Of a stretch of 64,000 nucleotides of DNA, positions 1 through 64,000 are shown in pieces. The notes below the pieces were generated by a model that was not told the origin of the DNA, did not search any database, and saw only the letters and a program-made list of their open reading frames with translations. A program made the translations under genes and the position numbers. Location: the NCBI GenBank assembly GCA_963971285.1, contig OZ020244.1, positions 19,592,001-19,656,000 on the forward strand, given 5' to 3'. Source of the stretch: Astropecten irregularis (Eukaryota > Echinodermata > Asteroidea > Paxillosida > Astropectinidae). Every line of letters begins with the position of its first letter. The stretch's first letter is position 1.

Positions 1-190
1 AATACCATACAGGTGCTCTACCAACTGAGCCATCCAGCCATACGTCGGTGGTGACCCCAATAGTCAATTATCTTTGTTCGTTTGGCAGTCAGAACCCATG
101 AAACCACGCACGCCCTAACATTACCCCAAGGATCATTTTACCCCAAGGATCATTTCACCGATATGCGCAACAGTGCTGCAACCTGGGATG
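1..190 (-). repeat. tRNA-derived SINE-like copy (family S1), cut by the window edge
   Basis: Read on the minus strand, the first 40 bases give a tRNA A-box-like GGCTCAGTTGGTAGAGC. The body beside it (gacaccaccaa, acaaagataattgacta, ttctgactgcc, ggtttcatggg) recurs at 18609-18800, 30520-30666, 55895-56125 and 63265-63430. The B box would lie left of the window. It is a dispersed repeat and not a functional tRNA gene. Confidence 0.7.
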
Positions 191-337
191 TAAATATTGC
201 ATGAATTCCCCTGGGCCAAATTATAGCTACTTTTGTCCTAGACTTCTCTTGCCCAACAATATAACCCACAATGAGTATTCTACAGTATATGCTTGTTGGT
301 GTTACATTCAGGAAAGTGATATTCCCTTTGAATAATA

Positions 338-585
338 CTTGGGTCAATTTCATGGAGCTGTTAAGCACAAAAAAATTGCTTAGCAACAAATGTCTTGCTT
401 GTTGAATAAAACAAACCACAGTAAAAAAAAATCTGTTTGATATTCATGGTCAGCGAACAACAGCCAAAGAATAATCACAAATGATATACATGGACATTTG
501 GTCGTTAATCCTGTTTTTATTGCTAAGACAGAAATTTCATGGTTAGCAATTTTTTGTGCTAAGCAGGGTTGTGAAATTTTTTGTT
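338..585. repeat. Small inverted-repeat element (family G, CAATTTCATGGAGCTG ends)
   Basis: The stretch at 350-395 (caatttcatggagctgttaagcac, then attgcttagcaac) returns in reverse complement at about 539-583 (gttagcaattttttgtgctaagcag). Related ends occur at 26592 and 40079-40313. No coding sequence is seen, so it reads as a MITE-like element. Its boundaries are approximate and no target duplication was identified. Confidence 0.5.
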
Positions 586-809
586 GAAAGGATTTTGTTT
601 TGTACGTACATGTATGTGATCTATACCACCTATTATGCCTATCCGTTTATACCTTGAATACTTGTTATTGTAATGCAAGATAGTTGTAAGCCATTTCAGT
701 GGCTTTTCGATTTCCTTCTTCCTGTGAATCTCATCCATTATAAATCAAACAGAAATCCACCCCTCTACAATTTTCCTGATTTTGTTTCCTTTCTTGCATA
801 TCTTTGTAG

Positions 810-3800
810 GCAGCCTATGGTGGATTCATCTTTGCCTACGCCATGAAGAACGTAGCTATTGAGTTATCAGCCACGGACAGCGCCTACATCACCTCAGTCT
901 ACTGGGGCTGCTTCGCCCTAGGCCGACTGGTGTCCATACCCATCTCCACTAAGCTCTCTCCAGGAGCCATGCTCATGACGAACCTGGTAAGGCTTTGCAA
1001 GTGGATTGATGTCTTATCTGCTCTTCTGATTCTCTTGGAAGGGGAGCTGAGCTCCCTCCACAGAGCCAGAGAGTTTCCATGTCAGTTTTAATTTCCCTGG
1101 GCAGTTAATCTCACTATCTGTGTCAGTGGGACAGTGTAAACAACTTGATCCCGGCTCCACGAGACGAGACTGTGCGCATGTTATGTTAGAAAATACGTGG
1201 TCTTAACATTATACCTTCCCGGATCTCCGTTGAAAAGAAAATTGAGCTCCATTAACGGGCTGAATGAGTCGGTATCATGTCTGCTATCTATTAGCTTGCT
1301 ATCTGCCTCCCCACTCCGCCACCACAGGGCAAGTATCATTCTAGCACTCAGGATCTGACATTATACTCAGTCACCCATTCATACCGTGTTCATGCCAATA
1401 CAGGCCTATAACCGGTCTATTTCTTTGGATGTGTTAATGGGCCTTACTTTTTCACCAGCAATAATAAGGGAGCTTTATTCGTATATGCAATTGTGCACTC
1501 AATGCAGCTATTACAGAGATTTCGCAAGTGAACGGATACGGTTAGCGCGCCGGATACGTCACCAGTTTTTGAGTACTTATGACGTCAAAGTTTTTCTGCT
1601 ATTCGCTTTACGACTATGAGGCACAGGTATCTTGCTCGCTACACATAAGTGTTGAATGAGTAATGAATATCAGTATTTTCGTAATTCTCTGTTCATTTTT
1701 TGTCATGTGCATGCATGATTACGGTATAGATTAAAAAGAAAGGATTTGCTGAACATGAATTTGTCATTTCTATGTATTTCAAAAATTAGCCTCAAAGTCA
1801 GGTACATAAGTGGTTCTCTGTTGTCGGAAATAGACTTCACTATTGCGAAATATCAGATCGGTTGTTGACGTTTATACGGATAGCTAAGCGTATCCGTTCG
1901 CATGTGAAACCTCCCTTTTATCAGGCTGATATTCAATTGTGATATTTTTGGCATGTTTGGAGTGGGGGGATGGGGTTTGGGTGGGTGGAATGGGTGGGTT
2001 GATCATAGAAGTCCTGAGATTGTTTACATTGAATTTGGTTGTATATGCCATCATGTCAGGAGATGAATTTCCGTGTGAACATGGTGAAAGGCCAACCCAC
2101 ACATTTTTCAGTGCGCATCCTTTTTTCCTTGGGGACACGTATCAACCATTCTGACTTTTGGCTTCTGCAACTACCGAGTATGGAAACGTGTATGATATAT
2201 TTATGTGGAATGCGCAACGACGACGCCATGAAGTCAGAATCTCTCTACCCTTTGGCGGGGAGGACGTCTTATCAGATCACGCTGTGTCCACTGAGACCTG
2301 ACAGGCTTTGAAAACTGTTAATAATTATGCGCAAATTGCTCCTTGATATTGCGTGTCTATGGGAATAAGATTGCCATGACATGATTGACAAACGACGTAT
2401 TGTGCAGGGCAGTATTTATAGACGGCACATTGTTATAGGACTGCAGCACAGGGATTTGATATTGTTCAGCCACCTCCATAAATTCATTCATGGGAAAGGG
2501 ACTTGAAATTGATAAAACAAAAATGCGCGATTTAGAAATGGCTGCCAGAATTTGTTCCCAAATTAAAAAATAGAAAATATTTGGTTCAGAAAGCCAGTGT
2601 GTGCAATATCGGACTTTAAATAATTTGGCACTAACACTTGGCTTTTATTCAAGAAATTTGGGTAGCACTGCTATTGTCTTCAAAAACATTGTGGACCATT
2701 TTATATATTTTATTAGCATATTATTCTGTATTTGAAAGATTGTTTTCAACATGAGTGTATGTGGCAATAAACTGCCTGATATCCAAAACCTCACTTCTTT
2801 TTTTCCATGTGACTTAACCTATCATCGGTCCTTTGCCAGATTTGTGCCTTTAGCATGATGCAAAGACTTGTTTGTAAATATCTGGTTGATTTTTAATAAG
2901 GGGACTCAGGCTGGAGGGCGGTCGACATAAAAAATGTATCACTCCTACACGTAAGCTGTGACTTGCATAATTTATAGGCAGTGCGTTTTTTGTGGGAAGT
3001 CTGTGAAAACACAGACACAATCACTTCTTGAAATCCATGTTTTTTTTAAGCTCTTGATTTTATTTGACAGCCCAAAAAACACTTTATATGTAGGCCTAGA
3101 GGCTATGTATAAAAATTTATTCCATTCTGAGAAAAATGGAAATCTGTTTTTTTATCCGGTCAAATTGTTTTGATGACTGAGTAGACAATTTCAGATGGCC
3201 AGACAGTGATATCAGTCACAGTTTGAGAATTGCACAGACTTGTCATCATTCTGATCCTTTTGTCTTTTCTTCTGAGTGGTCTGTCTTGACTTTTATTGTT
3301 TGCTTGAAGTAGTGGAGGGTCTGACGTTAACAATTTTAAACAGGATCTTTCTCAAAGGTTAAATGGTTAGAGTTAAAATGCCTGATGTTTCAATCCTAGC
3401 AGAATCCTTCTCAAAGGCTATAAAATGGTCAAAGTTTGGAGGGCCTGACATTTCAATCCAAGCAGGATCTTTCTCAAAGGCTATGGTCAGAGTTAGGAGG
3501 CCCTGACATTTCAATCCTAGCAGGATCTTTCTCAAAGGCTAAGGTCAGAGTTAGGAGGGCCTGATGTTTCAATCCTAGCAGGATCTTTCTCAAAGGCTAA
3601 ATGGTCGGAGTATAGTGAGACCTGATGTTTCAATCCTAGCAGAATCTTTCTCAAAGGCTGAATGGTCAGAGTTAGGAGGGCCTGACATTTCAATCCAAGC
3701 AGGATCTTTCTCAAACTGTCAAAGGCTGAATGGTCAGCGTTGGGAGGGCAGGATGTTTGAATCCTAGCAGGATCTTTCTTAAAGGCTATGAAATGGTCGG

Positions 3801-6800
3801 AGTTAGGAGTCCCTGACATTTCAATCCAAGCAGGATCTTACTCTGCAAATGAATGATTGAAAAAGGCTGTTCTCTACAGGTTTTTGGTTGTATAGATCTC
3901 CAGTACTTCTCTCTTCATCAAATCCATCATAATTTTGAAACATGAAGTGTCAGTTTGTGGAAATGAATATATTTTGTGGAAATGATTTTTTTTTAATTGA
4001 ATTTAAACAGACACTGCATTCAAATTACAAAAATACATGTATTTTAAAAAATATACATATTACATTAATATACTTTGTGTGTATGATGATTAGATTCAAA
4101 AGATACCATTAAATCTCTCGGTGGTATATTATGAATAGTGGTATATATTTCCATTCTAAACAGATGTAACCCATATTCCTCTATGGAGTCTGTTAGGGGC
4201 AAAATATTCTGTCTACCATGAAAGCCTTTCACAAAAAAAAAGCAAGCACAGCAATATTTTTCACGATTCAGCGGTTTTGGGGCGGCGCTTTAAGCAGTAT
4301 TATTCTGATAATGTCACGACCCTGTGTGGTGAAAATGCCAAGTCTCTTCATTCTTTCATAGGGAACATTTCATCGTAATGCATGCATTTCCTGTATTTGC
4401 TTCATATTTTTTCCCCTTCTCTGCCAGGATTTAATGCTAAAAGCCGCTCATCCTAACAGACAAAAGAGGAAAATGAACAGTATAGGAATTTATATTCATA
4501 GGAGACACCGTCTAGTCCAAGTAGAAGACTGGCATTGAGACAATCCGAGCAGAATGAATAATAATGCCTAATTGTCATTGAGCATTTTGTGTTCCTCTTA
4601 AGATATTCATAATCCATCCACAAAAGTGTAAGAGGAATGGGTATTAATATTTGTGTCGCCCTAATATTTTTTTATCGAAAACTAGAAAGAATTTTTTGGA
4701 ATACTTGTGGTCTTAAACCTTTGTTTATAAAGTTTAGTCCAGCCGGGTTTCCTAACAAGGGAACAAAAATGGATTATTCCAAATGGGAGGTTTTGTGCTT
4801 AAGTTTATGGGACATGTCTCCCTAATGTGGATTTTGTAGGAAAACTTAAAGTTATTTCTATTTCTATTTTGGCAGCTGGGATGTTTTGGGGCGTTAACCC
4901 TGTTAGTATGTTTGAGGGATAACTACGTCATTGTCTTCATCACCTCTGGAATCTTCGGCCTGTCGCTTAGCAGCGTTTATCCCACGGTCATCGCACTTGC
5001 AGAGCAGTACATCCACATGACAGGTAAGCAAAACCTCAGCTAATCTCAGTCAGATCGACTTAATAACAGTCGTTTAATAACAGAGAGACTAGACTACAGT
5101 CTAGTCTCCTATGGACATCATTTGTGGGGGGTCGATTTCACCAAGCTTATTGTAACTTACTATCAATCTGTTATTTGAGTTACGCTCGATTGTAGGGCTT
5201 CGTGAAATCGACCCCAAACTTCTTAAGCATCCAGCATATGGGCTTCATTCATCTATAGAGCTAGGAACAGAAGGAGTTACAACTAGCCAATCAACTGTAC
5301 AAGCATGCTCATCATTTCGATCCCATTGACTTGTTCCTCATTTTGGAATATCATATGACTCATGGCAGGGTCTTTGACAGTATTCTTGCCAGCAGGTTTT
5401 GACTAAAACTTGTCCCTTTGTGCCATGTTCTTTCCTAATGGAAGTATGCAATGGCCTGCCCCAATAATGATATGGCAAAAGTGTCTTTGGTCCAATGATG
5501 TTCATTGCTATGAGAGTGTGTGCTAAGAGATTGATCTCAAAGTTTCTTCTTACAAAAAAAACCTTTTTTCCCATTCTTCATCTGAATGAAGACAACTAGC
5601 ACAGTCTTTCAAATCCGTAGATCCATGGGTAGGAAATGCTTGGGTATTTAGGTGATTTAACACACAACCTTCAATGAAATTTTGCACAAAAATGTCAGCC
5701 TCCGATACATGTTCAATTCTGTATGTGCAATGCAGTGATGTATGTATACCAGTTATCGTAATTTCGGACCCTGGGATTTGATGACCTTAAAATTCATGAA
5801 CTGGAACAACATCTTTCAGGACAGGGTAGCTACATATGGTATGACAATCAAACAAAGCCTTGCAGTTCTCAGGCAGTAGCTTTGCATATATTACCACATG
5901 GTCTGTATTTTGAGACCACGAATTAGGGCCTGTTTGTTTCAGGCACGCAATCAGTGATTATTGCAAATCCACACATCCCATGCAGGATTCGGTATCCACA
6001 GCAGCTTTTGCGCGCTGGATCACTGATCTCATGTCTGAAACAAACAGGCCTTTAATTGAGTGCTGCAAACTGCTAGATACAGAATCTGAGTACACTGCAA
6101 CTTTGTTACTTCACAGTTTGATCCTAACAGTTTATATAGTGCTGTATTTCGGAGTTCGTAGGTTCACATCCTTCATCCATGTCATCATTTAGTTCTTTGG
6201 TCACCTTTAAAGGACCATAATGAAGACAAAATATGAAAAAGGAGTATCAAGTGGATGTGTGTGCAGAGAAAAAGGATATATTACACAGTCAGGGGCGGAA
6301 CCAGGGGCTGTGGAGGGGGGCGTACACCCCCCTCCCCCCCCCCCCCCCGCCCTTTTCTTTCAGCAAAAAAGTAAACCAACAAACCAACAACAAACCCAAA
6401 GCAACTTACATATAGAGAGGAAGAGGACTCTAAAAGAGATTGAAAAAAAGATTAATTTGGCAGTTCACATCAGGCCCACCGTAACCTTCTAGCTTTCATT
6501 GCCCTGAAAAGCGTCCATTGCTATTTAATTGTTGCATGTTATTTTCAAGCCCCCTTTTGGTAATTCCTGGATCCCCTCCTAGTGCTGACAAGTGCTGATA
6601 AGCAGGGAAAGATTCCTGTCAGACGGAAAGGCAGAAATAAAATATATTCCAAGATGTTGCGCAGCAATTCGGCTAGGTAACAGAATGACAGGGCACCAGC
6701 AAACATCCATCATCATTCATTCTATGTGCCATAACTGACAGTAATTAAGGTCATAATAAAAAGTTGTATGCATGAATATTGCAGTGGCAGGTTTTAACGT

Positions 6801-9800
6801 AATTAATTTGATTTGAATTGAATTTGCATTGATTGATTTGACAGGGTTTGTAACCAGCTGCGTTGTGATTGGAGCGGCCACTGGTGAAATGGCATTTCCA
6901 GTCATTGTAGGCAGGGTGAGTCATTTTACATCACTTCATTTTGATAGTCTCTCCGTCTGCAAATTAATTAAAGTTGAAAATCTGAAGAAAACCCGCGCTT
7001 GTTTGTTTGTTTTCAAATAGAATTACTGTTCTCTTGATTTTTGGAAAATATGACTGATATAATTTTTGAAGTAGAAATGAATGCCAACTTACATTTGAGG
7101 CTATGCATGGCAGAAATAAATAAAGGTTTTGTGTTAATACCATGTGACATATTTATCTCTTTTGTGAGTTTCGGGTGACTTTGAAAAGAGCTGGTTAACT
7201 TGCTATTCCGGCCAGTATTTGCTCTGGCTGCCTTCAGGAGATTAACCGGTTCTTTTCAGAGACACACCCATACTCACAAAAGAGATGTCACATGGTGTAA
7301 CCGCAAAACCTATTACTTTAGAGTAATGCCATTTTTTCCATTTAGTATTCAGAAGCATGACGAAATGTACATGATAAGAAAACTACCAATATTTAATGAC
7401 AGAAAACACTTAGTATGTCTTCTACTTAATTTTTGGTAGCATTATATTGTGGTCAGTATTCAGCAATTTTATAGGTTTCTATGAAATGGTTTGCTGGCGC
7501 AGCATTAAAAACAAAAGCATCTGTCTCCTGCTCCGGCTCCGGCTTCGTCTCTGTAATACATATGCTGAAAATATAGGTTGTGGTTTTTCATTGAAGCCGA
7601 AGTTCTATTTTCTTTTTCAAACCAGAGAATCTACTTCTGAACCGCAGACTAAAGCCTCTATTTCCATGTGCGTAATTCTAGAATGGATTCACGAAATGGA
7701 GCTGGAGCCCGAGCCGAGATTTGAGTCCCACTCCAGTTTTTCTTACTTACACTTTTCAATGACTTAAAATTAACCAGTTCACTTTTCAAGGATTTTTTTT
7801 TTAATTTCTTGCATATTTTTTACTCTTCTATTCTCTTTTTTTGTTGCTCTTATTGCAGGTTTTCTTCCCAATTCAACCATTCATCTTTCTTATATTCTGC
7901 CAAGCTGTTAGTATTGTTGGAATTTTTGTTCTCGTCACACTTATGGTTGTTGGCTATTTGCCAAATAAAGTTCCAGGTAAGAGACAGTAGTAACTTTTTT
8001 ATCTGTTTGTTTTGTCAGAAAAAAAACCCAGAATAATGTATTATTTGTGTATTTTCGAGTGGCTTACTGTGGTCTGATGTAAGAGTACAAGTAACAAATC
8101 ACTGCATACTGGTCATATATCAGAATAACGACTTGTCACTGACAGTCACTTTAAGAGTTAGGAGGGCCTGTGGTCGATTTCACAAAGATTTACAATTCAT
8201 CTTTTAGATGAGTTGTTAATGTTTCCATAGTAACGAGTATTGTGACATCACGCTCTGCTTAGCAATTTTAAGATTGATACGCATTTTACGATCTGTCTTA
8301 GCCTTTAGTGAAATCGAGCCCTCAGGATACATAAACATAAACAGCGTTTTTATGAACTCTTGTTTTCCATGTTCTTGCCCATTGTTTGTCACGAATACAC
8401 TATAACGTAAAAGCTGATTTCTGCTGCTTGTTTTTCAACTTTCATTCAAGCTTGTTAAATTTTTTTTTCTCCATTGTCAAGGATTTTCCGGGGGATTTTT
8501 TTATCTCAGTTTTATAATCCAAAATCCAAATCATCACTAGAGTGTCTGTGAAGGTTACACAATCTCCGAACTCGGCGTCAGTCTTCCTAGTTCCGTTGAC
8601 GTACACACAGCTCACTCTTGTTCTTATCAGAAAAGTCTGAATAATTGAAAGCCTATAGCTACTGATGGAGGACGCGGTTAGCACAGATAGGGGGCTTGAG
8701 GGAGCAGTCTCCAGACCCTGAATTAGGAATCATGAAGCCCTCCCCAGTGTCTCCAAATCCTGGATTGACATTTTCAGAGGAGTATAGTCCACGCTAACCC
8801 CTCACTGAGAAGCAGTTCAAGTCGTATTAATGTCCTCGGGAAAATCTCAAGGGGGGACCATGTGTGAGTGCGTGGGATTGACAGCAAGCTTTACAGTCGG
8901 ATAGTGTGAAGAAAAAAAAAATGTCATGAAAAAGTTTGATTTTTTTTTGTACTCCTATATTTTGGGTCAGATTCTGTGCATTGTTTTGTATTTATGTTCC
9001 CTGTCTTGATTGTGAAAAACTAAAAAAATCATGCATCATCTGACCTCAATGATAGGCATTGATTTTGATTTAATCAGCACCCTCATAGTAAGTTGCAAAA
9101 GGTGATCAGGGGTCGATTTCACAAAGCCCAACAATCTTATGTTACAAAGGATAACTCATCGGTAGGTGGCAAGTGCGTTAGCCTCTCACCAGTGTGGCCC
9201 GGGTTCGATCCTGGCTTGGGTCATGTGAGTAGAGTCGTGCGTTGGTTCTCTCCTATGCTACGAGGGTGTTCTCCGGTTTTCCTCCCTCCACAAAAATCAA
9301 ACACTTTTGATCTCAGGCTGTGCTCCGTGATCATATATGGATTGAATTGTGCTGGCAGCCATAGGTGCCGCTGTCAACTTGATCACGTTGTAACGGCATC
9401 CTTTGCAATTCAGCGCCTCAGCTGCCAGTAAGGATGATTAGCCCCCCAAATTTGTATTATTATTATAATATCATATCCTTCATAGGGCTGCAATGCATCT
9501 TAATAGTCCTATAATTGATAGTAAGTTCGGTGAAATCGACTTCAGGCCTTAAAGACTAACAGAATAACTTGCTTGGAAGTGATGATATGTTTTTACAGTA
9601 GCTTCTACTTGAGAAATGGTGAAACGTCCGCGACATCAAACTATTTCAACATCCAATCAAATCTGGTTATTGTTTTTTTGCAGCCATCGCCAAGGCGCAG
9701 AATGCATTCACGTGGTGCCGACAGTGCTTCATCACCAGCAAATCCCAAGGTCCGATGGCAGACCACTCCAAGATGTTCACCAGCCTGGTCGATACCCACC

Positions 9801-9901
9801 AGGCTTATTTGGTGGTGGGATCGCCTGAGCAGATTCCCCTGGAGAAGATTCCCATCAACACCACCGGGGCACCGGGCAGGGAAACTAAGAAGGAAACGTG
9901 A
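810..9901 (+). CDS. MFSD4: MFSD4-like major facilitator transporter, C-terminal half (5' exons outside window)
   Basis: Five exons are visible: 810-986, 4876-5023, 6845-6915, 7859-7976 and 9684-9901, ending in TGA at 9899-9901. All have AG acceptors, all internal junctions have GT donors, and the phases 0/1/0/1 agree. They encode about 244 residues. In order these are: YGGFIFAYAM and VYWGCFALGRLVSIPIS (membrane segments with the GRLxSIPIS signature), LGCFGALTLLVCL, a long hydrophobic segment ending SSVYPTVIALAEQY, then VVIGAATGEMAFPVIVG and FLIFCQAVSIVGIFVLVTL, and a hydrophilic tail of about 75 residues. This order matches the last six membrane helices of MFSD4A/MFSD4B-type transporters, including the invariant-looking GxGEM segment. 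The family includes the sodium-glucose transporter NaGLT1 (MFSD4B), but the substrate of this one cannot be read. No start codon is in the window, so the first exon seen is internal. MFSD4A versus MFSD4B needs a tree. Confidence 0.88.
1515..1912. repeat. Foldback (inverted-repeat) element, about 400 bp
   Basis: Left arm: tttcgcaagtgaacggatac followed by ggttagc, at about 1518-1545. Right arm: gctaagcgtatccgttcgca followed by tgtgaaa, at about 1883-1909. The arms are about 27 bases and close to reverse complements. It lies in the MFSD4 intron between 986 and 4876 and has no coding potential. The family is unknown and this is the only copy in the window. Confidence 0.55.
3310..3845. repeat. Satellite array, about 60-bp unit, about 9 copies (family E)
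   Basis: The unit runs: tttcaatcctagcaggatc, tttctcaaaggctaaatgg, tcagagttaggagggcctga. About nine imperfect copies follow one another in the MFSD4 intron. Single or inverted copies of the same unit are dispersed at 17818-17885, 28025-28090 and 58850-58990, so the array seems to be a local amplification of a dispersed element. A minus-strand ORF through it is a by-product of the repeat. Confidence 0.85.
5127..5215. repeat. MITE family B (GGGGTCGATTTCAC ends), 89 bp
   Basis: It begins ggggtcgatttcaccaag and ends cttcgtgaaatcgacccc, a near-perfect terminal inverted repeat of about 18 bases. Other members are at 8171-8322, 9109-9545, 24472-24622, 32524-32646 and more loosely 54458-54611. It lies in an MFSD4 intron. 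Confidence 0.8.
5926..6051. repeat. MITE family C (GGGCCTGTTTGTTT ends) with TTA target duplication
   Basis: The terminal inverted repeat gggcctgtttgtttca...tgaaacaaacaggcct is flanked by TTA on both sides (5923-5925 and 6052-6054). The interior is 90-95 bp and non-coding. The 3-bp TTA/TAA-type duplication is typical of PIF/Harbinger-derived MITEs. Sister copies are at 13614-13723 and 50368-50487. Confidence 0.8.
7124..7311. repeat. Foldback element in MFSD4 intron, about 190 bp
   Basis: The left end (aggttttgtgttaataccat, then gtgacat) mirrors the right end (atgtcacatggtgtaaccgc, then aaaacct). The mirror continues inward with ctcttttgtgag/ctcacaaaagag and gaaaagagctggttaa/ttaaccggttcttttc. 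Arms are about 70 bases with small indels. It is non-coding and of unknown family. Confidence 0.7.
7518..7740. repeat. MITE-like family D (GGAGCCGGAGCC-type ends), degraded copy
   Basis: The interior block (tatgctgaaaatataggttg, tggtttttcattgaagc, ctacttctgaaccgcag, aatggattcacgaaatggag) is shared with 11375-11622, 27734-27948 and 51674-51899. The ends are runs of ctccggctccggct on the left and ggagcccgagccgag on the right, which are inverted copies of each other. Confidence 0.75.
8171..8322. repeat. MITE family B, 150 bp copy
   Basis: It begins tggtcgatttcacaaag and ends tagtgaaatcgagccct. The terminal repeat is as in 5127-5215 but the interior is different and longer. It lies in the last MFSD4 intron. 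Confidence 0.7.
9109..9545. repeat. MITE family B split by a SINE insertion
   Basis: The left end ggggtcgatttcacaaagcc is at 9109-9128 and the right end ttcggtgaaatcgacttcag at 9527-9546. Between them, at about 9163-9475, sits an unrelated tRNA-derived SINE, so the SINE inserted into an existing MITE. Without the insert the MITE would be about 125 bp. Confidence 0.65.
9163..9475 (+). repeat. tRNA-derived SINE (family S3) with TTA-repeat tail
   Basis: The 5' part is tRNA-like: ggtggcaagtgcgttagc (A-box region) and gggttcgatcctggc (B box). A central domain contains ggtgttctccggttttcctc, a motif I associate with broadly distributed animal SINE cores. The 3' tail is tattattattataata. A fragment of the same head is at 9829-style position 59826-59868. 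Confidence 0.75.
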
Positions 9902-10986
9902 TAGTACCCGGTCTTCCAATCATTCCCCCCCCCCTCCTTATAATGCATACACTATGTGTATTGAAGAATCTAATACAAAAAAAACTGAAAATTATGGTCA
10001 AAACTGGACATTATTTAGGTCTAAATGAGATATACCATGCACTTAGTTGGTGATATCTTCTGTTCGGTCAGTAGTTTGGTGAAAATGACTTGTATATTCA
10101 GTTACAGACGGAAAAGAGAAAAGAGTGATACAAAAAATTAAAGACTTATAAGTCTCTACACAAACTTTACGGGGGGACATCCCATAGTCATAATTTCGGT
10201 GTTTCTGGAAAATGGCTCATTGGGAGATAACTATTAAAAACCAAGCTACTTCAACTGTGCGCACTAAGTGGACGGCGAAAAAGCATTCATAAATCAATGG
10301 TGTTTATATGATGTGTATAGCCCATGTACTGTGATAGGGCCTAGGGGTAGATGGAGGTATCAGTTGTTATGCCGTTTTAAAGAAACCGTCAGTCTTGTTT
10401 TCAGTTTATATGATGGGCTGGAGTCTCTCTGTGTCAGTTCCCATTATGCCTTCCTCTTTGAGCGGCCCAATGACAGTTTTCACCTTGTCATTGTTCAAAA
10501 GATGAAAAGACATGAAAATTAATATCACACCATAAAAATTCATGCAGTTTGGAAATGTCAAAATTGAATAAAAAATCATTGGCACTATATTTTCATGTCA
10601 CCCACTTAAATTTACGACTTGATCATTAATTTTACTTTAATGTCCGCCACCAGAGCCTAAACAACCAAAATCTAATAACAATAAGAGCATAATATTTTAG
10701 TCATCATGGTAATATAAATCTCTTGTACCCTGTGTTCAGAGGTCATAGGTTTCTATCTGAAATCATATTCATTTCCTGTGGATGTCACAATTATTTGTTT
10801 ATTGAAACTGAAACTATATTTTGTGTGTATAAAAATTAAGCGACCAGTGCTGCATCATTCTGTGTACGATTAATTAAAAGTACCAGTATGATACTGTCAG
10901 TAATCATGGTAATAGCACTCACTATCATGACATAGTTGATACACCTGGATTCCCCGCCACTCCCTTTTCAAGGTTTAGGCCATATA

Positions 10987-11252
10987 TATAGGGAGCGTGC
11001 ACGTGACGTCACTTGACAGCTTATCGGCCATTTTGGACGGCACGCGTACGCACACACGTCGCGTATGCGCGCACGCGTACCTACCAGACAGCATCATATG
11101 CACGCACTTCTGCGTCTGCGTACGCGTCCGGTTAATTTGCAAGCTACACAAACACATGTGGGTTACATACACTATACGTACGTGCATTATACATATGTAC
11201 AGTGTTGCCGTCCAAAATAGATCCTGATCACGTGACTGCACACCCTCTATAG
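10987..11252. repeat. Foldback/MITE element rich in CpG and ACGT motifs
   Basis: Left end: tatagggagcgtgcacgtga ... ccattttggacggca. Right end: tgccgtccaaaatagatcct ... tcacgtgactgcacaccctctata. These form an inverted repeat of about 55 bases with indels. The interior is dense in CG steps (cgcgtacg, cgtcgcgtatgcgcgcacgcg). A CRE-like tgacgtca lies in the left arm. Two overlapping ORFs on opposite strands here are by-products of the symmetry. Confidence 0.6.
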
Positions 11253-11374
11253 TTTGTGATGACCCTGGCATTGACTTTGTGGAATTGTGGAATTGTAGAA
11301 TCGGCTTAATTTATTCTTGCTCAGCGGACATATTCTTAACACTTACATTGTAAGAGTAAATCCTCAGCAGCACA

Positions 11375-11622
11375 TATGGGGTGTTTACAAAACGGAGGCT
11401 TAGGATCAGACTCCAGATCTGACTGCATCCATATGCTGAAAATATAGGTTGTGGTTTTTCATTTAAAGCTGAAGCTCTGTTTTCCTTTTCAAACTAGAGA
11501 AACTAGTACTTCAGAACCACAGCCAAAAGCCTCTATTTTGATACTAGTTATTTCAGAATGCATTCACGAAATGGAACCGGAGCCTGAGACGGAGCCTGAG
11601 CCACCGTATCGTAAACGCCTTT
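11375..11622. repeat. MITE-like family D copy
   Basis: It shares the block tatgctgaaaatataggttg, ctagagaaactagtacttcag and gcattcacgaaatggaacc with the other family D copies. The ggagcctgagacggagcctg side is preserved and the left end is eroded. Confidence 0.7.
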
Positions 11623-13613
11623 CATGTCATATTCCTCCATTCTATAGTGTGTTTATCAATTACGATATCACTGAAGTTTGAAGATAAAGGGAAAAAAATG
11701 TGTCTTTTTGCAAATGTTAATCAATCTTCTTAAAGCTGTTTTTTCCCGTGTTCTGTGTTTAATTAATGTTCCTGGCAATGTTGTTGGACGAAAAGGGAAT
11801 GCAAATGATAAACCAAAGTCTAACAAAAACAGGATATTTATTTTTGTATAATTCTAACCAAATAGAGCTGCATGTAGGCAGTTTTAATATTGTGTTATAT
11901 AGATATGTAGAGCTAGCTTCATGAACCACAGGACAATCATATTTGTTATAATTACCCTTTTGATTGAAAACAATTACTATTATACTTTATTGTTTGTTCT
12001 TTATTTTTGCCTGTTTGCTTTTGGGGTGTTTTTATAAGACTTAGGTGCTACTGTGATGTCCAATCACTTAGGCAGTATTGGTCTGCATTTCAAGCAAAAA
12101 CTAATCGAGGGCAATGTACGTAAGATGTTTTAGTATATTGTATTCTATGTACCTCTGTAAGGTTATTTTAAACATTGTACTTGCGTATATTAGTACATAA
12201 TTAATAACATGCTTGATAAGGTGAGTTTATTTCATCTTTGTGTACAGATATATTTTTTGTTTTGCCTTCATATAAAGTATATATTTTTGTTGCTGCGGAA
12301 ATTTCTTCTCACTTGTCTTTTGGATTTTACTGTACATCCTGTCTTTAACTGAAAGCTAAGTTTATCTTGTCATGTTAATAGATTAAATATCCATTGTAAT
12401 GTTTTCTTAAACCCATGTGAAATCAAAATGTAGTTATATCATAGAGTGGTGTGTATTTAAATTTCAGCCCAAAACTGAAGATAATATTGGCTTTTACCTT
12501 AATTGTATTCTTAATCTGTTTATACTTAGAGTTGCTCATTCCTGCTTTTATTACTGCATTATTTAAATGAAAGCTTGCTTGGTATAGTGAGGGTATATAT
12601 TGGTTACATGTAATAGGGCTGTATGCGGATGAACACTATGGGTGATCTTTGTACTTGCTGGAAAGGAAAGTTAAAAGAGGACACAGCAGTCAGGATTGAT
12701 GTTGTAACAGCACTAAAGCATGCTGCCCAACACCAATCCCAACCACTGCATCCTCAGTTATCTGTAACAGGTCACTCCACTTCTCAACAGGGGTGTCAAA
12801 GTTACAATGGTGCATCTTGGGGCGAACCTGTAAACCTATGGCTGTACCACTCTTAAAGTTAAAACAAATAATAAAGCGGGGGTGTCCCTTATCTGTAAAT
12901 GAAGGAGGGACCTAATTTATACATAGAAAAATGTTTCATTTTTATTCAAAACTAAACTTCTTTGTGAATGTATGATGGTTATAGGACATAAAATGACACA
13001 AACTGCAATGTATGCTGCACTAACTGACTATTGCACCAACTTAGGTTTGATGTCTTTGTGCAGAGTAAGATTAAGGCTATTTTTCTTATTTATCAGGGTT
13101 TTTTAAGGGTGGGGAAGGAACTGGTGCTAGTACTGCCAAAAATATCCCATGCTTTGTGAGACCAGTCCATACTGGACAGCAAAGATAACGCTGCTTACGG
13201 CACAAGATAGCTTACTCAGCCCAAAAAGTGAAGTATCATTTGGCTGCCATTTTGAGTATGAAACAGAGCTTTTTCTGATGTTATTAACATCAAATTCAAT
13301 TGTTGTAAAGCGAAACTTTCACCTGAATAATTTTTATATTAGATTTCTCAGGTTAAAATCTGATTTCAGACTTTTTTTTTGGATTTCAGATTTTTTTTCT
13401 CACAGGCTGTGTACAAAAGTATAGGAGATTTTCAGATTTCATACTTTTTTATGCTCCCTAGTGTCAGCTGTTTTCAGACACTTATCATTGGTCAATCTCA
13501 TCCCCGAATTCGGCCAGAATCACGATCAAATGAAAATGAGTAAATTTGGCTCACTAAAATGGCCGCCTGTGCGTACTTCATCATGCGCGTGACTTTGGAA
13601 GAGTATAGGCTAT

Positions 13614-13723
13614 GGGCCTGTTTGTTTAATGCAAAGGATCCCTGATTTTGGGATCCACGTCCTATGCAGGGTACGCTAAAACGGGATCCGGATCCGCAGG
13701 ATTCGCCATAAACAAACAGGCCC
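13614..13723. repeat. MITE family C copy with TAT target duplication
   Basis: It begins gggcctgtttgtttaatg and ends cataaacaaacaggccc, and is 110 bp long. It is flanked by TAT at 13611-13613 and 13724-13726. The interior is itself nearly palindromic (aaggatccctgattttggga / gggatccggatccgcagga). Confidence 0.85.
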
Positions 13724-15927
13724 TATGTTGCGCAGCTATAGAATCTTTGCTGTATAGTGTACTGAGTGACTGGACAAAGCATGGGCATATTTTTTCACCA
13801 TGTTGCCTTGCTCAATTCCGTGAAGAAATCCTGAGTGGATAGCCAGGGCTACTACATAATAATACACTCCTCATGGCTGTCTCTCCCACGTGTACTCAAG
13901 ATGAAATCTTCATTTGTCAGCTATTTCAATGGCCTTCATCCTTCCCTTTCATTGCCCCCTTCTCAAGAGAAATGTCATTCAGAACTTTTAATCTGTAAAA
14001 TTGGAAAGGGAGTTCCGGACTAACATTACAGCAGCACAAGAATAACAAGGAATGGCACACAGGCTTGTGGGCTTTTCTTCAAGTGAGGGAAAAATGTCAA
14101 GGCTGTCCCCTCACTGTTTAGGTGTACTAGTGCAATGTTCAGTATTTTCATTTCAAAGGATTGGGATCACTAGTTTTAAAAAGAAAAATCACACGACTTC
14201 ACTGACTTGCATCAAATACTTGTTATATAATTTAGGGTTTTAGCCTAAGTCAAACAGTAACTGGTCTCTTTATGCACCACGTGCATGTTCTTCCATAGGG
14301 AGACTTTGTTAATGGTTCAGTGTCGAAGTTGAACTTGTAAACACATGATAATTTTCAACGGTTTTTCCCCATTCTTTTTCATATTCACCAACCCGGTCTC
14401 TTCTTTATAGTTATAAAACTATACAGGAAAAATACTGAAAAAATAAATAAATAAGTGGCTATGGTTTCAAGGGATGTTCTGACAAAAAATAAATGCCATT
14501 TTCACAAACGAAATTATTTTTCTCTTTTTACAGGACCATTGGTGTATCCCTTCTGCATAAGATGTATTTTATTATATGGAAGTATCAGTCCTTGTCAGTA
14601 GTTTTCTGGTGTCATAAATTGGTTTGCTAGATTATTGAGCATTATTCGTCATACTATATGATTATTGTATCATGTCACACATTGCTGACACAAATGTGAA
14701 TACGGTTTATTTGAGTACTTTATTTGTATATATAGTTTGTAATATATAACAGAGGGATGTCTATTTTTAACTCCTTGCTGTTAAGTAAGTAATGTGATGT
14801 TGTTGAATATTCTAAGTGAAGTGTCAGAAATTCTTTAATCATTGTGCAATGACTGGACGGGCAACAGAGGAAGGAAGGACAGTCTATAAGTAAAATTCTG
14901 TAACTAATTCTTTTGGGAGACACTCATTTGTCTGAGGTATGATCCTGAAAACCAAAAAGTTTATTTTTCTGCAGTTGAATTTTACTGGCAATTAGATGCA
15001 ATATTTGCCATTTGTTTTAGGTTTTAAAGTAATAGTGATAGATAGATATATACATGTATAACATATTCCTTAACGGGCTAATTAACAGATAATGAGCTCA
15101 TTACTAATGTGCACAAGGTAAGCAAAATAGGGACTAAAGATTCTCCTTGTAAACAAAACATTTAAAAGAAAGAAAAACACTTCACTAACCAATAGCCATA
15201 AGTTTTTGTTTTTTTCAGGATACACTTGATTATTTTTTTTACTTGGTATCCATGCTGACATTCAGCCAGTTCCCTGTCCCATGTGTCATTTGCTTTATCA
15301 GATTGGTTGCACATCATATTGGCATGATTGAAGAGAAAGACTTGGGTTTTATGAACTCTGCATAGTGCATACTCTACACATTGCATTTATTCATAGTCAA
15401 GAATTTAAACATTGAAAAAATTTCCATACACAGACAACACTTAGCACCCTGTGCTTTAAAGGTAATATCATACTTTGGTTTTTGTCAAAGAAATGCAGAT
15501 GAATGGGCAAAAATATTAAGACATATACAGTAACAATCATCTGTGAAAAATTCGGTCCCATATGTACGGTGCCCACTTTTTGAGAAAACAATGAAAAACG
15601 GCAACAGTATTTCTTAAGTCTTTTCTCTTTTATTATTGATCTTTTAAACGATTAAAAAGATTCTTGGTCATTGTTTTACTCTTTTCTGGAGAAATACAGC
15701 ATTTCAGGCGGAAAAATGTATGTTTCTACCACCACCATCTTCATACCCTATATAAAGTTATACGTAAATCTGTGAACATTTCTGTTTTGGTTTCTTACCA
15801 AAGTATGATACTACCTTTAACACTATGGGACTGGACTGAACAATTCTTAATGTTTGCTTCATGTTCAAATAAGTAAGTAAATGCTTCCGGTGGCGGTTTT
15901 CATAGTTTACTTGAAGTAAACCATCTT

Positions 15928-16227
15928 GGCCCACTTTCATGGAATCCGTTACGGCCTATTTTTATGCTAACGGGCACTGCTACGCGTGAAATCTATTTCA
16001 TGGAATCCGTAAGCAAGACTCTCCGTTAGCGAAGAATTTCTAGGGTAACCATCATCATTTTCTGCTAACGGGCTGTCATATGCATTCTGCACAAATTCCT
16101 TGCTTACCGTTACCGGGTACCAAAAAGGAAACTCTTCCGTGAAATACGCTAACCGTAACAACAAAAAATCTGCTACCATAAGCGAAGAATTTTTGCTAAT
16201 GGTAACGGATTCCATGAAATTGGGCCC
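15928..16227. repeat. Foldback element, 300 bp (CATGGAATCCGTTAC ends)
   Basis: Left end: ggcccactttcatggaatcc, gttacgg. Right end: ggtaacggattccatgaaat, tgggccc. The interior repeats related words (ccgttagcgaagaatttc, ccataagcgaagaattttt, gctaacgggc) in both orientations. The minus-strand 117-residue ORF over it is not supported as a gene. Confidence 0.75.
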
Positions 16228-17187
16228 TGGTTTATTGTTATTGAAAAGTGTACAAACAAAAGCTTGACCATGCAGTGAGAAAGAGTTACTAATTAATGAT
16301 TCCAAAGTTAGGAACAACATCCATTTTCACACACGGTGTGCACACAATTGCCAAATTTCTCAGTTGCTAAATCTTTGCCAAAGATTGTTCATACTTTTCT
16401 TGTATGAACTGCAAATGACCATGTGACCTCTGTATTTCGGCAGCCAGTATTTCATCCTATGGATGGAAACTGTATTTGCCTGTTGTCATAGTAACCTAGA
16501 CCTATTCAGGTTTAGTGAACAGCCAACCAAAATGTAAACAAGGTGAGGATCGCGGCAAAGTGACATCGAAGGACTAATTATGATATTGTGAGAGTTAATT
16601 GTTCATTGAATGTTATGTTAAAACAAATTATTAATATTAACCTTTATGTTGTACAAGTAGTTGAGTAATATACATGGGTTATGTGTCCCAAGTGTACTGT
16701 TTATGAGTAACCCAGAGAAACTCAAAAGAGTGAATAAAGTGCCCATTGTCTTAACAGAACATTCTTTTATTTGGGTTTTCTTTGCACATTTTGATTTCGT
16801 TTACTTCGGCCATTAACCAGGCTGTATATAGAACATGAGAAATATCCAGGCCATAAAGAACTCAGGGTTTATAAGTCATAGGGGTGCACCCAAGTAAATA
16901 GTCCCAAAATAGGGCACTGGACCTCCTGCCTGGACTCTGGGCTTCCATTTGTGACCATTTGTGATGCAATTGGGTGAGAAAGTGGGTTTATTTCAGCCGC
17001 TTTGCAGAGGGATGTTTTTTTTTAAATGGCTTCTTTGACTGGAGTGATCCATACCTTGTTTTAGGGTGGTCAGCTGAGAATGAGTATATCTCAAAAATTC
17101 AAAAGAAAAGAAGATGAAAGGTGACATGTTCATCATCATTTGTCTGTGCAACCTAAACGCCTGTGAGACACCTTTAATTGTACCAAC

Positions 17188-17235
17188 AAAGGGCAGGATA
17201 GCTCAGTTGGTAAACTGAATTGCACCACTGCTGTA
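17188..17235 (+). repeat. SINE S1 head fragment
   Basis: The phrase gggcaggatagctcagttgg, taaactgaattgcacc matches the A-box region of family S1. No convincing B box follows in register, so it is a fragment. Confidence 0.4.
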
Positions 17236-17385
17236 TAGCCTCAGACATTCCTCAGGTTCTAAAACTGTCAGCAATACTGAAACTAACATTAACACATTGT
17301 ATTGAGTTAGGCTGGTTTGTGCCTGTCTAATATTGAGCATTGTTGTGTGCAATATTCAACTCTAGTAGGGAAGGGTTCTTCAACA

Positions 17386-17399
17386 GCGCCCTCTGTTGA
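17386..17399 (-). promoter_or_regulatory. CTCF-like motif
   Basis: Plus strand gcgccctctgttga; minus strand TCAACAGAGGGCGC. It matches about 12 of 14 positions of the vertebrate CTCF core CCASYAGRKGGCRS. It lies between MFSD4 and DPM3. Binding is inferred, not shown. Confidence 0.3.
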
Positions 17400-17759
17400 C
17401 CATTTGTGGGCAAGTACCAGGGTAGTCAAAATGCAGCAGTTCACATCATGAGAAATTTAATTCCTTACAAAGTAAGTATTCAGTTATTACACAGACATAC
17501 ATATTTTTATTTGGAATCTACATTTACAGCACAATGCTACAGTGACCCCCAAAAAAACAACCCACCAATTTGACAATAATCATAATCTTTGCACCAGTTT
17601 TTGTTCTTTTCACCAACTGGGATTATTAGACAAATCACAGAGTTCGTCCGGCTGGGCCATGTGTGCATGTGTCGATCAAAAACCAAAATTTTCAGCAATT
17701 TTCAGTGTTACCAGTTCTTCATCATGTACTGTAATCGGTGGTGTATTAAATTTAATACA

Positions 17760-17885
17760 AGTGATAAACTGCTGCAAACTGCTCATCAGCAAAATGACCT
17801 GAAATTTATAAAATGCTTGAGAGTTAGGAGGGCCTGATGAGTTTCGATCCTAGCAGGATCTTTATCGAAGGCTATATGTATTAAA
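17760..17885 (+). repeat. Dispersed family E unit with its flank
   Basis: The order is tgctcatcagcaaaatgacc, tgaaatttataaaatgcttg, agttaggagggcctga, tcgatcctagcaggatc and ttatcgaaggcta. The same order, inverted, is seen at 58920-59030. This gives the single-copy form of the unit amplified at 3310-3845. Confidence 0.7.
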
Positions 17886-18608
17886 TTTAACGGAACCCAA
17901 CAGGATTACACACCACCGTGACCTTTTGAGGAAGTGTAGGTAAGGGATTGGTATGGATAAACAACATGGTTTATTTTCAATCTAAAAACTTCATGTATAC
18001 GTAACAATCTTCCTGTGAAATATTTAATAGCAATCAACATTAAACACGATATGATGGGAATCACAATAGTGTGCACAAAGTTCAGTATAAATGCACAAAG
18101 CACTATTTATTTGTTTTCGCACAAAATATGAACGCTGGATTTTTTGAAAATGTTCACAGGTTTCTTACATGATATTCCTTTTGAAAAATGGAATGAATGA
18201 GCTCCCCCCCAAAAAAAAAAAAAAAAAAAAATTAAAACCCAATATGTCCAATATAAAACAGTTTTCTTTAAACAGCAGTGTATGGCTATCATGATCCTGT
18301 GAGAAAGAAGTTACACACTGATCGCTGTATAATGATTTGCTTAATTTATCCCTTCTCTTCTGTGCATAATTACAGGCTACAGTGTTCAAGTACAACCTTG
18401 TGCCCAGGGCTTCGTTGGTATGCAGCACAATAGGGTGGATACTATTTCAAAGGCCCTGAGCCTGAGGATGATTAAGGTAATTACCCCATGATACACTTTA
18501 CTTCAGCCCAGTGATGCCATTGCCTCCCATCCAATGAAATAGTCATAATCTATTATTAGGAAAAATACTGTATTGTTCTCAGGTTGCAGCATTGCTGTGA
18601 GTATCGTT

Positions 18609-18800
18609 AAAATGATCCCTGGGATATAGCAGTATGTGCATGGTTTCATTGCTTCTGACTGCCAAACGAACAAAGATAATTGACTATTGGGGTCACCACC
18701 AACGTAGGGCAGCTCTGTTGGTAGAGCGCCTATACGGCATTCAGAAGGTCAACGGTTCAAATCCCGCGCTAGTTAATTTTTCTTTTTTCACCTTTCAATG
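18609..18800 (+). repeat. SINE-like family S1, most complete sense copy
   Basis: In sense orientation the order is: aaaatgatccctgggat; gtttcattgcttctgactgc; caaacgaacaaagataattg; gggcagctctgttggtagag (A box); ggttcaaatcccgcgc (B box); then ttaatttttcttttttcacc. The conserved non-tRNA body therefore lies 5' of the tRNA-like part, the reverse of a standard tRNA SINE. Confidence 0.75.
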
Positions 18801-18985
18801 ATCAGGAAAAATGAGATTTAATTATAAGAATCATCTTACATAATACCGATTGAAAACTTATCAAATCATTTGAGACTTCGGAAAACCTCCAAAATCTTTG
18901 CCTCAAGACCTGGGACACCATCGCTGATGATGATCCGTCATCTGGAAGTCCAAGCCAACGTGTATGTACCGTAGTCACTTTTGTG

Positions 18986-20584
18986 TCACGTGAACTTGAA
19001 TCCTTTGTTTTTCAAATCTTTTCTGGCTTCCTCGATTTCCTACAAGCAGAGAAGACAACAATTTATGACAGTTAACACTAACCATGCTCAGTACAACAGA
19101 TTCCAACTGTTTTTACTGCTTGTTGGACACTGTTGGATTGAGCAGTTAACAGATGGTTTATAGTTATTTCAGAGTTGGATTTGTTGGATTCAGCAGTCCA
19201 GTGCAGAACAGCCACTAGTTATTTCAGAGTTGGATTTGTTGGATTCAGCAGTCCAGTGCAGGGCAGCCAGTAGTTATTTCAGAGCTGGATTTGTTGGATT
19301 CAGCAGTCCAATTGCAGGACAGCCAGTAGTTATTTCAGAGCTGGATTTGTTGGATTCAGCAGTTTGGCCTCCCACATTTTTAGCAAATGTTGGACTCGGT
19401 TGAATTGAGCATGGCACCACTGAATTATTGTTCTGCATGAAAATGTTGAGCTTTTATTCGTGTGGCAAGTTAAAAATCAACTTGTTTCAGAATGCGGCCT
19501 TCATAAATATATATACCGGTACATCACATGATACATACCAGTACATAAACAATGTGATATGTTTTATTGGTCATTCTATGTGGGGTCAAGGTTTGCTTGT
19601 GTTGTAGTTTGTTCATTTTTTTTTTATTTTGATTACTAACCTTTTTAAGAGATTCTGCTGCTTCTTCACAATCATTAAATGTTGCCACACGGTAACCGAT
19701 GGTTGCTAACGAGAAGCACTGCACATCAAAAACAAAATATAATTATACAAATTTTTTTTGACAAATTGTAAATCTATTACATGTACAACTTCCACTCAAA
19801 AAATATCATAAACCATCCCCAACTTCAGAACAATTTTTACGACAAACCTTCCCGAATTTGATCAAAAGTATTCCTAAATGACATTTTCTGAAAATCATTC
19901 ACAAGTTGGGTCATTAAGCCCCACATAAGGAGCCTGGTTCATATTGCCAAGAACTCTATTTAAACTCCTACAATACATGGAAATGGATAAGTTAAGGTTA
20001 ATGCTAACTGCTTATATTCTTTTTAAAGGGACAACAATAAGATAAAGCCTGGAATTTGACGGGGGCTATGACCTTCGTTGGCCTGGTTCTTGGCCTTGGT
20101 GCCCCTTCAAATATTTCCATAGACATTATGATTTTCACATGGAAGTGCCCCTTGCAATGGAAAAGTGGCCTTGCCCCTTTCAAAACCAGATTCCAGGCCT
20201 GTAAGATTTCTAAAAATGGTATTAAAGTAAAACTGACTTATGAACATTATTTCAAACAAAACAATAAATCTGAAACATACCCCAAAGACTATCAGTAAAT
20301 AGACAGGCAGCTGAAAAATAACAAGAAATGCAAATTATTAGAATTATTTATAAATTATTTTGGTAAATGTTTTTAAAATATGGTGCAGTGGTCGACGTGC
20401 ATGCATAAACTCATCAGTAATAAGAAACAAATCTTAAACCATATCAATTTGTAACCAAATAACTTACTGGTACGATGACTTCCTTGATCCTGGCATCGAC
20501 AGAGACGAGGTCAAATACAAAAACACTCCACACACTGGCAAAGAGTACTAAAGCTGACAGCCACTGAACCAATTTAGTTGCCAT
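18986..20584 (-). CDS. DPM3: Dolichol-phosphate mannosyltransferase subunit 3
   Basis: Four minus-strand exons are seen: 20584-20468 (start MATKLVQWLSALVLFASVW), 20310-20281 (a 30-nt exon, LPVYLLIVFG), 19718-19641 (CFSLATIGYRVATFNDCEE ...) and 19039-18986 (EIEEARKDLKNKGFKFT, stop). All have AG acceptors and internal GT donors, and every junction is phase 0. The total is 92 residues, the same length as human DPM3. The GYRVATFxDCExAA motif and the C-terminal coiled segment are diagnostic. DPM3 is the small ER membrane subunit that tethers and stabilises the catalytic DPM1, so that dolichol-phosphate-mannose is made for N-glycans, O-mannose and GPI anchors. Two N-terminal membrane helices (about residues 5-25 and 37-58) fit this. 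A 5' UTR acceptor (ctttctttag) lies just upstream, near 20610. A 55-bp minisatellite sits in the last intron. Confidence 0.95.
19161..19365. repeat. Minisatellite, 55-56 bp unit, 3.7 copies
   Basis: The unit runs: tagttatttcagagttggat, ttgttggattcagcagtcca, gtgcaggacagccag. Copies begin at 19161, 19216, 19271 and 19327 and are nearly identical, which points to recent expansion. It lies in the last intron of DPM3. Confidence 0.9.
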
Positions 20585-22990
20585 GTTGATGATGACTGTC
20601 AAAGTATCTAAAGAAAGAAAATAAAAAAAACATTTTGATTGATTTCAAGCAGAGTACAGAATGTAATAACTACGAATATCAAATCTTGTAACAACTGTGC
20701 ATCCACATCCCCCACCTTCCAATGGTTTGACTAGGTAATCTGCTAAATGACCCAAGCATTCAAACAAATGCTTAATTAAAATTGGAAGCCAGATCAATGC
20801 AATTGAATAAAGCCCATAATTTATGACATTGAGTGCCTAGATATTGGACTGCCTTTATTGGTTCAAAATAGCACTAGTTAGGCCATAAAAAAAAAATTGT
20901 TGTATTGGCGTAACCCGCCTGACCCAAAAATATGCCCCGACCATATACATTTTTTTAAAAAGCGCTGAAAACAAAGCGGCAAGTTGTATGGTTTTTAAGA
21001 CAATAAGCTGCCAGGATTGTTTAATCTTAGTATGCAGTACATCAAAGAAGCATCACATCTGTATTTGTCTGAGGACAAACTATGACTTGACAATGGCAGT
21101 CATACTGAACACGAATCTGCTTCTTTACAAAAATACGTGGGAAAACAATTCTGAATCATGACTTGATGTCTCGACGACCAAGGGTTTGTGCGTGATTTGT
21201 CTGTAGCTTGCGCCACCTACATGTTGGTTTTCATCGGTTGTCAAGTTCACGAGAATGAAAGAACCCGGATATCCGCGCTGATCTATTATAGTATTGTTAA
21301 ACTAATATTTAGTACACACTATCCTATACTAATTATCCTGCAGTTATCGGTTTTCGCTCCGATAACAGGAAAGTTTCTCAAAAATGGAAACAAAATGGAA
21401 TGTCAGAAAATCACTCCTCACACCTTTCAACTTGACACTCCCAGATTATTATCTGTAAAAATCCTCGAAGTTCAAGTCTTTTCTTTGAAAATATTGTCCG
21501 TCATTTACAGGGATACCAATTCCGCTATGTAAACGTGACGTCATGTGTTTTCACCCCCTTAGCTGAGCGGCAAAGTTCATTGACATCGGGGTAGCTATGG
21601 CGCACCAAGTCACTCAAAAAACGGCTGGAATATTGTCCTGACTCGATTCTTCTTACTGGGTCAATTGAGTTTATTTTAAAAAGGTTCTAAAACAGTCTTG
21701 ATTCCAAGATTGTGAATTATAGATAATTTATCAACAATATCATGCATGACATATTTAAAGGCAAATAAAATTAAATATAATTGTTTATCTTGATGCGAAA
21801 TATTATCACAGCATTTCTCATAATATCTGGCATCATTATGAGAGGCCTAAACATGGATACATCAGTTTATCAAAGGTAAAATTTAAAGGAGAAAAACAAA
21901 ACACTGTCACTCCGGTTACAGAAAGACTTTAACACTTTTGTCTCATTGGCATGCCAAAAAAACCCAGATCGCAACAGGGTCACATGACCTGCCGTCTCAC
22001 ATCTGAAGAATGAAAGTTGTTTGAGCAGATGACAGTTAAGTTTGGAATATTTGACCACAGATTGTGTCTTTTATAAACGTTTGAACATTAGCCTTAAAAT
22101 GCATTAGTAATATACATTATACACCCAAAACCACCTAGTATTTTAACTTTTGAGTATCACTCAGGACTGGAAACTTTATTCTCAACATCCTGAATGTCGG
22201 AGATAGCCCTGAGTGTAGTCATCACTTCATGCATACTGATCACAAAGAATCTCGCACGATCTCGCGGTAAACGGGAGTCGAATTTGGGGAGCGAAAACAC
22301 ATGTCGGGTGAAAACACATGACCGGACGATACTATTGGCCTAATTGGGAAAAAAAGGGGTTGAAACATTGAGCACTGTTCAAAAATTGCGCTGTAAATCT
22401 TATTGCACAATTTTACGATTGCGCAGGAGATTTAAAATTGTGTTGTTTGTGCAAAGTTTAAAACAAAATTTGCACTCAACAATGTCAAACTCAAGCAAGT
22501 GGGGGGGCGTGGACAATTCTCAAGTCCGCATGCAGCAAGTGCAGTGAACTGTGTGTGAAGTAAACATTAAAAATAAATTTGACAGGAAATTTTAACATTT
22601 GACAAAACTTGGGTCATCCATTCGAGTACAACTGATCACAAGTCAGCAAGAGCTTAACATTACACAAAGCATCGTTTCCCCTCAACTGATCAAAATGCAA
22701 TACACACCACTTGAGTTTTTTGCAAAGTTGAATTTCACGGAAGAATTCGTCTCTGCATATCGCAAGCTGCTAGCTGCAGTACGTGTACGAAATGGTGCAA
22801 TTCGTCTGGGGCAAAGAATGGTGTTGCGATGCATACACGTGGGCATAAGTCTAGGTACCAGGTTTAAACTTATCTTCGTCTTGCGTCTAGAAGCAAGCTG
22901 TTGGTAATACGCGGAAATTAATTTATTCGGCGTGGAACCCGACTATATATTATGAATATTCATGAGTTTCGGAATTTTGTGTGAACCAAA
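20585..22990. promoter_or_regulatory. Head-to-head intergenic region of DPM3 and PMPCB
   Basis: These 2.4 kb lie between two divergent start codons and must hold both promoters and the DPM3 5' UTR intron. A perfect CRE-like TGACGTCA is at 21537-21544. The 22900-22990 stretch before the PMPCB ATG is moderately AT-rich (tatatattatgaatattcat). No coding exon is recognised. ORFs at 21188-21532 and 22599-22907 have no recognisable protein features. Confidence 0.45.
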
Positions 22991-33700
<10,710 letters not shown>

Positions 33701-34193
33701 CGATAGCCCACTGGACACATTGTGGAGTTACACAACACTCCGATTCCATGTGTAGAAAGTGGACACCTGCTGTTCGGAGCCAATAACCGTTATGTTGTGC
33801 ATTTTTAGCATTGTTTGGAATAGATTGTACAGGGGGAGGGGGTTGAACAACGGCAAGAGTTGTATTTCCAGTTTTATTTATGAAGAATTACATCAAATAA
33901 GGACTTCTATGTCAGTCTAGAAATTTATTTAAAGAAATCCGTTTTCATGGTCATTGTTTTTTGGCCAAGCATTGCAAGCCTTTTTGGTAACGTCCAAGTA
34001 GTAAGCAATTTTGTTCCCAAAACTTTCTTTTTTTTAATTGTTGATTGCTTTACTTTGAGAAATCCACCCTTGATTTGGTTGTACAGAGTTTCTCAGCCCG
34101 CTAAGAACTTGGACGATCTGTGGAATTGTTTCCAGCTAAGGATGTTTTTTTTTTCAGGAACTGCTGAGCAATTAAAGTTATACATGTATACAA

Positions 34194-34199
34194 AATAAA
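34194..34199 (+). terminator. Candidate PMPCB poly(A) signal
   Basis: AATAAA in atacaaaataaaccg lies about 500 bp after the stop codon. A t-rich stretch (gtttttgagtaaagtaattttt) follows. Other AATAAA words occur further on, so the choice is provisional. Confidence 0.4.
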
Positions 34200-34499
34200 C
34201 CGCCACAAAATGAATGTTTTTGAGTAAAGTAATTTTTGTGTTAATTACAAAAAGAGTCAGATATGAAATTGTCACAAAAAAGATTGAAATTCTATAATTG
34301 GGTTGAATTTTTGGAGGAATAGGGGTGATTTGTTGTGTATAGAAAAAGTTTTCACCAATATACCATACCATACCACCAGTTTATAACGCTCTCAAGGAGT
34401 GAACGGGCTGTGCATGACGATTAGGGTACATGTGTACAATTGTCAGTTGGTTTCAGCAAGCACCCTGAGCAAAGAGATTTGGCAATATAGAGAGGTGCC

Positions 34500-34545
34500 C
34501 ATCGTAGGGCTTGATAACCCAGATGGTAGAGTGCTGGTATATTTA
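34500..34545 (+). repeat. SINE S1-like head fragment
   Basis: The phrase cgtagggcttgataacccag, atggtagagtgctgg matches the S1 A-box region (tagggctggatagctcagttggtagagc). No B box is seen. Confidence 0.4.
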
Positions 34546-36391
34546 TCCATTTCCAGATTTTGTTACAGTATGTAATGTAATTGCAACATCAGGTCATCCC
34601 ACATGCACAGAATATTCTGTATGAGAGAGGTATAGAATTACATTCGTTATTAAATGATGTTCAGATCTGAAGGATACTTGCTTGTATACCACATTCGTCT
34701 GCATAATAGTGAAAAAATGATTGAATAAATAACCCAGATATTGAAATTAATTGTATTGAGAATGTGCATTATTTTCTATTAGTCAAGTCATTGCATTCAT
34801 TTAAAGTGAATTAAGTGATTGCTTTGTGAGTGGATGAGACATAGCAGTGTATGTTGAAAACATTTTTAGTCAAAATGAAGAAGTGTGTCTCAAGCGTTTG
34901 ATTATATAAATCATTTATGAAACCGTGAATATAATTTTAAGAAAGAAAAATTGCTAATGTCATTAACTTTAAGGATTGTTGCAGCTGGTATTATTCCAAA
35001 CACGTGACCCAGCTAGGCCTAGCATGCAAAGGAAAGGAATCCAAATGCTGGCTGCCATTAGCTGGCAAAATAATGCTGACTTGCAGCAGGGCTTTGCCCC
35101 GTTGAAACGATGGCGTCGTTCCCTGCATTTTACGGTCGTCTTTTTATGTTTACCATACATGTATTTTTGGAGAAGAATTCATTGAAAGATGTTCTACATT
35201 TGAAAGGCAATTTAAGCATGTTTGGGTGTTTCTTCAGCTAGAATGTCTTACATTTTGAAAGCCACCTCGTTGGAATTGGAGCTACGATGCGATAATTTAC
35301 CTTGGCGCTTCTAGCATGATCCGGGACGGGAAACGTGGTACTTTTGGCGGTCCAAATATGTAGGCTATCATTTTTTTGATCAGTGGGCCTACGTTGGTTC
35401 AGTATGTTGGTGACAGTGACATCTTATCGGTTGTGTTGCTGGAGTAGATCCACCTTTCAGCTGAAGGCATGATGAGCTGGGTTCAAGATGGCAGTCAAAT
35501 TAAAGGTGAGCGAAGATTTACAAGTCCACTTTTTGTTTCAATGAGAATTGTATGTTACCGGAGAATCTTTTACCGGTAGTCAGTTTGGACTTTGGTTATT
35601 GTTTCGTTCTCAGTCAATACAACAATTCAGGTATATGGAAACTATAGTTCGGAAGCAAATTATTACGAATGCTTGACTCTGAAACTAATCTACACCGTAG
35701 GCCTACCTATAGTGGAAAGACTCGACTTAATAAAAGCCCTAAAACACATGCACAAATCAAGGATAGGCCTATGGTCCGAAAAAAACACACACAAAAACAA
35801 TAACTATATTGCAAGCCCTTTTTCCCGAAGAATCACGTTTTTCATCGAGTTGGATAAAAAAGCAATGAAATAATCATGTGAAACAACGGTATTTTTTGTT
35901 GTGAAACATTCTTTACATGCTGCCGAAGACATGATGTCGAATATTATGTAATGGAGTAATGTCGCTGAATGTCGCAGACGGAACCGCCGGCAACGCCCAC
36001 CCAGTATTATACCCACTGTACTCCAAAATGTGAGTTCTGAATAATAAATTGTATAGACTCGCGCGCTCCATGGTTATAGGCCTATACGACAATCGTAAGC
36101 TGCTTTTCGTAACTTTATGACAAGGTTAAAAAAATACAGTTTACACCCACATTTTTTCACTCATTCCGAAATTAAATTCTACAACCAGTAGTCAATATGG
36201 AAAGAATTCCACTGACGGCCATGACGGAAACAGGGTTATTTCCTCCAAGAGTTAACTTATTTGATGCAAGTCATGATGAACTTCAATCTCAGGAGTGAAA
36301 ACTGGTGTAGCTTATCTAAAAAGTGAGATTTTCAGGGTTTTTTGACCTACAATTATACACTTCGAATGCAGCGGTAGCCATTTTTAACAAA

Positions 36392-36405
36392 ACGCCCTCT
36401 GTTGG
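36392..36405 (-). promoter_or_regulatory. CTCF-like motif
   Basis: Plus strand acgccctctgttgg, minus strand CCAACAGAGGGCGT. It matches about 12 of 14 positions of the CTCF core consensus and lies between PMPCB and the death-domain gene. Confidence 0.3.
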
Positions 36406-37887
36406 TCCCATAGGTTTGTGCACAAGTGATGGCCGTCAGTGGAATTCTTTCCCAAACGGTATATTATGTGTGAGTTTGGTAACAGTAAAAAGTAATTACC
36501 GTCGAACTCTTAGGCATATAGGAACGGAACCCGTGCCATACTGGAACTTGACAATTATTTCATTTTAAATGTTTGTTTGTATCTCTCCCCAACATTAGAA
36601 AACCCAGTATTGACCACAAATATTATATTACGGAGGACATACACATCACAACAAAACTGCACTTCATACGGACAAATATGTTTCAAAAATGTGTTTATTG
36701 AAAATCTCAAAAAGCCCTTCCATAAGTTCTATCTTCACTATATTCTTTTTACATTTAAAAACAAACTGCCATAAAAAGATAGCAATTAGAACAAGTTAAT
36801 TGGAAGGACTGTTGAATACTTGCGCTAGATAAATCATTAAACAAAAAGATGTCAACTCCAAGCAACTTCAGTATGCTGCATTAAATATTTGGCAACTCAA
36901 CAATTGTCTATACAATGCAAAATCCACAGTTGTTTTCCTCCTATGAAAAGAATATGATTTATATATAATTTGCTTGACTAAAAAAGTTGTGCAGTTTTTA
37001 AAAGTAGACCACAGAGAAATAATATTCAGCACTTAATAACGGATAGGTTTACAAACATTTGACTTAATATTTTTTAATATCAGGACAATAAATCTAAAGT
37101 TTACTGTACTTTTCAAACCTTTCCTATAGGTATAAAAATTTGATTTCATGTGATGGCTCATTAAAAAGAGAAGACATCTTATCCGACTGAGTAAATTATA
37201 AATATCTCAGTTTATAATTTATTCAGCCATCAGCTCAGCTTCAACCTCCAGCACAGACAGATTTTAATACTTCAGATTATAGACTAATAATTATGGCCAA
37301 CCAATGTGGCACCTTCCTGGGAATTCTGAAAACACTTCCTCACCAAAAACATAAAGATGAGTGTCAGATTTGTTCACAAAAAGTTTCAAAATAATGATTA
37401 TTTATGTGAACACATGGATTTGTATCTAAAGAAGAAACAAACAACTGGAAAACTCTTCATATTTCTTTTAAGGGTAGTTTAAGCAACAAGATACAACAAT
37501 TGTCTATATTGATTGTCACTGATATTGAATTAACTACACATTAAAATGACATCATTAAATAAACCACAAGGTAAACAAACTAAGATAAATGATTAAACTC
37601 ATTCAAATGTGAACAGAAAGATTGACTGAAATAGGATTCCAACCCACAACATCTGGTATGGTATTCTGGAGGCTGCAGATTCAAATCTAACTGTGATTCA
37701 TTTCCTTTGTTCACCAATAAATGAAAACATTTAATTGATCAGTTCAATGTTAATTAATGGGGAAAAAGTCATACCTTTGGGAACACTAGCAAATTATAAA
37801 CCTTCAAAATTTCAATGTCAACTTTACCCTAAAAATTGGGTCAAAGCACAGAAACGTCAACTAAACCAAGTGTAAAATATCATCACA

Positions 37888-37976
37888 CATACGAGAAGTG
37901 CGAACGAAATAGAAGTGCGAAAGTACAAACGATTCTTACATGGTTCTTACAAGTTCCGCAAACCAATCCACATATC
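37888..37976 (+). repeat. Half copy of the 51011-51267 hairpin element
   Basis: The run gagaagtgcgaacgaaatag, aagtgcgaaagtacaaacga, ttcttacatggt and gcaaaccaatccacata matches the right arm of the hairpin at 51180-51267. The left arm is missing. Confidence 0.7.
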
Positions 37977-40078
37977 ATCACATATAATAGCTTTAACATT
38001 TACACACCTCACGACGGAGGCTCATGTACGCTCCACAATCCACCTTTTTTGGTCAAGCGAGGGCGCTAAGTTACCACTCAGGTAAAAAATTCCCATAAAT
38101 ATGCTTGTAATGAAGTTTAACATTTACTCAATCAAAATGATTTCCAATGCAATGAACTATTTTTGTACATTGAAAATCAATAGAATTAGAAATATCCAAT
38201 GTTTATATAAAAGATTTACAGAACATGCAGAATTAAAAGAAAAATTACATTTCAATCACAGAAATAAGTCCAAGACGTTTATTTAAAAATGTAATTTTCA
38301 TTAAAAAAATCTGGAATGCTATCTAAACCCAGCCATGCAATTTAACAACCAATGGAATGTACATGTTGATATAAGGGTCATTCCACCAGGCAGGAGGTTA
38401 TATGATTCATAATAGTGTCCGTGTAGCTTCAACATCGCAAACTAAAGGTACAGTACAGGATTGGTAATACACCCAAACAGAAATGTTCACAGATTTACGT
38501 ATAACTTTCAGGATATGAAGATGGTGATGGTAGAAACATATCATTAAATATTTCAGCCTGAAATGGTGTATTTATCCAGAAATGAGTAAAACAACCACCG
38601 AAAACAGTTTTGATATTGGGGTGAGATCAAAAATATTCTTTATGTTTTATAAGAAAAATTGAGTTGGGTTTTCGCAATTTTTTTGGGACTCAGATGTCCG
38701 ATTGAGCACAAATTTTCACAGGTTTATCATTTCATGCACATGTACGAAGTGTGAGTGCTGTTCTGTGACCTTTACCAATCATGTATAATACCTCTATGCT
38801 TTAGGCATACATAGAATGCAATTGGGCACCATACAAAATCACGTCCCAGCCTGATGTAATAACCCATACATGTATAAATATTTTTATAAACATCTTCAAT
38901 TGATAATGGAATAGCTAACTAAAAACTCTGTATTTACAAACTTTAACTTTAAATACTCTGTGTGCCAGCACACAACTAAACTACGTGTAGGTACAATTCA
39001 CAGCTGATAAAATTTCTCTTAAGTTCAGAAAATTTAGATCTCATTAATACTTTTAGCTATTTAGCTTTTTAAAATGTTGGCTTTAGCTCCATTCTCTTCA
39101 CCCATTGTAAGGTAACTGACAAACTGGTATCATAAGCAGATACCTTTTGGCTGTAGATACTCTGAATTAAACAAGAAAACAGAGCTCATTTCAGGTTTAA
39201 TGTAAAACCCAAACCTATATTTTCAGTTTTTGGATGACAGATAAAAAACCTTAAAAACAATGACAATTCAGGCTCGGGCAATTTCTAGGTGTGTAAAAAA
39301 GAAAAACAAAGAAAACAAAGCAGTTGGTGTAGCATGTCAACAAATTCTTTGGCAGTGTAAAAAATAGCTACAATTGTTTCTATTTTGTATTATTTAATTC
39401 AAACTCACATTTTTGCAGAGTCAGAGTAAAAAAAAAAAAAAAACCACCAAATCTTTCCTTATTGAAATTCAAAATATTGCTAATTGTGAACTAAAAGTAA
39501 TACTGTCATTGGATATGATAAAGAGACACCTAATTCAAACAAGATAGAAAATTTATCATTAAAAAGTTATTTGTAATCTTTAGGCCATATTATCATACCA
39601 TTAATGTATGGTATTAGATTGAATTTGGTCCAAAGGTGAAGACAAAATCATTTGTCTACCTACATGCAATGCTAAAGCTGATTGGTTGATGAATCTGCAG
39701 TCTGAGGCAGTGACTTTCTGTGTCTCCTCTGGTCTAGCACATTTCCAGGGATTTAACCAAAGAAAAAATTGCCCTAACAAGTTCAAAAAACGTTCAATAA
39801 ATGACAAAAAACAGATTTGTTTGGGGCTGAAACAAAAAAATAGTCTAACTACTGAATACATTTACATCCTCGTTTAAAAAGGCAAACTCACACAAAGCTT
39901 GACCATGAATACACTGGAAGGTTAAATAAAAGCCTCACCTATAAAACACCTGCTCCATGAAAAGACAAAAACTTATTTGGAATGACCAAGTGTTTAGGTC
40001 GAAGAAACAAAAATGTAAAAAGCCCTTGTTACTTTTCCTTTTGCACACTGACTTACAAAATCTCAAGGAATTTTCAAC

Positions 40079-40313
40079 GGGGGCTAATTTCATTGTGCTG
40101 CTAAATTCACAGCAGGTTTTTAGCTCACCCTTTTCTTCCATTTCATGCTTAATAAGCACAGCATGCTTACATCTAGCAAATGAGTTACATACCAATGTCA
40201 TGAATCCAAGGTGAAGATTCAAACATATAGGGCCAAATCTATTGCTTACTGAAATATGCTTACACTTTTTTTCAGCTACACTTAGCAAGAAAAGCTACGA
40301 AATTGGCCCCGGA
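40079..40313. repeat. MITE family G copy
   Basis: The left end gggggctaatttcattgtgc, tgctaa and the right end agcaagaaaagctacgaaat, tggcccc are an imperfect inverted repeat. The end sequence matches 338-585 and 26592. Confidence 0.5.
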
Positions 40314-41072
40314 ACAGTGGTTCATGTGGATTATGGATTCACAGGCTTAGATTTCAGTTAAGGATACTTGCCATCAGTGTGCATAATAATTTGGTCTGAA
40401 ATTAAAACAAAACCTTTTGTTCAATAACAAGGACTTCATTGTTCCAATGATGCCGTCAATGTCTTGGTTGTTGTTACACATACTGTGTACACACTGAAGT
40501 ATTGATCTTAACAGCTTTGTGATTGTCTGATGCTGAAAGAATGACTTTATATGTGAACAGTGGAACGTCGCTATAACAAACAATGCTATACTGAACATCA
40601 TCCTTGACTCCCAATTATTGTGTACAATGTTTAGGCCTGCTGAATATTGTTCACAACAACAAACAACAACTATAACACACAGTTTTTGTGGGTTTTAGCA
40701 TGTTTGTTATAGTTGTGTTCCATCACTGTATTGCTCAAATTGTGGCAGTCACACAGCATATTAAAGGTATACGTGAAACACGTGGCAGTGTGAATGAATA
40801 CAAAGGGCTGCAAAAACAGAGGATTAACTAATATTTCTTTCTTTTCTTCATTTTAAAAAGTTTTAAAACTGACCTATTCAGTTGTAACTTTTAATACACG
40901 TTCTGATTAAAATTGGAATGCTAAATTATAAACTTGACCTTGTCTACTTTTGGGGTGATTTCTGGACGCAATATCTGTTCAAAATGTCACTATTTTACTC
41001 TCATACGTCAGCATACCTTCTGGGCATTTTTCTTTCTATGGATTGTTGACAGGAATGATTGTTGGCACCTCC

Positions 41073-44000
41073 TTACAGGTATTTATCAAGACTCCTGGCC
41101 AACCTGATCAGACCACATGCCTCCAGCCCATCCTTCAGTCTCGTCTTCATCGCAGCGCCGTCCGCCTGTTGAGGGCGCTCTCTCCACCACCTCATCAGCA
41201 CCGCCGACGTCTTGTCGCTGGTCGTGCCCTGGCACTCCTCCAAGGCCCGGATGTCTGCTTCCAGGTTGCCACACTCCGACATGGGCAGGCGACGGGCGAA
41301 CGTCTTCCAGTTGGTCGTCTGGGCAATCAGTTTGGCCACAGTTTCCAAGGCTGGGACGGGTGTTGCATCTACATAAGCAGTGATGAAAATGCCGATTAAT
41401 ACGAAGTGTAAGAGTCTATGGTTTCTATAGTTTCCGCATTTGTTCGGAATTCCTGTTTGACACATTTGATTTGATATATAGGAGAAGTACGTACCACTGA
41501 CACTGTCTGGTTGTGTTACTAGACTAGCCCACTCTAAGGCATGCTGCTTCTGGGGTTGATTTCCTCTCTGGTTTTGGTACACTGAAAAAAAAAAAAACAT
41601 TCATGAACACATGTCTATTCTATTCCATCTTCCCTAGACTCATGTGCATTGTGCAATGTCAAGTAACAACTCTGTTTTTATTTCCACCTAATAATTGAAA
41701 ACTAAACTTGTTTGATGAATTTAGCCACAAGATCAAATCAATTGCAAAAGCAGTACAAAATCTCATTATCTGGGATTTGCTTCCAAACTGACTTTCGAAC
41801 AGGCAATTTCACTAATTCTGGAAAACTGGCACTCCGTTTGATGTTGTAATAACTAGCCTAAGCATAATAAATGGAAATTCTTGTAATGATAAGATAGGGC
41901 AATCAAAATATTGGAGAAATGAATAAACTGTTGAGTTGCAAGAAGTAAGAAGAAACAAAAAGATGCAATTTTTGAAAAAATAAAGTTTTTAGTAGAATAC
42001 AAGGCTCTTCTAATGATCCAGATGACACTTGAGCTTCTCTTGTATAGTGCTCTCCACAGAGGGACCATCACATCAAGGCCCAATTTTACGACCAAAGCTC
42101 CTGCCCCAAGTATGGCTTGTCAGTTCTATGAGATGCAGTTTCCCCCCAAGCCAGTTTAACGCACATAGTCAACAGCTAAATCAATTGTGAAACACATGAA
42201 CGACAGCTGTTTCTTTTTAATTTTAGTGCATTTCCAATTTCAAGCTGCTTACTTACAGTGAAATGTACAGTTGCTTGGAGCATCAAAAACATAGTTGCCA
42301 GTACCACTAACGTTGTACTTCCTAGGCATGGACAAAATGGTCTGGTTGTATTGCACATCTATGGGATGGAAAAAACAAAACAACAGTCATACCTGAATAC
42401 TGCTTACAATGCAAGAGAAAAGTCACTTCTATTTCAACTTGTAAAAGTGATCTGATGAATCAAAATCAAATTCTGTGGACAATTTCACAGATTGTGAGTT
42501 TGGTCCCCGCCACAATAATGACTCTCTGGCCTTGTGTCCTTGAGCAAGACACTTTTTGTAAATATTGTTTCTCGCCACCAAGGAGTAAATGGTCACCCAT
42601 AAAGGAAGAGATACAGGTAGGTATGGAAGTTTGGCTATGACAAAATCCACCATAATTTTAAAAGGGTTTTGATGACCAGTCCAACTTGTCCCCAAGTCCA
42701 AAATGTTGCCGTTGGACATGTGTTGGAGTTGGGCAGACGTAGTACTCAAATTATTAGGAATTTGCAAGTTGTTAGGAAGACATATGACCTTCAGACTGGT
42801 CAATATCAAAAAGTAGGTGGAATAAACTGCTGTGTTCAGGATTTCATAGAGTGCTGGGTCAGAGACATGGCAAAGGTCATGTGATGAGACTACCTGATTG
42901 ATTGACTGTGGGAGACACCTTCTGCTTCTTCATCATCGCCGGCGTCTGGTCCTCTTCCCCACTCTCCTCCATCTTCCGCTTGGTCAGCTCCTCCGATTCC
43001 ACACAGCTACGCGATGCTGGAGGCAGTTTACTGTTAGCTAGTGTCTGACCCTGCACGGCTGTCTTGTTTATTGCACAAGAAGCTGCAGTTGCCGGATGTT
43101 GTTGTCTTGTCATGCTTGCATTACTGGCGTGACCGACTGCAGCTTGTGTCATTCCGCTGGTCAACCCTGGTTGTTCCTTTATGGTTGTGCCTGGGACCAA
43201 ATGAGTAGGCCTTGAGAGACCTTCTTCTTGGTGTTTACTATAATACTGACTGCTGGAGAGCTCTGGGGCATACGCTGTATGATGGTTCCTGGTCAGGTCT
43301 AAGGTTGGCACCACTTGTCCTTGGTCAGTTTCGTCGGTGCCACTAGTTGATGAACCACTACCTTGGGTGTCATCTACCCTGAGATATGGCATCTTACCAA
43401 GGTTATTGCTTATGTCAGTCTTCAAAGGGTTTTCGTTCAGGCAGGGTACATTCTCAAACTGATTCTCATTCTGGCTCTTCTCTGGTGCTGGAGTGAAAAC
43501 ACTGGATGCCTCTTTGTGAGATGAGGACGATGTCCATTCATCGTGGCCATCACCAACTCTCTGGGAGGTTCTCAAGACATTACATGTATTATCTAGTCCA
43601 CGACCTGAAAAGTCTCCTTCAACCTGGTCACTGCTCATGCAGCGTCCCTCCTGTGAAGTGCCAGAGAGATAGTTCTCCTGCTCGTTTAATTCTCTTCTCC
43701 AGTCTCCTTGATTGTCTCCCTTTCCCTGTGCCAGGCAGCCGGCAACATCCTCACTCTCAGGCAAGATCTGAGAACAGCAGTCCGCCTCATCCATTGTCCT
43801 CGCATCCAGTAGGCAGGGGTTATTCAGAGAGATGGTTGATGTTGTCCTTGTACTGTGCAAGCAGCAAAAAGAGCCCTCAAGCAGTTGATTGAGGCTCCAT
43901 CTCCAATAATGGTAAAAACCAATCATCCATGATTATATCCACATCAGGTTTTCCAACTAGGGGTGACAATAAAAAAACAAATTCACAATTTAAAAAAAAG

Positions 44001-46999
44001 GTAGTATAGTGGTGCATATTATAACACTGGTCTGTCATTTTCAGCAATGTTAAGATCAACAAAAATGAAACAAAATGACTACTCTCAGCGAAATAAGCTG
44101 AATTAATCCTTAAGTGGTTCTTTGAATTAATGTTCTATGCACTTAATAGTATGCAAATTAGGAAAAGCATAAGGCATTATCATTTATGGGGAGTTTCCTT
44201 GACTTGATTTTAAACCTCCCAAGATGGCGACATTATCGTCTGAGCTTTGGTTGATTTTAGAAGAGAAGGGGCTGATTTTCAAGCCTATCTTTAATGTCTA
44301 CCGGTAGCTGTTTTATGGGGACATTTCAGCGCAAGTATGATGGGTCTTTACCGGTATATGATATTTCTTAAATGACATACGATTCTCTGGAGTATTGGCA
44401 TGACCCTTGAGTCCCATTCTTAATGATGTTATTGTAGGTCCAGTATTTACACATACCTATTATTTTAGTAGGCCTAGGCCTATTAATTTTTGTATTAAAG
44501 TGATTCAATAAAATAAATGAAATAAAACACAGGCCTAAAATAATGCTAGCCTAAAATTTCTAAATGAAGAATCAATATAATGGAAGGATTCTAGACTCAA
44601 TAAATAAGCACAAATAATTACTGTGTTCCCATTACCTACAAAAAATAGAACACAATTGTACAAGTTATAGCTGCATGTAATGTTACTAGCTTAGTGCTGC
44701 CTGCTGGTGCTATAGTGAAGTAGGCCTACAACTTAAACAACAACACAATTCACAAGTTTGTTGGGTCTGTCGTCTGCTAAAATAAATCAGCATTGATAAG
44801 GAAACCACAGACATAATCTTTCCCAATTTCTAGTTCCATTTTACACTTGATATTCTCCTTACCATTTGCAGCTTGATTATTCAATGATAACCCAGCCAAA
44901 AGAGCCGTGGGAAATAAACATAAACATCAATCAATAAAATTATGAACAGTAACAAAAGGACCTACCGACGCTTGGGTCCTGGGGCGGGTGCACGCGTGCG
45001 CGCCCTATTATTACTAGCTGTAGTCTTCTTCCAAGGCGAGTTAGGTCGTTATTTGTAAATCATGCAGTTTCTTCATAAGATTTCTATGTGTAATCATCAA
45101 CTTCTTTCTAATTGTAGACTTGAATTAAGCCTATGAGACGAAGCCATATACCTGAGGTCGTATGCTGGAAGACTCGCAATCAAATCATGTTGTAAAATCT
45201 TAAGGGAACCAGACTTTCTTGTGCAAGATAAGAGCGCCCTCTATTGATGAAGTTTCCAATACATGCAGCAGCTGCTGCTACTTGCTAGTGCTGGGTGCCA
45301 AAGAAAAAGAAGTTTAGTCAGGACTAGGTTGTTGTTTTTAAGGATTCCCTCGTTTGCTGCTAAGTCTAAGTCCTAAATCTTCCGGAATGTTGTCACTTGT
45401 CACTTTGTCCGCTTTAAATGGTTGATTGGTGACAGGAGCTACAGTACTAGCTAGCTAGGCGGGTAAGTATTTTTTTTAAGCAAGCAAAGCAAGCAAGCAA
45501 GTCAAGTGAACTAACCAGCTCAACCACCACGGTCAGCGGTTTCAGGTCAACTCGGTCCGTAACCAACTCGGTCCGAGTCAACTCGGTCCGTGACCAACTC
45601 GGTCCGTAACCAACTCGGTCCATGACCAACTCGGTCCGTAACCAACTCGGTCCGAGGCCAACTCGGTCCGTAACCAACTCGGTCCGTGACCAACTCGGTC
45701 CCTATGGGAAAATGCACGCAAAAACGTCTGGTAATTTTGTTGCAGCAAAACGAGTACGAAGTCTCGCAAATTGCGTGAATTTAACTATTTATTTAGGTCT
45801 ATTTATTTATTTATTATCTTAAAATCCTTTAAAAGAATGAAAAATACATTGACAGGTGCAGCCCAGGGCCTGACAAAAAGTAAAAAAAAAGAATAAAAAA
45901 AAGGGTCATCAAAAGACGTGCCTTCCCAAACACCTGCCAATTATAAATCTTATATTAAATTACGTTATATGTATATACACATTAATTAAAACAAAGCTAA
46001 AAAAACAAAAACACATAACAATCATCATTATTATTCATAAATTGATTTATTAATTTTAAACATAAAAAGCACGTTTTCATAAGGCATTTGACTTCGTGTA
46101 TAATTTAATTAATATTTTAATTAAAATTGTATTGTGCCATTTTATTCAAATAATTATGGTATCAACATAATAAGACATAATTTATTTCTTCACGGTTTCA
46201 GCCACAAGCAAAACATATTATTATGTTATGATGACATTAAAAAACATTAATGCAAGTAGCCTACATGTTGTACACTGCTGCTGAAAACTGCATGGATTCT
46301 TTTTTGTGTACGTTTTCCCATAGGGACCGAGTTGGTCACGGACCGAGTTGGTTACGGACCGAGTTGGTCACGGACCGAGTTGGCCTCGGACCGAGTTGGC
46401 CACGGACCGAGTTGGCCACGGACCGAGTTGGCTTCGGACCGAGTTGGTCTCGGGCCGAGTTGGTCACGGACCGAGTTGACTCGGACCGAGTTGGTTACGG
46501 ACCGAGTTGACTGGCACCCCGGTCAGCAATACTCAGCACTTGCACTAGCACTAGCACTAGCAGTAGCAGTTGTTGATAAGCGAGTAACACTTGTACTACT
46601 CTCTGACTAGTACTAGTTGCGATGATCGTAACCCTAGGACTGACATGGGGACTGGGACCTTAGGCCTCATAGGGTTATGATCATCACAACTATTGTTAGT
46701 AGCAGTAGCAGAAGTAGTTGCGATGATCGTAACCCTAGGTCTGACATGGGGACAGGGACCTTAGGGTTACGACACTTTGTTAATAAAAAGTTATCGAAAC
46801 ACTTTTTGGCCAAGTTGTGAAATAGAATTGTCCTTAATTTTCCACTTTCCAAAATCCCAACACAAAATCTGACTATATGGATGTGATTGGTACTTATCAA
46901 TGAGTCATATGAAACCACTTTGAATATCGAAAGATCATTTTCTGCAGAAAAAATGACCCAAAACTTACCGAAGGTGTCTAGATTCCCTCCGTTCGCCAT
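41073..46999 (-). CDS. Death-domain protein, unnamed
   Basis: The secure minus-strand exons are 43852-42894, 42358-42257, 41581-41495 and 41368-41073 (stop), all GT-AG. Two likely 5' exons, 46999-46969 (MANGGNLDTF) and 43956-43920 (GKPDVDIIMDD), join in frame and give 503 residues in total; they need a 67-bp intron between 43919 and 43853. If they are wrong, translation may start at MDEADCCSQ, which has a good Kozak context near 43795. The middle is long, polar and of low complexity (Ser/Thr/Gln-rich), with a basic run MMKKQKV. The last 95 residues form a death-domain-like six-helix pattern: LETVAKLIAQTTNWKTFAR, ADIRALEEC, SAVLMRWWRERP, LKDGLEACGLIRLARSL. Such domains assemble receptor or adaptor complexes in apoptosis and NF-kB signalling. 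No membrane segment, kinase, caspase or CARD is seen, so an adaptor role is inferred. Rab lies head to head with it. Confidence 0.72.
42490..42650 (+). repeat. tRNA-derived SINE (family S2), partial
   Basis: The segment ttggtccccgccacaataat, ttgtgtccttgagcaagaca, ctttttgtaaatattg, ccaccaaggagtaaatggtc matches 50553-50745 and, more loosely, 57782-57960. The tRNA head is mostly lost. It lies in an intron of the death-domain gene, in the opposite orientation. Confidence 0.65.
45234..45247 (-). promoter_or_regulatory. CTCF-like motif
   Basis: Plus strand gcgccctctattga, minus strand TCAATAGAGGGCGC. It matches about 12 of 14 positions of the CTCF core. It lies in the large first intron of the death-domain gene if the 46999 start is right, otherwise just upstream of that gene. 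Confidence 0.3.
45541..46515. mobile_element. Foldback element with inverted arrays of a 15-bp repeat (TU-like)
   Basis: The left arm (45546-45702) holds about 10 copies of accaactcggtccgt. The right arm (46324-46512) holds about 12 copies of its reverse complement, acggaccgagttggt. The arms are bordered on their inner sides by cctatgggaaaatgcacgca and its inverted counterpart gtgtacgttttcccatagg. The loop is about 600 bp, AT-rich and non-coding. Long inverted repeats made of 15-bp tandem units are, as I recall, the defining feature of sea-urchin TU foldback elements. The peptide repeats in the ORFs here (DRVGYGPSW) are by-products of the 15-bp period. Confidence 0.75.
46621..46675. repeat. 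55-bp palindromic unit (CGTAACCCTAGG...) outside the palindrome arm
   Basis: The segment gatcgtaaccctaggactga, catggggactgggaccttag is a diverged copy of 46725-46775, which forms the outer end of the palindrome's left arm. The unit is itself an inverted repeat (cgtaaccctag/ctagggttacg). Confidence 0.6.
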
Positions 47000-48690
47000 C
47001 AATCGGCCATTTTGAATAGCGCGCAGTGTGCCATCTCGACCAAATTACGTCACGCGAAATGTCGTTTTGGCTGTTCCACCTTTCAAACTCAAACTCACAG
47101 CCCTATGGAGGGCTTGTATCACGTGCGCTCGCGTGTGTGAGTGTGTCCATAGTACTCCATATCAACCGTTAAAAAAATTACAGGTTATAGAATTGACCAG
47201 ATCCCTCAAAACACCCTATACGTGTGCCGAAACTGCCGAATTAAGTTTATTTTTCGCCGCTCATGACAGGTGAAGAAAAACGTATGGCGTGATTTGTTTT
47301 CCGACATCCAACACCGACATCGAACACATGCGAAAATACGGTTCATGGAGGAAGAAATGGAGACTGGAGTGATTTTTTTTTTGTATACATGAGATGTATG
47401 CGTTTTATCGTTGCGAGATCTAAATAAAAATATTCTGATCGACCGTCCTTCCAAAGTGACCGCAAATCGCAGGCTCATCAGCTTATAAATCTTACTTGAA
47501 TTTCACTCAGTTAATTTGTTCAATTGGCCAAGTAGAAACACTCTTTTCATAATTATACTTAATCTAAAATAAATATCGCAAAATCCTTCCGAAACCGACC
47601 GACGACGATCGCATTAAATTAAGACGTAAACACATTGCCCACACCGCAGACAGACAGCCTGGTATCCGCGTGAGTAATAGCTACAGTTTCAAAGCAAACG
47701 TTCATTGTGTACGTGCACCAGCGAAAGTCTCAATCAGTACATAACACGTGTACGTGCCGTGGGCTTGAAATGAAGTGCATGTTGCGCTCGGTCGGAAGGG
47801 CTACCTTTTTGGGATCGCGGCCGGGTTCGTTCCACCGTTACGGACGGTGGCTCACGGCCGGCCGGCTCGGTAGAGATTTGCAGTAAGAAATGGTGTTTTT
47901 TCCGATGGAATATTCCGGTGATATTTTTAGGAATAATATCCTCACTGTCCTACCAGAGTACCGGGTATGATCATTTTGGGTGTAATTGAAGACCGGATAT
48001 ACCGACCACTGCGCGATCTGTGATAAGGTGGATGACATTTTTATTTCTGTTTGATCATGGATTGGGTCGGCGCCGAGTTTGTGACTTGCTTGTTTGTGGG
48101 ACCATTCGTAAAGGAAATCATTTGAAAATCTTAGCAATTTCCTTCATTTCATGATGAAAGATTTGAATTGTCAGCGGCAGCTTGACATGGGCAAACAATG
48201 CGGACTTAAAATAAAAAAACCTCCTCCATACTGCACTGTTGCGATATGCGTGTACACGGTATATCACAGCGCACGTGTTATTCTGGGAACATCCTCCATA
48301 GGGCTGTGAGTTTAAGTTTGAAAGGTGGAACAGCCAGAACGACATTTCGCGTGATGTATTTTGGTCGAGATGGCACACTGCGCGCTATTCAAAATGGCCG
48401 ATTGACGGCGAACGGAGGGAATCTAGACACCTTCGGTAAGTTTTGGGTAATTTTTCTGCAGAAAATGATCTTTCGATATTCAAAGTGGTTTTATATGACT
48501 CATTGATAAGTACCGATCACATCCATGTAGTCAGATTTTGTGTTGGGATTTTGGAAAGTGGAAAATTAAGGACAATTCTATTTCACAACTTGGCCTAAAA
48601 GTGTTTCGATCACTTTTTATTAACAAAGTGTCGTAACCCTAAGGTCCCTGTCCCCATGTCAGACCTAGGGTTACGATCATCGCAACTATA
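46719..48690. repeat. Large palindrome: two arms of about 420 bp, about 1.1-kb loop
   Basis: The left arm is about 46719-47130 and the right arm about 48262-48690. They are reverse complements at about 95% identity by eye (four differences in a 91-base stretch beside ctgtgag/ctcacag). Each arm contains the same outward-reading mini-exon followed by the donor GTAAGT: atggcgaacggagggaat, ctagacaccttcg on the minus strand at 46999-46969, and the same with ACG in place of ATG on the plus strand at 48405-48435. The loop holds a CpG-rich core around 47800-47875 (gatcgcggccgggttcg). It could be a duplicated promoter/first exon or a large foldback transposon. Confidence 0.85.
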
Positions 48691-48810
48691 GCAGAAGTAG
48701 GCCGGCTATCATGGGTGATTGTGGATTGATGGGTACGAAAACTAGACCTAACGTTAGCATGGTTAGTATTACTTATTAGGCCTAGGCCCTAGTAAGGAAA
48801 CAAAAATGGT

Positions 48811-48957
48811 AACAGGTCAACTCGCCTCCTAGCTGACTCGCCTCTTACCGACTCGCCCCTTAACGACTTGCCCCCTCCCCAACTCGCCTCATGACCGACT
48901 CACCCCTTACCAACTCGCCTCCTGGCCAACACGCCCCCTGGCCGACTCGCCCCTGGC
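48811..48957 (+). repeat. Second 15-bp tandem array (ACCGACTCGCCCCTT type)
   Basis: About nine units follow the pattern ccNactcgccccttN (caactcgcctcctag, ctgactcgcctctta, ccgactcgcccctta and so on). Period and layout match the 45541-46515 arrays, with CGCCCC in place of CGGTCC. No inverted partner array was found, so it may be one arm of a decayed element of the same group. Confidence 0.75.
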
Positions 48958-49006
48958 TTTTTTATCACAAAAACAATGGTAACGGTTTACTATATTGACG
49001 ATTCTA

Positions 49007-49509
49007 TGGTGGCGCAGAAGAGACATTGCACATCACAAATATTTGCGCACATATTTATGATGTACGACATTCATACATCACAAATATCTGCGCACATTTT
49101 CTTGGTGTGTTTTTTTCAAGAAGCTGAAGGGTCTCATTGAGCGTCGTCTGGTTTCCGGCCATGCAGTCTTCATATAACCACGGAGCTATAAAAAGGACTT
49201 TTTATATAGGCCTAGTTACCATGGAGAATGTACACAACTTAGTACACGACAGAGACGAGGGGCATGTCAGCATGTCAAATGAATGTTGTTTTGCTTATTT
49301 ATTAGCCACGTCATAGGCGTTATACTTATAGGATCTTAGTCTGGTTCCCAGATATTTGTGATGTACGATGTTTGCACATCACAAATATTTGCAAACATCG
49401 TACATTGCAAGCCAAATATGTTTGCAGATATTTGCGATGTACGATTCGTCCTACATCACAAATATATGCACAGACATTTGTGATGTGCGATGTCCCTCCT
49501 GCGCCACCA
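49007..49509. repeat. Foldback/MITE element, 0.5 kb, TA-flanked
   Basis: The left end tggtggcgcagaagagacat, tgcacatcacaaatattt is mirrored at the right end by tttgtgatgtgcgatgtccc, tcctgcgccacca. TA lies on both sides, which fits a TA target duplication as in Tc1/mariner-type MITEs. The word acatcacaaatatttgc and its inverse recur several times inside. Confidence 0.75.
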
Positions 49510-49789
49510 TACGATACCTACAGATAAAGGAAATCAAAAAAACTTTTTGTAAACATGGTAAAGAGACTATGTTCGTGGTGTCCTCTTCAATGTTATTATA
49601 TATAAGCAAGGTTTAATTTGTGGAAAGAGGACAGGGCTTTGATTTTTTAGGGAAATTATGGGGTAAAAACGGTAACAAAGATGCGGCTTTTCACGGACGA
49701 CCGCAGACGAGAATATCTATAATTTAGTTTCTGCTCTCATTGTGTGGAGGTTTGATACATTTGGTGTACATGTAGGTACCAGACTAAAC

Positions 49790-49915
49790 AAGACTAGCCA
49801 GACCAGACAAAATGGCAGACGGCTGTTTTCAAGTTTGCAACAAGCTCGTAAAAAAATTGTATTTTTACTCTGTCAGCTTGCTGACATCAAAATGGATATC
49901 AAACAAACCGTTCAA
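49790..49915 (+). promoter_or_regulatory. Candidate 5' UTR exon of the Rab gene
   Basis: A good donor (ttcaa|GTGAGT) is at 49915/49916, about 170 bp before the acceptor of the first coding exon (ttttgcag at 50089). The sequence agacaaaatggcagacggc upstream resembles a transcription-start region. Its short upstream ATGs make a coding role unlikely. This is inferred from splice sites only. Confidence 0.35.
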
Positions 49916-50099
49916 GTGAGTGGTCTTCTCCTGTCCAGTTTTACATACATATCTGTTTTTACAACATAACATATTTTATCAGTGTCAAACAAAAATTGTA
50001 TAGTAGTCATTGTACATGCAGCTTCTGCATGGCAATCGGTACCCTGTATGATAACCCGGTGACAGTTTCTTGTTCTTTGGATTTTGCAGTGCCTTCACC

Positions 50100-53000
50100 A
50101 TGAGTGAGAAGCTTTTCAAAGTGATCATAGTTGGGGACTCTATGGTGGGCAAGACTGCCTTTGTCCAGCAGTATGTCCACAGCAGATTTGACGAGAACTA
50201 TAAAGTGACCGTTGGAGGTGAGAATGCTGTTTTGGATTTTCTTAGTTTCACAGGATCAAACACATCTGTGAAGTTTAGAGAAAATACTTAACTTGTGCTT
50301 GGAAGCATGATGAATAGGCCTGTATATTTTAATTTGTTCACATGTAGTCCATAACAAGTAATGTTAAGGGCCTGTTTGTTTAATGCACAGGATCATGAAT
50401 CCTGCGGATCCGGATCCCATTTTAGCATACCCTGCATAGGAGGTGGATTTGCAAATCTGGGATCCTGTGCGTTAAACAAACAGGCCCTAAAAGTGTAGTA
50501 GTAGTAGAACTTTGCAATCTGCAACTTGATTGACATTTTCATTTTGTTGGGTGCTGTAGCCTAGTGGTCTGGCGTTTCTTACTCAAGATCCTGTGGTTAA
50601 TCTACAGATTGTAGGTTCAAATCCAGCCATGGGCTCGTGTTGCTTGCATCCTTGGGCAAGATGCTTTGTCACATATTTCTTCTTTTCACCCAGGAATAAA
50701 TGGGTACATGTGAGGGTTGAGATGGCTTTGTGTGCTTGATAAGCCTATTATTATTTTTCATGTCCTTATTTATTTATTTATTTTTTTGACTGAATGCAAT
50801 CTGTTCCTTTCTCAGGAATATGCCAAACTTTTAATATCATGCATTCTGTCCAAATACATGTGTACTTTGCAGTTGATTTTGCTCTGAAGAAAATCCAAAG
50901 ATCAGAGGATGAGATCATCAGAATACAACTATGGGATATTGCAGGTAGGCCAGCTCACCATAATCCCTATTAATCCTCCCAAATAACACCTTCAGCTACA
51001 GGAAGATAGTTATGTAGATCGGTTTGCGGAAACACCATGTAACAAACTTGTAAGAATCGTTCGTACTTTCACACTTCTATTTCATTCGCATTTCTCGTAA
51101 GGTGTTAAAGTTTTGACTAGCCTGCTCTGGTCATCATTAGGAGACCTAATGATGACTAGAGCAGGCTTGTAGAAACATTGAGACCTTATGAGGAGTGCGA
51201 ACGAAATAAAAGTGTGAAAGTACGAATGATTCTTACATGGTGTTTCTGCAAACCGATCCACATACCAATTGTTACCATGCAAAGCCTCAAATCTTTCTAG
51301 GAAGATAGTTGTAATTCAAACTTTGACCTCCTTGGGCTTTGGACTCTTTTGCCATATTACATGGTTACTTGGGATTCACAATGGATATATGTGAATGGCA
51401 TGAAGGTGCCAAACCATTGCAAAGCTGTAGGTTACGTATTAATAATAAGTAGAGCTTGTGCCAAATTATGTGACACCAACAGTCAGGGGATGATCAGGGA
51501 GATCATTATTCAAATGTTACTTGCAAGAGACTTATTGAGGCTACATACATGTAATAGCACATGTCTAATTACAAATGCCCACAATTGGATATTAGGACAT
51601 GTACATGTATGTTTGTATGCATGCTTCCACATCATCATCTTTTTCCATTAAAATCCCACAGTGTTTCAACACCTAGGCCCTTTTCCAAACCTCGGCTCCG
51701 GCTCAGGCTCCGGCTCCAGCTCCATTTCTTGAGTCAATTTTAAAATAACGGGTATCAAAATAGAGACTTTTGGCTGTGGTTCGGAAGTAGATTCTCTACT
51801 TCAGCTTCAATGAAAACCCACAACCTCTATTTTCAGCATATGGATTATGGAGCCGGAGCCGGATTCGGAGCCGGAGCCGAGGTTTGGAAAAGGGCCCTAG
51901 TCATCTACACAGCTTTTTCTTACATTCCACTGAATCGGTCAAAGTACCACAACCTTTATCTTGTGGTGGGTCTTATTAGATTTTGGGTAGTAAATGGTCC
52001 GAAAAGGAATGTATTCATTTTCAAGACATAGTAAAGCAAGTCACTGTACAATAAGCCATTTGATCTCATGATAATATATTACAAAATGTGCACAAGAGTT
52101 TTGTTAACAGAGTAATGTTTAAATTAAGCAGAATCTTGAACATTTATCGGTTGGGAAATCCTTGTACACTGGAGGTTGTTGGAAACCCACTGCCCATGTC
52201 AAAGGTCAATTCTTGAATGTACGTCTTGTGTGCTATTTGCTTGAAGATCTGATCTTCCTATTTTCTGTCAAACACACTGTGTAGGTGGATGTAGTGTGCA
52301 ATTCTCGGATGGAAATGACGGTAATTGGTGTTGCACTGCATGATCTGATGATTGTGTGCCTTCGTTCTTTCTTTTTCTTTCTTTTTTTGGGGGGGTTATT
52401 GCACCCCAAGTAAAGTTTCACTTAACTGTGTTTGCACACACCTTTTTATTATCCGTCTGGCTTGTCTGGTCACATTGGTGAGATTAGTAGCAAGGATTGA
52501 GAAACATTAGTTTTATATACGTATCTTTTATCAAGGTTCTGCAAGCCCACAATATTATAACTTTTTTCCCTTCTTTTCCCTGAGAACTTGCCACCAACTG
52601 ATTCCAGCCTGCCCATCTTTCAAAACTCATTTAAATTTATTGCAAAATAAACTTAATCATCAAATAACCACAAGGGAAACTGACTGAATTTAAAGTCATT
52701 GAAAAGTGAACAAAGAAAAATTGACTTGAGCGGGACTCAAACCGGCGACCCCCTGAATACTGTATGGTATGGTACTGTTTCTTTTTGATATTTTGTATAT
52801 TCTGAAAATTATACATGCGAAAGTCAGACACATTTTTGGTTGGAAAACATAATATTGAGGGGTCAATATTTCAGAATCCAAGATTTCAGAATGACCAAAT
52901 TATCCACAAAATTCACTAAATGATAGATAAACTGATATATATGCCAGTAAACCTTGTGTTAGTTTGAAGTCCTGATCATTGATATATTTATGGAGGTGCA

Positions 53001-56000
53001 TTAAATCATATCTAGGTTAATTTTTTAAAAGAAAAAATAGATGAAGTGATCTTGAAAGAGCTAAAAATTAGTCTTTAATGAGCAAACTGTTCGAAGGGTT
53101 TTCAAGTCAGATGGGGACACCCATGGTTCATGTCTTTTACCCACCAACTACTCCTCCTCCTTAAAGAATTCCCTTGCTGGCAGGCCGTCAGACACAAATT
53201 TGCTATGGAAATCGTGAAAAAAGAATTGAGGAGGATCACCACTTTTGGCTTTCATCAGTAATCTCAAATTCTATTTCATCATTCCCAATTTACGCATCTT
53301 TGTTTATTTTTGTTTTCTGTTCGTACAGTACGTGTACAGTTTTGTATTGTATGGGTGGTAGTTTTCTGTTTGACTTGTATACAGTGTAAAGCACTCTTTT
53401 GTTTCTGAGTTGAAATAATTACCGGTACAATAGTTTTGCACCAAATGTACATGAACATGTACAGTACTTGCACCAATATGTTGTAAGTAATTTCTGTCTT
53501 GTTGCCAGTGGACCTTGAACCTACAGAGTGTTATCATTTCATGTTTCTGTAAAAAAAAAACCGCAAAGGAAGGTCACACTTTCATATGTGGTTTTTCCCA
53601 TTCATGATAGTTTTAGCCTAAAGGGCTAGTGCTACTCAATTTGTTCATGTCCATGGATTTATAACACATGACTCTGTACACACATGTATCCTGATCCTTC
53701 TGTCACTACCATTTTAACATCCTTTGTCAAATTTAATGAGGCGTTAAGGACCTTGGCATGTTGACCCCATGATATCAGTTGTGCAGCACTTTCAGAATAC
53801 CAAGTATTAAACTTTCATTTGGTCTTCATTGTTGGATATTCAATTCAATTTCAATTGAAGGATTATCTGGAAAACTGCATCAAACAGTTTCCTCAGTTCA
53901 TTTTTTACCCAACCGGTGATGGTAAACAGGCTATTTATAACCTTTTTTAGCAGGCAGCTTTTGGCTTTGAGAACATTCCAGATTCATTTTGGTGCTTGGT
54001 TTTGGATAACTGGAAGATTTGAGTTCAATGATTTACCTCAAAATAGTACGACCGAAAATGTCACATGGCTCAAATTACAATAACAGGAATCAAATGTGGG
54101 AATAGTGGATTGTGGATCTTAGGCAGATATTTAACTCTTGCTCAGATCGGGAAATCAAGGTTTCTTTTGGCAGTTTTGAAACACTTGCTTAATAGGCCCT
54201 ATGTATTGGTGACGAATTGCCAGAAGTACACTTAGTGTATATTTTTTCATTTTCAATTTACAAGTTCATTGTAACCACTTGTGAAAGCCACAATTCCTTT
54301 AATATTGAAAGAAATTATCATAGTTATCATACATGAAGTTCTAAAATGATAAAATCCACATTCATATCGGGCCATTTGCAACAAAGCCCGATGCTTGATT
54401 TACATCCATATAATGAACCACATGTGTACTAATAACACATGTTGATGGTTTATCACTGGGGCTGATTTCACTATTAAAAACACTTTGCGATCTCACCTAA
54501 GCCCAAGTCCATCGCTAAACAGAATATTGCTATGCAAAGTAGCGATCGGTTTTCCGTTTAGCGACGGATTTGGGCTTTAGCGATGATAGCAAAGCGTTAG
54601 TGAAATCGGTCATTTGGGTATGTGATGGACACTAACTATGCTGCATCCTTTACTACTGTATAGCTTTTTTATTAGCATTGATGCATGTTCCTATACATAA
54701 GGTGCAAATTCATTTCATTTCAATTCAATGAACAGCTGGGAATGTGCATTTCTCATTTTAAAGGATAATAGCTGTAAGAGATCATGTTTGTAATGGACAC
54801 CAAAAACAACTACAAAAGTCATGGCCCATAGACCCATATAATGCTTTGTGTCAGCATACCTTGCATTTCTGTGTCCGTACTATACATGTATGTTGTGAGC
54901 TTGTGCAAGTGCTTGTGTACATGTATGTAATTGTGAATGGTTTCTAAGCTAAAATAAATGACGTTGAATATGCAACACTATGGATTTAAAGTTTAACTGG
55001 TCACATTTTTTGTGAAGAATTAAGTTTTGGGATATATGTATGTAACTATTAATTCATGTAATTTTGTTTCACATCTGTGACATGTATACTTGATGTTGAG
55101 TAAATGTGTTTATTATATTACTAATTTGACAGTTGGTGAGTTGGGACCATAATTCTATGCACAAATTCCAAAAATAAGCTTCACTTTTCAAATTAATGAC
55201 TATAGATATTCTATACAAATGTTATATTAATTAATATTAATTTGTTTATTACCACACCACTTTTGCAATATACAAAATGCACTATTTATACACATACCTA
55301 TCCAAATACATGTATTCTTGTTCCTTTCGCTACATTTGTTGGCATAATCGTCAATGCAAGTGTTTCACCAAACACCGCCATTTCAGGGTTTGAACTGATG
55401 CAGTAGGGACACGGCCATTTTCTTTAAGTGGCAATGGGCACTTCTGAGTGAGAACTACATGTAAAAAGTCGCGCCGATGAAACATTCAAAGGGGCATGGG
55501 GACAATGACCAGAGGAACTGAGACACTAGGGCACCAAGATGATGGCCATTACGTTTCCTCTCTAATGTTCAAACTCAAGAAACTACAACATGTGTGTGTT
55601 GCACTGAAAAAATCCTCAACTGTAGATACTATGCTTACATGCAATCCTCACACTGACCTTTGACCTTTTTGTGTGATGGTATTTGCACATAGGTCAGGAG
55701 CGATTCAGCAGCCTTACCAGAGTGTACTACAAGGATGCCTCAGCCTGCGTCATCATGTTTGACATTACGTCGCCAAAGTCCTTCAAGAGTGTGGTTAGAT
55801 GGAAGAATGATGTGGACTCAAAGGTTTTCCTGCGGGATATGAACCCTGTCCCTTGCCTTCTTCTTGCTAACAAGGTATGAGCCTTTCTAATGTGAGCAAA
55901 GAAAATTGAGTGGAGCGGGATTTGAACCTGCAACCCCAGTAATACTGTACCAGTGCTCTACCAACTGAGCTATCCAGCGCTTTGTAGATATCCCAAATAG

Positions 56001-57478
56001 TAGATTAACTTTGTTCGTTTGTCAGTCGGAAGCCACGAAACTGCTCACATACCGCAATACAGTACTCTCAAGGATCATTTTAGATACACACATCATTAGC
56101 AATGATGCAACCTGCGAAACAGTACATGTCGGGATCACTCAAAGAGGATGTAGCTTTCTAATAATGAAATCATATGAGCCCATTAGAAATCATTCCATAT
56201 TTTTTCCAGTTTTGTGTGCATTTATGTAAGCAGGATTTCTGATTGTAACAGGTTGAATTTGATCACCAGTTTTAGAGGTCTGTGATATGCATGCAAAACA
56301 CACTACATTGGAACACCACTAAACGGACATGGCAAGATGCACAGATATTGTCTGTTATAGTGGTCGTTGGTTATAGTGATCAAAAGAAACAAATGTTTAG
56401 TATAGCAGTGTTCATAGTGGCATTCCACTGTATCATATTTTGCTCATTCTGCATACCGGTAGTTGTTCAGGTGCATTAAGTATTTATACTTCAATGACAT
56501 AATTCAGTACTATTTTCAAATTGTATTAATTTAATGAGGATTCTCTTGTGGAATTGATATGCATGAAATTAAGAAATTAAAAAAAGCAGTCACAGTGCTC
56601 TGAAAACTGACAGAAACTGAAAGACTGACATACAAGTGTGACAGCACGCTGAATAAAGTAGTACATGTAATATCTAATTTTGTTGTTTTTGCTTTGGACC
56701 AACCAGTCGGATCTCGACGATGATCGCATCACTGACGAGGAGATCAAGAAGATGTCGCAAGACCACAGTTTTGTCGGCTGGAGCAAGATATCCGTCAAGG
56801 ACAATCTAAATGTGGAAGAGCCTATGCTGTAAGTTCCCCTCTGTCTAAACATGCTGAAAGTGTGACATCCAACAATGAAAGTCAGTCATTTCAGGTTACA
56901 TATTGTATAATATGATATATGTAGTAGAGTTTCTCTATCTCTCTGAAGTCAGTGGGATTATTACCCTTTTCATTTGCAGTTGGAATTTCTGTTGATTATA
57001 GAAAAATGTTAATAAGATGGAACACTGCTTTGGGTGTAGCATAAACCATTTTGAATTGGAATCCTTGATATTTGGTCACAGTTTATGTATCTTGATGCAG
57101 GAAGGATTTGACTACGTTTTTCTTCAGTTCAGTCTATGACTGTACACATCAACGCTTCGCCTCTTTACAAAATGCTGGTCACATTTCCAAGCTGCCATTG
57201 CTATTTAATAAAATGATTGCTTTATAGTTACCAAACAGGTTCTATTATATTCATGACTTGGGCTGTTGTTCTTATGTATTGATTTTGAATAGTTTCAACT
57301 TCATACCTGTATTCTTTGGCTATTGTTCATTGTCGACAGGTTTCTTGTGGAGGAGATCCTTGCCAGGCTCCAGTCCAGAGGTCGGGGGTCCATCATTGCG
57401 GAATTTACCGACGACGACGGGAGAATCAAGCTGCCTCATAGTTTTGAGAAACAAAGCAAGTGTTGTTGGCCATTATAG
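50100..57478 (+). CDS. RAB29: Rab32/38/29-family small GTPase, closest to Rab29
   Basis: The five coding exons are 50100-50217 (in an exon starting at 50090), 50873-50944, 55693-55874, 56707-56828 and 57340-57478 (TAG). Every junction is GT-AG with phases 1/1/0/2, giving about 210 residues. The G motifs are all present: GDSMVGKT (P-loop), the switch I Thr in YKVTVGVDFAL, WDIAGQE (switch II; the IAGQE variant of WDTAGQE is typical of the Rab32/38/29 group), LLLANKSD (NKxD) and ISVKDN (G5, SVK in place of SAK as in Rab29). YYKDASACVIMFD and PVPCLLLANK are nearly word for word those of human Rab29. The C terminus KCCWPL has a dicysteine of CCxxx form for geranylgeranylation. Rab29 acts in trans-Golgi and lysosome-related traffic and recruits LRRK2 in vertebrates; that role is only inferred here. 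A tree is needed to separate Rab29 from Rab32. Confidence 0.9.
50368..50487. repeat. MITE family C copy with TAA target duplication
   Basis: It begins gggcctgtttgtttaatgca and ends tgcgttaaacaaacaggccc. It is flanked by TAA at 50365-50367 and 50488-50490. It lies in the first intron of the Rab coding region. The interior words ggatccggatcccattttag and taccctgcatagg match 13614-13723 in inverted orientation. Confidence 0.88.
50553..50745 (+). repeat. tRNA-derived SINE (family S2)
   Basis: The A-box region is gctgtagcctagtggtctgg and the B box is gtaggttcaaatcc. A body follows with tgcttgcatccttgggcaag, atgctttgtcacat and cacccaggaataaatgggta. The cttgggcaagacactt word is common to many animal SINEs. 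Confidence 0.75.
51011..51267. repeat. Near-perfect hairpin element, 257 bp
   Basis: Left arm: tatgtagatcggtttgcgga, aacaccatgtaa, cttgtaagaatcgttcgtac, tttcacacttctatttcatt. Right arm: the reverse complement, ending tctgcaaaccgatccacata. The inner part is also palindromic (gcctgctctggtcatcatta / taatgatgactagagcaggc), so the whole element can fold into one stem. It lies in the second Rab intron. Half of it occurs at 37888-37976. Confidence 0.85.
51674..51899. repeat. MITE-like family D, best preserved copy
   Basis: The left end ggcccttttccaaacctcgg, ctccggctcaggctccggc and the right end gccggagccggattcggagc, cgaggtttggaaaagggccc are inverted. CTA lies on both sides (51673-51675 and 51897-51899). 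The interior is the reverse complement of the block shared by the other copies. Confidence 0.85.
52704..52775 (-). repeat. SINE S1 3'-end fragment
   Basis: The segment agtgaacaaagaaaaattga, cttgagcgggactcaaaccg carries the B box (on the minus strand, cggtttgagtcccgc) and the conserved end of family S1. The body is missing. Confidence 0.6.
54458..54611. repeat. MITE related to family B
   Basis: It begins ggggctgatttcactatt and ends gttagtgaaatcggtcat. Internal inverted words are taagcccaagtccatcgcta / tagcgacggatttgggctt and ttgcgatctcacc / gatgatagcaaagcg. It lies in the long Rab intron between exons ending 50944 and starting 55693; no further conserved exon was seen in that intron. Confidence 0.6.
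55895..56125 (-). repeat. SINE-like family S1, near full length
   Basis: On the plus strand the order is: gagcaaagaaaattgagtgg, gcgggatttgaacctgcaac (B box, inverted), gtgctctaccaactgagcta (A box, inverted), tcccaaatagtagattaact, tttgttcgtttgtcagtcgg, agccacgaaactgctcacat, ctcaaggatcatttta. It begins about 20 bp after the donor of the Rab exon ending at 55874. Confidence 0.8.
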
Positions 57479-57781
57479 TATTATACCAAAATTGAAAGCA
57501 AAAACCAATAAGTTTAGTGTGCAGTACACTGCCATAGTTATATGCTGTTTGTCCCTGTAACACCCACAGCCGTTGTGCTTAGTTGGGCTGGTCCATCAAC
57601 CTTAAAAGTAACTTTTACAATAGGGCTCCGTGCTTGTGACGTCATATTCAGCTGTTCGGACAAACAAGTAGCACGTTGCCCAATTACCCGTAACTTAAAC
57701 GTAAACGTTGTGAAGTTTGTCCGAACATCCGGGTAACTTATAGCTGTCGATATAAAGGGCATATTCTATAAATAGCTCGAG

Positions 57782-57960
57782 TGCAGAGCCCTATTGCCCT
57801 GGCTGAGTGGTCTGGTGCACAAGATCTTGTGAATGATTCCTATGACTGTGGGTCCGATACCAGCCAATGGGTATCATGATGCTTGCATCCATGAGCTATC
57901 CACTTTGCCACTGATTGCTGCTCTCCTCACTCAAGAGTGAAACAGGTGGCCATTGTTTAA
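57782..57960 (+). repeat. tRNA-derived SINE (family S2), diverged
   Basis: A-box region ccctggctgagtggtctggt, B box gtgggtccgataccagcc, then tgatgcttgcatccatgagc and ctcactcaagagtgaaacag. It aligns in the same order as 50553-50745. Confidence 0.6.
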
Positions 57961-58126
57961 ATGAAATAATGCCTTTGTCATTTGGAATATTTTGATTGAT
58001 ATTGCACAACATTGTGAAGTGCATGCGATTATGAAATAATAACAAGAAATATAATGATTATCAAATATTTTGGGGTTTGGTTCATAACTAGTTCATGAAA
58101 TAGGCATCAATTAGTTGAGATACACA

Positions 58127-58484
58127 CAGTGTTCTAGCCAAGCCGGTCGACACCGGTCGGGGACAGCCGGCACTCAGCCTTCCCGACTGGCACTGAGATG
58201 AAAACCCATGTTACCTACCAACACAAAAAATCTTGAAAATCACAGTTAATGTACAGAAAGTTACAACAAAAAGAACAGTAAGATTTTGACTCGGAGACAA
58301 ATTTGGAAAGATAATATGACCAGATTTCCAATAACAATACAGAATATTGCTGACACGCTCACATACGTACAGACTTGCATTTAGCTACCATGTATTATCT
58401 CCTGGACCCCAGCGAGTGCTCCGCTTGCTACGCTTCACATAAGTTAATTTAGCCGGCACTCAAAATGGGCTAGCTATAGCACTG
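58127..58484. mobile_element. hAT-type MITE, 358 bp, with perfect 8-bp target duplication
   Basis: The left end is CAGTGTTCTAGCCAAG and the right end, read inverted, is CAGTGCTATAGCTAGC. GATACACA flanks both sides (58119-58126 and 58485-58492). CAGTG termini plus an 8-bp duplication are the hAT signature. No transposase ORF is present. The subterminal parts are rich in CCGGC (ccggtcgacaccggtcgggg, agccggcact). Confidence 0.88.
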
Positions 58485-58849
58485 GATACACACTGTATGA
58501 TTGTGGCTCTGTACTGTGCACTGAACCATTTAATAATATAATTTAAAAACTAATATGTATTTTCTTTTAAGCAAACATTATCATGTTTTAAGCAAAGGTT
58601 TATTATTTTTAAGAAAAGCTTCTGTGTGTTCGATGGGTTTAATGCTAGCCCAACTTACGATTAACTCTTGCAACTAGCTACTCAACTCAACTACTTTTAA
58701 GAGTAAACTGAAAACTGTACTTTTTCATCCACATTCCCTTTGATTAGTTTCGTTTAGTTGTTCTTCATCTTACATTCTGAATGTACATTGCATCATTTAA
58801 GATAAAGTAGCGGCATTATCATGCTTACTTAATATTATTATGCTTGGAT

Positions 58850-59030
58850 CGAATTAGGAGGTCCTGACGTGATTCGATCCTAGCAGGATCTTTATTCGAA
58901 GGCTAGATCTTTTTCAAAGGCTTTTTTAGCCTATAAAGATCCTGCTAGGTTCGAAACACGTCAGGCCCTCCTAACTCCAAGCATTTTATAAATTTCAGGT
59001 CATTATTTTGGCTGATGAGCAATTTATTAC
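58850..59030. repeat. Inverted pair of family E units with flank
   Basis: The sequence aattaggaggtcctgacgtg, attcgatcctagcaggatct is followed, in inverse order, by aaagatcctgctaggttcga, aacacgtcaggccctcctaa. Then comes the flank aagcattttataaatttcag, gtcatta, gctgatgagcaattta, as at 17760-17885 but inverted. It would fold into a hairpin of about 60 bp per arm. Confidence 0.75.
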
Positions 59031-59825
59031 TTGTATTGGTAATATTATCTTAGCAAATCGGCCTTCGTGCAGATACAGAGTACATGGCATGGGAATACAT
59101 GACAGTGTTGGACATAACATAGGCAGACTAAGGGAGTTATTTGCCCAAAACTGCTCAGGGGTTTGGGAATGTGGGTTAATGAATGTGTAAGTTGAATGAC
59201 AGGTTTAATACAGTTGTCATGCTACGATGGTAAATATAGGTCTAAATTAGGACAAAACATGAACAGATTTTGACTTTTTATTTGTCTACCTTTTCCATTT
59301 TTTGTCTTCATTTTTTGTTTCCTGAGTTATTTTTTTTTTATATAAACATGCTAATATTGAGATGAAGTATTGGACATTGCTAAAACCAAAACAAAAACAC
59401 AAAATCATTTAATAAATTATTATTTTGTTAATTACATGTTTATTTTCCACTGATGCAACCTGGTTTCACTGCTTGCTGCATTTTAAAGAAGATTGGAAAA
59501 TAAATGAAAATGGCAGTTGGTTCCATAATCATTATGCCTCTGAAAGTCTATCCACTGTAGTATGGTCAGGACGCCTTCCAGATTTATGCAGCCATTGAGC
59601 ATTTTGCTTAGCATGGTTAATTATCGCCCAAATTTTTATGATTTGTACTTAAATTTGAGGCATTAAATTAAGAATATTCCTACTTCTTGTAGCTGGGCTG
59701 AAGTTAAGACATGGACAGTTTTTGTTTCATCGATGATTTTCAGGGAGTGTATTTTATGCAAAATTTATTTTGGCTGATATTATGACAGGAGGTCACAACT
59801 TTTCTTTGAATCCAGAACTTATAAT

Positions 59826-59868
59826 AAGGAGGGCATAGGTGGCAAGTGCGTTAGGCACTCACCTCTCA
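59826..59868 (+). repeat. SINE S3 head fragment
   Basis: The phrase gcataggtggcaagtgcgtt, aggcactcacc matches the first 30 bases of the SINE at 9163-9475. Nothing downstream matches. Confidence 0.5.
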
Positions 59869-61739
59869 CCTTCAGTTTACGTCTATAGTGGTTGCAGTGA
59901 CAGCAGATGATGTCGTTGCATCAGGTCTATTAAACTCTTGTAATTTCAAATTTCATTTGAAATCCTGTTGAAAATGTGGAATAGTAAAAAAGTTAAAAAC
60001 ACATTCTTGTAATTATAAAAAAGTACTTAAAAACGGGTTAAAGAGAGAAAAAAGACCAAATACTAGTGTGTGGGTTTTTCTACCAAGTTGGGGCAAAATT
60101 TGTGAGAATGTCTTTTCTTTACATTGGTACATATACTGGTATGTTAAACTTGATAATGTTTCATTTTATATGTAACATTCTGAAATTGATTTCATTCTAA
60201 TCTGAAGAATATCGCTTACTGTTATAATAAAGGATAATGATACAATAGGTAGCTATTACTTGTATGATAGGGTAACTGGCACAAATCCTGCTCCAACCTG
60301 CTAGAATGAACTATATAATCACGTGTTATAATTATATTAGTCTAGGATGACTTATTTATTTATTTGCATAGCAACTGATTATTAATAAAGATGGATTTCC
60401 AATCCTTGCTGTACATTTGATATTTGCTATGTAAAGGAAAAATGAATTGTACTTAAGCTGTAAATAAGAAAATATTAAACAAAGGTCTATTTTGTATTAT
60501 CAGAAAATGTTTTTAATTAACATAATTTCGGTCCAACTCAGAAACGTATTATTATCATTTTTTTTTTGAAAGATGATTTTGAAGCATTATCACTCTCTAA
60601 GGTAGGAAATGGGAAAATATAGGGTATAATTTTTGTATTAGTTGGTTAAAAAGTGCTATAATATTTCATGAATTATTTTTTTTCCATGAGTTGAAGTGTA
60701 GTCATTAAATATTGTACATACAAAGAAAGAACTGATTGGGAATACAGAGTTGATTAGTTTGGAGAAAATTAGTAATACAAAGTTTTGCGACAGAAGAAAG
60801 AAATTTCACATGTTGCAATGCCACCATCCTCCCTTTTACATTACTTGTGCATTATTAGCAATTTGTGTTTCTTGGATTTTGCATTGAATATCTTTGCACT
60901 GGACACAAATTGTAACTGAGAATGTAAATTTGATGGTGAGCCATTAGAAAAATTCTTTTTCATCGAACTGACAGGAATGTTTCACTTTACAGTGACTGTG
61001 TCACTTATGTGATTGTATTTCACGTTCAACTCTTATTTAACTCTTCCTCTGTTCTAGTATGTCATAGAAGTATATAATTATTCTTAGTCCATTCATTTCT
61101 CTTAGTTGTGCTTCATTAACCCAAAGAGTTATGTTTTAGTTTGATTTACAGTACTTTAGTAATATATGACTGGAAGATGAATCAATAAAAAGTAATAATT
61201 CTATTGAAAACGAAATAAATGTTATCTGGTTTTTAATATTCTTCTGTCAAATTCCATTTGAATAGAAAATAATAACTTTCTAAATAAAGTCCATTTCCAA
61301 ATCCAAACATTTTCAAATCCAAATATGTGAAAAAAGGAAAAACAATTTTGATAAGGTTGAAATTACACATGTTTACACGCTGTACAATGAATATGCATGC
61401 ATTCAAGGTACACTATACCTAGGGACAGTGAATATCATGTCTCTTTTTAATTTGTCAGAAGGTCTCTGTTAAAAAAACATGCAGATAATTGCAGGAATGG
61501 GAAATAAACCCTTTGTGAACTGCTACTCTACGGTTCTGCTACTTTTATATACAACAATAAAAAGCAAATTCTTGAATCTCCAATCTCACGGTATTTGTTT
61601 GTCTGTATTAGAATTTATAGTTTACAAAACACTTGGTAAAGTAGGTAGTGAGTTCCACCATGCACTGTTTTCCTTGAACAATACAAGCAATTAGCTATAG
61701 GTAGCTTAAAATGTTAGGCACTAAAAATGTTCATACTAA

Positions 61740-61852
61740 ACTAGAGCAAGTTTGATCAGCGACTATTTGTCAACCACTGGTCGATTGTGCCTGGTACCCA
61801 TGGAATATCTAGTGTATGTAATTGACAGTTGCTGATCGAACTTGTTCCACTT
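61740..61852. repeat. Short foldback element, about 110 bp
   Basis: The left part ctagagcaagtttgatcagc, gactatttgtcaa and the right part attgacagttgctgatcgaa, cttgttccactt are an imperfect inverted repeat of about 30 bases. Confidence 0.5.
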
Positions 61853-62232
61853 GTAGTAAATTGATTTTCAGTATTGTTATTCTATGGCATTGAATTCCAT
61901 GTACTAAAGTTTAATATTATATTAAAGGTTTATAGCTTTGGTCGACTAAAAATATTTGGATTTTAAATGTGAAATCTTTTTGAGTCCTGGTGAAATGTGT
62001 GTATAATTAAACGCAAAAGCAAAAGGCACTGTAATAATTACAATTGATGCTGAAGATGAACAAAATGTCTGAGGCTATAACCAAAAGGAAATTGTTTTGT
62101 TTTTTATTTCCAGTCACCTACTCTTTCGACGAAACTGGATAGAATGTGCCCAAATTATGAAGAATAAAAATGTAATGATGCATTTTTTTCAACTCCCCGC
62201 CCCCTAAACACCAAAAACTAATCAATTAAGAA

Positions 62233-62246
62233 GCGCCCTCTATTGA
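62233..62246 (-). promoter_or_regulatory. CTCF-like motif
   Basis: Plus strand gcgccctctattga, identical to the site at 45234-45247. It lies about 110 bp upstream of the start codon of the last gene, so in or near its promoter. Confidence 0.3.
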
Positions 62247-62359
62247 CACCGATGGGTCAGCCTGCGTCCATAGTGATGACATTTCACGCATGCGCTACCA
62301 GCAGTTTTCTGCATATTTTGAGCGATTATTAAAAAGTTGTCATCTCCAAAAAAGTAATC

Positions 62360-62418
62360 ATGAGGGCTGTTCCGACGTGGGTTGACAGAGTGTACGACAG
62401 GGACAAAGTAGAACAATG
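62360..62418 (+). CDS. First coding exon of an unrecognised gene (continues beyond window)
   Basis: The ATG in aagtaatcATGAGGG opens 19 codons plus two bases, MRAVPTWVDRVYDRDKVEQ, followed by a strong donor (tg|GTAAGT at 62419). The upstream sequence looks like a promoter: tcacgcatgcgctaccagc, a CTCF-like motif and a shift away from AT-rich sequence. The peptide is charged, without a signal sequence. I do not recognise the family. No second exon is seen up to 64000. Confidence 0.5.
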
Positions 62419-62765
62419 GTAAGTTTGTCTTTGATTAATTCACATTATATACCTTGTTTGCTGTCAATTAAAACGAATTTAAAGGTTTATTTCTATCATA
62501 AATTCCACCTCTTCTCATTTGCTTGGGTGGTCCACTTTCCGGACAACGTTAATTTAATGCACTTCCACATGGGCGCCGGGCCTAGACTAGGCTAGGACCT
62601 AGTTAGGCTAAATTGAAAATTCAAATAGGTCCTAGGCCTAGGCCCTACAATTTAAATAGAACAAACAAGGGGTTCGTATTTCATTAGTTCACAAGGATTG
62701 TTTTCAGACAAGACAGTAATTACAGGGGCACCAAACTCCTTTTTATTTTATTTTTTATTTTGTTT

Positions 62766-62785
62766 GGGGGGGGGGGGGGGGGGTC
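62766..62785. repeat. Poly-G tract
   Basis: About 20 consecutive G, able to form a quadruplex and prone to length variation or assembly error. A C-rich counterpart is at about 6338-6352. Confidence 0.85.
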
Positions 62786-63264
62786 GACAGTGGTTAGCTG
62801 GTTAGGCTAGCACCGGACCCAGAGAATCCCATAGAGTTAAATTCAATTCAATTCTAAATAGGCCTACTTTATGTATCCTTAAAAAGGCATCTTCATTGTG
62901 ATTGGACTGCCCATTAAACACCAACAAACACATTATCAACAATTAAATAAAAAAAAAAAGAAGTCGGCATTTTGTCCACAAATGCAGTGTATTTATTTGT
63001 ACTCATGATCATTCCAAGTGATGAAAATCGATGTTTTCCGATCGCCAAAACGCAGGCGATTATGTCGTCCGAGCGGCCATTTTGTGTGGCTGTGCTCCAC
63101 ATAAGATGGTGGCTATGATGTCAGTGCATAATATGTAAGCCTATTTTTGTAATTTGCCTGCTCTGTTTTTTGCGGATGTGGCCATGCGTAGATCATTTCG
63201 CCTCTGTGTAGTGCAGTGCATGCTGAGATCTTGTTGCATCCTCCGTATTGACCACAGCCCCAAG

Positions 63265-63430
63265 CCCAAGTTGACCAATACTCTACCGACTGAGCCATCC
63301 AACCCTATGTTGGTGGTGTCCCAAATTGTCACAGAGTTTTCTATGTTATTTTGGCAGTCAGAACCTATGAAGTAACCACTCACATACTACTGTATGCATG
63401 CTTTTGCAACAATGCTGCAAACTTCACAGC
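63265..63430 (-). repeat. SINE-like family S1 copy
   Basis: Contains ccaatactctaccgactgag, ccatccaaccctatgttggt, gtcccaaattgtcacagag, ttggcagtcagaacctatga and accactcacatactactg. The B-box end is missing on the left. Confidence 0.7.
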
Positions 63431-64000
63431 GAAAAATTCCCCATATGTACTGTAATACGGATGGAAACAGTGCCGTGTGTGACAAGCGCCGTGCTGATTG
63501 GTCAATGCGCAAGGCAGTGCTCGTGACGTCACGGAAACCATGTGCTGGCCCAACTCGTTACGCACGCACGCAATGCCGTTGTAGGCACGTACGGAGCATG
63601 CATCACACGATGTGCCTATGCAAACACACGCGGTGTACGACTACGCAACGATCAACAGTCGGCCGTACGACATCCGGATGACCATGCAATTCTATGCATA
63701 TTCATGTGGCGCTCTCAGCATACACAACCAATAGACCCAACACATGTTATATGAATATTCAACGACCCAACAATCACACTCAGACGGTGGCGCGGTTTCG
63801 CGGTAAAATGACAACAAAAATACAGCTCACCAAAGTTCAAATACGATCGCGGTGTCCGTGAGTTCTCAAACGTCGGGTGACACTACCAAAAATGGTCAAA
63901 AGATCGAAGAAATGTACAAATTTGTATGTTTTTGGTACCATTCGAAAGATCGTGGCGAGGTCTGTCGAAGTAACTATGGTTAGAGTGGGCATCGCTGAGT

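Follow-up and report, generated by a model that had tools for sequence, protein, structure and literature searches.

The window analysed here, a 64,000-nt stretch of Astropecten irregularis DNA, carries a weak death-domain match on the - strand at 41073-41600 (1.1e-4; 22.7 bits versus a cut-off of 22.6) and the first coding exon of a Ras-family gene on the + strand at 50100-50217 (Pfam Roc 6e-9, Ras 9e-9). As judged from these coding matches, a - strand death-domain ORF and a + strand Ras/Rab-type exon flank the cluster head to head, in agreement with the original prediction. All four structures that had been placed between them are present in the sequence and far exceed chance expectation, with best self-BLAST E-values per inverted element ranging from 2e-21 (element D) up to 0 (element B). 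We searched the genome (475.7 Mb in 168 contigs) for copies of each element; the left flank of the cluster has a single match, which is itself.

Table 1 Elements and target-site duplications (TSDs) in the interval 45530..49860 of the window
Feature	Positions	Strand	Description
Left TSD of A	45530..45537	+	8 bp, CGGTCAGC
Element A	45538..46519	+	Non-autonomous foldback transposon; 16-bp-unit inverted arrays (10 units left, 12 right), ~620-bp core
Right TSD of A	46520..46527	+	8 bp, CGGTCAGC
B'	46614..46692	+	Miniature derivative of family B, 79 bp; both ends, without interior
Left TSD of B	46706..46714	+	9 bp, TAGCAGAAG
Element B	46715..48688	+	Non-autonomous transposon, 1974 bp, Mutator-like layout
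Right TSD of B	48689..48697	+	9 bp, TAGCAGAAG
Left TSD of C	48800..48807	+	8 bp, ACAAAAAT
Element C	48808..48966	+	Left arm (15/16-bp array) of second foldback family
Presumed right TSD of C	48967..48974	+	ACAAAAAC, 7/8
Left TSD of D	48999..49004	+	6 bp, CGATTC
Element D	49005..49511	+	Hairpin-rich, non-autonomous; ends TATGG...CCATA
Right TSD of D	49512..49517	+	CGATAC, 5/6; doubles as left edge of E
Element E	49512..49860	+	Part of older dispersed element

Element A is a foldback, as predicted, and the true period of its inverted arrays is 16 bp (TRF) rather than the 15 bp originally given. The two arrays span 45548-45701 and 46324-46509 (TRF) on either side of an A+T-rich core, and the element terminates asymmetrically, in GGTTTCAG... 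on one side and GGGTGCCA... on the other, between exact 8-bp TSDs. Genome-wide, the end motif is matched exactly at 470 sites (235+235), compared with 0 for a reversed control, and full-length matches to the core (91-100%) were obtained in 40/40 scored candidates, the window copy included. Perfect 8-bp TSDs flank 26 of 30 loci, one more locus has a single mismatch, and a recognisable TSD is absent at 3 of the 30; across 27 target sites only a mild bias is seen (T at position 4 in 14, A at position 6 in 15). Long inverted repeats built of short tandem units, dispersed with a TSD of constant length, place A among the foldback transposons. Arms carrying the GGTTTCAG end comprise 11 units in 19/30 cases and arms carrying the opposite end 12 units in 25/30, and the order of the spacers is largely conserved across the 30 copies. 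In copy L014, 16/16 variant letters among 19 units fall at positions 12-15 of the 16-bp unit, the remaining 12 positions being free of variants. One arm is homogenised in copy L016, and arms are shortened in L027 and L035.

The second predicted 15-bp array (element C) is also present, at 48818-48954, although it mixes 15- and 16-bp units. It has no full inverted partner within the window, where the core and right array of the element are absent, and its right end is presumed from a near-TSD (7/8). Left ends of C have 69+89 exact matches in the genome. Three copies with both arrays were recovered, two of which (L083 and L084) have perfect 8-bp TSDs as read by eye, while the other (L075) lacks a perfect TSD; inverted arrays with a TSD thus characterise full copies of C (L083, L084) as foldbacks. 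The array in the window is decayed, with ACTCG lost from several units, which fits a dead copy and not a functional array at this site. A and C share homologous arms (for example, 69% over 177 bp, E 2e-14), and on sequence grounds we class C as the sister family of A.

What had been described as a 2-kb palindrome (element B) is indeed a single element of that size, but its arms pair only at 46715-47111 and 48293-48688 (97% identity over 397 bp), and the middle ~1.18 kb is unpaired and lacks a transposase-like frame. The ends of B have 644+664 exact matches in the genome, and a perfect 9-bp TSD accompanies 7/7 copies and is exact in the window. The 9-bp TSD and long TIRs resemble those of Mutator-like elements, exemplified by maize Mu with ~215-bp TIRs and 9-bp TSDs in the source excerpted (PMC2774946); in contrast to this likeness, the seven MULE transposase matches compared on C1, the contig of the window, are all at least 19 kb distant from any listed B end. 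The derivative B' has an exact B-family end that maps to C1:19638614 and no clear TSD (GACTAGTAC / TTGTTAGTA at its flanks).

The 0.5-kb hairpin element was found as predicted (element D), with arms that align over 97 bp at 84% by self-BLAST and over 64 bp at 86% without gaps. Among 11 distinct, complete copies (a count that omits one-ended loci in the fetched pieces, duplicate rows and L068, which has an altered left end), the 6-bp TSD is perfect in 8, has one mismatch in 2 (the window copy included) and four mismatches in 1. The ends of D satisfy the TAYGG..CCRTA rule published for fungal IS3EU families, whose 6-bp TSDs it also shares according to the partial description compared here (PMC12730594). 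By its ends and TSD length, D is classed as an IS3EU-type element, although it is made of internal hairpin repeats and has no transposase-like frame in its sequence. D probably landed in the left end of an older element, E, whose family occupies 39 other scored places in full or in part (best piece 78-85%).

Genome-wide family membership, defined boundaries, TSDs and conserved array order lead us to read A-D as separate transposon insertions and not as a single unstable structure. Non-autonomous cut-and-paste DNA transposons from at least four families almost certainly inserted independently to produce the interval, and we are highly confident that these families comprise the sister foldbacks A and C, the Mutator-like long-TIR family B and the IS3EU-type family D. 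The elements are of known kinds rather than a new DNA structure, whereas the families themselves are probably undescribed: no description of A-E was recognised in those parts of the open-licence PMC literature that the search covered. An odd-looking 4-kb stretch is thereby accounted for by ordinary transposon debris, and clean TSD-defined families are obtained, including a sister foldback pair with conserved array order.

An unstable fragile site, at which inverted arrays and the palindrome would drive ongoing rearrangement, is very unlikely. Long inverted repeats promote rearrangement in general, as set out in the excerpted source (PMC10164571), and the missing core and right arm of C, together with the homogenised or short arms of three A copies, would be in keeping with such a process; however, unit counts are near constant among A copies, array spacer order is mostly kept and the TSDs of A and B are intact. 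This part of the original prediction finds no support: the number and order of array units change little over 30 copies, and A, B, C and D each carry a separate TSD (exact for A and B, 7/8 for C and 5/6 for D). The probability that arrays or palindrome were misassembled is close to nil: inverted arrays are difficult to assemble and the interval is known from the assembly alone, but exact TSDs bound A and B at their outer edges, left and right arms are distinct and the same anatomy recurs in many independent copies elsewhere, which contradicts an artefact. The position of the cluster between the two head-to-head genes would suit a boundary or regulatory structure retained because it is useful to both, a proposal we consider highly improbable given that A, B, C, D and E are all dispersed families with copies on other contigs.

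The claim that the density of structures far exceeds that in the rest of the window holds in part. Inverted structures at E<=1e-5 are found at 7 sites in the window, of which 3 fall inside the 4 kb, and when 7 structures are placed at random, 27% of simulations put at least 3 within 4 kb; when three arrays longer than 100 bp outside A are added, 4/10 lie in the 4 kb (12% of simulations). The 4 kb alone is therefore not significant, whereas a post hoc widening to 6.4 kb, reaching the Rab intron, captures 5/7 (P 0.007) or 6/10 (P 0.008). The remaining 60 kb of the window holds 4 inverted structures (0.067 per kb), and 15 random 2-kb genome pieces (30 kb) used as a control contain 2. Scored as 2-kb tiles, 4/32 in the window versus 2/15 controls contain inverted structures, the window score arising because tile borders split A and B.

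The suggested insertion hot spot survives in a weak sense: the transposons inserted separately into a permissive stretch, and A, B and C co-cluster along C1. We regard it as an even call whether this is a permissive or preferred landing zone, where open chromatin or an intergenic stretch tolerant of insertions attracts several transposon families. With the window excluded, A, B and C still co-cluster on C1, at roughly five times expectation or more within 10 kb, as judged by local shifts of 30-500 kb, which supply both expectations and P values: A-B 5/22 versus 1.0 expected (P 0.002), A-C 2/22 versus 0.13 (P 0.007) and C-B 2/8 versus 0.26 (P 0.02). Within 3 kb the corresponding counts are 2/22, 1/22 and 1/8 (P 0.046, 0.043 and 0.071), and at 9/29 non-window A loci another of A-E lies within ~1.3 kb a side, with A inside it at 2. 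These co-clustering counts are small, however, the 4-kb density in the window is not significant by itself (scan P 0.12-0.27) and the A target sites are only mildly biased. A landing zone is compatible with independent insertion.

None of the families yielded an autonomous partner. Among the 100 A ends listed, out of 470, there are 36 facing pairs, 33 of them spaced 0.88-1.16 kb and three longer (1.74, 1.84 and 4.0 kb). The 4.0-kb pair (L085) was rejected as an autonomous A; it is an A copy interrupted by a 3-kb insert, in which the longest frame (133 aa) is minisatellite and all Pfam matches are below cut-off. A 3.8-kb B copy (L073) was likewise dismissed as a minisatellite expansion, its longest frame (123 aa) being without a Pfam match. 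Transposase matches were compared with element ends on contigs listing both, with the three nearest taken per comparison. The genome has 33 MULE transposase matches, 7 of them on C1; those compared with the listed A and C ends (10 and 23, respectively) are all at least 66 kb away. The genome has 87 PF21787 rows of P-type matches; the nearest to a listed A end is 57 kb away (17 compared), and the nearest to a listed C end is 2.6 kb away (72 compared) and outside that element by its orientation. P-type fragments at 2.6, 8.1 and 8.3 kb from C ends belong to a dense P-type region of contig C11, where further ones are possible, and one P-type fragment lies 6.9 kb from a listed B end; besides these, the three nearest per comparison include no MULE, Merlin-type or P-type match closer than 17 kb. 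Of the nine matches to PF12762, which we take to be a marker of Merlin, the one examined belongs to an IS1595/Merlin-type element with a 24-bp TIR (GGCAAGAATTCC... / GGAAAGAATTCC...) unlike the ends of A and C.

Close counterparts of A and C may exist in another echinoderm: the TU elements of Strongylocentrotus purpuratus, described by Liebermann et al. in 1983, reportedly have long inverted repeats, an outer ~15-bp tandem array and an 8-bp TSD, and on this description would match A and C closely. In the excerpted account of Tm1, a Mutator/Foldback family of root-knot nematodes with array units of 13-15 bp and one non-coding member of 1080 bp, the likeness to A and C extends, by description, to asymmetric short terminal motifs, a small motif, inverted arrays and target sites without a clear consensus (PMC3169594). 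In that account most Tm1 TSDs are 9 bp long and unit numbers vary, unlike the 8-bp TSDs and 15/16-bp units of A and C and the near-constant unit number of A. Galileo, a foldback-like member of the P superfamily in Drosophila, resembles A and C in layout through its long, internally repetitive TIRs, and differs in TIR length (>1 kb) and repeat layout; its tandem repeats contain extra transposase-binding sites, according to the part of the source consulted (PMC3688188), a model that may by analogy apply to the A and C arrays.

Each of A-D would have been mobilised in trans: a transposase encoded elsewhere would cut at the element ends and leave target duplications of 8 bp (A, C), 9 bp (B) or 6 bp (D). 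The inverted structure follows from the two matching ends of each element; the elements would have landed one after another, in an order that we infer. In A and C, the tandem units most probably act as multiple binding sites for transposase, given a near-invariant unit core with a variable spacer and the retention of ACTCG in both families, and the sister pair offers material for examining foldback arrays as transposase-binding platforms. More tentatively, and in our view doubtfully, A and C might be sister families read by one transposase via the repeated ACTCG core at a 15-16-bp pitch, with array size kept near constant through transposition and with families preferring to insert in or beside each other, so that clusters would be self-building. 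At three places, the third on contig C8, A is followed by C ~290-315 bp away when B is disregarded; an A-C composite unit was rejected because L019 differs from the window in its flanks and in its A-C spacer.

Self-comparison and tandem-repeat scans confirmed the four structures that had been placed within 4 kb (45541-49510), and the first observation is right in substance. We identify the structures as transposons, because they recur at many other genomic places, similarity ends sharply in the copies examined and each family is bordered by direct duplications of a fixed length. Five adjoining insertions (A-E) are distinguished in the window (C1:19592001-19656000 of the 475.7-Mb assembly). The left flank (45180-45537) has a single genome match, itself.

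Elements and inverted structures in the window
Feature	Position	Description
Element A	45538-46519	core and 16-bp arrays; 8-bp duplication
Short B derivative	46614-46692	
Element B	46715-48688	terminal inverted repeats ~397 bp, 97% alike; unpaired middle (self-comparison)
Element C	48808-48966	left array only; right edge from near-duplication
Element D	49005-49511	ends TATGG...CCATA; 6-bp duplication
Element E	49512-49860	older family
Short element in Rab intron	50367-50487	inverted ends GGGCCTGTTTGTTT...AAACAAACAGGCCCT (by eye)
Other inverted or hairpin structure	51011-51264	self-comparison
Other inverted or hairpin structure	51676-51896	self-comparison
Other inverted or hairpin structure	58840-58984	self-comparison
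Other inverted or hairpin structure	7124-7311	self-comparison

A 622-bp query from the core of foldback element A returned 40 full-length matches including the window copy, at 91-100% identity (40 of 332 candidates scored), and one partial match. The 8-bp duplications are perfect at 26 of 30 loci, carry one mismatch at one and at least three at the other three; the window copy, counted among the 30, has CGGTCAGC on either side. The element ends in GGTTTCAG at one side and GGGTGCCA at the other, each followed by the 16-bp array, and the end motif, present twice in some arms, has 235 exact genome matches per orientation versus none for a reversed control. Of 30 arms with the GGTTTCAG end, 19 contain 11 units, eight contain 10 and three contain 9; of 30 opposite arms, 25 contain 12 units (5, 8, 11, 13 and 14 in one arm each). 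Exceptional arms occur at L027 and L035 (shortened) and at L016 (homogenised), where 14 units carry 13 identical spacers and then the end spacer, instead of the mixed order of other copies.

Two full copies of foldback element C (L083 and L084), read by eye, are ~860 bp long, carry an array on either side of an unpaired core and are bordered by perfect 8-bp duplications; the compact copy L075 (C27:9111450-9112450), with only a short loop between two inverted arrays, has no perfect duplication. The left end of C has 69 and 89 exact genome matches. Of the window copy nothing but the left array remains, and several units of this array are decayed; an 8-bp near-match, ACAAAAAT/ACAAAAAC, marks the probable right edge of the copy. 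We take A and C as sister families, because their arms can be aligned and ACTCG is kept in every unit of the copies checked unit by unit, L014 (A) and L083 (C). All 16 variant letters over the 19 units of L014 fall in positions 12-15 of the unit. This sister foldback pair with its fixed array order is the part that a specialist might pursue.

Element B has a Mutator-like layout, with long terminal inverted repeats and perfect 9-bp duplications in the window copy and all six other copies fetched whole, whose main aligned pieces are 89-97% identical to it; no transposase link was found for B. Its exact ends occur 644 and 664 times in the genome, partly in short derivatives. A ~95-bp derivative (L008, about 2797-2891), read by eye, is flanked by the perfect 9-bp duplication ACTCAGCCT, so even very short derivatives can have moved as a unit. 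In a 3.8-kb copy (L073, C16:16721650-16725580) the middle has expanded to a long minisatellite, in which a frame of ~20 residues is repeated.

The ends and 6-bp duplications of element D fit those published for fungal IS3EU elements (6 bp, TAYGG..CCRTA; PMC12730594). Among 30 fetched loci are 11 distinct complete copies including that of the window, with duplications that are perfect in eight, differ by one mismatch in two (among them CGATTC/CGATAC in the window) and by four in one. D adjoins the left end of E, a family with full or partial matches at 39 further scored places (78-85% for the best piece; 40 scored of 2504 first-look candidates). Since E reads GGTACGATACC at L027, where the window has D and then CGATACC, D probably inserted into E.

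No transposase-like frame was seen within A, B or D or overlapping them, where eight frames of 81-111 aa had no Pfam match above cut-off; nor had one frame each from L073 and L085, and the C copy L083 has no 100-aa frame. Judging by their class, the elements would then have to be moved in trans. In a published account of Galileo, tandem units within long terminal inverted repeats can be transposase-binding sites (PMC3688188), and on this analogy we regard the arrays of A and C, with moderate confidence, as putative transposase-binding sites. Of 87 match rows for P-type transposase (PF21787), 40 fall on C11 at about 19.0-22.1 Mb, and five of 33 MULE matches lie in the same 3-Mb stretch. Five P-type matches (C1:14487373, C9:7911140, C14:16356354, C19:1448848 and C19:6008117) share one score and each have an open frame of 809 aa, which suggests recent activity of a P-like element.

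The original prediction saw in the cluster an unusual density and offered three readings, an insertion hot spot, an unstable fragile site or structure tolerated as a boundary. The window holds seven inverted structures (E<=1e-5). Three of them fall inside the 4 kb, a count reproduced by random placement in 27% of simulations (12% for four of ten when arrays are added); with the two Rab-intron hairpins included, the count is five of seven in 6.4 kb (P 0.007), for a span picked after the fact. Structures occupy four of 32 2-kb tiles of the window, and 15 random 2-kb genome pieces (30 kb) hold two, with one A-E match (an E). Instability is not supported by the arrays: across the 30 A loci unit counts are nearly constant and spacer variants largely follow a shared order, which is unlike an unstable array. 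Of the three readings, only the hot spot has support, in the mild sense of a place where insertions accumulate. The A, B and C families do, on small counts, share neighbourhoods, since at nine of the 29 A loci outside the window a further A-E element is present in the fetched flanks and, on C1 to 33.5 Mb with the window excluded, elements of A, B and C are no more than 10 kb apart at least five times as often as in locally shifted controls (5/22, 2/22 and 2/8). On these counts the window looks like a single instance of a wider trend, and the cluster is ordinary in kind.

The end motif of the short Rab-intron element also occurs in the flanks of L010 and L019, and the four other inverted or hairpin structures in the table are probably further miniature transposons. 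Four related repeats, 74-80% alike (1-140, 30531-30649, 55907-56082 and 63281-63387), look like a tRNA-derived SINE family; the third overlaps an Rfam tRNA match (55907-55979, 33 bits).
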